Source: Acetobacterium woodii
GTDB taxonomy: Bacteria > Bacillota > Clostridia > Eubacteriales > Eubacteriaceae
NCBI GenBank assembly: GCA_016213825.1
Contig: JACQZP010000014.1
Span: forward strand, 1-46,723
DNA: 46,723 bases
Direction: 5' to 3'
The notes beneath the pieces were generated by a model. That model was not told where the DNA came from and did no database searches. It worked only from the letters and a program-made list of their open reading frames with translations. A program made the position numbers and the translations under genes. Positions 1 through 46,723 of the stretch are shown here, piece by piece; the first letter of the stretch is position 1; every line of letters begins with the position of its first letter.

Positions 1-608
1 AATGGTCGGAGTGAGAGGATTTGAACCTCCGGCCTCATGGCAATGGTGGCTTTACCAGCTGCTAATTGGGTCACTACTTCGCTATGTTCAGCCACATAAT
101 TAATGGTTACATCTACTCCTGGTGTCAATCCGTTTTTCTGCAACAAGTAATTTAACACATATTCAGGGGTGGAACCCTGACCACTGGCAACGATTGTTTT
201 TCCTTTTAAATCGGCGATACTTGTAACGCCAGCCGCTTCATCAGCCACAATATAAAGCACTCCCAGCGTATTAACCGAACCTAAAACGACCTTGCCTTCG
301 GTTTTATTAAACAGCACTGCTGCTAAATTACTGGGAAGAGCCGCAATTTGAAAATCGCCATTGATGACACTGGCAGTTAGTTGATCTGGTGCACCAGCTA
401 CGGTAAATTCGGTGGTCACATTTTCGCCAAGATCAACACCGTTGACAATCATTTGGGCCATACCCATTCCGGTTGGCCCAGCAAGGGTCCCAACCTTAAC
501 AGTTTGAGGTTCGGCCGGTTTTGCCTGACAAGCGGTAAATCCCAAGGTCATCACCAACATCAAACCAAGGAGGATCATTAATTTCTTTGCATTCATTTTT
601 CTAAACAT
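1..608 (-). CDS. ABC transporter substrate-binding lipoprotein (SsuA/THI5/NMT1-like), truncated
   Basis: An open frame runs from about 608 to the window edge. It starts with basic residues and a hydrophobic signal segment ending in FTAC, a lipobox-like site at which the Cys would be lipidated. The mature part has features of the NMT1/SsuA-like periplasmic-binding fold: a VGTLAGPTGMG start, an LPSNLAA segment, a DLKGKTIVASGQGSTPEYVL segment and a following NYVAEHSEVVTQLAAGKA. The predicted role is capture of a small organic solute for an ABC importer; the substrate is unknown. Three in-frame ATGs (620, 608, 596) are possible and none has an ideal ribosome site. The gene overlaps or abuts the stop of the TM1266-type regulator (601), suggesting one operon. 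At about position 35, where the family usually reads MLPEP, the frame runs into a tRNA 3' end, so the rest of the gene is missing. Confidence 0.7.
   Translation of the reverse strand, partial: MFRKMNAKKLMILLGLMLVMTLGFTACQAKPAEPQTVKVGTLAGPTGMGMAQMIVNGVDLGENVTTEFTVAGAPDQLTASVINGDFQIAALPSNLAAVLFNKTEGKVVLGSVNTLGVLYIVADEAAGVTSIADLKGKTIVASGQGSTPEYVLNYLLQKNGLTPGVDVTINYVAEHSEVVTQLAAGKATIAMRPEVQILSLRP
3..35 (-). tRNA. 3' fragment of a tRNA gene (acceptor and T arm), probably tRNA-Pro
   Basis: Read on the minus strand, positions 30 to 3 give a 5-bp T stem, a TTCAAAT loop, the acceptor 3' strand CACTCCG, discriminator A and the encoded CCA. The missing 5' acceptor strand would be CGGAGTG, which is usual for tRNA-Pro in Firmicutes (inference). 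No D arm or anticodon arm follows: upstream of about position 35 the sequence is protein-coding for a substrate-binding protein. This is a fragment joined to other DNA, not an intact tRNA gene. Confidence 0.6.
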
Positions 609-882
609 TTTCTTTTTCATCCTTTTCTTCAAATTCTTTTTTTGAGACAGTCAATTTTGAATGTACTTCCCTTAGTTTACCTAACCGTCCGTTTAAAGAA
701 TTGATCTCATTCATATTACCACATAAGGTAATACAGATAATCGAAATGCCCTTATCTGCCAGCGGTAATCCCATTCTTCCAATAACCAATGATTGATATT
801 CGGCAATAATCCGGTTAAAATCTTCCTGTACTGCTTGGGGATTTTCTAAAATAGCGGTAAGTACTGCTACCCGTTCGATGAT
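601..882 (-). CDS. TM1266-family small regulator (putative iron-only hydrogenase system regulator)
   Basis: The reading frame gives about 93 residues with the TM1266 signature: an N-terminal beta strand (ERVAVLTAILENP), then QSLVIGRMGLPLADKGISIICITL, then LNGRLGKLREVHSKLTVSKK. The family has a NikR C-terminal-like ACT fold, and is annotated as a regulator because it often sits near FeFe-hydrogenase maturation genes; its true function is unsettled. The frame is open from an in-frame TGA just upstream of 882, but it holds no ATG, GTG or TTG before a TTG at 789, which would delete the first beta strand. An out-of-frame ATG at 886 follows a good ribosome site (AAAGGGGTG). So either an unusual ATC/ATT start is used or a one-base error or frameshift is present. 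The gene precedes the substrate-binding protein gene. Confidence 0.65.
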   Translation of the reverse strand: MIERVAVLTAILENPQAVQEDFNRIIAEYQSLVIGRMGLPLADKGISIICITLCGNMNEINSLNGRLGKLREVHSKLTVSKKEFEEKDEKENV

Positions 883-915
883 CCATCACCCCTTTCACAC
901 GCTTCATTACAAATC

Positions 916-946
916 ACAAAAAAACTTCCTGTTAGGAACAGGAAGG
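916..946 (-). terminator. intrinsic terminator in the leader of the TM1266-type gene
   Basis: On the minus strand a perfect 9-bp stem (CTTCCTGTT/AACAGGAAG, 925-945) is followed by seven T (918-924). It lies about 40 bp upstream of the start region of the regulator gene, so it is in its leader. It could act as an attenuator, or it could end transcription from further upstream. Confidence 0.7.
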
Positions 947-1075
947 CATTGACAAAATCACCTATTTAACAAAGGTTTTAATTTTGATCTCATTCCTTCC
1001 AAATCAGAACTTCTTTTCTGTCAGGTAAACGGTATCACATTCAATTGCAATCATTTTAACATGTAAATAGTTTAA
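918..1075 (-). ncRNA. candidate structured leader RNA with attenuator
   Basis: On the minus strand the segment before the terminator can fold into a small hairpin (CAGAA/TTCTG, near 1006-1021) and a long nested hairpin (about 945-1005). The latter pairs GGAAGG with CCTTCC, CAAAAT with ATTTTG, and ACCT with AGGT. Its CCTTCC strand is also part of the terminator stem, so the two structures exclude each other, which is the logic of a transcription attenuator. I do not recognise any known riboswitch class (TPP, purine, glycine, preQ1, THF, fluoride and SAM consensus cores are not apparent). Confidence 0.35.
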
Positions 1076-1321
1076 TTAAAAGAAAAAGAAGGTGGAAAAA
1101 TTCGACTTTAATTCTTGTTTTATCTGCCAAAACGAACTATTTTAGTAGGTTTATAACATTCAATTTTTACTTATAAAAACCCCGCAGCTGAGAATTTCCA
1201 TTTGAGAAACGACCATTAATTTTAATAAACCTATTTGTTTATCCAATCATCAATATTCCCGAACACTCCTCAACGATATCGCTAATTTATGGGTAAAGAT
1301 AAGGCAATCTCTACGGAATTG

Positions 1322-1330
1322 TGATATAAT
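1322..1330 (+). promoter_or_regulatory. extended -10 promoter of the subtilisin-like protease gene
   Basis: TGATATAAT is a perfect extended -10 element, about 90 bp upstream of the protease ATG. No good -35 is present at 17 bp (AGGCAA), which is usual for extended -10 promoters. Downstream, an imperfect dyad TGTCAgTGAAA/TTTCATGACA at 1367-1390 lies in the leader and could be an operator or a hairpin. The rest of the 883-1418 gap holds only the minus-strand leader described separately. Confidence 0.55.
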
Positions 1331-1418
1331 TCTAACATCAAATACTATTTTAACGAAACAAGAGGGTGTCAGTGAAATAGTTTCATGACAAACTTTTAAT
1401 TTATAAGGAGAATCATTA

Positions 1419-3164
1419 ATGAAACGTAAAATTAAACAGCGCATCTCGTTAATTTGTGTTGTGCTGCTTATGGCTTTTTTACCGGCCAACGCTCTGGCCT
1501 TTGAATCAGTGAAAAGCGAGAATAATCAAATGACGATTAACACCCTGTCCGAAATTCCGGATATTGAAAGTAACGGCGATATTAATCAACAAGTTGTTAT
1601 TATTTACAAACAGTCCAGCGCAATGAATGTTCAAAGTCTGTTTTTATCCACCAACGAAGTCGTCAGCGGCGAAGCCGTGTCAGATCGGGTCGATGTACTG
1701 GAAGTTAAAAATGATGTGAATATCGATGCATTCGTCAACAAGGTTAATGAAAATCCCAATGTTCTGGTTGCAGACCGAAATAGCATCATTAATACTTATT
1801 CACTCCCCGATGACCCTTATGTTACGGATGGCAAAGCCTGGCAATTTCAAACTATCGGTACTGATAAAACCTGGGATCAGGTCTCAAATTCGGAAACTAT
1901 TGGTGTGGCAGTATTAGATACAGGATTAAACATCAATCATCCAGATTTAATAGGTCGCACCATTGCTGGCTATGATTATGTTACTAAAAGTCCCAATGTT
2001 ATCGATCAGGACGGTCATGGTACCTTGGTCAGTGGATTTGTAGCTGCAACAGCCAATAATGGCGTCGGCATCTCTGGGGTAGCCGGATCGGCCAATATAA
2101 AAATTGCCCCTTACCGCGTTGGTACTAAAGGTCTCACTGTCAGTAATATTTGTGCTGCGCTAATGGATGCTGCTGATCGTTCAGATATTAAGGTTATTAA
2201 CATGAGCTATGGCGGTTATGAATATAATAACAGCGAAGCAGCCGCCATTCAATATGCTAAAGACCGCGGCAAGGTGCTGGTCGCAGCATCTGGCAATGAA
2301 GGTGAACCAACAGACAATGAAGCCGGCTTACTTTCTTATCCTGCTTCGTACAATGGCGTTATTTCAGTAGCTGCCACTACTCACTCCAATAACCGTGCTT
2401 CTTTTTCACAATATAACAATATGGTCGATTTGGCAGCCCCTGGTGAAAACGTGTATACTACTGATATGACTGGCGGATATACCGCTGATAGTGGTACTTC
2501 CTTTTCAGCTCCGATCGTCGCTGGAGCCTGTGGCGTATTGCTAGCAGCAAACAGCAGTTTAAGTGCAGCCGAAGTGGAAAGCATTCTTGAAAAAACAGCC
2601 CTTGATTTAGGCAGTTCAGGCCGAGACGATTATTATGGTTATGGTTTGCTCCAGTTGGATCAGGCGCTGGCGGCGGCAGCTGTAATCAAACCCAATACCA
2701 TATCCGTAGGATATCGAACCCATATCCAAAATATTGGCTGGCAGGATTGGAAATACGATGGCGCATTTAGCGGCTCCGAAGGCTTGGGTTATCGGTTAGA
2801 AGCAGTTAATGTGAAAGTTGACTGCCCTAACTCCGATGTGGGTATTGCCTATAAAACCCATATCCAGAATATTGGCTGGGAATCGGATTGGCGATATAAC
2901 GGCGCGTTAAGCGGGACTTCCGGTGAAGGTCTGCGATTAGAAGCCATTCAGATTCAACTGACTGGGGCTGATGCCGACAAGTTTGATCTTTACTATCGCA
3001 CCCATATTCAAAATTTAGGCTGGCTGGGTTGGGCACAGAATAATGAATATTCCGGCTCGGCCGGATTTAGTTATCGCCTAGAAGGTATTGAGATTATGAT
3101 CCTTGAAAAGGGCACTCCTTTTGACACATCTGGAGATTCCTATATCACTAATAACACAATATAA
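1419..3164 (+). CDS. secreted subtilisin-like serine protease (S8) with three C-terminal ChW repeats
   Basis: The 581-residue protein starts with a signal peptide (basic MKRKIKQR, hydrophobic core, ANALA cleavage region). An approximately 100-residue propeptide-like region follows, then a peptidase S8 domain. The catalytic triad is visible: Asp167 in VAVLDTGLNINHPDL, His200 in DQDGHGTLVSG and Ser361 in GTSFSAP; the oxyanion Asn is in ASGNEGE. From about residue 428 there are three ChW repeats (YRTHIQNIGW...SG..G...RLEA type), each about 45 residues. ChW repeats are typical of secreted clostridial proteins and are thought to bind cell-surface or extracellular polymers. The start is supported by AAGGAG eight bases upstream of ATG. 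It is a lone plus-strand gene with its own promoter and terminator. The native substrate is not predictable. Confidence 0.93.
   Translation: MKRKIKQRISLICVVLLMAFLPANALAFESVKSENNQMTINTLSEIPDIESNGDINQQVVIIYKQSSAMNVQSLFLSTNEVVSGEAVSDRVDVLEVKNDVNIDAFVNKVNENPNVLVADRNSIINTYSLPDDPYVTDGKAWQFQTIGTDKTWDQVSNSETIGVAVLDTGLNINHPDLIGRTIAGYDYVTKSPNVIDQDGHGTLVSGFVAATANNGVGISGVAGSANIKIAPYRVGTKGLTVSNICAALMDAADRSDIKVINMSYGGYEYNNSEAAAIQYAKDRGKVLVAASGNEGEPTDNEAGLLSYPASYNGVISVAATTHSNNRASFSQYNNMVDLAAPGENVYTTDMTGGYTADSGTSFSAPIVAGACGVLLAANSSLSAAEVESILEKTALDLGSSGRDDYYGYGLLQLDQALAAAAVIKPNTISVGYRTHIQNIGWQDWKYDGAFSGSEGLGYRLEAVNVKVDCPNSDVGIAYKTHIQNIGWESDWRYNGALSGTSGEGLRLEAIQIQLTGADADKFDLYYRTHIQNLGWLGWAQNNEYSGSAGFSYRLEGIEIMILEKGTPFDTSGDSYITNNTI
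2698..3100 (+). repeat. three tandem ChW repeats within the protease gene
   Basis: Copies start near 2700, 2836 and 2986. Each encodes Y(R/K)THIQN(I/L)GW followed by an SG-rich turn and RLE(A/G). The DNA copies have diverged, so this is an old protein-level repeat rather than a recent duplication. Confidence 0.85.
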
Positions 3165-3169
3165 AGATT

Positions 3170-3208
3170 AACGCCAGTGGAAAATCAATTTCCCACTGGC
3201 GTTTTTTC
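3170..3208 (+). terminator. intrinsic terminator after the protease gene
   Basis: An 11-bp stem AACGCCAGTGG/CCACTGGCGTT (3170-3180 and 3193-3203) is followed by TTTTTT on the plus strand, six bases past the stop codon. It also separates the protease from the convergent ABC permease gene, though on the minus strand it lacks a good T tract. Confidence 0.9.
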
Positions 3209-3248
3209 GTCCTGTTTTACTCAATTTTATTTTTATTTACTGCTTTTT

Positions 3249-6200
3249 CTATTCAATTGATTTAAGCGATTCGACCATACTGATTCGCTTAATAATCGGC
3301 GTCATCAGGATATTGACGATAAAGGTAAATGCCAGGGTAAACACAACAGCATAAATAAAGCTCGACGGTTCAATTCCCCGGGTAAACATGGCGATGTCGG
3401 TTTCCACTGTGTTGATGATTAATTCATCTAGAAAAACCCCTAAAAATAAACCGACGACAACGCCAATAACAGAAAGGACAATATTCTCTCTAAAGATGTA
3501 TTTATACACCTCCATGTCATAAAAACCGAGAACGCGGATGGTGGCAATTTCACGGACCCTTTCGGAAATATTAATGTTGGTGAGATTATATAAAACAACC
3601 GCTGCCAAAGCGCCGGCGGCAAGCAGCATAACCACCACCACAATACTTAAACTGCTGATGCTGTCAGATGATGATTTGACAATGTTTCCGGTAAAGTTCA
3701 CCGCCACTACCCCATCCTTGGCCAGCCAATCGCTGGCAATGGCATTTTCCAGATCAGTTGATGTGTCAGGAATATTGACATAGGCCATATTCACAGTCAG
3801 CGGTTTTCCAAAAGCGGTTTCATAAACTGCTGGTGACAAGTAGATATAATTTTCCAGGTAGTTTTCAGTGATCGCCCCCAAGACAACCTCATGGCTTTCA
3901 TCTTCATTGTAAATTCGAATTGTATCACCCACTTTGAGTCCCAGTCCAGTAGCTACTTTTTCTGATAAGACCACTCCGGCTTCTTCCAGATTAATCGGCG
4001 CTCCCGATTTTCGATTCTGAAGGTGGATAAAATTGTTAATACTCGCAGCCGTTTCCGGGACAAATAAATAGGCATCTTTGCTAATACCGGTTCCGGCTTT
4101 TTCGATGGTCATTTTCGCTTGATGCGCCAACATGTTTTCACTGAAACGGGTATCATTGTTCAGTATTATTTTAAAATCAGCCTTATCAGCAAGCGTTTCT
4201 TCATTTTTTAATGCCATATAACCATCAAAGACGGTAATGTTTTCAAATTGTCGTGGAATCATCGAAAAGATCGCGTCCTGAAGACCAAAGCCAGCCAGGA
4301 TAAGGGCCGTACAGCCAGCAATCCCAATCACCGTCATAAAGAATCGCCCCTTATAACGCAGCAGATTTCTGGCCGTGACCTTTTCGATAAAGCCCAAGCG
4401 CTTCCAGATAAACGGGATACTTTCCAAAAAAATTCGTTTTCCGATTTTTGGTGCTTTGGGCCGCATGAGCTCTGACGGATGTTCCTTTAATTCATAATGG
4501 GTGACAATCAGTGCCGCCGCCACCGTACATAAAATGGCAACCAGACAGCTGATGATGATCGGGATCCAGGGTGGTGCAATGATCAGATCCGGCACCTGAT
4601 AGAGCAGTCCATAGGCGCCGGCGATTAAATAGGGCAGGGTATTGATGCCAAAAATCAAACCGATGATTGAACCAATCGCTCCGGCTAAGATAGCATAAAC
4701 AAAGAATTTAGAGCCAATCTGATAATGTTTATAGCCCAAGGCTTTAAGTGTTCCAATCTGGGTTCGCTGTTCTTCCACCATCCTGGTCATGGTCGTAAAG
4801 GATACCAATGCCGCCACCAACAGGAAGATTAGCGGGAACACCCCGGAAATATTGTCAATGCGCTTGGCATCTTCGCCATAACTGGTATAACCAGGGTTGT
4901 CATCCCGGTTGAACAGATACCATTTCCCGAATTCCAGATCGCCGATTTTCGCCTCTGCCTTGGCCAAATCATTGGCAGCATTGGCCAACTCAGCCTCTCC
5001 TTCGGCCCGTTTTTGAGCCAGCTGAGCTTCGCCATCATTTAATTCGGCCCACCCGGAGTCGATCTGATTCTGCGAAGCGATGAGAGTATTCAAGCCGTCT
5101 TCCCGGCCGGCCTCAAAAGCGGCAATGCCGTTGGCAAGCTGGGTCTTACTGCTGGCCAGGGTTGCCCAACCGGCATCCAGCTGATTTTGACCGTCGATTC
5201 CGGCTTGCTTTAGAGCTGCTTCGGCATTGGGCAGCATGGTTTCCAGTTCAATTAACTGGTTTTTCATCTCGGCTAACTGCGCCTGAAAGGCATAAATGCT
5301 ATTGATGGCATCCTGAACCTGGGCTGCCCCGGCAGATGCCTGGGCCAGGCCGTCCTGAACCACCACAATCTGATTGTCAATTTCTGTTAATTGCGCTTCC
5401 AAAGCAGCCAGCTGTGTCGGGTAATCTGGGGCTAAAGGATCCAGGCTTTGAATCTGCGCTTCGACCCCTGATCGCATGGCTTCAAGGTTTGATAAGGCAC
5501 TTTCGCCCTGGGCAATCTGATTTTGCAGCTCTATGAGCTGGGCTTCCAGTGCCGGTAACTGCCCGGAGGGATCCTGAGCTTCCATCTGGGCAATACCGTT
5601 TTCCAGGTCCGTGATTCCCTGACGCATCGTCTCCAGTTGGGCCTCGCCCGCTGCCAGTTGCTGTTTTAAGGTCGCCGCTCCCTGGACCAGATCGGCCTCT
5701 CCTTGGGTAATCTGATTTTGGGCATCGGCCAGCTGGGCCTGGGACGCTGCAATTTTAGTATTGTATTCATCCCAGCCGAAGCTTAAAGCGGCTTCGCCAT
5801 CCAGCAATTGGTTTCTGGCATCGGCTAATGTCGCCTCACCCTGAGCGATCCCATCATTAAATTGGGCGACGCCATCGTTATACTTGGCGCGGCCCTTATC
5901 TAACTCCACCTGGGCCTTGGCTAAAATATCGGCATGGTTTATTTCCAGTTGTTTGATCCCCAGCGTTTCAAACTGATCCTGTAACGCCGTAATCGCTGCC
6001 TGATATTCATCTGAAAACGGATAAACACCATTGGCGGTCGCCTCCGACAAAACATAAACTTCAGTGTAGCGCTCGGCAGCAAAATTTTCGGCGGGAATAA
6101 AGCCATAATAATCCACTTCACCCCGACCGACACTGGTACTGCCCCGTTCAATCGAAACAAATTGCGGCGATCTGACAAAACCAACGATGGTGTAATTATC

Positions 6201-6716
6201 CCGCTTGAGCGAGTCGGAAAGGGCTTTGTCACCAACTTCGGGCGCTAACTTGATGGTGTCACCCAATTGATAAGCATAGCTGGATAAGCCCATGCCCTTA
6301 TCTTCCTGGGGTTGTTCCAATAGTATTTCGCCAGCATTTTCCGGCAGTCGTCCTGCCATCAGCAGTGGCTGATTAAGGGCTTGATCTTGCTGAAAAGCCA
6401 TCAGTTTGATAACCGGTCGTTTATCGCCCCGCTCAATGATCACATCGGCCGAATAACTGGGCATCACGCTATTGACCCCCGGGGTATTTTTGATTGCTTC
6501 CACGTCAGCTTGCTGAAAACCATAGGTAGAAACCAGCCGGATATCCATCAGTTGCTGATTTTGATAATATTGGCTGACCGTGTATTTCATGCTTGGTCCG
6601 GTTGTTTTAACCCCGACGAAAAAACAGATCCCCAGCGCAATGATCGCTACAATGGATAAAAAGCGATTTTTTGATTTTTTGATTTCTCTGAATGTATCTT
6701 TCTGCAATGCTTTCAT
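3249..6716 (-). CDS. large FtsX-family ABC transporter permease with extracellular coiled-coil domain
   Basis: The 1155-residue protein has an N-terminal membrane helix (about residues 18-40), an approximately 600-residue extracytoplasmic region, an FtsX-type membrane block around residues 650-790, a second soluble loop, and a final FtsX block of three helices near residues 1020-1145. The first loop ends in a long Gln/Ala/Leu/Glu-rich coiled coil with recurring A.NQ...GEA.L and L..GEA.L motifs (about residues 270-600). This architecture belongs to MacB/LolC-like mechanotransmission permeases (family knowledge). Such permeases need a separate ATPase, and none is encoded next to it here. The start has AAAGGAA upstream. 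An operator-like palindrome lies in its promoter region. Possible roles are peptide or lipid export, or envelope sensing; the substrate is unknown. Confidence 0.85.
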   Translation of the reverse strand: MKALQKDTFREIKKSKNRFLSIVAIIALGICFFVGVKTTGPSMKYTVSQYYQNQQLMDIRLVSTYGFQQADVEAIKNTPGVNSVMPSYSADVIIERGDKRPVIKLMAFQQDQALNQPLLMAGRLPENAGEILLEQPQEDKGMGLSSYAYQLGDTIKLAPEVGDKALSDSLKRDNYTIVGFVRSPQFVSIERGSTSVGRGEVDYYGFIPAENFAAERYTEVYVLSEATANGVYPFSDEYQAAITALQDQFETLGIKQLEINHADILAKAQVELDKGRAKYNDGVAQFNDGIAQGEATLADARNQLLDGEAALSFGWDEYNTKIAASQAQLADAQNQITQGEADLVQGAATLKQQLAAGEAQLETMRQGITDLENGIAQMEAQDPSGQLPALEAQLIELQNQIAQGESALSNLEAMRSGVEAQIQSLDPLAPDYPTQLAALEAQLTEIDNQIVVVQDGLAQASAGAAQVQDAINSIYAFQAQLAEMKNQLIELETMLPNAEAALKQAGIDGQNQLDAGWATLASSKTQLANGIAAFEAGREDGLNTLIASQNQIDSGWAELNDGEAQLAQKRAEGEAELANAANDLAKAEAKIGDLEFGKWYLFNRDDNPGYTSYGEDAKRIDNISGVFPLIFLLVAALVSFTTMTRMVEEQRTQIGTLKALGYKHYQIGSKFFVYAILAGAIGSIIGLIFGINTLPYLIAGAYGLLYQVPDLIIAPPWIPIIISCLVAILCTVAAALIVTHYELKEHPSELMRPKAPKIGKRIFLESIPFIWKRLGFIEKVTARNLLRYKGRFFMTVIGIAGCTALILAGFGLQDAIFSMIPRQFENITVFDGYMALKNEETLADKADFKIILNNDTRFSENMLAHQAKMTIEKAGTGISKDAYLFVPETAASINNFIHLQNRKSGAPINLEEAGVVLSEKVATGLGLKVGDTIRIYNEDESHEVVLGAITENYLENYIYLSPAVYETAFGKPLTVNMAYVNIPDTSTDLENAIASDWLAKDGVVAVNFTGNIVKSSSDSISSLSIVVVVMLLAAGALAAVVLYNLTNINISERVREIATIRVLGFYDMEVYKYIFRENIVLSVIGVVVGLFLGVFLDELIINTVETDIAMFTRGIEPSSFIYAVVFTLAFTFIVNILMTPIIKRISMVESLKSIE

Positions 6717-6782
6717 TGATATTTCCTTTGTTATTTAATTATGGTTCAATTATCCTGGACAGGTATTCCATCCAATCAATTA

Positions 6783-6829
6783 TCTATTCTACAGAATAGA
6801 ATCGCTGCAATTTTGGATACTCAGGCAGT
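6783..6829 (-). promoter_or_regulatory. promoter with palindromic operator candidate upstream of the ABC permease
   Basis: A perfect dyad TCTATTCT-AC-AGAATAGA lies at 6783-6800. On the minus strand, TTGCAG (about 6810) can act as -35 and TAGATA (ending at 6783) as -10 with an 18-bp spacer, which puts the dyad between the boxes. That position fits repression by a TetR-, GntR- or MarR-type regulator, but no such regulator is encoded nearby. The rest of 6717-6901 shows no gene. Confidence 0.4.
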
Positions 6830-6901
6830 TAAACCCTACTTTTCTTTTTATTATTCTACCATGAATTTATTAAGAAAACATCAAATGATAGCACTTATCT
6901 G

Positions 6902-9900
6902 TCAAACACTGATATTTTCTTTCATGCTGATCAACCCGATTATTTTTTCTTTTACCGGGATACCAGTGAGTTCGTTCAAAGCTTCTGCATAAAGATTAAT
7001 CTGAATTTTATAACCATCGACAATTTTGTCCCGCTGATTGATATCTTGATAATGATCGGTCTTATAATCAACGATCACCCATTGGTCATCTTCCATAAAA
7101 GCGCAATCAATAATCCCCTGAACGATAATTTTTTGCTCAATTTCGGCCCACTCATCCCTGACTTTAGCGGGCTCATAAGCATAGTTAAACGGGATCTCCC
7201 GTCTAATTTGTGCGGCCGACAACAGACGAATCCCCAATGGCGAGGTGTAAAAGCCAATCAGAGTGTCCAAGCGGATTGTTTTTGCCAATGCCTCGGGCAG
7301 AAATTCCTGTTGGATCAAATGGTTGATCTGATCTGCCAGATACGATTCTAAAAACCGCGGCAAATCTTTTGCGCCAGTTTTTACTAGCGCCGCTTGGATT
7401 GGTTTTAAGTCCACCACTTCCATTAATAAATGAAGCGCTGATCCCCGTTGGGTGGCTGAGAAATCAGTCTGTTTCTGTTCCAGAAATTTCGGACCTTCCA
7501 ATCGTTGGGGAATATTTCTGTCAAGTCCCTTTTCATGCAATTGAGCTTTTCGGTAGTTTTTAATTTCGGTAACACTCATCTTGCTGGGCAAAACATCATC
7601 CACTTTGGCTGGATAGCGATAATCTAGCCTGTTATAGATAGCTTCTCTAACTTCCGGGCTGATCAGGATTTTATTTTCCGGATTCTGCTGCATTTCCTGA
7701 TTCACATTTGCAAATTCTTTTTGATGAACAAACGCTTGTAAATCTTCCAAATTCTCTGGACTTTCCGCTGCGATATTTTTATCAGTATTTTTCAACAAAC
7801 CGCTATCACTATGATGGTATGAAATTCTGAAATCAACCAGATCCAGATCTGCTCCAGTCTGACCCGTTCCATCTAAGATCCCCATCATGACCCAGTCCAA
7901 AAGGCTGGCAGCATTTAGTAAATGATATTCATCCGGTTCATCGTCCCATTTCTGTTGGGCCTTTTCCAGGTTTTTAACGGTGCCGACAATAATCAACTTT
8001 TCCTCAGCCCGGGTCATCCCCACATAAAGCAGCCGCATTTCTTCGGAAAGCATTTCCATATTACTCTGGGCTTTGCAGACCTCTTTGGCCAGCGAATTAT
8101 GTTTATAGCGCTTTCCCAGATCGACATAGTCGGGACAGATGCCAAGATCTTTATGAAAGAGGATCTGACTGTTATTGCTCCGCTTATTAAAGCCCTTACC
8201 AGTGCCGGCCAGAAAGACGATTGGGAATTCCAGACCCTTACTCTTATGAATCGTCATCAACCGCACCACCGCTTCGTGATTGCTGACCATCGCCGGGGGC
8301 GAAATATCCTGCTTATGCTTTTTCATATTTTCCACAAAGCGAATAAACTGGTACAGACCTTTGAGGGTGGATTTTTTATAATCCCCGGCCCGCTTTAGCA
8401 GAATCCGCAAATTGCATTGGCGTTGCTCCCCGCCGGGAAGGGCGCCTACAAACGCATAATAACCGGATTCCAGATAGATTTTCCAGAGAAAATCTTCCAC
8501 CGGCATCAGCTTAGATTGATCCCGCCATGTGTTCAGTTTTTCATAAAAATGGCCGAGTTTATCAGCCAGTTCATCGCTTTCTTCCTGACAATAGGCTGTT
8601 ACTGCCTGATAGAAAAATCCCTGGGGATGTTTAATCCGCAGCCGAGTGCATTCGGTGGTGGTAAAATTACCGATGGGTGAGGTCATAATACTCAATAACG
8701 GCAGATCCTGATGCTGATTATCCATCAGGTTCAGCAGATTCAAAATCATGGTGATTTCCAGCGACTCGTAGTAGTTGGTGCCGCCGTCAAAATAGGTGGG
8801 AATGCCCATTTCGCTGAAGACCTTAAGGTACACATCCCCTCTGCCGGCCACGCTTCGCATCAGCACCCCAAAATCGCCATAGGTGATGGCCCGTTCCTGA
8901 TTATGTCGGGTATCAAAAAAGCGGGTTCCGACCAGGGCCTGAATTTGATTGGCGACAAAGCGGGCTTCAATTTCCACCGCACTCTGATCTTCCTGATCTT
9001 CATCAAATTCTAGATAATTGGCAGTATCACTGGACTGGGGCTTGGTCTCGATCACATGGATCTCGGTCTTTTCATAGGGGCCTTCATGTGGCAGACCTTT
9101 GTTGAGCATGGCCTGTTCGTCATAATTGATTTCTCCCAAACCCGGTGTCATGATCTTGCTGAAGACGGCGTTAACCCCATTGATCACCCCCTGGGCGCTT
9201 CTGAAATTCTGATTCAGCGTCACCAGACTGTTGTCTTGATTATCATCCTGGCCGAAGCTTTCGTATTTTCCGATAAAAATCGTCGGATCGGCTAACCGAA
9301 AGCGGTAGATGCTCTGCTTGACATCGCCGACCATAAAATAGTTATTATCCCGGACAATCCGTTGGAGAATGGTTTCCTGCATTTCATTGGTATCCTGATA
9401 TTCATCCAGAAAAATATAGCGATACTTGGCCCGGACCTCGTCGGCGACTTCCTGATCCATTAGTATTCTAAGGGTCAGCTGTTCCAGATCATTATAATCC
9501 AAAAGATTTTTAGCAGACTTCTTTTGCTGAAAAGCGGTCCAGAATCTTTGAGTCAGGCTGACCAGGTCACTCATGGGCTTCTTCAGGGCATTGAGTTCCG
9601 TCACCATTTCATCCATGTTGATGGCAAACCGCTTCTGCAGCTTGGTCATGCTGCTCTTTGCTTCATCCCGGTATTTTTTGATCGTTTCATTAAGTTCCTT
9701 GTCCTGTTTGGGAGTCCCTTTAAAGCGCTCATATTCCAGAGCTTTAAGAGCATTCAGCCCCGATACCAGATCCTCTTTTATACGGCTTTCCACCGCTTTT
9801 AAAAGCTCTACTTCATGATCCATTTGTTCAAACGTTTTTTCAAAGCCAGTGGCATCACTTGCGGTTCTGGCTTTATCCGCGGAATCCATAGCGCCCTGGA

Positions 9901-10627
9901 GCTCTGTTTCAATGATTTTTTTTAGGGATACTCCCCAAACCGATGCCTCCAGACTTTTTGCATCACAGTCAAAGAGCGCTAAGGCATTTTCACACCAGTC
10001 GGTGGGATTTGGCTGGGTAGCAATAAAACGGTACAGGGTTTCCACCGTATCTTTTAAGGCTTGATCATTTTTATTACCGCTGTATTTTTCAATCAAATCC
10101 AGAAAATCAATATTTTGTTCTGGACTCTTTTTATCCAGATTTTCTCTATCTATGTTCTCTCTATCCAGATTTACATTGGCAATGGCCTGCTGATATTCAT
10201 CTTCGAAGACTTCTTCCAGAGTTTCCTTGAGCATCAGGGCGATTTCGGTATCATTGCCGATGGCAAAACCCGGATCCATATCGCCTTTGTGGAAATACTG
10301 CCGCAACACGCTGAGACAAAAAGAGTGGAGGGTTGAGATTGACGCGCCACCTAAGATATTCATTTGCTTCATTAAAAAGCTGCGGTCATTTTCCGGGTTT
10401 TCCAGTTCTCGGGCCAAAGCTTGACTGAGCCGATTTTTCATTTCGCCGGCAGCGCCCCGGGTAAAGGTCAGAATCAGCAGTTCATCGACACCCACCTTTT
10501 CTTCCAGCACAATCCGGATAATCCGCTGGATCAGCAGGGCGGTCTTGCCAGATCCGGCCGCCGCTGAAACCAGCATATTGGTGTCACGATTTTCAATGGC
10601 TTTGAGCTGATCACTGGTCCACTTCAT
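6902..10627 (-). CDS. addA: ATP-dependent helicase/nuclease subunit A (AddA)
   Basis: The protein of 1241 residues is the usual AddA length. It starts with a UvrD-type SF1 helicase core: Q motif (WTSDQLKAIE), Walker A (SAAAGSGKTAL, residues 21-31), Walker B with DEYQDT, QNFRS, and the late helicase motifs VRLMTIHKSKGLEFP and LLYVGMTRAEEKL. The C-terminus has the RecB-type nuclease motif VDYKTD. AddAB unwinds and resects double-strand breaks in a Chi-regulated way, loading RecA for repair and degrading foreign DNA. The ATG at 10627 follows GGGAGGGG and overlaps the end of addB by 17 bp, so the subunits are translationally coupled. Confidence 0.96.
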   Translation of the reverse strand: MKWTSDQLKAIENRDTNMLVSAAAGSGKTALLIQRIIRIVLEEKVGVDELLILTFTRGAAGEMKNRLSQALARELENPENDRSFLMKQMNILGGASISTLHSFCLSVLRQYFHKGDMDPGFAIGNDTEIALMLKETLEEVFEDEYQQAIANVNLDRENIDRENLDKKSPEQNIDFLDLIEKYSGNKNDQALKDTVETLYRFIATQPNPTDWCENALALFDCDAKSLEASVWGVSLKKIIETELQGAMDSADKARTASDATGFEKTFEQMDHEVELLKAVESRIKEDLVSGLNALKALEYERFKGTPKQDKELNETIKKYRDEAKSSMTKLQKRFAINMDEMVTELNALKKPMSDLVSLTQRFWTAFQQKKSAKNLLDYNDLEQLTLRILMDQEVADEVRAKYRYIFLDEYQDTNEMQETILQRIVRDNNYFMVGDVKQSIYRFRLADPTIFIGKYESFGQDDNQDNSLVTLNQNFRSAQGVINGVNAVFSKIMTPGLGEINYDEQAMLNKGLPHEGPYEKTEIHVIETKPQSSDTANYLEFDEDQEDQSAVEIEARFVANQIQALVGTRFFDTRHNQERAITYGDFGVLMRSVAGRGDVYLKVFSEMGIPTYFDGGTNYYESLEITMILNLLNLMDNQHQDLPLLSIMTSPIGNFTTTECTRLRIKHPQGFFYQAVTAYCQEESDELADKLGHFYEKLNTWRDQSKLMPVEDFLWKIYLESGYYAFVGALPGGEQRQCNLRILLKRAGDYKKSTLKGLYQFIRFVENMKKHKQDISPPAMVSNHEAVVRLMTIHKSKGLEFPIVFLAGTGKGFNKRSNNSQILFHKDLGICPDYVDLGKRYKHNSLAKEVCKAQSNMEMLSEEMRLLYVGMTRAEEKLIIVGTVKNLEKAQQKWDDEPDEYHLLNAASLLDWVMMGILDGTGQTGADLDLVDFRISYHHSDSGLLKNTDKNIAAESPENLEDLQAFVHQKEFANVNQEMQQNPENKILISPEVREAIYNRLDYRYPAKVDDVLPSKMSVTEIKNYRKAQLHEKGLDRNIPQRLEGPKFLEQKQTDFSATQRGSALHLLMEVVDLKPIQAALVKTGAKDLPRFLESYLADQINHLIQQEFLPEALAKTIRLDTLIGFYTSPLGIRLLSAAQIRREIPFNYAYEPAKVRDEWAEIEQKIIVQGIIDCAFMEDDQWVIVDYKTDHYQDINQRDKIVDGYKIQINLYAEALNELTGIPVKEKIIGLISMKENISV

Positions 10628-13600
10628 TGGTTTCCCCTCCCTGAATTAATTTGAAAAACTGTTCCTTTTTCATGGCCGACTTTAACACTTCATAGCCGCC
10701 TTTGATAATATCATCGTCAAATTGGCAGATGCCCTTGTATTCACAAAACTGACAGGCGTATGAAGTTCCTTTTTTATATGGGCGCACTTTAATGTCACCT
10801 TCATAGATCTTTTTAATCTGGCGCACCACGGTTTTTCGCACATAGGCAATGATGTCGCCAAATTCTGCCTCGCTCAGCTTGAATTCCGATCGATAAACCG
10901 GTAGAAACTCAGAGGTTTTAGCGTCGCTGTTGTGATCCATTGCGGCGATCACCTCGGTGTCATCCAATAGCAGACCGTTGAGTTTAAAACTCTTGTTGAT
11001 GGCTGTCTCAACCTGTTCGCCAAAATCCAAGCGGGGGATCGGGTCATCCACATAAAAATAGAAGGTTCCCCCCGGAAGTAGCTCTTCAGCATCGATGACG
11101 GTCATGGCACCATCCAGATAAACCAGCAATTGCAGGGACAGGCCATAATAAATATCATCGTAGCCCAGCTTTTTGGTTCCGGTTTTATAGTCAATAATCT
11201 TGATCCAGGTATCGCCATCCTTTTCATACAGATCCAGCCGATCGATTTTTCCATAAATCTTGACCTCGCCCAACTTCTCGTCGGGCAGACTGATTTCCTG
11301 TTCAAAGCTGAATTCGGTGGCCTTGGGTTCAAAATCTCCAGCACAGAGTTGCTGGACTAAGATATCAATGGACTTTTTGCCCACCCGCTCCAGTTTTTTG
11401 CCCAGATACTGGTTTTGACCGGTACTGTTAAAGACATTGGTTTTGATCTGGGGCAGACATTTTGCCATCACCGCTTCCATCATCTGATCACGATCACTTT
11501 TTGGCAGGGTTCGTAAATTAAGGTTTTCATCCTGGACTTTTCGGAAAAATCCGTCGATCAGCTCATGCAGTAAAATCCCGATTTCCGGCGCCTGAATGTT
11601 ATAGATCGGTCGCCCTTCGGGCTTTAATCCATATTTGACATAGTGGGAAAAAGGACATTGTCGGTGGCTTTCCAAACGGGTAATGCTGGTTCGCAGATTT
11701 TTTCCATAAAGCGTTGCTGCTTCTGATGAGGTCATTTCCTGGGATACCCCTCTATAATCTAAGGCATCTTCCAGATTTTTATAGATCTCTTGATAAGCTG
11801 GATTTGTTTGATACCAATCGGCTGCCGCATCCCAGAGGGCATCCTCTTCAAGCTGGCTCTGTTTGTCCATCCCCGCTTTTTTATTTCGCAAATGGCTGAT
11901 CAGATGCTCCAGGGTTCCTTCCGGAGTACTGAGGGCATTCCAAAACGCGTCAACGCCATCATTCAAGGTTGAAATGATTTTAATTTTAGGAAAGATACCG
12001 ATTAATTGGCTGAGCAGAATGCTCGGTTGCTGGCTGTTTCCTTCCATGTCAGCTAAGGGCCAATACAGAGCTAATCGCGATTTTGGTTTGGTTAACAGAT
12101 CATAAACCAGAAAGCGCTCCTGATCCATCTGAAAACTGCGATTATTTTGAAGCTTTATCTGGTGAGTTCCCAAAATTTGCCGCTCCAGATCTGAAAAGAG
12201 ATTGGGCTCCGTACCGGTGCCGGGAATCTTACCTTCATTTAAACCAAAAACAATCAAAGCCTCAAAGGCACTGCTACGGCTTCGCCGTAAATCGGTGATG
12301 CTGACATAATCCCGATACGGTGGAATGATCCCCAGCCGATAGCCCTGAAACCCGCTTTTTAAAATCCGTAAGAATTCTTCCGGTTTCACCGTATCATCGC
12401 CCATGGTTTCGACAATTTGGTCAAAAACTTCCATCAGAATGTTCCAGATCTGGTGATAGATTTCCATAGCTTCAAAATTGCCCGCTGCTGAAAGCTGTTC
12501 TACCAGAGCGTCAATTTTTTCCGGCGTTTTAATAGCGATCAAAAATTTATACAGGGCTTTGGTATACTCCTGACAGGTTTGGCTGACTTTCATGGTTTCT
12601 TTTAAAGCCGACAGGGGCTCAATCAGTTGGTTTCGTAGCTGGTTTAAACTTTCTAAATCCAGCGCTTCGTTCTGACTGATTTTAGTAAATTCATGCTCCC
12701 ACTGTTTCCCCCGAATTCCAAACTCCAGGGCATAATTTTCCAGATCTTCACTTTCGCTCAGGGTGATGGGCGAAAAACCGGTTTTCACAAAACCAAAAAC
12801 ATCATCAAAGCGATAATTGTTCTGAATCGACTCTAATGCAGAGACTACAGCTTCCACCAGATGGTTATCCCCGATGGCTCGGAGATCATCCATAAAGTAG
12901 GGAATTTTGTACTGAGTGAAGATCCGTTTGATGATACTGCCATATTCTTCCAAATCGCCAGCCAGTACCACGATATCCCGAAAGGCAAGCCCGTCTTCGC
13001 GAATCAGTTCAAGAATCTTCCGGGCTCCCATTTCCACCTCTTCCCAGGTGTTTTGACACTGGGTTAAACTGATTTGGTGGACTTCCTCACCATATTCCAT
13101 TTTAGGATAGGCAAAGAGATTTGATTCTAAATGCTGCAGCTCAGGACTTTTTTTAGCTTTATGCAACACCGGTTCCAGCTTGAATGAAACGCTTGCTCTG
13201 GCACCAATTTCCTTGATGGCCTTCATGGTATTATCGGTTAGTTGAAATACTTCCTGATCCCGAGCCGCCGGCTCCGGATCTAAGGGCAAAGCAATATGGA
13301 TTTCCTTTGCCGTTTCCACCAGATTTGCAATCATGCGGTAGTCCTGAGCCGAGAAATTCTGAAAACCATCCAGCCAGATTTCAGTCTGTTTGAGAAACTC
13401 CGCTGTTGGAATCTTGTCACAGACAAAATTACGAAAGTCTTCCTCATCTTTGCGGTCATTTCCCAGTAATTCCTGAAAATGAGCATATATTTTGATAACA
13501 TCATCCATTTTCTGCGGCATGATCCCCTGAGTCAGAGTCTTCCGAGTTTCTGCCAAATTTTCCGGGGTAATCTCATTTTGTTTTAATTCACTGATCAGAT

Positions 13601-13967
13601 CTGAAATACTCTGGAGGAATCCAAGCTTTTTAACACTGGATCGGTAGATGGTCAATTGTTCTTGAATATCTCCCAGCGTTTTTTGCAGCAGCATGTTCTT
13701 CCCATGGGTATCCATATAAGTCTTAGTCAGCCCACCGGTTTCCTGCAAGACCCGGTTTCCCAACCGTTTAGGGCTCAACACTTCCACATTTAACAAACCA
13801 GCGAGATGATTAGCTTTGATTAAAGCTTCTTCTGCACCCAGAGTAAACTGTTCTGGAACCATTAAAATCAGTTTTTCTTTTCCTGCTACCAGCGCTTCAC
13901 CAATTTGTCGGTAAACCGTTTCACTCAAAACCGGTGACTGCCGCCCAATTATCATTGTAATTCCCAT
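10611..13967 (-). CDS. addB: ATP-dependent helicase/nuclease subunit B (AddB)
   Basis: The 1118-residue protein begins MGITMIIGRQSPVLSE, and matches AddB in length and order. It has a degenerate N-terminal helicase-like ATPase (GRQSPVLSETVY in place of a classic P-loop) and the C-terminal nuclease motif IIDYKTG. The iron-sulfur staple cysteines are visible as RQCPFSHYVKYGL in the middle and a final C..CEYKGIC. The start at 13967 is preferred to an upstream frame extension because AAAGGAAG lies five bases upstream of it. It is the first gene of an addB-addA operon. A GATAAT-like -10 lies just downstream of the trpS terminator. Confidence 0.95.
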   Translation of the reverse strand: MGITMIIGRQSPVLSETVYRQIGEALVAGKEKLILMVPEQFTLGAEEALIKANHLAGLLNVEVLSPKRLGNRVLQETGGLTKTYMDTHGKNMLLQKTLGDIQEQLTIYRSSVKKLGFLQSISDLISELKQNEITPENLAETRKTLTQGIMPQKMDDVIKIYAHFQELLGNDRKDEEDFRNFVCDKIPTAEFLKQTEIWLDGFQNFSAQDYRMIANLVETAKEIHIALPLDPEPAARDQEVFQLTDNTMKAIKEIGARASVSFKLEPVLHKAKKSPELQHLESNLFAYPKMEYGEEVHQISLTQCQNTWEEVEMGARKILELIREDGLAFRDIVVLAGDLEEYGSIIKRIFTQYKIPYFMDDLRAIGDNHLVEAVVSALESIQNNYRFDDVFGFVKTGFSPITLSESEDLENYALEFGIRGKQWEHEFTKISQNEALDLESLNQLRNQLIEPLSALKETMKVSQTCQEYTKALYKFLIAIKTPEKIDALVEQLSAAGNFEAMEIYHQIWNILMEVFDQIVETMGDDTVKPEEFLRILKSGFQGYRLGIIPPYRDYVSITDLRRSRSSAFEALIVFGLNEGKIPGTGTEPNLFSDLERQILGTHQIKLQNNRSFQMDQERFLVYDLLTKPKSRLALYWPLADMEGNSQQPSILLSQLIGIFPKIKIISTLNDGVDAFWNALSTPEGTLEHLISHLRNKKAGMDKQSQLEEDALWDAAADWYQTNPAYQEIYKNLEDALDYRGVSQEMTSSEAATLYGKNLRTSITRLESHRQCPFSHYVKYGLKPEGRPIYNIQAPEIGILLHELIDGFFRKVQDENLNLRTLPKSDRDQMMEAVMAKCLPQIKTNVFNSTGQNQYLGKKLERVGKKSIDILVQQLCAGDFEPKATEFSFEQEISLPDEKLGEVKIYGKIDRLDLYEKDGDTWIKIIDYKTGTKKLGYDDIYYGLSLQLLVYLDGAMTVIDAEELLPGGTFYFYVDDPIPRLDFGEQVETAINKSFKLNGLLLDDTEVIAAMDHNSDAKTSEFLPVYRSEFKLSEAEFGDIIAYVRKTVVRQIKKIYEGDIKVRPYKKGTSYACQFCEYKGICQFDDDIIKGGYEVLKSAMKKEQFFKLIQGGETNEVDQ

Positions 13968-14014
13968 GACTGCTTCCTTTCTTATTGTTCCAACCACTAA
14001 TTATCCGCTATTTT

Positions 14015-14046
14015 AAAAAATCACCATCTTTTATTAAAGATGGTGA
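14015..14046 (-). terminator. intrinsic terminator of the xpt-murI-trpS operon
   Basis: On the minus strand an 11-bp stem TCACCATCTTT/AAAGATGGTGA is followed by TTTTTT (14015-14020). It lies about 70 bp after the trpS stop and just before the addB leader. Confidence 0.88.
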
Positions 14047-14116
14047 TAATTACTGTAGTAAAAAGATAGAGTAGTACCGACAATTGTTACATCATGTTGT
14101 TTGCATCAAACTATTG

Positions 14117-15127
14117 TTATACGGTCACAAAGCCGACTTTTTTTCGTACTTTTGACAGGGTTCTCCAGGCGATCTGGGATGCCTTTTCCGCATGAGTATG
14201 CATGATCTGTTCCAGATAGGCTTTTTCGTTCAACAAGCGATGATATTCATTCTGGACTGGCAGCATGGTATCCGCGACGGCTTCGCCAACTGCCTGTTTG
14301 AAATCACCATAGCCTTTCCCTTCAAATTCCTGAGTAATCTCGTCCAGGCTTTTTCCGGTAGCGCAGGAATAGATTTCCATTAAATTAGAAACCCCCGGTT
14401 TTTCGTCCCGATTATGATGAACTGCCATATCCGAGTCGGTGACAGCACGTTTAAATTTCTTAACAATGGTTTTGGAATCATCCAACAGCGAGATAAAGGC
14501 ATTGGCATTTTCATCGGATTTTGACATTTTTCGGTTGGGTTCCTGAAGACTCATGATCCGAGCTCCCGATTCTCCAAAATACGCTTCTGGCACCTTAAAC
14601 ACATCACCGAATTGTTGATTAAAGCGAATGGCAATATCTCTTGCCAGTTCGACATGCTGCCGTTGGTCATTTCCCACTGGCACTAAATCGGTTTGATATA
14701 AAAGAATATCAGCCGCCATTAACACCGGATAGTCAAAGAGCCCAACGCGGATATTTTCGCCCTGTTTTTGAGATTTATCTTTAAACTGGGTCATACGGCT
14801 GAGTTCCCCCATATAGGTTGAACAGTTAAGAATCCAGGCCAGTTCCGAATGCTCCGGCACCATTGACTGAACATAAAGAATTGACTTGTTCGGATCAATC
14901 CCCAGCGCTAAAAGCAGCGCAATGGATTCATAGGTCCGTCGCCGCAAATCAGCCGGGTTCTGCGGCATGGTAATGGCATGTAGATCAACCACGCAAAAAA
15001 GGCTGCGATAGTCCTCCTGAAGATGAACCCAGTTTTTCATGGCTCCAAAATAATTTCCGATGGTAAAGGTACCGGATGGCTGAATTCCGCTATATACTAT
15101 TTTTTTTTCGGGTGTTTCTGTTGTCAT
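14117..15127 (-). CDS. trpS: tryptophanyl-tRNA synthetase
   Basis: The 336-residue class Ic synthetase charges tRNA-Trp with tryptophan. The HIGH-equivalent motif is GTFTIGNYFGAM near residue 18 and the KMSKS motif is in PNRKMSKSDENA. Other family blocks include DLHAITMPQNP and PVGNDQRQHVELARDIA. The ATG follows GGAGTAAAAT. It is third in the xpt-murI-trpS operon, 16 bp after murI. No T-box leader is present in front of it, which is unusual compared with many Firmicute trpS genes but fits its internal operon position. Confidence 0.96.
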   Translation of the reverse strand: MTTETPEKKIVYSGIQPSGTFTIGNYFGAMKNWVHLQEDYRSLFCVVDLHAITMPQNPADLRRRTYESIALLLALGIDPNKSILYVQSMVPEHSELAWILNCSTYMGELSRMTQFKDKSQKQGENIRVGLFDYPVLMAADILLYQTDLVPVGNDQRQHVELARDIAIRFNQQFGDVFKVPEAYFGESGARIMSLQEPNRKMSKSDENANAFISLLDDSKTIVKKFKRAVTDSDMAVHHNRDEKPGVSNLMEIYSCATGKSLDEITQEFEGKGYGDFKQAVGEAVADTMLPVQNEYHRLLNEKAYLEQIMHTHAEKASQIAWRTLSKVRKKVGFVTV

Positions 15128-15143
15128 ATTTTACTCCTTATTC

Positions 15144-15956
15144 TTACGATAATCTTAGTTCCGTCATTTCAAGCGAATCACAATTGAGTTCCAACTCCCT
15201 AACCATCCGCTCAAAAATATCATAGTCGGCAGTCATCAGAATATGTGTCGTCCCTGCCGGTTCCTGCGTGTTGAAAAAATCAAACTCCGTGCAATACTTG
15301 TTCAGTTGATTAACCAGTCCATTCGCCGGATTAATCAATTCTAATTCTGGATACATTTGACGGATGGTTACCGATACAATTGGAAAATGAGTACAACCAA
15401 GCAAGAGTTCCTCAATGACGATTCCTTTTTTAATTCCTTTTAAAAGAATCGGTTCAACGGCTTCCTCGATATTGTGTTTTAAGATCTTTAAATCGCTCTG
15501 ACCATCATTAATCACCTTTGCCAGGGTGTGGGTTCCCTGGGCAATATACTCAACATCTTTTGTCCATAGTTCCAGTTCTTTTTCATAGCCCCGGTTTTTC
15601 ACCGTTGCCGTGGTCGCGATCAGTCCAACCAGACCCCGATCTCGCCAGTTCAGAGTTTCCTGTACGCCGGCTTCAATCACACTGAATAATGGAACTTGTG
15701 CGGTCAGTTCGACAATCAGAGAGGATAGGGTATTACAGGCTAACACAATCGCCTTGACACCCCTGCTTTCCAAATCGCTGATGATTGTATTGGCCAGCAT
15801 GATCAGTTCATCATTTTCCCGCTCACCGTAGGGCATCCGCATTGAATCACCAAAATAGAGGTAATTTTCATTGGGCAGTCGGTCTTGTAGTGCTTTCAGT
15901 ACTGTAAAACCACCGATACCCGAATCAATGACCCCAATGGGCCCATTATTGTCCAT
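15144..15956 (-). CDS. murI: glutamate racemase
   Basis: The 270-residue enzyme makes D-glutamate for peptidoglycan. The two catalytic cysteines are in VLACNTLSS and LLGCTHFP, and the N-terminus has the substrate-binding IGVIDSGIGGFTV motif. The start at 15956 (MDNNGPIGV) is chosen over a 17-residue longer frame because the longer one runs into the xpt coding region, and an AGAAGTAAG ribosome site lies just upstream of 15956. It sits 4 bp after xpt. Confidence 0.95.
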   Translation of the reverse strand: MDNNGPIGVIDSGIGGFTVLKALQDRLPNENYLYFGDSMRMPYGERENDELIMLANTIISDLESRGVKAIVLACNTLSSLIVELTAQVPLFSVIEAGVQETLNWRDRGLVGLIATTATVKNRGYEKELELWTKDVEYIAQGTHTLAKVINDGQSDLKILKHNIEEAVEPILLKGIKKGIVIEELLLGCTHFPIVSVTIRQMYPELELINPANGLVNQLNKYCTEFDFFNTQEPAGTTHILMTADYDIFERMVRELELNCDSLEMTELRLS

Positions 15957-15960
15957 ATTC

Positions 15961-16554
15961 TTACTTCTTTCCAGATTGATCACGAAATACGATTCCTTTT
16001 TCCACACTCATGTCATCAATAATTGCTAATGACTCCAGAGCGATTCCCTGCTGACGAATTAATGCCCCGCCATCCTGAAATCCTTTTTCGATGGCAATGC
16101 CTACACCAACCAAGGTGGCACCCGCCTGGTTAATCAAATCAATTAACGCTTCGACAGCCTTTCCATTGGCCAGAAAATCGTCGATAATTAAAATACGATC
16201 CGAAGGGTTTAAATATTTTTTTGAAACCATAATTTTATAGGCTTGCTGTTTGGTATAGGAATAAACATCACTGGAATAAATTTCCTCGTCTAAATTTAAT
16301 GATACGTATTTTTTTCCAAAAACCACCGGACAATAGTCAAAATATCTGGATGTACTGGTTGCAATAGCAATTCCCGATGTCTCAATCGTCAGTATTTTAT
16401 TGACTCCCTCTCCGGCAAAGCGTTTGGCAAAAGCCTTTCCCATTTCTTCAAATAATTCCACATCTAACTGATGATTTAAAAAAGAATCCACCTTCAGGAT
16501 TCCCTGGCCTTTGACACGACCCTCTTGTCTAATCTTTTGTTCTAATAATTCCAT
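15961..16554 (-). CDS. xpt: xanthine phosphoribosyltransferase
   Basis: The 197-residue protein is full length for Xpt, which salvages xanthine to XMP with PRPP. The PRPP-binding loop ILIIDDFLANGKA is clear, and the N-terminus (MELLEQKIRQEGRV) is typical. It is first in an operon with murI and trpS. The short leader of about 20 nt leaves no room for the purine riboswitch that controls xpt in Bacillus, so regulation must differ here. Confidence 0.95.
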   Translation of the reverse strand: MELLEQKIRQEGRVKGQGILKVDSFLNHQLDVELFEEMGKAFAKRFAGEGVNKILTIETSGIAIATSTSRYFDYCPVVFGKKYVSLNLDEEIYSSDVYSYTKQQAYKIMVSKKYLNPSDRILIIDDFLANGKAVEALIDLINQAGATLVGVGIAIEKGFQDGGALIRQQGIALESLAIIDDMSVEKGIVFRDQSGKK

Positions 16555-16583
16555 TGGTAGCTCCTTCGTATCCTAATCGAACT

Positions 16584-16613
16584 ATTATAACATACTCTTC
16601 GGTTTTTAATCAA
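16584..16613 (-). promoter_or_regulatory. promoter of the xpt-murI-trpS operon
   Basis: On the minus strand TTGATT (16608-16613) and TATAAT (16584-16589) are spaced by 18 bp, with an extended TGTTATAAT. The -35 overlaps the T tract of the preceding terminator. The ribosome site AAGGAG follows. Confidence 0.7.
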
Positions 16614-16639
16614 AAAAAAGCGGAAATTTCTTCCCGCTT
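16612..16639 (-). terminator. intrinsic terminator of the EF-G-like gene
   Basis: Stem AAGCGG/CCGCTT (16618-16623 with 16634-16639) followed on the minus strand by eight T (16612-16619), about 20 bp after the stop codon. Confidence 0.8.
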
Positions 16640-16659
16640 GAAATTCAAGTTTTGTTTAT

Positions 16660-18738
16660 TTATTCTTTTTCTTTTTGGGCAGCGGCAATTACTTTTTCTG
16701 CAATTATCATTGGCGCTTCTTCATATCGGACAAATTCCATTGAGAATTCACCTCGAGCCTGAGTCATTGAGCGCAACTCAGTGGCATATTTAAACATCTC
16801 TGCCAGCGGTGCTTCAGCCAATATTCGCTGTTTTCCACCTGATGCTGAGTCCATTCCCATGATCCGGCCACGTTTTTTATTTAAATCACCCATGATATCA
16901 CCCATGTACTCTTCTGGCACGGTGATATCAATGTGATAAATGGGCTCGAGGATAACTGGGCCAGCTTCCTTCATTCCCTTCCGATAGGCTGCAGTAGCGG
17001 CCATCTTAAAGGACATTTCATCGGAATCCACCGCATGGTAGGAACCATCATAAAGTGTTGCCTTAACGCCGGTTACCGGAAATCCGGCCAGAACGCCTTC
17101 TAGCATACATAATTCAAGACCCTTTTCAACGGCCGGGATAAAGTTTCGAGGTACTGCCCCACCAACAACCTTGTCCACAAACTGGAAAGGCGCATTCTGA
17201 TCAACTCCCGGTTCGAAATCAATCCAAACATGACCAAATTGGCCGCTCCCACCGGATTGCTTTTTATGTTTTCCTTCGGCAGTGGCTTTTTTCTTAATCG
17301 TTTCCCGATATGGAACCTTCATGTCAACGAGATTAACATCAACACCAAATTTCTGTTTCAGTTTTTGGGAAATTATTTCCAGATGCATTTCTCCCAAACC
17401 GGATACCAATGTTTGCTTGGTTTCCTTATTACGACTGACTGTCATGGTTGGATCTTCTTCCACCAAGCGATGCAGTCCAGTGGCCAGTTTGTCAATATCA
17501 GCTTTGGTTTTCGGCTCAATGGCCATGGATATAATTGGTTTTGGCAATTCAATTTTATCATAAACGATCGGTGATTTGATGCTGGTTAAGGTATCCCCGG
17601 TGACGGTGTCGTTTAACTTGGAAAACGCTCCGATATCACCAGCTTCAAGTTTTTCAACCTCAATCTGTTTATTTCCTCTTAAAACATAAATATGATTCGC
17701 TTTTTCTTTTACTTCTTGAGTCGCATTATACACTTCTACCGAATGATCCAATATCCCTGACATAACTTTAAAAATTGAAAGTTTACCAACATATGGGTCG
17801 GCAATGGTTTTAAATACCAGTGCAGAGAAAGGTTCTTTATTGCTGCATTTACGTTCGATTTCTTTTTTATCCCGGGGATCTTTTCCAACTTCAAATTTTC
17901 CCCTGCCAGGTGATGGCAAATATTCAATAATCATATTTTCAAGGGTTTCTACCCCAATGTTTAATATTGCTGAAGTGCATAATACCGGAATTAATTCACC
18001 ATTATCAATCCCCTGGCGAATGCCGGTATGAATTTCATTCTGGGTCAGTTCTTCACCTTCAAAATACTTTTCCATCAGGCTTTCGCTGGTTTGAGCCACC
18101 GACTCCATAATCATATCCCGATAGGGTTCCAGTTCTGCTTTCATTTCATCGGTGATGGGCACATCAAAACAACGGTTATCTTTTCGTTGGCTACCAGTCA
18201 TATCAACGATGTTAACAACACCATTCATTGCTTCGCCTTCACCCATTGGTAATTCAAAAGGCACCACCTTATTTCCAAATGTTTCTTTTAACTCGTCCAT
18301 TACCTTTGCAAAGGTGGCATTCTCTCGGTCCATTTTATTAACAACAATGATTGCTGGAATGTTTGCCTTTTCCAAAAGCTCAATGGCTTTTTCTGTTCCA
18401 ACCTGAACTCCAGCCAATGCATCAAGAACGATAACAACTGCGTCTGCCACGCGAAGCGCCGCATAGGCGTCACCAATAAAATCAAAATAACCTGGCACAT
18501 CAATAAGATTGATCTTATGTCCACCAAATTCTAAAGGAATAATAGATGAAGAAATTGAAAACTTTCGTCTTTTTTCTTCTGGATCAAAGTCCGATAGGGT
18601 ATTTCCCTCGTCAATTCTTCCCATACGATCAACGGCACCTGCATTAAATGCCAATGCTTCAGTCAAGGTTGTTTTCCCGCTTCCTCCGTGACCTAGTATA
18701 AGAATGTTACGGATGTTTTTAGTTGGATACGTTTTCAT
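16660..18738 (-). CDS. elongation factor G-like GTPase (EF-G paralogue)
   Basis: The 692-residue protein has the five-domain EF-G layout: GTPase domain with G1 LGHGGSGKTTLTE, G3 DVPGYFDFIG and G4 NKMD, then domain II, a domain III (GLGEMHLEIISQKLK), domain IV (GGSGQFGHVW near residue 485) and domain V. In canonical EF-G the G1 is AHIDAGKTT and G3 is DTPGH, so this is the divergent EF-G-like subfamily, not the housekeeping fusA found in the str operon. Its role is uncertain: paralogues of this kind have been linked to specialised translocation, recycling or stress. It follows the sigB-type gene by about 100 bp and has its own promoter and terminator. Confidence 0.88.
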   Translation of the reverse strand: MKTYPTKNIRNILILGHGGSGKTTLTEALAFNAGAVDRMGRIDEGNTLSDFDPEEKRRKFSISSSIIPLEFGGHKINLIDVPGYFDFIGDAYAALRVADAVVIVLDALAGVQVGTEKAIELLEKANIPAIIVVNKMDRENATFAKVMDELKETFGNKVVPFELPMGEGEAMNGVVNIVDMTGSQRKDNRCFDVPITDEMKAELEPYRDMIMESVAQTSESLMEKYFEGEELTQNEIHTGIRQGIDNGELIPVLCTSAILNIGVETLENMIIEYLPSPGRGKFEVGKDPRDKKEIERKCSNKEPFSALVFKTIADPYVGKLSIFKVMSGILDHSVEVYNATQEVKEKANHIYVLRGNKQIEVEKLEAGDIGAFSKLNDTVTGDTLTSIKSPIVYDKIELPKPIISMAIEPKTKADIDKLATGLHRLVEEDPTMTVSRNKETKQTLVSGLGEMHLEIISQKLKQKFGVDVNLVDMKVPYRETIKKKATAEGKHKKQSGGSGQFGHVWIDFEPGVDQNAPFQFVDKVVGGAVPRNFIPAVEKGLELCMLEGVLAGFPVTGVKATLYDGSYHAVDSDEMSFKMAATAAYRKGMKEAGPVILEPIYHIDITVPEEYMGDIMGDLNKKRGRIMGMDSASGGKQRILAEAPLAEMFKYATELRSMTQARGEFSMEFVRYEEAPMIIAEKVIAAAQKEKE

Positions 18739-18799
18739 GCTGTTTCCCCCTCGCTTATTTTTGCCAATGATTTAGTTTGTTTTTTTGGTATAACGCTAT

Positions 18800-18829
18800 T
18801 TTATAATATTTCTAAAAAATAATCCACAA
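18800..18829 (-). promoter_or_regulatory. promoter of the EF-G-like gene
   Basis: On the minus strand TTGTGG (18824-18829) and TATAAA (18800-18805) are 18 bp apart, followed by a leader of about 55 nt with GAGGGGG before the ATG. Confidence 0.5.
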
Positions 18830-18839
18830 AAAGATTCAT

Positions 18840-19592
18840 TTATAGATCCTCTTTTATCTTTTTCATCACTTTCTTTTCAATCCGGGATACGGTCATCTGC
18901 GATTTATTAATATACTCCGCCACTTCTTTTTGCGTTTTTCCACGGAAAAACCGCTGCTCCACAATAATTCGTTCGACCGGATTAAGCGCTTGAATTTTTT
19001 GCTTTAACAGATCAATGTTTTCCACATTTTCCATGTTATTATCCAGGTTTCCCAATAGATCCATCAAACTGACTTCCTGGCCATCCTGATTGCTTTCATA
19101 TTCCATTGATAATGATTTCGGATAATAGGCATTGCTGCTTTCCATGGCTTTGATGATGCTTTCTTCAGATATTTCGAGATAGCAGGCAATTTCTGATATG
19201 GTTGGTGAACGCATCAGTTTATGTTCCAGAGTTGTCCGGGTTTGGTTAATCTCCCGATTGAGATCCTGAACCTTCCTGGGAATCCGTATCAACCATTCAC
19301 GATCTCGGTAATAACGCTTTATTTCTCCAATAATTGTCGGTGTGGCAAAGGTGTCAAACTCATACCCCCGACTGACATCAAATCGTTCCACCGCATACAT
19401 TAAACCCAAACAAGCGACTTGAAAGATATCTTCATTATCCCCGCTTTTATGTCCATATTTTCGTGAGAGAATTTTTGGTATATAAAGATAGTTTTCAATT
19501 ATTTGATCCCGTAATTCACGATCCCTGGTTTCTTCGTACTCGGCAAATAACTTTTTGACATCTTCTTTACTAATTTTCCGCTCATACTTCAT
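18840..19592 (-). CDS. sigB: SigB/SigF-family RNA polymerase sigma factor
   Basis: The 250-residue protein has sigma-70 regions 2, 3 and 4: DIFQVACLGLMYAVERFD and FATPTIIGEIKRYYRD (region 2), LEHKLMRSPTISEIACYLEI (region 3), and NPVERIIVEQRFFRGKTQKEVAEYINKSQMTVSRIEKK (region 4 helix-turn-helix). The IPRKVQDL segment after region 2 is typical of the SigB/SigF/SigG group. The start overlaps the rsbW-like gene by 11 bp. With rsbV and rsbW directly upstream it forms a partner-switching module. I favour general-stress SigB over sporulation SigF because YtxH/DUF948 stress genes precede it and no other sporulation gene is near; the module alone cannot prove it. Confidence 0.85.
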   Translation of the reverse strand: MKYERKISKEDVKKLFAEYEETRDRELRDQIIENYLYIPKILSRKYGHKSGDNEDIFQVACLGLMYAVERFDVSRGYEFDTFATPTIIGEIKRYYRDREWLIRIPRKVQDLNREINQTRTTLEHKLMRSPTISEIACYLEISEESIIKAMESSNAYYPKSLSMEYESNQDGQEVSLMDLLGNLDNNMENVENIDLLKQKIQALNPVERIIVEQRFFRGKTQKEVAEYINKSQMTVSRIEKKVMKKIKEDL

Positions 19593-19995
19593 GGGTCGTC
19601 GATAGGTTCTTAATCATGGTAATTGAGGTTCCTGATCCCCTCTCACTAATAATTTCCACCCTATCCATTAGTGATTTGATGATGAATAAACCAAAGCCAC
19701 CTAATTGTTTTCCGTTAAGATCTGGCATTGCCACTGATTCTGGTTCAAAGCCAACCCCGCGATCTGTCACCGTAAAGACTAATTTCTGATTTTCCACAAC
19801 ATAAGTCAAATCGTAGGTTGTATCTGAATTTTTACTATGATTCAAAGCATTTGTGCATGCCTCGGATACTGCAACTTTCAGATCTTCTACATCTCCTATG
19901 GAAAAACCCATATTGTTAGCTACTGACGCAATTGTAAGACGTGCCAAGCTGACGTATTCTGGTTTTGTTGGCAGTGTCAGTTTTATACTATCCAT
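19582..19995 (-). CDS. rsbW: anti-sigma factor, serine kinase of the RsbW/SpoIIAB type
   Basis: The protein of 137 residues (start MDSIKLTLP) is a GHKL ATPase: N box DLKVAVSEACTNALNHS, G1 box TDRGVGFEP and G2 box LGGFGLFIIKSLMD. It should bind and silence the downstream sigma factor and phosphorylate the RsbV-like antagonist. The start at 19995 follows AGAAGGGG with seven-base spacing; a six-residue longer start would cover that site. It lies 21 bp after rsbV and overlaps the sigma gene. Confidence 0.9.
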   Translation of the reverse strand: MDSIKLTLPTKPEYVSLARLTIASVANNMGFSIGDVEDLKVAVSEACTNALNHSKNSDTTYDLTYVVENQKLVFTVTDRGVGFEPESVAMPDLNGKQLGGFGLFIIKSLMDRVEIISERGSGTSITMIKNLSTTHEV

Positions 19996-20016
19996 TCTTC
20001 TACCCCTTCTCATTGC

Positions 20017-20337
20017 TTAGTTAACAGGACTGTCGATGACTTCAATTATTTTATCCACACCTGTGAGAGTTAGTAATTTTTTGATGTTGGGCCGTGGATT
20101 CATCATAATAATCTTTTGTCCCATTTCTTTGGTCTTGTTTCTCAATTCGATTAAAACGCCCATGCCCGTGCTGTCCATATAAGATAACTCAGAACAGTCC
20201 AAAATAATTTCTGGCGCTTGTGTTTTTATTATTTTTTCAATTGTATCTCTAAACTTTTCAATAGAGTAAATGTCGATTTCGCCTTTTATACATACCATGT
20301 TTGTTTTTCCCATTTCATTTATGTTTTTACTGCTCAT
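20017..20337 (-). CDS. rsbV: anti-anti-sigma factor of the RsbV/SpoIIAA type
   Basis: The 106-residue STAS protein carries the phosphoacceptor Ser56 in YMDSTGMGVL, the same position as in Bacillus RsbV. Dephosphorylated, it would bind the RsbW-like kinase and free the sigma factor. No RsbU/RsbX/SpoIIE-type PP2C phosphatase is encoded in the window, so the activating input lies elsewhere. The ATG follows GGAG. Confidence 0.92.
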   Translation of the reverse strand: MSSKNINEMGKTNMVCIKGEIDIYSIEKFRDTIEKIIKTQAPEIILDCSELSYMDSTGMGVLIELRNKTKEMGQKIIMMNPRPNIKKLLTLTGVDKIIEVIDSPVN

Positions 20338-20363
20338 ACAATCTCCATTTCACAATTAATCTA

Positions 20364-20445
20364 CCGGAAACAACACATTTCCGGATGGTCATCGATTACA
20401 TGCTTACCTTTAGGGAAGGGTCTTACCGTTGCCTTCGCGGAAATT
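20364..20445 (-). ncRNA. structured leader region upstream of rsbV
   Basis: Between the DUF948 gene terminator and rsbV the minus strand holds a 7-bp perfect hairpin CCGGAAA/TTTCCGG (20364-20384) about 30 bp before the ATG. Upstream of it is a G+C-richer segment with CCGCGAAGGCAACGG and ACCCTTCCCTAAAGGT, which could form further short stems. I do not recognise a known RNA family. It may be a leader element of the sigma operon. Confidence 0.25.
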
Positions 20446-20482
20446 TAAAAGTAGACCCAATGAGGTGATCACCGTCATTGGG
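20440..20482 (-). terminator. hairpin terminator after the DUF948 gene
   Basis: On the minus strand the arms CCCAATGA (20475-20482) and TCATTGGG (20456-20463) flank an inner palindrome GGTGATCACC, giving a stem of about 12 bp. It is followed by TCTACTTTTAAATTT. The T tract is imperfect, so read-through into rsbV is possible. Confidence 0.55.
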
Positions 20483-20503
20483 CCTAGGGCTGTAATCCAC
20501 GGC

Positions 20504-20860
20504 CTATACCTTGTCTTTTCTATTTTTGGTTTGAAAAACGCCCAAACCTCTTTTTAATACGGATGCCGCTTTTACCACGGGATCAATGACATCTTGCTTG
20601 ATGGTATTCAAAGCCACTTCAACCTCATCAACCATCATACTTGATTTATCCACAATGTGGGCAGTCGATTTGGTTATATCATCGGCATTTTCCATGATAC
20701 TGCGAAGTGCCAAACGGTTTTCCTCCATGAGCTTTGTGGTTGTGTCAAATGTTGCTGCCAGACTTTTAAACAGTTTAATTAAATAAACCGTTCCTATTAC
20801 AAAAGCAACGCCAACTAATAACAGTGCTAATTCCCACAAGCTAAAATTTAATGTTATCAT
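20504..20860 (-). CDS. DUF948 general-stress-like membrane protein
   Basis: The 118-residue protein has one N-terminal membrane helix (WELALLLVGVAFVIGTVYLI) followed by a helical cytoplasmic part rich in polar heptads and a basic end (KNRKDKV). This is the layout of DUF948 proteins such as Bacillus YtxG, which is encoded beside ytxH in a SigB-controlled operon (family knowledge). Its biochemical function is unknown. It lies 18 bp downstream of the YtxH-like gene. Confidence 0.8.
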   Translation of the reverse strand: MITLNFSLWELALLLVGVAFVIGTVYLIKLFKSLAATFDTTTKLMEENRLALRSIMENADDITKSTAHIVDKSSMMVDEVEVALNTIKQDVIDPVVKAASVLKRGLGVFQTKNRKDKV

Positions 20861-20878
20861 TTATCAGCTTCCTAACTC

Positions 20879-21271
20879 TTACTTTTCTTCTTTTTCAACA
20901 GCTTCGGTAGCTTCAGTTTCCTCTTTAACTACTTCTGATTCTTCCCTTTCAAGGGCTTCCAGTTCTTCATTTAAATCAGCAATATCCTGTTCAACTTCTT
21001 CTTGGATTTCCTGAATTTTACTTTCAATTTGATTTTTATACTCATTAACTCTTTCAGTAAATTGTTCCTGCATGTCCTGGAATTGTTCTTTGAGATTTTC
21101 GCCATATTCTACGGCTTGATCATAAGCATTGCCAAGGGCTTCTTCTGTGCCTTCAGCCAGTTTTTTTCGCGTTTCGTCGCCTGCTGCCGGTGCCAATAAC
21201 ACACCGAGTGTACCGCCGATGATGGTTCCTAGAAAAAGTCCGCCAACAAAATATAATTTGTTACTGCTCAT
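20879..21271 (-). CDS. YtxH-like general stress protein
   Basis: The 130-residue protein has a YtxH N-terminus: a glycine-rich membrane segment (YFVGGLFLGTIIGGTLGVLLAPAAG) followed by DETRKKL and a long, very acidic amphipathic helix to the C-terminus. The start at 21271 is chosen because GGAGG lies eight bases upstream; a five-residue longer start would sit inside that site. It forms a unit with the DUF948 gene, directly before the sigB-type module. Confidence 0.85.
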   Translation of the reverse strand: MSSNKLYFVGGLFLGTIIGGTLGVLLAPAAGDETRKKLAEGTEEALGNAYDQAVEYGENLKEQFQDMQEQFTERVNEYKNQIESKIQEIQEEVEQDIADLNEELEALEREESEVVKEETEATEAVEKEEK

Positions 21272-21310
21272 TTTAAATTCCTCCACTTTTCATTGTGATA
21301 TTTACTACAT

Positions 21311-21336
21311 TTTACCTCAAAAAGCCCTTAATTAAC
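21311..21336 (-). promoter_or_regulatory. candidate SigB-type promoter of the YtxH-like gene
   Basis: On the minus strand GTTAAT (21331-21336), a 14-bp spacer and GGTAAA (21311-21316) resemble the SigB consensus GTTTAA-N12-15-GGGTAA. They lie 40 bp upstream of the ATG. A weak vegetative promoter could also be read from the same bases, so the assignment is tentative. Confidence 0.35.
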
Positions 21337-21368
21337 AGTTATTTATTTTATTTTTTATTTCTATGAAA

Positions 21369-21632
21369 CTATTCTCCAAATTTATCATTAATTAATTGAA
21401 CCAACGCATCGACTGCTTCCATTTCATCTTCGCCTTCAGCTTGGATTTCAATGGTAGTACCCTGCGAGATTCCGCCAGCCATAATACCCATAATACTTTT
21501 AGCATTAATGGAATTTCCGTCTTTGATGACAAATATTTTAGACTTGAATTTGCCGGCAGTTTGAACAAACATCGATGCCGGACGAGCATGCAGACCGGTT
21601 GCATTTAAAACTGTAACTTCTTTTTTTATCAT
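21369..21632 (-). CDS. ptsH: phosphocarrier protein HPr
   Basis: The 87-residue protein passes phosphate from Enzyme I to sugar-specific EIIA proteins. His15 lies in ATGLHARPAS. Ser46 in NAKSIMGI is the site used by HPr kinase in Firmicutes, so the protein should also serve CcpA-type catabolite control. The ATG follows AGGAGG. It lies 26 bp after ptsI, the reverse of the usual ptsH-ptsI order. Confidence 0.95.
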   Translation of the reverse strand: MIKKEVTVLNATGLHARPASMFVQTAGKFKSKIFVIKDGNSINAKSIMGIMAGGISQGTTIEIQAEGEDEMEAVDALVQLINDKFGE

Positions 21633-21658
21633 TGTATTTCCTCCTAATGATTATCTTT

Positions 21659-23392
21659 CTAAATATTTATATTTAATTTTTTCATAGCGTCTTGGATGAA
21701 GTCCATTATTTCTTCACCGGTTTCCAAATTCAGTGCCGTTTCAGCGATAACTTTGGCATCTTCATAGCGGACACTTCGAATAATTTTCTTTATCTGAGGA
21801 ATTGCCAGGGCACTCATACTAAATTCATATAAGCCTAATCCCAGAAGCAACACTGCCGCCGCTGGATCACCTGCCATTTCACCACACATTCCGGTAAAAA
21901 AGTTCTCTTTTTTATCAGATGTTGCCGTTACCTGTTTGATCAGGCGCAAAATCGCCGGATTAAAGGGATCATACAAATACGAAACTTCCTGATTCATTCT
22001 GTCCACTGCAAGAGTATACTGGCAGAGATCATTGGTACCAATACTGAAGAAATCCACTTCTTTGCAAATAATATCTGCGGCAATGGCAGCCGATGGAATT
22101 TCAATCATCACACCGACCTTTACAGCTTTATCATATGCTACTTGTTCGGCATCCAATTCTTTCATACAATCGAAGAGAATGGCTTTTGCCTGTCTCACTT
22201 CGGTAATTGATGAGATCATCGGAAACATTATGTGCGCATGACCGTAAATACTTGCTCTCAGAATTGCCCTGAGCTGCGTTTTAAATAAGCCAACTTCTTT
22301 AAGACATAGTCGAATCGCTCGCAAACCTAAAAATGGATTCAATTCATTATCCATTGGTAAATAGGGCAGTTTCTTATCGCCGCCAATATCCAAGGTTCGA
22401 ATAACCACTGGTCCATTGGGAAAAGCTTCCAACACTGAACGATAAGCAGCAAATTGCTTTTCTTCACTGGGCATCACATCACTATTCATATATAAAAATT
22501 CAGTTCGATAGAGTCCAACACCAACCCCGCCGTTTTTAAGCACACCGGCAACATCGTTGGGTTCGCCGATATTTCCAACTAATTCGATTTTTCTGCCATC
22601 TAAAGTAATTGCATCTAAGTCTTTAAGTTCTTCCAGTTCTTTCAGATAATCCTGATATTTCTGTTTTTCGTTTTCATAACTTGCCAATTGTTCATTAGTT
22701 GGGTTAATGCACACCTTACCGGTTAGTCCGTCTACCACCATCAGATCCCCAGTTTTTACCGTATCAGTGATATCGCACAATCCCAGAACTGCTGGTATTT
22801 CAAGACTACGTGCCATAATTGCCGTGTGTGATGTTCTGCTTCCGATATTGGTTGCAAAGCCCATTACGCGTTTTTTATCCATCTGTGCCGTATCCGACGG
22901 GGTAAGATCGTCGGCAATAATAATCACGTCTTCGTTCAGACTTGATAGGTCCGCCTGAACAATTCCTAAGATATTGTTTTGAACTCTGGTTCCCACATCT
23001 TTAATATCAGCCGCTCGGGCACTGAAATAGGGATCATCCATCTGATCAAAAATGGCATAAAAACGATCCGTTACAACGTTAACGGCAAAATCAGCACTTA
23101 ACTGATTCTCATTGATTTCGGCCTCGACACCCTCCACAAATTCAGGATCATCAAGAACCATGGCGTGGGCTTCAAAAATAGCCCCCTCATCTTCACCAAG
23201 CTCAGCGATGGCTTTCAAGCGAATGCTTTCCAGTTGTTGGTGGCTTAATTTTAATGCCACATGAAATTTTTCTATTTCCGCTTGGGTATCATCTGTCTTA
23301 TTCTTATTTACCTCAACTGCAATTTTCTCATAAACAAACGCTTTTGCAATCGCAATTCCCGGAGACGCAATAATTCCTTCTTTTACAAACAT
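21659..23392 (-). CDS. ptsI: PEP-protein phosphotransferase, Enzyme I
   Basis: The 577-residue protein is full length. It has the N-terminal GIIASPGIAIAKAFV start, the phospho-His loop GSRTSHTAIMAR (about residue 190), the PEP-binding core with GLYRTEFLYM, and the signature FFSIGTNDLCQYTLAVDR near residue 450. It autophosphorylates with PEP and phosphorylates HPr. It is transcribed ahead of ptsH. A strongly palindromic intergenic element separates it from recR. Confidence 0.95.
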   Translation of the reverse strand: MFVKEGIIASPGIAIAKAFVYEKIAVEVNKNKTDDTQAEIEKFHVALKLSHQQLESIRLKAIAELGEDEGAIFEAHAMVLDDPEFVEGVEAEINENQLSADFAVNVVTDRFYAIFDQMDDPYFSARAADIKDVGTRVQNNILGIVQADLSSLNEDVIIIADDLTPSDTAQMDKKRVMGFATNIGSRTSHTAIMARSLEIPAVLGLCDITDTVKTGDLMVVDGLTGKVCINPTNEQLASYENEKQKYQDYLKELEELKDLDAITLDGRKIELVGNIGEPNDVAGVLKNGGVGVGLYRTEFLYMNSDVMPSEEKQFAAYRSVLEAFPNGPVVIRTLDIGGDKKLPYLPMDNELNPFLGLRAIRLCLKEVGLFKTQLRAILRASIYGHAHIMFPMISSITEVRQAKAILFDCMKELDAEQVAYDKAVKVGVMIEIPSAAIAADIICKEVDFFSIGTNDLCQYTLAVDRMNQEVSYLYDPFNPAILRLIKQVTATSDKKENFFTGMCGEMAGDPAAAVLLLGLGLYEFSMSALAIPQIKKIIRSVRYEDAKVIAETALNLETGEEIMDFIQDAMKKLNINI

Positions 23393-23459
23393 CGTTCAAT
23401 TCTCCTTTTTAAAAGGTTTTTAGATAACTATTAGACGCATAAACAACGAACAATTATTG

Positions 23460-23672
23460 CTTTGCGTTCAGTTTCGACAACCAGAAGAAATCGCTAAGCG
23501 AATTTCTTCTGGTTCGCAGACAGTCGCCAACTACAAGCGAGCTTGTGATTGGCTCGTTACCTTCGCAAAAACAATTTTACACCGTGTAGGCAAACAGGCG
23601 TTAGCCTGTACGCTGTAAAATGTAAAAATTGTTTCATGAGAAACTGAGCACAAAGCTAATGGCATTTTCTCA
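23460..23672. repeat. highly palindromic intergenic element between ptsI and recR
   Basis: Four inverted repeats follow one another: arms of about 13 bp at 23479-23514 (AACCAGAAGAAAT/ATTTCTTCTGGTT); GCCAA.tACAAG/CTTGTgATTGGC at 23525-23552; an outer ACAATTTT/AAAATTGT pair around ACAGGC-GTTA-GCCTGT (about 23571-23632); and TGAGAAA/TTTCTCA at 23637-23671. No open reading frame is apparent. The gap 23393-23688 thus holds a candidate mobile intergenic repeat, or a structured RNA. Confidence 0.6.
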
Positions 23673-23688
23673 ATTATCTACAAAGGTT

Positions 23689-24288
23689 TTAAATCTTACT
23701 TCTTCCTTCAAAGGCTTTAATTAATGTGATTTCATCTGTATATTCAAGATCCGCGCCGATTGGTATGCCTTTAGCCAGTCGGGTAACCTTAACGCCTAAT
23801 GGACTGATTAGGTTCCCCAAATACATAGCTGTTGCCTCGCCTTCGACAGTGGCATTTGTAGCCATGATAACCTCTTTTATGTCATTTTCACCGATCCGCA
23901 GCAATAATTCTCTGGCCTTAATATCTTGTGGTCCAATCCCGTCTAACGGGGAAATAGCGCCATGCAAAACATGATAAAGCCCATGATATTCGCGGGTTTT
24001 TTCGATAGCAAAAATATCCCGGCTGCTTTGAACAACACAAATCGTTTCCTGATCCCGCTTGGGGTTCTCACAAATATCACAGGTTTCTTTATCGGTGATA
24101 TTGAAACAGGTTTTACATAAAACTATTTTTGATTTCGCTGAGATTAATGCTTCAGAAAGACTGGAGATTTCTTCATCTGAAAGATTGATAATGTGAAAAG
24201 CAAGCCGTTGTGCTGATTTTTCGCCAATTCCAGGCAGCTTTCCCAATTCTAAGACCAGTCGTTCCAGTGTTTTTGGGTAGTATCCCAT
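23689..24288 (-). CDS. recR: recombination protein RecR
   Basis: The 199-residue protein has the helix-hairpin-helix (LPGIGEKSAQRLAFHI), a four-Cys zinc finger (CKTCFNITDKETCDIC) and a TOPRIM domain beginning ICVVQSSRDIFAIEKT, then a C-terminal Walker-like part. With RecO and RecF it loads RecA at gaps. It follows ybaB by 7 bp in the widely conserved dnaX-ybaB-recR order. Confidence 0.96.
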   Translation of the reverse strand: MGYYPKTLERLVLELGKLPGIGEKSAQRLAFHIINLSDEEISSLSEALISAKSKIVLCKTCFNITDKETCDICENPKRDQETICVVQSSRDIFAIEKTREYHGLYHVLHGAISPLDGIGPQDIKARELLLRIGENDIKEVIMATNATVEGEATAMYLGNLISPLGVKVTRLAKGIPIGADLEYTDEITLIKAFEGRSKI

Positions 24289-24295
24289 AAAAAAC

Positions 24296-24640
24296 CTACA
24301 TTAAACCCGGAATATTCATACCACCGGTGATTTTTCCCATTTCTGAATTGACCATTTCTTCTGCTTTAGCAATCGCTTCATTGACCGCAGCTAAAACCAG
24401 ATCTTCAAGCATTTCAATATCATCTTCATCAATAACTTCCGGGTCAATTTTTATTGATAAAATGGTCTTTTTACCGGTTGCAACTACTTTAACTGCACCG
24501 CCGCCGGCAGTGGCTTCAACTTCTCTTTCTTCCAGTTCGGCCTGTAAATTCGCCATATCTTGTTGCATTTTCTGCACTTGTTTCATCATATTGTTCATGT
24601 TGCCACCGCCCATTCCGGTCGGCATTTTTCGCTTTGCCAT
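24296..24640 (-). CDS. ybaB: nucleoid-associated protein, YbaB/EbfC family
   Basis: The 114-residue protein has a Met/Gly/Asn-rich N-terminus, the helix [19 protein letters not shown] and the family core [18 protein letters not shown]. It is a dimeric DNA-binding protein that may also tune recombination. It lies between dnaX and recR as usual. The ATG follows GGAGG. Confidence 0.93.
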
Positions 24641-24731
24641 TGTTTCCTCCTGTGGTTTACTATTCTTAATAACCTAGTTATTATAACACTAATGATTAAG
24701 ATATCACTATCTTTTTTAACCTATTTTTCCG

Positions 24732-26495
24732 CTATTTTTCAACCTCATCATCGCTTTTGATAATTTTAACCGTATCATCATTTACAATTCGCAGGGTCTT
24801 TTCAATCAGGTTTAGCTCGGCAAAGTTCTCTTCCTCAAGCTTTATTGAGATGGTAATGATTTGCCCGGTTTTTTGATTCAGGATGGTTTCGAAATTCTTT
24901 ACTAATTCTGGTTTGTTGATAAAATGAAAAAAATTAATATTTTCCATCGAATAAAAAATCGTCAGATGTCCATCATCCACTAGAGACGGTTCTCCACGCT
25001 TTAAAAACATGGCTTGCCCTGAGTTCGTTTTACTGATTTCGTCACACAGTAGTTTGAAAAATCTCATTTCATCATGCTTTGAGCTGGCATTTGTATTTGC
25101 TTTTTGCTCAGTTATTAATGACTGTTTTCTATCTGAATTTTCTCCTGGCACATCCTTTGGTTCATAAATTTCGAAAGGTTCCTCAAGTACTTCGTTCACT
25201 GGTTGGAATCGTTCTTCACGATCAAAATCACTATTTATTGAAATAGCCTCAATCTCATTTTTCCCAGGTTTGTCATGAATAATGTTATTTTGATTCTCTT
25301 TTATGATCTTATCCTGCTCAACAATGGGAGTGGGAATGGGCTTTTTAATTTCATTTTTTTGAGCAACTGTTTTTATTCCCATACTCGGAATAACCACTTG
25401 TTCTTCCAGACAAAGTTTAAGCAAAGCCATTTCAACGATAATCCCCTGGAGGCTACTATATTTCAATTTATTCTTTTCATCAATTAGCTGGCTGATCATT
25501 GAATATAATTGTTCATATGTAAGTTGTCTCGCCAATTCTTGATATGCTAAAAAATCTTCTGATGAACAAAGCAAGATTTCTTTAGCCATTTCTTTAGTTG
25601 TTTTGGTAATGAGGATACCCCGCAGATACTCAATTAACTGATCCATCAACAAACTACTGTCTTTTCCATTACTGACTAACTCTCGCAAGCCGGTAATAAC
25701 GCCAGCACTATCTCCGGTGATGATTTTTTCAACTAAATTATTAATACTCCGTTTATTAGCCATGCCTGTAAAAGCCAGTAAATCATCAAAAGATACATGT
25801 CCAGTTTCATCCTTTAGATCGATAATTTGATCCAGGAGACTAAGGGCGTCTCTCATCGAATTTTCGCCTCGGGATGCAATAAAATCAAGGCTATCTTGTG
25901 ACATATCAACCTGTATATAGTTACAGATTTTTTTTATTTGCTCAATAATTAACGCTTTCGGAATCGGACGAATCTCATAACGTTGGCAACGTGATAAAAT
26001 CGTCACTGGACATTTGTTCGGTTCCGTTGTTGCCAGGATAAACACTGCATGCTCAGGCGGTTCTTCAAGTGTTTTAAGCAGAGCATTAAAGGCTTCCTTG
26101 GTCAGCATATGAACTTCATCAATAATATATACCTTGTATTTTCCAACTGTTGGGGGATACTTTATCCGTTCACGAATTTCACGTATTTCATCAACCCCGC
26201 GATTCGACGCACCATCAATTTCGATGATGTCCATGACTCCAGGTTGGTCAATTTTAAGACAAACATCACATCGATTGCATGGATTGCCGTCAATTCCATT
26301 TGGGCAATTAATGGCTTTAGCAAATATTTTTGCCAATGAAGTTTTTCCCGTTCCTCTAATCCCTGAAAAAAGATAGGCATGACCGACTCGATTATATTTA
26401 ATCTGATTCTTTAAAATTCTGGTAATACTATCCTGGCCAACAACTTCATCAAAGGTTTGGGGGCGATACTTGCGATAGAGTGCTAAATATGACAT
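24732..26495 (-). CDS. dnaX: DNA polymerase III subunits gamma/tau
   Basis: The 587-residue clamp-loader protein has Walker A (FSGIRGTGKTSLAK, near residue 45), a zinc module (CPNGIDGNPCNRCDVC), DEVHMLTKEAFNALLKTLEEPP and the SRC motif (ILSRCQRYE). Domains I-III end near residue 370, and the remainder is a tau-specific, poorly conserved tail. At residue 379-381 an A7 run (25354-25360) allows a -1 slip directly into TGA, which would yield a gamma form of about 381 residues. Confidence 0.95.
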   Translation of the reverse strand: MSYLALYRKYRPQTFDEVVGQDSITRILKNQIKYNRVGHAYLFSGIRGTGKTSLAKIFAKAINCPNGIDGNPCNRCDVCLKIDQPGVMDIIEIDGASNRGVDEIREIRERIKYPPTVGKYKVYIIDEVHMLTKEAFNALLKTLEEPPEHAVFILATTEPNKCPVTILSRCQRYEIRPIPKALIIEQIKKICNYIQVDMSQDSLDFIASRGENSMRDALSLLDQIIDLKDETGHVSFDDLLAFTGMANKRSINNLVEKIITGDSAGVITGLRELVSNGKDSSLLMDQLIEYLRGILITKTTKEMAKEILLCSSEDFLAYQELARQLTYEQLYSMISQLIDEKNKLKYSSLQGIIVEMALLKLCLEEQVVIPSMGIKTVAQKNEIKKPIPTPIVEQDKIIKENQNNIIHDKPGKNEIEAISINSDFDREERFQPVNEVLEEPFEIYEPKDVPGENSDRKQSLITEQKANTNASSKHDEMRFFKLLCDEISKTNSGQAMFLKRGEPSLVDDGHLTIFYSMENINFFHFINKPELVKNFETILNQKTGQIITISIKLEEENFAELNLIEKTLRIVNDDTVKIIKSDDEVEK

Positions 26496-26529
26496 TGTTC
26501 CCTCTTTATCTTGTACTTTATTAAATTTA

Positions 26530-26535
26530 ATTATA
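26530..26535 (-). promoter_or_regulatory. -10 box of the dnaX operon
   Basis: On the minus strand TATAAT lies about 35 bp upstream of the dnaX ATG. The -35 region is AT-rich and not distinct. No SRP RNA gene is present here, although one often accompanies dnaX in Firmicutes. Confidence 0.4.
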
Positions 26536-26606
26536 TTACAATCTTAATAAATTGTATAGTTGAAACAATTATTCAATTTGATGTTCTTTTCTAAAATCCA
26601 TCTATT

Positions 26607-26638
26607 AAAAAAGAAGTTCCTGGGTAAAGGAACTTCTT
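26607..26638 (-). terminator. intrinsic terminator after the octad-repeat protein gene
   Basis: Stem AAGAAGTTCC/GGAACTTCTT (26611-26620 and 26629-26638) followed on the minus strand by TTTTTT (26607-26612). It lies just after the stop codon of the helix protein gene. Confidence 0.85.
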
Positions 26639-26643
26639 GATTT

Positions 26644-28050
26644 TTATAACAGATGAAATGGCAACTCTTTTTCTTTTTTTGCTTTCTTCGCCTGCTCTTT
26701 TGCGTTTATGGCTTTCTGTCGTTTTTCAGCTAATTCTGCGCGAACTTTATTTTCTCTGGCAATTGCTCGTTCAATTGCCTTTGAAGTAATTTCTTCCAGC
26801 TCCTTAGCCTTTCTTTTGATTTCTTTTCTGAGATGATCTTCTACTTCCAGTTTGTTTTTTTCTTTGTTATCTGCTTCTTGCTTTCGTGCAATTTCTATTT
26901 TCTTTGTTTCTTCTTGTTCAGTTTTTAACTTGGCTGTTATTTCGGCCTTTTTCTTAGCCTCAATTTCAGCTCTTTTTTTCGCTTCTGCTTGTTTGCTTGC
27001 TTCTTCAATTACTCGACGATCTTCCGCTGCTTTTACTAAAGCTTCTGCATCGTCCTGAACTTTTTTATTAACTTTATCGACTAATATTTTAGATTTTTCT
27101 GCTACTTCTTTTCTTTTTGCTAATATTTCTGCATCATTTTGTACTTTTAAATGAACTTTTTCCAGTAGCAATTTAGATTTTTGGGCTACAGCTTTCGCTT
27201 TTTTATCAGCTTCAGCTTTTGCCTCAGCTACTTTTAACATAAGTTCTTTTTCTTTTCGTTCTGCCGCTGCCAGCTCAGTTTTTATTTTAGCTTCCGCCTC
27301 TTCTTTTGCCTTGACTTCTGCTGCGGCTCTCGCGGTGGCTTCTTCCTTGGCCTTCGCTTCTGCCTCTTTCTTCGCTTTCGCTTCTGCCTTTGCTTTGGCT
27401 TCCGCTTCCTTCTTGGCTTTCGCATCAGCTTCTGCCTTCGCTTTGGCTTCCGCTTCTTTTTTGGCTTTCGCTTCTGCTTCTGCCTTCGCTTTGGCTTCTG
27501 CTTCTGCCTTCGCTTTGGCTTCTGCTTTCGTTTTGGCTTCCGCTTCTGCCTTCGCTTTGGCTTCTGCTTCTGCTTTCGCTTTGGCTTCCGCTTCTGCTTT
27601 CGCTTTGACTTCCGCTTCTGCCTTTGCTTTGGTTTCCGCTTCTTTTTTGGCTTTCGCATCTGCTTCTGCCTTTGCTTTGGCTTCCGCTTCTTTTTTGGCT
27701 TTCGCTTCTGCTTCTGCCTTTGCTTTGGTTTCCGCTTCTTTTTTGGCTTTCGCATCTGCTTCTGCCTTCGCTTTGGCTTCCGCTTCTTTTTTGGCTTTCG
27801 CTTCTGCTTCTGCCTTCGCTCTGGCTTCCGCTTCTTTATTTTCAGCTTTGCTCGTTTCCTGGTGATTGTTGTCGCTCAAATCTTCGGCACTTTCATCTTT
27901 ACCCGTGATCACTCTACCAACCTTTTTAATAAAATCATCCAGTTTTCCCACTTCTTCATTCCCCACTTCACTTGAATTCGCTGTATCCAAAGTATTTTGA
28001 ATAGTCGTGTCTTTTATTAATTGTGATTTAGGTTTACTTTTACGAGCCAT
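26644..28050 (-). CDS. Ala/Lys/Glu octad-repeat long-helix protein (function unknown)
   Basis: The 468-residue protein has no signal peptide or membrane helix. Residues 1-72 are basic, then a mixed polar linker. Residues about 73-250 are octads of the AEAEAKAK type with KK variants. Alanine fills every second position, and E and K are placed four residues apart, which favours i/i+4 salt bridges and a stable single alpha-helix rather than a heptad coiled coil. Residues 288-343 are a tandem 28-residue duplication (VA.KSK.L..KV..KVQ.DAE). The tail is K/E/R-rich and ends ELPFHLL. The start at 28050 follows AAGGAG; a much longer upstream frame lacks a ribosome site and would cross the inverted repeats. 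It lies directly downstream of the pdu operon terminator on the same strand, so a link to the microcompartment is possible but unproven. TolA-like proteins look similar but carry a membrane anchor. Confidence 0.7.
   Translation of the reverse strand: MARKSKPKSQLIKDTTIQNTLDTANSSEVGNEEVGKLDDFIKKVGRVITGKDESAEDLSDNNHQETSKAENKEAEARAKAEAEAKAKKEAEAKAKAEADAKAKKEAETKAKAEAEAKAKKEAEAKAKAEADAKAKKEAETKAKAEAEVKAKAEAEAKAKAEAEAKAKAEAEAKTKAEAKAKAEAEAKAKAEAEAKAKKEAEAKAKAEADAKAKKEAEAKAKAEAKAKKEAEAKAKEEATARAAAEVKAKEEAEAKIKTELAAAERKEKELMLKVAEAKAEADKKAKAVAQKSKLLLEKVHLKVQNDAEILAKRKEVAEKSKILVDKVNKKVQDDAEALVKAAEDRRVIEEASKQAEAKKRAEIEAKKKAEITAKLKTEQEETKKIEIARKQEADNKEKNKLEVEDHLRKEIKRKAKELEEITSKAIERAIARENKVRAELAEKRQKAINAKEQAKKAKKEKELPFHLL
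27022..27189 (-). repeat. tandem 84-bp duplication in the long-helix gene
   Basis: Two adjacent copies, 27106-27189 and 27022-27105, each encode 28 residues starting VA(Q/E)KSK(L/I)L and ending near A.A/KRKE. They differ at about a third of positions, so they are older than the octad array. Confidence 0.75.
27300..27834 (-). repeat. 24-bp octad-coding repeat array
   Basis: The coding strand repeats GCN-GAR-GCN-GAR-GCN-AAR-GCN-AAR units of 24 bp, often paired into 48-bp higher-order units with a KK and D/T variants. Such arrays expand and contract easily by slippage. The mirror strand reads as a false hydrophobic frame. Confidence 0.85.
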
Positions 28051-28079
28051 GACAATCTCCTTTTTATGACGTTGTACTG

Positions 28080-28124
28080 TTCTATTTTTTATAAATGGCC
28101 TTGGAGCATTTATAAAAAATAGAA
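28080..28124. repeat. perfect 18-bp inverted repeat upstream of the long-helix gene
   Basis: Left arm 28080-28097 and right arm 28107-28124 are exact reverse complements (TTCTATTTTTTATAAATG and its partner) around a nine-base loop. It begins 30 bp upstream of the start codon, so it would be a leader hairpin, an operator, or part of the promoter (TATAAA is in one arm). Confidence 0.8.
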
Positions 28125-28131
28125 ATCTTGT

Positions 28132-28171
28132 GTATAAAAAACAAATGACCGAAGCCATTTGTCTTTTATAC
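28132..28171 (-). terminator. intrinsic terminator of the pdu operon
   Basis: On the minus strand ACAAATG-GCttcgGT-CATTTGT forms a stem with a TTCG-type loop, followed by TTTTTT. Outer bases GTATAAAA/TTTTATAC extend the dyad. It lies about 20 bp after the pduT-like stop and separates the microcompartment operon from the helix protein gene. Confidence 0.75.
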
Positions 28172-28192
28172 ATTTTAATTTTTAATCTTGGG

Positions 28193-28741
28193 TTAAAATA
28201 GGATCTTTTGAATATCCTTATGTGGAGAAGCAATAACTGAATAACTCGTAATGAGGTTCGATTCTGCCATCTCGTTTTGAGCTGTTTGAATAGCCATTTT
28301 AACAGAAGATATTTCTCCAGTGATTAATACAAAGCCTTTACCACCCAAGCCTCTAGCAATTCGAATTTCAAGGAGTTCTACGCTTGATGCTTTCGCACAA
28401 ATATCTCCGATCAAAATTGAAGAGATTGCATTAATCGTTTCAACAATACCAAGAGATTTCACATCGCCAATTTCACCTGCACCTAACATGGCCGGTAAAA
28501 CATCAGGGTGAATATTTGGTATAACGTGTGACTCTAACATATGGATACCACCCACATGTGCCCCATTCTTTATTGATGCTTCGACGGCACCCACATCTCC
28601 AGCAATAATACTAACGTATTTTCCTGGACATAAGGGTGATGCCATCAGCAGCTCAACATTTCCGGATTTCAGCATTTCATCAGTGGATTCTATACCAACT
28701 GGAATGCTCTTAAATTCCATAAAACCAACTGCTTTTTTCAA
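28193..28741 (-). CDS. pduT: tandem-BMC shell protein, PduT-like
   Basis: The 182-residue protein has two BMC domains in tandem (AVGFMEFKSIPVGIESTDEML... and SLGIVETINAISSILIGD...), so it forms pseudohexameric trimers in the shell facet. Cys38 in PLCPGK corresponds to the cysteine that holds the pore [4Fe-4S] cluster in PduT (family knowledge), pointing to electron transfer across the shell, plausibly with PduS. The start codon is TTG with only a weak ribosome site. It is the last gene of the operon, 62 bp after the membrane protein gene. Confidence 0.88.
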   Translation of the reverse strand: MKKAVGFMEFKSIPVGIESTDEMLKSGNVELLMASPLCPGKYVSIIAGDVGAVEASIKNGAHVGGIHMLESHVIPNIHPDVLPAMLGAGEIGDVKSLGIVETINAISSILIGDICAKASSVELLEIRIARGLGGKGFVLITGEISSVKMAIQTAQNEMAESNLITSYSVIASPHKDIQKILF

Positions 28742-28803
28742 AATACCACTTCTTTCTATACTGTGAATGATTTAAATTTTTTACCAATTGCTTCAGTTTG
28801 AGA

Positions 28804-29760
28804 TTAAACTAAAATTAATCCGCCTAAAATTGTAAAGTTGATAAACTGAGTAATAAAGATTGTTACGGCAGGAGGGTCAATATGGGTATCGCAATGACTA
28901 TTAAGTGTTTTTGCAGCCCATTCGCCTACAAACGCTGTGAACATACCTGTAATCATACCACCGATGATGGCAGCAAATGGATTTAAGGTAGCACTGAACA
29001 TTAATACAGCTGTAGATCCTGAAGGTAAAACGATGTGATGCCATCCTTCAAATGCACAACCACACATGATCAAGATCAAAGAGAAAGCAGCGACGCCAAA
29101 ACCAATTACTGGTACCATTGTGAACAGGTAAGCAGCTTCTTCGCTTCCGCCAACAAGACCTAATGTTCCTAAAGTAGCTGCAACACCACCGATAAGGATA
29201 CCAATAGAAGCACCATAGGTAAGTACAAAACCTAAACGACTACCAGTAGAGATCCATTCTCTTTTTTCACCAGCCGGTGTTTTTCCTGTAAGGCCAGTTT
29301 TGCCGAAGACTAAACGAGTGATAATACCAGAAAGCATTACTGTACAAGCAACGGTATCGGTCCAACCAGCTGCTCCATCACCAAGAATGCCGTTAAAAAT
29401 AATTGGTCCTACTAATGGTCCAACAATGTATTGGATTAGGAAACCAACCATACCGAAGATACCACCAACGATCAATACCATCGGATCGCCGAATTTTACA
29501 AGTGGAGTAACGATATCTTGTCCATTTTCAATATGATTTCTTGTCATTGCAAACGCAGCACCGGCAACAGCACCAGCGAAGGCAATATGTGGTCCAAACC
29601 ATGAACCAAAACTAACGATACCGATTGCTGGAGCACCATTTGCACCACCCATGATTGCCGCTAAAACGGTTAAACCGGTGAAAACAAAGGCTGTGATCCC
29701 GCCCATAAATGTGGCTAATACGCCACCGCCGAATGCGGCGATTAACATTGTAAAGTCCAT
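28804..29760 (-). CDS. polytopic membrane protein of the pdu operon (function unknown)
   Basis: The 318-residue protein is very hydrophobic and Gly-rich, with about eight or nine predicted membrane segments. Candidate conserved patches are GSWFGPHIAFAG, CGCAFEGWHHIVLPSGST and the C-terminal NSHCDTHIDPPAVT, which hold several Cys and His. I do not recognise a named transporter family and it is not like PduF (an aquaglyceroporin). Its place between pduS and pduT and its strong ribosome site (AAGGGGGAT) show it belongs to the operon. It may transport propanediol, an alcohol or acid product, or a cobalamin-related compound, or act as a membrane partner of the RnfC-like PduS. All of these are inference. 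Confidence 0.75.
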   Translation of the reverse strand: MDFTMLIAAFGGGVLATFMGGITAFVFTGLTVLAAIMGGANGAPAIGIVSFGSWFGPHIAFAGAVAGAAFAMTRNHIENGQDIVTPLVKFGDPMVLIVGGIFGMVGFLIQYIVGPLVGPIIFNGILGDGAAGWTDTVACTVMLSGIITRLVFGKTGLTGKTPAGEKREWISTGSRLGFVLTYGASIGILIGGVAATLGTLGLVGGSEEAAYLFTMVPVIGFGVAAFSLILIMCGCAFEGWHHIVLPSGSTAVLMFSATLNPFAAIIGGMITGMFTAFVGEWAAKTLNSHCDTHIDPPAVTIFITQFINFTILGGLILV

Positions 29761-29783
29761 AATTATCCCCCTTAAAATATGAT

Positions 29784-31109
29784 TTAGGACTCGATAGTGA
29801 TTTTTTCACTATCCGCGGCTAAAATCCTACCGCTAATACTCGCAAAAACTTTAGAGCTCAGTTTTCCATCAGGGATATCCCCAACCAGTTGACCTCTTTC
29901 GACATAGTCCCCAACGTTTACAACTGCCACTGCAGGAGCACCTATATGTTGTGACAATAATAGGTTGACTTTAGTAAACGTTTTATCCGTTTCAACCATT
30001 GGAGCCGGAAGATCATACTTCGTCAGTCCCAATCGTGATACTAAACGGTAAACATTAAACTGCTTGCCTTCTCTGAAGGGTATTGCAGATGTTGGAGCTT
30101 CGTGATGAGGGTTCTTCAAACCTCTGCTTCCAAGTTCTCGCTTCAGCATGGTATTGAACTTCCAAGGTTGTAGGTCCATTACACATGCATATTGACATAA
30201 GCCACATTCACAGCATAGAAAAGCGTTTGTAGCTTGAGTGGTCGTGTCGCAGGTTGAACCATAAGCGGCAATCCGCATCAATTTATGGGGCTGTAAATTA
30301 TGCCCTAATGCGTATCTTGGACATAGCTCGGTACAATAGTTACATTGCATACAAGCCATACCAGCCATTTTCATGGTTTCCTTAATGGACTTTGTCTTAG
30401 AAATAATCAAAGGATGATCTTTTGCTAAAACAATGAGCCCTTTTGTTGTTTTCGTAATCGTCGACTCAGGATCGACAATCTTTCCCATCATCGGTCCGCC
30501 GTTAATTACGACAAATTCGTCGATGGTTGGTCCGCCAGCTAATTCCAAAGCTTCGCGCACAGTAATACCCAAAGGAACCTTTGTGGTAAGCTTATTCTTA
30601 ACCTCACCTGTTAGTGTTAAATATGTATCCATAACCGGTTTATTGTCTACCATTATATCATAAATGTTCACAAGTGTCTCCACATTTATAACTAATGTAT
30701 TCACGTTTAATGGAATTCCGCCTTCTGGTACAATCCGTCCGGTCGTCTCATAAACAAGAACTTGTTCGTCTCCCGCAGGGTAGAAATTCTTTAGCAAATG
30801 CATTCTAATCTTGGGAAATTTAGGTAACTCTTTGTTTAATGCTTCAATAGCAGGTGTATATTTCTTCTTTAGGCCGATAATGCCTTCCTTTGCTTGTGTT
30901 TGATCCATAACAGCCTGAAGAGCTGTTAACATTTTAACAGTCTCCAGAGCCATTAATTGTTGATCAACGCGCAATAATGGTTCGCATTCTGCGCCATTGA
31001 CAACAACGGTGTCAACGGTGCAATTTAACTTGACCTGGGTTGGAAACCCTGCCCCGCCGGCACCTACGATGCCAGCGTTTTGTACCAATTCTACTAAATT
31101 TGCGCTCAT
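29784..31109 (-). CDS. pduS: PduS, RnfC-like iron-sulfur flavoprotein (cobalamin reductase)
   Basis: The 441-residue protein begins with the RnfC/Nqo1-like flavin and NADH-binding part (VGAGGAGFPT near residue 16, NGAECEPLL near residue 38). It has a SLBB-type segment and two 4Fe-4S motifs: C253..C256..C259...C263 and C299..C302..C305...C309. The C-terminus is a biotinyl-like sandwich (GDYVERGQLVGDI). In Pdu systems it reduces cob(II)alamin for PduO and may feed electrons through PduT. The start at 31109 follows GAGGTG. In an acetogen with an Rnf complex an RnfC paralogue is notable. It lies 14 bp after pduP. Confidence 0.93.
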   Translation of the reverse strand: MSANLVELVQNAGIVGAGGAGFPTQVKLNCTVDTVVVNGAECEPLLRVDQQLMALETVKMLTALQAVMDQTQAKEGIIGLKKKYTPAIEALNKELPKFPKIRMHLLKNFYPAGDEQVLVYETTGRIVPEGGIPLNVNTLVINVETLVNIYDIMVDNKPVMDTYLTLTGEVKNKLTTKVPLGITVREALELAGGPTIDEFVVINGGPMMGKIVDPESTITKTTKGLIVLAKDHPLIISKTKSIKETMKMAGMACMQCNYCTELCPRYALGHNLQPHKLMRIAAYGSTCDTTTQATNAFLCCECGLCQYACVMDLQPWKFNTMLKRELGSRGLKNPHHEAPTSAIPFREGKQFNVYRLVSRLGLTKYDLPAPMVETDKTFTKVNLLLSQHIGAPAVAVVNVGDYVERGQLVGDIPDGKLSSKVFASISGRILAADSEKITIES

Positions 31110-31123
31110 GAACAACACCTCTA

Positions 31124-32533
31124 TTATTTAATCGTAAATCCTCCTACTAATACACATCTTCTTTTACGAGTAAATGTCTTAGCAGATGTTAGGCCTTCAC
31201 CGGTTGGGCCGGCAATGGTAAAGGTTGTATACCCTTCCCCGCCAACACCAATACCAGCATAGGAAGGACCATTTTTAACAAAAATAGTGGTTTGCACTCT
31301 TTTTGCCATTTCAGTTAAGTTGTTAATATTTGTTGAATGCATAATCGCGGTATGACGATTGCCATGTTCTAAGCTAACTGCTAAGTCAATACCTTCGGCA
31401 ATATCTTTAACCCGAATAATTGGAAGGATCGGCATCATCAATTCTTCAACTGCAAAGATATGATCTTTGCTGGTTTCCATAATGACAACACGAACTGAAT
31501 CATCGACTTCAATACCAATTCCTTGAAGAATTACTTTAGCGCTTCTACCCACATAGTCGCGGCTTAGACGACCACCCGGAATAACAAGTTCTTCTAATTC
31601 TTTTATTTTCTTGGCGTCTTTCAGTTCATAAGCACCGTTCTTTTTCATGTTAAAGATCAGATAGTCAGCAACTTGTTCAACAACAACAACTTCTTTTTCC
31701 GCGATACATGGTAAGTTATTATCGAAACAACAGCCATCAATAATGTCTTTCCCTGCTTTTTCAATATCAGCCGTTTCGTCAACCAATGCCGGTGGATTAC
31801 CAGCGCCAGCGCCGATGGCTTTTTTACCACTTTGCAGTACTGTTTTAACAACCCCAGGACCACCAGTTGCACAGAGCATGGTGACTTTCGGACTGGCAAA
31901 TAATACATTTGCGCTGTCAATGGTTGGTTCAGCAGTAGTAACAATCAGGTTTTCAGGTCCACCCGCTTCTAAAATTGCTTTGTTTAACAATTTTACTGTT
32001 AAAGCACTGGTCTTTTTGGCGCTTGGGTGGGGAGCAAAGACAACCGTATTTCCACCAGCCAACATGCCGATACCATTACAAATAACTGTTTCACTTGGAT
32101 TAGTTGAAGGTGATACGGCACCGATCACACCAAATGGTGATTGTTCAATCAAAGTTAAACCATCATCACCGGTAAATGCATCAGCGACAAGATCTTCAAT
32201 CCCTGGTGTTTTAGTGGTTGCCAACTCATGTTTTAAAAGTTTATGTTCATAATTACCCATGCCTGTTTCTTCAACAGCCATTTGGCAAATCATTTCCATA
32301 TTTTCTTTCTTAAGCATTTCTGCTCTCATGGCAGCAATTAGTTTGCTTCTGAAAGACAAGGTTTCTCTCATAAAAGATTTTTGAGCGATAAAGGCAGCAT
32401 CAATGGCATTTTCCATATCAGCAAAAACACCTAACTCACCATCTTTAAGAGGCTTTCCGCCTTCTTCTGCACAGTCAATTTCCGCCATTACTTTTTTTAC
32501 AATATATTCTATACCTGTGGTATCTATATTCAT
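31124..32533 (-). CDS. pduP: CoA-acylating propionaldehyde dehydrogenase (PduP)
   Basis: The 469-residue enzyme converts propanal, CoA and NAD+ to propionyl-CoA. The catalytic Cys276 lies in DNNLPCIAEKE and the cofactor loop is GAVSPSTNPSET. The first 18 residues (GIEYIVKKVMAEI) form an amphipathic helix typical of an encapsulation peptide, followed by a linker, so the enzyme should be in the microcompartment lumen. The ATG follows AGGAGG. It sits between the GlcG-type gene and pduS. Confidence 0.95.
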   Translation of the reverse strand: MNIDTTGIEYIVKKVMAEIDCAEEGGKPLKDGELGVFADMENAIDAAFIAQKSFMRETLSFRSKLIAAMRAEMLKKENMEMICQMAVEETGMGNYEHKLLKHELATTKTPGIEDLVADAFTGDDGLTLIEQSPFGVIGAVSPSTNPSETVICNGIGMLAGGNTVVFAPHPSAKKTSALTVKLLNKAILEAGGPENLIVTTAEPTIDSANVLFASPKVTMLCATGGPGVVKTVLQSGKKAIGAGAGNPPALVDETADIEKAGKDIIDGCCFDNNLPCIAEKEVVVVEQVADYLIFNMKKNGAYELKDAKKIKELEELVIPGGRLSRDYVGRSAKVILQGIGIEVDDSVRVVIMETSKDHIFAVEELMMPILPIIRVKDIAEGIDLAVSLEHGNRHTAIMHSTNINNLTEMAKRVQTTIFVKNGPSYAGIGVGGEGYTTFTIAGPTGEGLTSAKTFTRKRRCVLVGGFTIK

Positions 32534-32568
32534 ACGAGGTACCTCCTGGATCGTGTTAATTTTTTGTC

Positions 32569-32979
32569 TTATTTTAGTGCGTCAAGTCCAGCTTGAGCAA
32601 CAGTCATGTCTTCAGCAACACTTCCGCCGCTTACTCCGATACCGCCGATGATTTTATCCCCTTCGTAAATAGGGAAACCACCACCAAATACAACCATTCT
32701 TCCTTTATCACACGAAGCGATTCCAAAAAGTTGTCCTGATTCTTTGGCAAGATCAGCTGCTTGATCGGTGCCCATTTTGAGAGCAACTGCAGTATACGCT
32801 TTATTGGTCGCAATATCCATACTAGCCAATAAAGAATCTTCCATCCGGTTAAATAGTACGGTGTTACCGCTGGCATCGCATACCACAATTACCATTGGTA
32901 CATCAATTTCGATTGCTTTTGCAGCAGCCGCTTCTGCCATTTTTTTTGCCATATCTAATAATTTTCCAGTAGTCGTCAT
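32569..32979 (-). CDS. stand-alone GlcG/HbpS-like protein (PduO C-terminal domain family)
   Basis: The 136-residue protein is a GlcG/DUF336 domain with KAYTAVALKM, GRMVVFGGGFPI and the end IGGIGVSGGSVAEDM. It is clearly similar to the C-terminal half of the adjacent PduO, suggesting duplication or splitting. Members bind haem or corrinoid-like ligands or act as chaperones (family knowledge, not settled). The start at 32979 follows AGGAGGAAG; a longer frame would overlap the pduO end. Confidence 0.88.
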   Translation of the reverse strand: MTTTGKLLDMAKKMAEAAAAKAIEIDVPMVIVVCDASGNTVLFNRMEDSLLASMDIATNKAYTAVALKMGTDQAADLAKESGQLFGIASCDKGRMVVFGGGFPIYEGDKIIGGIGVSGGSVAEDMTVAQAGLDALK

Positions 32980-33007
32980 TTTTTCTTCCTCCTGATTAAT
33001 TAGTATT

Positions 33008-34018
33008 TTATAAAACAGCCAAAGCACTCTTTGCAATAATCATGTCTTCGTCAACACTTCCACCACTGACGCCAATTCCACCGATCACTTCGCCATTATG
33101 CTTTAAGGGATAACCACCGCCAAAGACAACCATGCGACCATTATTGGTCCATTGCAAGCCATAAAGCGAGCCATCCTCTTTTACTACATTCGCGACTTTA
33201 TCTGTGGACATCTTCAGTGCATTAGCTGTGTAAGCCTTATTCACTGAAATATCAATACTGACCATCAAGGCATCTTCCATGCGTTCAAAGTAAGCTAAAT
33301 TTCCACCGGAGTCAACCACCGAAAAAACAATGGGTACATTGATTTCTTCTGCTTTAACTCTGGCTGCGGCAGCCATTTTTTTTGCTAGAGTGAGTAAAGA
33401 ATATTCTTTGTTCTGATCTTTTTCAATAACAGCACCCTCTTCGGTCTGATCTAATAAGCTCAGTTTTTCTTTAACCCGGTCTACGATTTCTTTTACCACA
33501 CCATTAAATTCAACGGTACGTGCTAAGACAAAAAGCGTATCCGACAATCGATTGACGAACTTTACTAATTCCGGTCGACTGTCTTCATTTTCACGATTGT
33601 ATTTTACAATCAATCGTTCGCCCCGTCTGACAACTGTTCGCGCAACATGAAGTGCTGCCGATGCCGGATTTGCACCTGGAATAATAAACGCTTTCTGAGG
33701 ACCAATAATCGCCAGATACTGTTCCATTGTACATTCCATGTAATCCACATCCGCTTGCGATATTCTGTCTGCTAACATTGACTTGCCTTTTTCATCACTG
33801 GCAAGTTCCGCTCCCAAAACGAAAATTCGTTTTTGTAAATAGTGCAATATTTCTTTAATTTCTTGATCTTCGCAAAGTGAATATGCTAAACCAATGGCCG
33901 AATTTGCTTCGTCCATAGTCCCATATGCATCAACACGGATATTATCCTTCGGCGTACGACTTGATCCAAAAAGACCGGTCTCGCCTTTGTCCCCTCCTCG
34001 GGTATACACATTTGGCAT
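33008..34018 (-). CDS. pduO: PduO, cob(I)alamin adenosyltransferase with C-terminal GlcG domain
   Basis: The 336-residue protein has an N-terminal PduO-type adenosyltransferase (TRGGDKGETGLFG at the start, RVDAYGTMDEANS, and ARTVVRRGERLIV near residue 130). A linker of about 30 residues leads to a C-terminal GlcG/DUF336 domain (KAYTANALKMSTDK, FGGGYPL, GGIGVSGGSVDED). It makes adenosylcobalamin for the diol dehydratase. The ATG follows GAGGTGAAG. It lies 12 bp after pduN. Confidence 0.95.
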   Translation of the reverse strand: MPNVYTRGGDKGETGLFGSSRTPKDNIRVDAYGTMDEANSAIGLAYSLCEDQEIKEILHYLQKRIFVLGAELASDEKGKSMLADRISQADVDYMECTMEQYLAIIGPQKAFIIPGANPASAALHVARTVVRRGERLIVKYNRENEDSRPELVKFVNRLSDTLFVLARTVEFNGVVKEIVDRVKEKLSLLDQTEEGAVIEKDQNKEYSLLTLAKKMAAAARVKAEEINVPIVFSVVDSGGNLAYFERMEDALMVSIDISVNKAYTANALKMSTDKVANVVKEDGSLYGLQWTNNGRMVVFGGGYPLKHNGEVIGGIGVSGGSVDEDMIIAKSALAVL

Positions 34019-34030
34019 CTCTTCACCTCA

Positions 34031-34309
34031 CTAAACTATCTGAATTTCATCAATGATACCGACAATGGTCATATCAATTGGTGCCATCTTATCGCCATAA
34101 ACATACCGGGCATTACTGCCGGATGTAACAATAACTGTTTCACCAATCCCTGCGCCCACCGAGTCCACGGCAATTGCCGTGGAAGAACTTGAATATTTCT
34201 CAAATTCACCGTATTCATCAATTTTTTTAATAATCAGCAGTTTACATCCCACAAGATTAGGATCTTTTTGGGTTGATACTACGTTTCCGACTACTTTTGC
34301 TAACTGCAT
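34031..34309 (-). CDS. pduN: pentameric vertex shell protein PduN (EutN/CcmL family)
   Basis: The 92-residue BMC-P protein starts MQLAKVVGNVVSTQKDP and contains the family core VDSVGAGIGETVIVTSGSNAR. It caps the vertices of the polyhedral shell. The ATG follows AGGGTGGTG. Confidence 0.95.
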   Translation of the reverse strand: MQLAKVVGNVVSTQKDPNLVGCKLLIIKKIDEYGEFEKYSSSSTAIAVDSVGAGIGETVIVTSGSNARYVYGDKMAPIDMTIVGIIDEIQIV

Positions 34310-34324
34310 AAATTCACCACCCTT

Positions 34325-35170
34325 TTAAATCCTAATAACCTGAAGCCCAAATTCCTTTATGGCTTCAACAGCATACTCCGTAACAATTGATCCAGTAGGT
34401 ATTTTAACTGTTTTTGCTCCCCGAATCTTTAAAATGTCGGTGCGTGAGATAACTTTTTTATCCAATACGCAGTCGCCATTATTTCCGGACAAGCCAATAT
34501 TCGCCACTGGCTCTTTTTTGCTGGGAAGATCTGTTGTTTCAACGATTAATTCTTTAGTATCTGTGGGGGTTCCACCAACACAAGTTGCATATAAGTCTTT
34601 GCCATTGACAACTTTCATTCCAAATTCTCGAAGTGTTTCAACATTGTTATTCAACATTGCTCGATACTTTGGCGATGATTTTCCCATACCAAGGGTTGCT
34701 CTCTGGGGATCATCCGGATCACACGCATTTTTTGCTGCTACCACCGGCGTACCGGCCATAAAGCCATGATTGATCAGTGATAACAAAACCGTATCGGTGA
34801 TCCCCACAGCCAATTTAGCTGCGGTATTTACACTCATGGTTGCAATCACAAACATGTCGGCCGATAAATAAAGCTCTTTTTGGCTTTTAATGTTACCACT
34901 GTGATAAATCACATCAAGATTCAATTCTTTTTGAATAGCCGCCGGATTTAACACCATCATGCCATCATCAGAAAGAACAACTTTTAATTGCCAACCATCT
35001 TTTTGTAATTTCAACAGTGAATCCATCGACTCTTTAAAACCAATCGTAGCTCCCGTAAAGAAAACAACTGCTTTTTTAGGTTGATTTTTTATTCGCCTGA
35101 CAACCTCGTTGACAATTTTTTGAATGAGACCATCCAATAAACCGTTTTCGAGCATTTTCTCCATGTCCAA
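34325..35170 (-). CDS. BMC-associated flavoprotein (HFCD/Dfp-like family)
   Basis: The 281-residue protein has a Rossmann-like FMN-binding fold (VVFFTGATIGFKESMDSLL). Its MSVNTAAKLAVGITDTVLL segment corresponds to the PASANT motif of cysteine-decarboxylase-type flavoproteins; the usual PxMNxxMW motif is not evident. The first 28 residues (LLDGLIQKIVNEVVRRI) form an amphipathic helix like an encapsulation peptide, so it may be a lumen protein. Its reaction is unknown. The start is uncertain: TTG at 35170 has the better-spaced GGTGAT, and ATG at 35164 is two codons later. It occupies the usual pduM position together with the EutJ-like gene. Confidence 0.8.
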   Translation of the reverse strand: MDMEKMLENGLLDGLIQKIVNEVVRRIKNQPKKAVVFFTGATIGFKESMDSLLKLQKDGWQLKVVLSDDGMMVLNPAAIQKELNLDVIYHSGNIKSQKELYLSADMFVIATMSVNTAAKLAVGITDTVLLSLINHGFMAGTPVVAAKNACDPDDPQRATLGMGKSSPKYRAMLNNNVETLREFGMKVVNGKDLYATCVGGTPTDTKELIVETTDLPSKKEPVANIGLSGNNGDCVLDKKVISRTDILKIRGAKTVKIPTGSIVTEYAVEAIKEFGLQVIRI

Positions 35171-35188
35171 ATTCTATCACCACATTTC

Positions 35189-36013
35189 TTACCTTTGACA
35201 ATTAAAGGCGATCCCTAAGGGTGTTACCAATAATGGTTCTACTGGTTTAATGGTTTTGATGCCTGTTTCATCTTCAAATATTTTTTCAAAATCATCAAAG
35301 ACACACGCCCCGCCAACCACATAAATAACATCAACATCGTACCCGACGACAAATCGATTAACGATGGACGCCATCTTCTGTACAACGGGTTTGATTATTG
35401 GAAATATTTTCTTTTGCGATTCGTTCTTTTTAAGTTCCTCTGCTTCTTCAAAGCTTATGTGATGAAAACCTGCCAGTACCAGACTCATATGGGTCCCTCC
35501 GGTTGCTTCATCGGCTGTGAAAATAACTTCACCATCTTTAAGAATACTGATTCCGGTGGTTCCGCCACCAACATCTACAACGGCTCCATTTTGAATACCC
35601 AAAACAGTTGCTGCTGCAGTTGGTTCATCAACGACATTTGTAACAACAAAGTCGGCTGAGTCAACTACGTTGGAAATAATCTTTGTATTCCCTGCCAAGA
35701 TACCGGGAGGAATGGCTGTGGCCGCTTTGGCATATGACAAATCAATGCCCAGTATCCCCTCAACCTCACCTTTAAGTTTTCGTACAATTTGGCTCGCTCC
35801 GAGATAGTCGACGACAATTCCATCGCGCACCACTGACGCACCTTGAGTAGCTCCAGCAATGGGACGATTATTCTCATCTACCACTGCGATGACAATATTT
35901 GCAGTACCAAGATCCACGCCAACTTTCAGCTCACCAGTGTAAGCATTGGCCTTTTTTCCTCGAATTAATTCTGCAAATTCCAATATTGCGTCGTTACCAG
36001 ATTTCCAATCCAT
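35189..36013 (-). CDS. eutJ: EutJ-family Hsp70-like ATPase
   Basis: The 274-residue protein has the actin/Hsp70 fold signatures: phosphate-1 VGVDLGTANIVIAVVDE, a phosphate-2 GAVVDVGGGTTGISI and an adenosine-type VVGGACVFDDFE. This is the EutJ family, a presumed chaperone of ethanolamine microcompartments whose exact client is unknown. Its presence in a pdu operon suggests a chaperone role for shell or cargo assembly, separate from the PduGH reactivase. It follows pduL by 4 bp and its ATG follows AGGTG. Confidence 0.88.
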   Translation of the reverse strand: MDWKSGNDAILEFAELIRGKKANAYTGELKVGVDLGTANIVIAVVDENNRPIAGATQGASVVRDGIVVDYLGASQIVRKLKGEVEGILGIDLSYAKAATAIPPGILAGNTKIISNVVDSADFVVTNVVDEPTAAATVLGIQNGAVVDVGGGTTGISILKDGEVIFTADEATGGTHMSLVLAGFHHISFEEAEELKKNESQKKIFPIIKPVVQKMASIVNRFVVGYDVDVIYVVGGACVFDDFEKIFEDETGIKTIKPVEPLLVTPLGIAFNCQR

Positions 36014-36017
36014 TATT

Positions 36018-36671
36018 TCACCTGTTTGGGATTATTTTTAAATAATCATCGTTGTTAAGTCCGGCCGCATTTGCTTCATCTGTATCCAGATGCATTTCAT
36101 AGTCAAATTTATCCGATACACGAGCCAATACATTACAGAAAATAGTTTTTCGAACACCGCTTGTTTCAACACAAACCCAGTCTTTATCTTTAATCCCAAG
36201 TTTTTCGGCTACATCTGTTGGCATATGGATGTGTCTAAGTGCAACAATCACCCCATGACTCAATGTAACAGAACCACATGGTCCTTCCAGCGTAATTCCT
36301 GGTGTGCCTTCAAGTTTCCCTGATTCACAAACTGGGGCTTTAATGCCCAGTGTCCTGGCATCCGTCAAGGATATTTCGATTTGACTTTCCGGTCTGGCTG
36401 GTCCTAAAATGCGAACCTTGTCAAAACAACCTTTCGGTCCAACTACTTTAACCGTTTCTTTTGCCGCATATTGTCCTGGCTGTTTTAAGTCTTTGATATT
36501 TGTCAACTCATGTCCTTTTCCAAAAAGCGTTTCAATATCTTCTTGTGAAAGATGGATATGCTTATTAGAAATACCTAAAACAACCCGATTCGGGCTATCT
36601 TTTTCGCTAATTAATTTTTTAACAGTATTAATTACGATTTGCTCAATTACTTTTTTTTCGTCTTCGTTCAT
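36018..36671 (-). CDS. pduL: phosphate propanoyltransferase PduL
   Basis: The 217-residue enzyme converts propionyl-CoA and phosphate to propionyl-phosphate and CoA, recycling CoA inside the compartment. The two-zinc ligands are visible as His38 and His40 (SNKHIHLS) and His147 and His149 (LRHIHMP). The first 22 residues (KKVIEQIVINTVKKLI) are an encapsulation-type helix. No propionate kinase gene is in the window, so an acetate kinase elsewhere would make the ATP. Confidence 0.95.
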   Translation of the reverse strand: MNEDEKKVIEQIVINTVKKLISEKDSPNRVVLGISNKHIHLSQEDIETLFGKGHELTNIKDLKQPGQYAAKETVKVVGPKGCFDKVRILGPARPESQIEISLTDARTLGIKAPVCESGKLEGTPGITLEGPCGSVTLSHGVIVALRHIHMPTDVAEKLGIKDKDWVCVETSGVRKTIFCNVLARVSDKFDYEMHLDTDEANAAGLNNDDYLKIIPNR

Positions 36672-36732
36672 ACTTACACCTTTTCTTCAAAAGATCATTT
36701 CTGTCTGAATGTACTAACAGAACTTTTTTTGA

Positions 36733-37119
36733 TTACTCTTCAGTAATCTCTTCACTTATTTCTTCTGCTGGTTCTTCATTTTTTTCTTCAATGTCAACTT
36801 CAGCTTTTGGCTCAACCGGTGGCGTATAACCCACTGTTTGACTGTTATAAATTAATTTGTCAATGCCTTCACTGGGCCGGGCAATCACTTTAGTTCCCCA
36901 AACGCCCCGACCTTTAGCACAAGCAGCCGTAGCAGCTTCAACCGCGGCTTTTACAGCACCGACATCTCCAGCCACTTTAATGGTGGACATGCCATCGCCT
37001 TTACAGGCTTCATAGCCAATCAGTCTTACATTTGCTGACTTGACCGCCGCATCGGCAGCTTCAATAGCTGTGGCCAACCCGATAGCTTCAATTAGGCCGA
37101 TGGCCTCTCCTCTATTCAA
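36733..37119 (-). CDS. BMC-H shell protein with acidic C-terminal tail (PduJ/PduK-like)
   Basis: The 128-residue protein has a standard single BMC domain (EAIGLIEAIGLATAIEAADAAVKSANVRL..., [13 protein letters not shown]). A tail of about 30 residues follows, rich in Glu and Pro. Salmonella PduK also has an extension, but with cysteines for an iron-sulfur site, and none is present in this tail. The start is TTG after GAGGGG. It takes the pduJ/pduK position after pduH. Confidence 0.85.
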   Translation of the reverse strand: MNRGEAIGLIEAIGLATAIEAADAAVKSANVRLIGYEACKGDGMSTIKVAGDVGAVKAAVEAATAACAKGRGVWGTKVIARPSEGIDKLIYNSQTVGYTPPVEPKAEVDIEEKNEEPAEEISEEITEE

Positions 37120-37131
37120 ATTAACCCCTCC

Positions 37132-37506
37132 TTACGACAGTTCAGTATTATCAAGATTTTTAAATGGCATTCTTTTTACCAGGCGAGCGGCATTGCTTCC
37201 GATTGCTCGTAGCGTTGCCTCATCACTGTAAGATGGAATTCTGAAAATGGGATGATCCTCTTTTAATTTAATAAAATGAAGGACCACTTCGTTTTCGGTG
37301 ATTCCGATACCAACACCTAAATGGGATAATTCCGCTCCTCTAAAAGCAAGCTCCACCGGGTTGGATTCTTCCAGTTCCTCTACGGAAAAAGGGATACCTT
37401 CTTCTTCAATTCCATGTAATACTTCGTCAACGACCTTTTGATACGTCATATTTTTACCATGGACAACTTTAATTTCTGGTTTTGGTGCATCGAAATTCAT
37501 ATGCAT
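37132..37506 (-). CDS. pduH: diol dehydratase reactivase small subunit PduH
   Basis: The 124-residue protein (MHMNFDAPKPEIKVVHG...) matches the small reactivase subunit, which swaps with the dehydratase beta subunit when damaged cobalamin is expelled. Typical segments are GIEEEGIPF and ELSHLGVGIGI. The start at 37506, directly after the pduG stop, has GAAGGTG six bases upstream; an upstream frame would overlap pduG needlessly. Confidence 0.93.
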   Translation of the reverse strand: MHMNFDAPKPEIKVVHGKNMTYQKVVDEVLHGIEEEGIPFSVEELEESNPVELAFRGAELSHLGVGIGITENEVVLHFIKLKEDHPIFRIPSYSDEATLRAIGSNAARLVKRMPFKNLDNTELS

Positions 37507-37507
37507 A

Positions 37508-39322
37508 TTATTCACCTTCTTCGTAAGCAAGTACGAGACCGGTGGCTACTGCATTACGTGGACCCTCAACCCCTCTAATATTCGCCCGTCCTGAAACGAT
37601 ACTGTATTTTGATAAGGCATCCGTTACTAATTGGGGAATCTCAAAATCAAGTGCTGATCCGCCAACTAAGGTAACAAATTCAATATCCCGAACGTTTCCG
37701 GTGGGGCTAACCCGTTCTAATGAACGAATGGCATTTACAACAAATACTTTTGTTTTTGCTTCTCGACGTACTGCTCGAATACGTTCCAGTGAAAAGTTAC
37801 CCGGCATGGGTATCATTCCATTTGGTGTCAAAATGACAACCCGTGCAAAAGTTCTGGGATCAAGTGGTTTGTCAAAAAATTGAACGGTTCCATCTTCATG
37901 ACGAATATGGAATAAACTTTCAACCTTTGCCAATGGGTATTTTTTAATATCTTCCGCTAAACCCATGTTGTCATATCCTAGTTCCGATGCGATGAGCAGT
38001 GTAACCATGTTTCCGGCACCTGCTAAATGGATGGACTTAATTTCACCTGCCCTGTTAATAATTGCTGCATCTGTCGATCCTGCACCCATATCGATAATTG
38101 CTAAAGGCATATTGCTTCCTGGTGTCGTTAGCGCACCGCGGATAGCCATATCAGCTTCCACGCCGCCAACTTCAACTTTTACACCCAGTTCAGCTTCCAA
38201 TTCGTGAGCAATCATATTCATCTGTAATTTATCGGCTTTAACCATGGCGGCAATACCAACGGCATTTTCCATGGAAAATTCTTCTGCAACTCCACCTTTG
38301 ACAGTTTGTGGCACAAACGTATCAACCGCTAATAAATCTTGAATTTTAATTGCACTTGGTAACTGATCCGTTAAGCTCGACATTACCTGTCTCACCTTTT
38401 CAAGCATTCCACCGGCATTAGTGCCAGCTTCTCCTTTAATATCTTCTACAGGAGCTACGGAACGTATTGCTTCCATAATTTTTTCAGCGCCATCATCGAC
38501 ATTAACCTGGGCTTTTTTGTTTACTCCCTGGATAATGATCTGGCCAGCCGGGATTTTTCTTTCTTTGACATCCCCTGCCGGTGTTTTAATAACAACAGCT
38601 GAACGATTTCCAATGAGGGCTCGTGAAACAGGGACAACCTGTTTTGTCTCATCGGATGTTAAATCAAATACGGTTGCAATTCCATATGGGTTTGATAGTT
38701 GTTCAACTACCGCACCTGGTGCGGCAACCTCAATGGCTGCACGCATGTTTATTGGCACCTTTTCAATCAAAGAAACTTCATCAACAATTGGGATTTTTTT
38801 GACAAGACGGTTATTAATTAAAACGCCATCATCACGTTGGACAATGGCACCATTAATAAATATGCCGTTATTAACAGCATGGTTAATAATACGAGAGGAA
38901 TCTTCAAAATCCACATCTCTTGGGATAACAACGATTACCGAATCGCCTTTCTCACAATTATTAACTTCTCTTATGTCTACAGTCACACCCACACCGATCC
39001 CCAATCCCCCTGGTGTAGAGGGATTGTGACCGATCATGGTTGATTCCGTAATAATTGTTTCCGTAATTGTTTCCATCGCCACATCCCCAATAACGGGAGC
39101 AGCTTCATTGATCCGGATTAAATCAACATTTTCTACGGTTAAACCAGCTTTTTCTAGGGCTTGTTTGAGAGAGGCGAAAACTCCATGAATATTTTGACGT
39201 GTTCCCTTCATCCCAGTGGTATCAACAATACCACTGCACAGAAATTCAGGTTTTCCGTCGACATATCGGGCAAGAGCTGTTTCAGTGCTTGCATTTCCAA
39301 TATCTATTCCTGCAATAATCAT
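37508..39322 (-). CDS. pduG: diol dehydratase reactivase large subunit PduG
   Basis: The 604-residue ATPase begins MIIAGIDIGNASTETALA, an actin/Hsp70-type phosphate-1 loop, and has IDMGAGSTDAAII as phosphate-2 near residue 410. It uses ATP to release inactive cobalamin from PduCDE with PduH. The length is that of the family. The ATG follows GGAGG. Confidence 0.96.
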   Translation of the reverse strand: MIIAGIDIGNASTETALARYVDGKPEFLCSGIVDTTGMKGTRQNIHGVFASLKQALEKAGLTVENVDLIRINEAAPVIGDVAMETITETIITESTMIGHNPSTPGGLGIGVGVTVDIREVNNCEKGDSVIVVIPRDVDFEDSSRIINHAVNNGIFINGAIVQRDDGVLINNRLVKKIPIVDEVSLIEKVPINMRAAIEVAAPGAVVEQLSNPYGIATVFDLTSDETKQVVPVSRALIGNRSAVVIKTPAGDVKERKIPAGQIIIQGVNKKAQVNVDDGAEKIMEAIRSVAPVEDIKGEAGTNAGGMLEKVRQVMSSLTDQLPSAIKIQDLLAVDTFVPQTVKGGVAEEFSMENAVGIAAMVKADKLQMNMIAHELEAELGVKVEVGGVEADMAIRGALTTPGSNMPLAIIDMGAGSTDAAIINRAGEIKSIHLAGAGNMVTLLIASELGYDNMGLAEDIKKYPLAKVESLFHIRHEDGTVQFFDKPLDPRTFARVVILTPNGMIPMPGNFSLERIRAVRREAKTKVFVVNAIRSLERVSPTGNVRDIEFVTLVGGSALDFEIPQLVTDALSKYSIVSGRANIRGVEGPRNAVATGLVLAYEEGE

Positions 39323-39358
39323 ATGTTAGTCCTCCCAACACTTCCTATTCTGCTAATT

Positions 39359-39862
39359 CTATAAGAATTCTTTTGATCTTTTTCGGTTGTAGTATACGTC
39401 TGCTGCTTCAGCTACTAAAGAAGCTGAAATTGGAGCATTGTATTGATTTTTAAGTTCAGAAGCAATCGCCAATAATTCATCTTTAGTTGATTTGTATGGA
39501 CGAAGGGCATTGTAGATTTCTAATAAACGAGCATCTGGAACAGCAATCAGTTCAGCAGCTCTTCTTAGGTTTCTGGCAAATGCATCACGTTTTACAGATT
39601 CAGCAACCTGAGCTTGAAGTTCAAGGGTTTCTGGTCTGATACGTAAATCTTCTGGTGTTAATTGGCCAGCTAATAATTTGTCTAAGGTTAATTCTTTGTA
39701 AGCTTTTCCGGTAGCGGAGAAGATCAGTTCTGGTCTTTTATCTCCGATTGGGTAATCAGCTTTCGTAACAGATCCAGTAGCGCAGGCAGCAGGAGCTGCA
39801 GCGGTACTCATAGAACTCATTACTTGTTTAACGATTTGTTCCAACATTTGTTCTTGTGTCAT
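39359..39862 (-). CDS. pduE: propanediol dehydratase small subunit PduE
   Basis: The 167-residue subunit starts MTQEQMLEQIVKQVMSSM, an amphipathic helix, and contains YPIGDKRPELIFSATGKAYKELTLDKLL, DLRIRPETLELQA and NLRRAAELIAVPD typical of the family. The start at 39862 follows GGAGGTG; a start five codons upstream would overlap this site. It lies 15 bp after pduD. Confidence 0.94.
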   Translation of the reverse strand: MTQEQMLEQIVKQVMSSMSTAAAPAACATGSVTKADYPIGDKRPELIFSATGKAYKELTLDKLLAGQLTPEDLRIRPETLELQAQVAESVKRDAFARNLRRAAELIAVPDARLLEIYNALRPYKSTKDELLAIASELKNQYNAPISASLVAEAADVYYNRKRSKEFL

Positions 39863-39877
39863 TCTGGTCACCTCCAC

Positions 39878-40525
39878 TTATACAAACGAAACTTGTTGTT
39901 CGACGGCTTTTTTACCGGCTTCAACATGTTCAGTTTCTTTAATATGTAATAAGGCCGCTTTTGCCTGGTAAGCAGGACGAGCCATTTGGTCGTTTCTTAC
40001 TGGAACTGGTGCTGGGCTTTCGCCTTTAGCATATTTAGCAGCATTTTTCCCAATAGCTCGATATGTTTCTAAATCGATCAATGGAGCTTGAGAGAATAAC
40101 TCTAAGTTACTTAACTGTGGTAAATCTTTTTGGTGAATTAAGGACGTACCTTTTGACTGTAAGCCAATGCCGATCCCTGATCCAGAAAGTTTAGCAGCAG
40201 TATGACCGCACACAGCAACGTCAGAACTTCTGTAAATTTTGATAACTCGAGCTTTTAAGCCTTCTTCTTCGATACCAGCGATAATTTCTTTAAGAACTTT
40301 ATCGTGTGGAATGCCGGTGATTGTTACAGTTTGAGATTCTGCGAATGCAGGAGCCAAACCGATAACTACTTCATCGCTAGCTAAGCCTTGTTTTGCTTCT
40401 CCGATTGGAGTCAGTTTAACAGCGCCAGCAGCAGAAGCAGCTGGTGCAGAAGCTGAAGTAGCGCCAGTCATTTCTTTTAAAACATCTTCGATAATGCTTT
40501 TTAACATTTGTTCGTTTATAGCCAT
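39878..40525 (-). CDS. pduD: propanediol dehydratase medium subunit PduD
   Basis: The 215-residue subunit begins [19 protein letters not shown], the known type of encapsulation peptide, followed by an Ala/Pro linker and the core [53 protein letters not shown] and [14 protein letters not shown]. It binds cobalamin with PduC. The start at 40525 has AAGGGGTG upstream and avoids overlap with pduC. Confidence 0.95.
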
Positions 40526-40541
40526 TTTTTTACACCCCTTC

Positions 40542-42209
40542 CTATATGCTTGCTGGGTCAACAGCCCATGGAATATCTTGGATTTGTGCCCATCTTTCAT
40601 CACTGATTACATAACCAGTTTTTACTCCATGATAAGTATTTGGATAGTTAACTGCTGAAATACATTCCCATGTAGAGCTTAATTTAGAAGCAGTGTGTAA
40701 GTAGTCACCAGCACATTTCTGTAACTGAATGTTAAAGATCGATTCAGCAACATCTCTCATGCCGCCTCGGTCTAAAGCTTTAATAAAGTCAACCGCTGTA
40801 GCGCCACGACCCATTAAATCTTCAACAGATTTTAAGTCAGCTACGACATCACGGTCAGGCATATCTTGAGATCCACGAGCATAAGTTGCAGCTTCAACTT
40901 CAGCATCAGTGATTTCTGTTAAGCCCAATTCTCTGAATAAGATCTGCATTGCGCGAGCACCTTTAGCACGAGCTGCAACAACTGTATCTTCATCAGCAGG
41001 TTGTAAACCGGCATCGATTTTTAAGTCACGTTGGATTACATTCCAATCATCATAATCATCTGCATCCCAGTTAGAGCCTGCAAACATATTATCATAGTTA
41101 GGTGTAGCAGAGTAACCAGAACAGATATAATCAGTTCCTGGTACCATTTGCATTAATGAACGAGCAACTCGACGTAAGTCAGAGTGAGTAAAGGTTTGGT
41201 CATTAGAAGAAGCACACTCTAAATCGAGGCATGCTGCTAATAAGTTTTCAGCCAATACTTCTCGAATACCACCTGGTACACCAGCTGGAACACCGATACA
41301 AGAAACGGAGCCATTCTGGCTTCCTTGTACGCCGGCACCCTTAGTGATGTATAAGCATCGAGCTTCAAGATAAAGCATTGATTTGCCTTCTGCATAACCC
41401 ATTTGTACTTCTGATCCAGAACCAGATGTAAAACGCATTTTCAAACCACGGGAAGCGTAGCTTGATGCTAAGAAAGCTTTAGAGTATGGAGTATCATCAC
41501 CATCCATGAAAACTGGTTCTGTACCATATACAGAAATAGTTTCAGCATAAGCGGTGTAACCTTTCATACCAAGGTCAAGTTCGGTAGCTTCTTCAACAGC
41601 ACATTGTGTTAAGATACCTGGACGACCAACATTTGCACCAACCATGATGGCAAGCGCGTTAAATGGTGCATAACGGCCGATACCTACGGTTGTTTCCATT
41701 TCATCAAATCCACGGATAGCAGCTTCTGCAGCATCAGCAGCGATTTGAACCATGTTATCTTTTACGTTGGTAACGTGACATTGGTTAGAAGGCATTAAAC
41801 GAGCTCGCATTTTACTTTGAGCCATCATCATTTCTAATACTGTCATGTGACCAAGTACTTCGGTAATTTTAGCAGGAGTGATTGATGTCGTAATATCTAC
41901 AACGATATCTCTTGGTACATTAATATCAACAAGCATATTAGCAATTTTGATCGAATCCATTGCCATATATTCTTGGGCTTTTTCTAAACGAATTGCGTAG
42001 TTAGCGATGAAAGTATCAAGCATATCAAATTCAGCTCGTTTTTTTCCATCTAATTCTACAACCACCCCATTTTCAACAACCAAACTTGGTGTTGGATCTT
42101 GAGGGCTGTTCATTGCAATTAGACCTACTTCTGGCCATTCTTTAACGAAACCATCCTTTTTGACTGGACGAGCTGCTAAAGCTTCAAATCGTTTTGACTT
42201 CATAGTCAT
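40542..42209 (-). CDS. pduC: propanediol dehydratase large subunit PduC
   Basis: The 555-residue catalytic TIM-barrel subunit removes water from 1,2-propanediol to give propanal by an adenosylcobalamin radical mechanism. It matches the family from start ([26 protein letters not shown] by segments) to end, with [26 protein letters not shown] and [13 protein letters not shown] glycerol dehydratase is closely similar; the pdu gene set favours diol. The ATG follows AAGGAGG. Confidence 0.96.
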
Positions 42210-42247
42210 TATTCCTCCTTCTTTCTTAGAAAACTAACAACAGCTAC

Positions 42248-43033
42248 TTAAATATAAGGAGTTGTTACAGGTGGGCAAGGACCGCCAAGAGCTTCTAAAG
42301 CTTGTTTACCAACTTCTCTAGCAGCGTATACGGCTTGACGAACAGCACCAGCGTCTCCAGAAATGAAGATCATTGATTCATTCGAGTATTTTGTTCCGCC
42401 ATTATCAGGTGAAGCATAACCACAAAGTTCTACGTTAGCAGCTTTTAAAGCAGCATCTGACATTAATACGCCGATACCAGCTGGAGCACCAACAATGATT
42501 GCGAAAGCTTTTCCGATAGGAGCGCCTAAAGTCATGTTACAAGCAAAGCTTGCACGTGCAGTATATTGGAATTCTAAATGACCTGAAGCATTTGCATATA
42601 CATCTCCGAAGGTTCTGTTTAAGTCGTTAAGGGCAACTTCAACAGCACGTTTAGCGTCAGATACATCTTCCGCACCAAAGATAATTAAAGAACCATGACC
42701 TGCGCCACCTTCAGTATCTCTTGCAAGTTCACAAGAAACAACTTCGCAATTAGTAGCTTTTACAGCTTCATCAGCAGCGAAAATCTGAGGACCAGCACCA
42801 GTTCTAGCGGAAAGAATACCGATAGATCTGTATTTAGGATCAATTTTCATAGCTTCATGTAAAGTTCTGTCCACGTTTGCAATAACAAAACCAATTGTGT
42901 TACCAACAGCTGTTCCTACAAATTCGGTCAATCCGCATACACCTGTTGCAGCGGCAACTGAGCCAGTTTCTTCAACTTCACTCATTTTTTTCATAACTTC
43001 TTCCATCAACTTGTTCATTAAATCATCTTTCAT
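42248..43033 (-). CDS. pduB: tandem-BMC shell protein PduB
   Basis: The 261-residue protein has two BMC domains of the trimeric type (FVGTAVGNTIGFVIANVD... and GKAFAIIVGAPAGIGVLMSD...). The first 22 residues (MNKLMEEVMKKMSEV) form an amphipathic helix similar to the PduB segment that ties shell to enzyme core. It is the second gene of the operon. Confidence 0.95.
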   Translation of the reverse strand: MKDDLMNKLMEEVMKKMSEVEETGSVAAATGVCGLTEFVGTAVGNTIGFVIANVDRTLHEAMKIDPKYRSIGILSARTGAGPQIFAADEAVKATNCEVVSCELARDTEGGAGHGSLIIFGAEDVSDAKRAVEVALNDLNRTFGDVYANASGHLEFQYTARASFACNMTLGAPIGKAFAIIVGAPAGIGVLMSDAALKAANVELCGYASPDNGGTKYSNESMIFISGDAGAVRQAVYAAREVGKQALEALGGPCPPVTTPYI

Positions 43034-43061
43034 TAATTTACACCTCCGTAATTATTAAATA

Positions 43062-43337
43062 TTATAGACTTGGTAAAATTTTCTCCACATCACCGTGTGG
43101 TCTTGGGATTACGTGTACTGAAACAACTTGTCCAACTTTGTCAGCTGCTGCAGCACCTGCATCAACTGCAGCCTTAACTGCTCCAACATCACCACGAACC
43201 ATTACAGTTACTAAACCAGAACCGATTTTTTCGTAGCCCATTAATGATACATTTGCTGATTTTACCATAGCATCTGCTGCTTCAATAGCGGCAACAAGAC
43301 CTTTGGTTTCAATCATGCCTAAAGCTTCGTTTGTCAT
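43062..43337 (-). CDS. pduA: hexameric shell protein PduA
   Basis: The 91-residue BMC-H protein reads [21 protein letters not shown] and [21 protein letters not shown], nearly as in PduA/PduJ. The [14 protein letters not shown] end is typical. It is assigned PduA by position as the first gene; PduJ is an equal match by sequence. The pore should pass propanediol. The ATG follows AAGGAGG. Confidence 0.94.
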
Positions 43338-43560
43338 AAGCTCTATCCTCCTTAATTACAAGATTTTGTTACTGAACTACCTATATTTTAATTCAAAGGC
43401 TATGATAATTACTTGTGCTGTTCTTATAAAATTATTGTACGTTTCTCATAATCAGCTTGAAAACCTTTTAATACCGCTGTTTTTTGTACCTGTACACAAA
43501 AACATAGTGGAATATTTTGTCTAATACCTGCACTTAAAAGTCGACCCATTTTATTTAGAC
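43338..43560 (-). promoter_or_regulatory. pdu operon control region with a dyad symmetric site
   Basis: The gap of about 290 bp between pduA and the response-regulator gene holds no open frame. A dyad GTTTTTTGTACC/TGTACACAAAAAC lies at 43479-43503, about 140 bp upstream of pduA, and is a candidate site for the YesN/AraC-type regulator. AT-rich -10-like sequences occur around 43385-43435 but none has a clear -35, as expected for an activator-dependent promoter. Confidence 0.4.
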
Positions 43561-43564
43561 ACAT

Positions 43565-43599
43565 AAAAAGAACAGGTCAACTCTAAAGTTTACCTGTTC
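43565..43599 (-). terminator. intrinsic terminator of the two-component operon
   Basis: On the minus strand GAACAGGTaAACT/AGTTgACCTGTTC forms a stem followed by TTTTT, about 30 bp after the response-regulator stop codon. It insulates the regulator genes from the pdu promoter. Confidence 0.88.
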
Positions 43600-43630
43600 C
43601 ATATTTTTACCTATTTATTTGTTTTTTGTA

Positions 43631-44749
43631 TCAGGATACTTCCCGTTGTTTATCCAAGTACTTTTCATCTTTTGAGTGGTTGTTTGCAAGATGCTCTTCT
43701 TCTTCCATTGCAATCCCACGACGTTCTTTTCGATATTCGGTCGGGGTCATGCCGGTGCTCTTTTTAAATACCTTACTGAAATAATTTGGTTCATGATAAG
43801 AAAGATCGAGCGCAATGTTAATAATCGGCACATCAGTGTTGGCCAACATATCCTTGGCAATTTCAATCTTTCGCTCGGTCAGATATGTGACAAAGTTTAC
43901 GCCGGTTTCCTTTTTAAAGATCTTACTTAAATAGTAAGAACTCATATTGGCATATTCTCCAACTTGATCTAATGAAATGTCCTTATAGCAGTTGCGATCA
44001 ATGTAATTAAGAATATCTTCGATATTATTCTTGCGGGTTTCCTTATTATCAAGCATCCGGTCAAAGACCTTATCGATAGTTTTCATGATTTCTATTTTTA
44101 AATCATAGCGATTTTTATAGCCGTTGACAAACTGCATATTATTGTGGGAACATAGCGGACTATTCAGTTCATAGCCACACATATCCTGGGTTACAATATT
44201 AAGTTCTTCCATAAAATGCTTTATTTCTGCCTGAACTGACATAATATCATAGGTATGATAATCATAAATCATATCCAGATAACTGATCAGGGCTGTTCTG
44301 GCATCACTGTATTTTTTTTGGATAATCGCAAAAATTACTTCATTCATTTTTTCGTCAAATCGTTCTTTAGCATTATTCTTTAATGAAGCAATACTTTGAT
44401 TAATCGAATCCATCAGTTGTTGCGGTCTGATTGGCTTCAATAGAAAATCATCGACCCGAGCCTTGATGGCTTGATGAGCAAAATCAAATTCGTTAAACGC
44501 CGTAATCAAAATGACCTTTTTTTCATGATCTTCTTTTTTGATCATTTTTAATACATCAATCCCATTAATCTCGGGAATATTAATGTCTAAAAGGATAATA
44601 TCTGGATTCAATCGACGGATTTCTTCAATCGCCACCAAACCTGATGATGCTTCACCGACAACTTCGATATTTTCGCCATGCTGACTCAAAATGAGTTTAA
44701 TCGCTTCAATCTCTAAATGTTCGTCTTCTACAATAAACAGTTTATACAT
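43631..44749 (-). CDS. YesN-type response regulator with AraC DNA-binding domain
   Basis: The 372-residue protein has an N-terminal receiver (EDEHLEIEAI acidic pocket, phosphoacceptor Asp55 in ILLDINIPEINGIDVL, LITAFNEFDF), a middle linker and a C-terminal AraC-type double helix-turn-helix (ISLDQVGEYANMSSYYLSKIFKKETG and NIALDLSYHEPNYFSKVFKKSTGMTP). It lies two bases after the kinase gene and just upstream of the pdu operon, so it most likely activates pdu transcription. The receiver and AraC regions are both complete. Confidence 0.92.
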   Translation of the reverse strand: MYKLFIVEDEHLEIEAIKLILSQHGENIEVVGEASSGLVAIEEIRRLNPDIILLDINIPEINGIDVLKMIKKEDHEKKVILITAFNEFDFAHQAIKARVDDFLLKPIRPQQLMDSINQSIASLKNNAKERFDEKMNEVIFAIIQKKYSDARTALISYLDMIYDYHTYDIMSVQAEIKHFMEELNIVTQDMCGYELNSPLCSHNNMQFVNGYKNRYDLKIEIMKTIDKVFDRMLDNKETRKNNIEDILNYIDRNCYKDISLDQVGEYANMSSYYLSKIFKKETGVNFVTYLTERKIEIAKDMLANTDVPIINIALDLSYHEPNYFSKVFKKSTGMTPTEYRKERRGIAMEEEEHLANNHSKDEKYLDKQREVS

Positions 44750-44751
44750 GA

Positions 44752-46005
44752 TTATAATCCCCTCCCAGCTAGAGATTTACGGGGTATTTTAATGGTAATT
44801 TCAGTGCCGTTTTCAAGCTCACTTTTTATCTCAACCCCATAATCAACGCCATAGTAATACATAAGCCGCTTGTTCGCGTTATTGATTCCGATTCCCGTAT
44901 TCTTTTCTCGTCCATCCGCTTCATAGGTTCCATCCAGAATTTTATGGATCCGGTCATTTGGAATACCTTTGCCGTCATCGACAATTTTCAATATGGCAAC
45001 TTCTTTTAAAATATCTGCCGTTATTCTAACCTGACCACCTTTTGCATTGGGTTCAATGGCATGGATAATGGCATTTTCCACAAAAGGCTGAATGGTCATA
45101 AATGGACACAGAATATCTTCTGCCAGCTCATCTACTTCCACTGAATAATTCAACCGATTGCCCAGACGCATTTTTTGGATGGATAAATAATTCTGAACAT
45201 GTTCCATCTCTTCTTTTAAGGTTACTACATTATTTTTTTCTTTTTTCAAGGTATAACGCATCATATCTGAAAACGCATAAATCATTTCCTGGGTTTTGTC
45301 AGCCCCTTCTAAAAGAGCCAAACGGCCAATCGTGTTTAATACATTAAACAGAAAATGCGGATTAATCTGAGCCTGCAGCGCTTTCAAGTCTGCCTCTTTC
45401 AAGGAGGCTTCAACCTCACTCCGCAGCTTAACCTCTTCCATCAACTCAAGATTTTTATTATGCAATTCCTCCTGAATGATGTGGATCATCTGTTTTTCAA
45501 CAAGGTAATTGGCAATGGTATAAAGCAGATCCGCTGCCGCTCTTACCTGAGTGAGAGTTGTTTTTAGTGTTTTGTCATATAAATCAGTAATTTCAGGATT
45601 TTTCGAAAAATCTGTCAATTCATGACTTGTTCCAAAAGGTAAGCGTTTCATTTCTTCTTCATCAATTTTTACCTGGCCAGCCATAATCGCTCCCAGATAA
45701 TTACCTTTTACCATAATTGGAACCGCAAGATCGACTAATCCCCCATGACAAATGTAAATCGATGGTTTCCCAGATCTTGCTGACTCAATGCCCCCATGGG
45801 CATCTGATTGATAACAGCAATCCCGATTGTTGCTGTCTTTTCTGACACAATTACAGTATTCCGGAAAATTACTGTATTCCGTAATCGGATTGCCTTTGTA
45901 ATCAACAGTAACCGCAGCAAGTCCGGTGGCATCTGAAAAAGAATCCTGGATTCTTTGCAGCACCTCTACGTCAATAATGTCAGTAATCTTTAGTAAGACT
46001 CTCAT
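44752..46005 (-). CDS. PocR-domain histidine kinase, probable propanediol sensor
   Basis: The 417-residue protein has an N-terminal PocR sensory domain (about residues 8-165) with five cysteines (C51, C53, C63, C64, C86) in the YCNC, DCCYQSD and YICHGGL segments. A coiled linker and a LytS-type kinase follow, with phosphoacceptor His217 in QINPHFLFN and an ATPase N box FVENAIIHAIEP, G box DDGKGIP and GIGINNANKRL. There is no membrane helix, so it senses a cytoplasmic ligand. PocR domains bind small diols such as propanediol (family knowledge). In enterobacteria PocR is one AraC-type protein; here sensing and DNA binding are split over two proteins. The ATG follows AAAGGGG. Confidence 0.92.
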   Translation of the reverse strand: MRVLLKITDIIDVEVLQRIQDSFSDATGLAAVTVDYKGNPITEYSNFPEYCNCVRKDSNNRDCCYQSDAHGGIESARSGKPSIYICHGGLVDLAVPIMVKGNYLGAIMAGQVKIDEEEMKRLPFGTSHELTDFSKNPEITDLYDKTLKTTLTQVRAAADLLYTIANYLVEKQMIHIIQEELHNKNLELMEEVKLRSEVEASLKEADLKALQAQINPHFLFNVLNTIGRLALLEGADKTQEMIYAFSDMMRYTLKKEKNNVVTLKEEMEHVQNYLSIQKMRLGNRLNYSVEVDELAEDILCPFMTIQPFVENAIIHAIEPNAKGGQVRITADILKEVAILKIVDDGKGIPNDRIHKILDGTYEADGREKNTGIGINNANKRLMYYYGVDYGVEIKSELENGTEITIKIPRKSLAGRGL

Positions 46006-46066
46006 AAAACAACCCCTTTAGAAAATAATCCCATAATTTCATTTACATCGCTTTCCATTGAGTAAT

Positions 46067-46075
46067 ATTATAACA
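46067..46075 (-). promoter_or_regulatory. extended -10 promoter of the sensor kinase operon
   Basis: On the minus strand TGTTATAAT lies about 60 bp upstream of the kinase ATG, with only a weak -35 (TGCCAA). Further upstream are two pairs of direct repeats: TTGCTTTG at 46120 and 46141 (21 bp apart) and GTTGCAAAC at 46172 and 46229. These could be regulator sites. The rest of 46006-46346 shows no gene. Confidence 0.5.
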
Positions 46076-46346
46076 CAAACAGGAATTTTTTGGCATTTTT
46101 TTTACCATTTTAGAATATTTTGCTTTGCATCAGTATTATATTGCTTTGTATTTTTTTATTTATTGGTATTTGTTGCAAACCAGATATTTTCTTGACTCCA
46201 CATATTTGAGCGATTCCGTATTTTATAGGTTGCAAACAATAAACCGTGTTTTTTACGAATTATCCCCTTGAACCAGTGTTTTTCCATTCATTTACTTCCT
46301 AAAAGTAATTTAATAATGATTTTTAGGAATGTTTTTAAAAAAAGAC

Positions 46347-46375
46347 TTGCAAAAAAAAGACCCGTCAATTATACT
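46347..46375 (+). promoter_or_regulatory. promoter of the tRNA-Ala gene
   Basis: TTGCAA (46347-46352), a 17-bp spacer and TATACT (46370-46375) form a strong vegetative promoter about 30 bp upstream of the tRNA 5' end. Confidence 0.8.
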
Positions 46376-46404
46376 GTAAAAGTGTCCTGAAAGCAGTACT
46401 ATCT

Positions 46405-46480
46405 GGGGGTGTGGCGAAGTTGGGATCGCGTCTGACTGGCAGTCAGAAGGCCAGGGGTTCGAGTCCCCTCATCTCCACCA
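46405..46480 (+). tRNA. tRNA-Ala (GGC anticodon)
   Basis: The 76-nt cloverleaf is complete. The acceptor GGGGGTG pairs with CATCTCC, including the G3-U70 pair that marks alanine tRNAs. The D stem is GCGA/TCGC, the anticodon stem TCTGA/TCAGA encloses CTGGCAG (anticodon GGC), and the T stem AGGGG/CCCCT encloses TTCGAGT. The discriminator is A and CCA is encoded. Confidence 0.95.
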
Positions 46481-46494
46481 ATAAGAATTGCACA

Positions 46495-46523
46495 AGAGAG
46501 CCATTGAGGTTCTCTTTTTTTTA
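46495..46523 (+). terminator. intrinsic terminator after tRNA-Ala
   Basis: An 8-bp stem AGAGAGCC/GGTTCTCT with loop ATTGA is followed by eight T, 15 bp after the tRNA. Confidence 0.88.
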
Positions 46524-46570
46524 TGTCCCGGGGCTGGAAGAGGTCAAAACACCCCTAGCCTGGCGACTGT

Positions 46571-46599
46571 TTGGCGACTATCTTTGGATAGGCTACAAT
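46571..46599 (+). promoter_or_regulatory. candidate promoter of the transposase gene
   Basis: TTGGCG (46571-46576), a 17-bp spacer and TACAAT (46594-46599) lie about 65 bp upstream of the transposase ATG. Whether these bases belong to the element or to flanking DNA cannot be decided, because the insertion-sequence end is not visible. Confidence 0.45.
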
Positions 46600-46662
46600 T
46601 AATTGGACAATAAAATTGTGGGCAGGTAAAATAAGAACACTAAACAAAGGAGACCTGCCAAG

Positions 46663-46723
46663 ATGACTAAAAGACCACGCCGTACTTTTACCGATGAATT
46701 CAAGAACCAGATGGTCCAATTGT
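46663..46723 (+). CDS. IS3-family transposase OrfA, 5' end only
   Basis: The last 20 codons read MTKRPRRTFTDEFKNQMVQL, typical of the N-terminus of IS3-family OrfA (helix-turn-helix transposase_8). The ATG follows AAAGGAG. The gene is cut by the window edge, so the element type, its length and whether it is intact are unknown. Confidence 0.8.
   Translation, partial: MTKRPRRTFTDEFKNQMVQL

Follow-up and report, generated by a model that had tools for sequence, protein, structure and literature searches.

What does a long, repeat-rich protein do directly behind the shell gene pduT, and does it belong to the Pdu microcompartment? The window (the whole 46,723-nucleotide stretch of Acetobacterium woodii DNA analysed here) encodes such a protein of 468 residues. 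We read it, with a probability of roughly 0.8, as an McdB-like adaptor of the Pdu microcompartment that was kept when its dedicated ParA ATPase was lost in the window's genus (presumed Acetobacterium). Papers are cited by PMC number, from excerpts of their text.

The gene behind pduT and its product

The open reading frame at 26644–28050 starts with ATG at 28050, with AGGAG six bases upstream, and is a real gene with a ribosome site. It and its surroundings comprise the following features.

26611..26638, minus strand: terminator-like hairpin behind the charged-helix gene, found on both strands (hairpin prediction)
26644..28050, minus strand: gene for the probable McdB-like charged-helix protein, 468 aa (open reading frame, matches in relatives)
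26647..26670, minus strand: C-terminal tail KELPFHLL, presumed shell-binding motif and counterpart of (E/D)LPxYLL (alignment, analogy with the McdB tail in the excerpts of PMC11321042)
27338..27836, minus strand: tandem octad array of 24-bp/48-bp repeats, predicted long charged helix whose length differs from strain to strain (repeat finding, charge pattern, AlphaFold)
27901..27954, minus strand: conserved segment, residues 33–50, around EVGKLDDFIKKVGRVITG (alignment, dN/dS)
28012..28050, minus strand: conserved basic head, residues 1–13 (MARKSKPKSQLIK), presumed ParA-contact end (alignment, dN/dS)
28080..28124, minus strand: hairpin 2, a long near-perfect inverted repeat before the ribosome site (folding, genome search, alignment)
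28131..28172, minus strand: hairpin 1 behind pduT, terminator-like with a UUCG loop (folding, alignment)
28193..28741, minus strand: pduT, BMC-domain shell protein, upstream neighbour in genomes with the charged-helix protein (domain matches, locus comparison)

The head is hydrophilic and basic (N-terminus MARKSKPK), with a net charge of +3 over residues 1–22 (+1 to +10 in 15 ParA-linked relatives). An earlier sequence-only reading of this DNA had described the repeats; the conserved head, the conserved tail and the second upstream hairpin are all absent from it, and the dedicated ParA gene, being missing from the window, was invisible to it. Its count of about 22 octads agrees with Tandem Repeats Finder, which reports period 24 in 21.3 copies over 27338–27836 and period 48 in 9.9 copies with 87% matches. 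The four-residue spacing of Glu and Lys that it described is likewise a strong signal: charge autocorrelation over residues 71–280 is −0.42 at i+4 and +0.39 at i+8 (period 8), and a simple salt-bridge score of 0.42 lies beyond all 2000 shuffles (0.00 ± 0.04, highest 0.14). The same stretch is 40% Ala and 3.8% LIVMFYW, residues 281–460 being less extreme (19%). A coiled coil was considered and rejected, the heptad signal being weak in residues 71–280 (p 0.035) and non-significant in four stretches of 281–460. From the single sequence, AlphaFold places helices at 8–25, 32–49, 59–178, 183–309 and 314–462 (mean pLDDT 75, pTM 0.23); between residues 59 and 462 the helix is nearly continuous, interrupted twice, and confidence is moderate. 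The middle region is accordingly predicted, not proven, to form long single helices.

TolA and the ER/K-type single alpha-helix proteins are built from Ala/Lys/Glu repeats with opposite charges at i/i+4. The likeness of the window protein to them is compositional, and no membrane anchor was seen. The view that it is not a TolA stands: the NCBIfam match to TIGR02794 (41.3 bits, cut-off 59.45) sits in the low-complexity part of a protein whose N-terminus is hydrophilic. A relation to MSCRAMMs was also set aside, the matches being compositional and below cut-offs. No Pfam family was matched, DNA-binding families included.

ParA and its probable adaptor in other genera of the family

Of 19 same-genus genomes, 17 (that of the window among them) have a match at E 1.2e-15 or lower when the first 67 residues serve as the query. 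Each of the 17 copies directly follows pduT (of which G002 shows just the final part as a called open reading frame), and dnaX comes next in every one of the 16 readable loci; the G005 locus, truncated by its contig end, can be read on the pduT side only. Because dnaX is so constantly the next gene, position within the genus is weak evidence for a link to pdu, and one could argue that the protein is unrelated to the operon and sits behind pduT merely through common chromosome order. The wider family makes this very improbable. Four genomes of other genera (G019–G022) keep a relative behind pduT and ParA though dnaX is not the next gene, and the adaptor was not found where a pdu-type pduT was not found.

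The arrangement in G022, a member of another genus, is pduT, then a ParA ATPase gene, then at the very next base a gene for a 326-residue protein with the head MARKSKLKSELK and the tail HELPDYLL. Relatives share this anatomy: a basic head (MARKSK.KS), a variable charged middle and an (E/D)LPxYLL tail. Of 40 family genomes, 16 have a pdu-type ParA (E ≤ 1e-60), none of them among the 19 of the window's genus and all among the 21 others, at 55–100% identity to that of G022, and named records among its bearers include Eubacterium callanderi, E. barkeri, E. aggregans, Pseudoramibacter porci and P. alactolyticus. The adaptor starts −1 to +3 nt from the ParA stop in 15 of these 16; in the last, G051, the contig ends there with the adaptor head still visible. 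Upstream of ParA lies pduT in all 16 loci, recognised from its 3′ end in the upstream sequence of G048, G050, G052 and G053. Adaptor and ParA are thus side by side in 16 of 16 ParA-bearing relatives and not so in the window and 15 further loci, where pduT lies on one side and dnaX on the other. Altogether, the protein lies behind pduT in each of the 33 family genomes in which it was found, directly in 17 and behind ParA in 16, and in these searches no match away from BMC loci rises above chance level. This supports the microcompartment link suggested from the sequence; of the roles then proposed, that of a positioning scaffold gains from the pairing of the relatives with a ParA ATPase.

The ParA itself has a deviant Walker A box with the signature lysine (KGGCGKTT, invariant in all five aligned) and matches Pfam AAA_31 at 2e-48. 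Its best PDB matches are ParA (8ray, 4e-44), Soj (6iub, 3.9e-40) and McdA (6noo, 9.8e-18), placing it nearer to Soj than to McdA 6noo. In a tree for which 13 of 15 Soj-type loci gave a row, a 100/100 branch splits the pdu ParAs, together with one Vallitalea protein, from the 13 Soj-type proteins; without Vallitalea the pdu group has a support of 75/88. A wider motif scan returned 16 ParA loci (12 from this family, one from Vallitalea and three from Hymenobacter, at 29%), and as it needs exact short motifs, more distant pairs could escape it. The Vallitalea ParA, from a metagenome-assembled genome (L128 6001–6759), is 62% identical and has the Walker box KGGCAKTT; no pdu genes or adaptor were seen beside it at that locus.

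How securely can the orphan be joined to these adaptors? The window head finds one match in G022, at the adaptor, with E 0.36, and the G022 head finds one in the window genome (G000), at the window gene, with E 0.12; the G022 head also matches G047 (3.7e-19) and G020 (5.5e-5). Head and tail are the parts most clearly in common between the genera in alignment, and the segment at residues 33–50 is partly shared with the Eubacterium-type relatives (EVGxxDDxxKK). With cross-genus E-values this weak, the case for common descent depends on combining head, tail and gene order, and by these three we regard the relation of the window protein to the ParA-linked adaptors as shown at the sequence level.

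Seven family genomes (G004, G018, G024, G041, G046, G054 and G055) gave no adaptor with either head and no pdu-type ParA, head matches being at chance level (E 0.09 in G024, containing a stop; E 0.19 in G046). At E ≤ 1e-20, no pduT was found in six of them, and the seventh, G018, has just a 39% copy, which belongs to another BMC locus. Six of the seven genomes are less than 90% complete, so absence there is provisional. The G018 locus (L113, contig C427) combines divergent pduT and pduS genes with methyltransferase-like and corrinoid-protein-like genes, as judged by eye; no ParA or adaptor was seen on this 4.3-kb contig.

The genus without a pdu-type ParA: leader, selection and tail

A tree of PduT, PduS and PduP, comprising 9 of 17 genus loci, 9 of 16 ParA-bearing loci and, as outgroup, the G018 locus without PduP, nests the window's genus inside ParA-bearing lineages with moderate SH-aLRT/bootstrap support (96.4/79 and 93.7/86). 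Two outer lineages, G023 and G042, have the order pduT–ParA–adaptor–dnaX, which is that of the window plus ParA. We read this as a loss of ParA from between pduT and the adaptor in the window's genus and not as a late gain elsewhere. The G042 adaptor (L110) is a 650-residue acidic protein (pI about 4.1) with head and tail of the same kind, so a complete switch of charge in the middle is possible with the ends retained.

The two hairpins between pduT and the gene (28080–28172) fold with a z score of −9.7. An alignment of 15 of the 17 genus sequences preserves both, and 5 of the 36 pairs have changed on both sides; in G002 and G009, the two outside that alignment, both hairpins are visible by eye. 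Hairpin 2 is A/U-rich, with a loop around CUCCAAGGC. It occurs at one place only in the genome by exact search, and by a 3-mismatch search whose reversed control also gave one, so a dispersed element was rejected; three sub-threshold Rfam matches were taken as chance. Six leaders before ParA in other genera gave z scores of −2.1 to −8.1. In G022, G047 and G049 one hairpin is followed by a long stem whose base is A/U-rich, the leader of G050 forms two stems weakly (z −2.06), and two clear hairpins are not seen in the pieces folded from G052 and G019. From these folds, the ParA–adaptor pair of relatives seems to be preceded by a leader of its own, and such a leader may have passed to the adaptor after the loss of ParA. 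A terminator between pduT and the gene had been held against a link to the operon. The strong terminator-like hairpin is there, but the argument built on it finds no support, because strong hairpins also stand between pduT and ParA in relatives.

Selection was gauged by pairwise Nei–Gojobori dN/dS (medians; aligned without gaps; pairs with saturated or very small dS dropped). The median is 0.07 for codons 2–13 (17 genomes, 123 of 136 pairs used), 0.36 for codons 2–22 (15 genomes, 99 of 105), 0.18 for codons 26–50 (15 genomes, 103 of 105), 0.16 for the last 22 codons (16 genomes, 78 of 120) and 0.14 for the last 90 (15 genomes, 60 of 105), values that are rough because the stretches are short and many C-terminal pairs are saturated (42 of 120 and 45 of 105 dropped). 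Judged by these ratios, the adaptor gene is under purifying selection in the window's genus. Length is another matter. The 16 complete genus proteins span 277–523 residues, and even the near-twins G000 and G010, whose other matched genes there are 96–100% identical, have versions of 468 and 520 residues, a difference of 52. A ruler, one of the roles first proposed, is therefore not what this protein is; nucleic-acid binding, another of them, is still conceivable.

The tail has changed as well. An aromatic residue stands third from the end in all 14 complete ParA-linked proteins (13 Tyr, 1 Trp) and in 4 of 16 complete proteins of the window's genus, the other 12 having His. An F, Y or W still lies within the last five residues in 14 of those 16 and is absent from two; in the PFHLL of the window protein, F sits one place before the position that is Y or W in relatives. 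That the third-from-end aromatic is mostly gone argues against an unchanged mechanism, and the fit of the tail to the shell may have changed, or weakened, after ParA loss. The eroded aromatic and the large length changes could also mark a relic, a once useful adaptor slowly decaying after ParA loss while its repeats drift. We think this improbable, given a frame open in all 17 genomes (one cut at a contig end), the dN/dS of 0.07 over the head and the conserved leader hairpins.

A possible role without a dedicated ParA

McdAB has reportedly been described at other BMCs in two papers by MacCready and colleagues. All McdBs are said in PMC8262871 to share variable-length disordered regions, biased repeats, low hydrophobicity, multivalency and a C-terminal tryptophan, and their charged N-terminus is expected to contact McdA. 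The window protein has McdB-type features in its repetitive biased composition, low hydrophobicity and variable length. Compared by published feature lists, it agrees with the carboxysome system in a partner gene directly behind ParA (in relatives), a charged N-terminus, a BMC operon, a biased low-hydrophobicity middle of variable length and a conserved C-terminal motif; it differs in belonging to a PDU metabolosome, in its tail (LPxYLL/LPFHLL, no tryptophan), in its predicted helical middle and in having no neighbouring ParA in the window's genus. As the tail KELPFHLL has no C-terminal tryptophan, we do not file the protein as a carboxysome-type McdB. Closer are the McdB-like proteins of PDU and GRM loci, whose last five residues include Y or F (PMC11321042), like those of the window protein; compared by description, an acidic residue nearby and the PDU locus are also shared, whereas the genus-wide orphan state is new here. 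The orphan alpha-McdB type 2 (PMC8262871) likewise sits in a BMC operon without a neighbouring ParA, but it is without a charged N-terminus and coexists with an mcdAB pair elsewhere; the window protein has kept its head, and no pdu-type ParA was found in its genome.

That the published orphan lost the head which ours retains counts against an McdB-like adaptor, as do the eroded tail, the weak cross-genus match and the moderate support for nesting. Nor, in the excerpts of the A. woodii study PMC7593272, is the protein named among those detected in enriched compartments; the study ends the pdu cluster at pduT, and its excerpts make no mention of the gene behind it.

Shell binding, ParA contact and a spacing function of the adaptor are inferred by analogy. 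In relatives, the adaptor would be made together with its dedicated ParA ATPase; on the McdAB model, its tail would dock on the shell while the basic head touches ParA-ATP on the nucleoid and triggers hydrolysis, so that a diffusion ratchet would spread the compartments along the nucleoid. The orphan most likely still coats the compartment surface and keeps compartments apart, with the tail as the anchor, the long charged helical middle as an expandable stalk or brush, and the head contacting something on the nucleoid. Retention of the head speaks for a binding partner of some kind there.

Could that partner be another ParA? The window genome has 16 PF13614 matches, of which only Soj, encoded beside ParB, matches the pdu ParA at E ≤ 1e-10. 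The nine proteins typed by sequence reading are Soj and eight CpaE-, CooC-, NifH- or ArsA-like proteins; outside the typing lie L092, L098, L100 and four matches without loci. Within the adaptor reading, the orphan might then use the chromosomal Soj or another ParA-like ATPase in trans, and a basic head kept and constrained without a cognate ParA speaks for this. Yet the identity of Soj to the lost ParA is just 36–37%, the head of ParB (L074) seems by eye to be different, and PMC10241942 makes the case that ParA-type ATPases sharing a cell do not interfere with one another; on balance we consider such rewiring rather unlikely.

Somewhat better placed, though still short of an even chance, is a second version of the adaptor reading in which no ParA takes part and the protein acts as a surface polymer, either a charged brush or condensate or a lysine-rich helix that binds the nucleoid directly. 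PhaF and PhaM, which bind PHB granules to the nucleoid directly, offer an analogy (PMC13052382). Growth of the middle by tandem repeats suits a polymer, as does the basic character of all 16 complete genus proteins (pI > 9.4, net charge +8 to +22), but the charge excess is modest, the ParA-linked proteins are mixed, some being equally or more basic, and no DNA-binding family was matched. Eight of the 17 genus proteins contain a motif around KSKxLxEKV that is absent from all 15 ParA-linked ones. PMC8406218 calls the role of McdB beyond McdA currently unknown, proposes that there is one and finds orphan McdBs in numerous species, so action without ParA is not far-fetched.

Other genes of the locus invite comment. 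Replacement of ParA by another operon gene was considered for a 318-residue hydrophobic membrane-like protein encoded between pduS and pduT (window 28804–29760; no Pfam or NCBIfam match) and rejected for want of correlation with ParA loss; it is present in genus loci, G022 and G019 and was not seen in G020, G021 and G023. An Actin/Hsp70-like protein of the pdu operon (35189–36013; Pfam PilM_2, MreB_Mbl, FtsA and HSP70) has matches both where ParA is present and where it is missing; PMC8262871 counts actin-like genes of BMC operons among possible positioning factors. The BMC-domain protein at 36733–37119, with a EutK-like match, is probably the PduK of A. woodii and another spacing candidate, since Salmonella PduK has been tied to preventing polar aggregation (PMC13052382). 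Elsewhere, G008 (L036 1–2504) shows two copies, at 67% and 82%, of the sigma-factor gene matching window 18840–19592, and a single match to the neighbouring anti-sigma-type gene lies between them.

A ParA with an adaptor at BMC loci is already known, and McdAB-like pairs at PDU loci are noted in PMC8262871, PMC11321042 and PMC13052382. We found no paper on a ParA with a microcompartment in Eubacterium limosum or under guessed locus tags of the gene, and none combining McdB with Eubacterium or Acetobacterium was among the matches listed. As far as the literature was searched, what is new is a family-wide pair behind pduT of which one genus has lost the ParA, the orphan there retaining its charged head and having gained a long helical array.

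The boldest reading, to which we give somewhat less than an even chance, is that a whole genus relies on an orphan McdB-like protein to position its Pdu compartments or keep them apart without a dedicated ParA, through a rewired Soj or by the repeat-expanded charged helix alone. The review PMC8262871 describes the distribution of metabolosomes within cells as unclear, and here one operon offers a natural comparison, with ParA and adaptor in Eubacterium and the adaptor alone in the window's genus; a transformation protocol exists for both A. woodii and E. callanderi (PMC12345282). An orphan with its head kept makes a McdA-independent role of McdB-like proteins testable. If Soj were used in trans, compartment partition would be tied to chromosome segregation, and were either route true, the spacing of compartments would be separable from a motor of their own.
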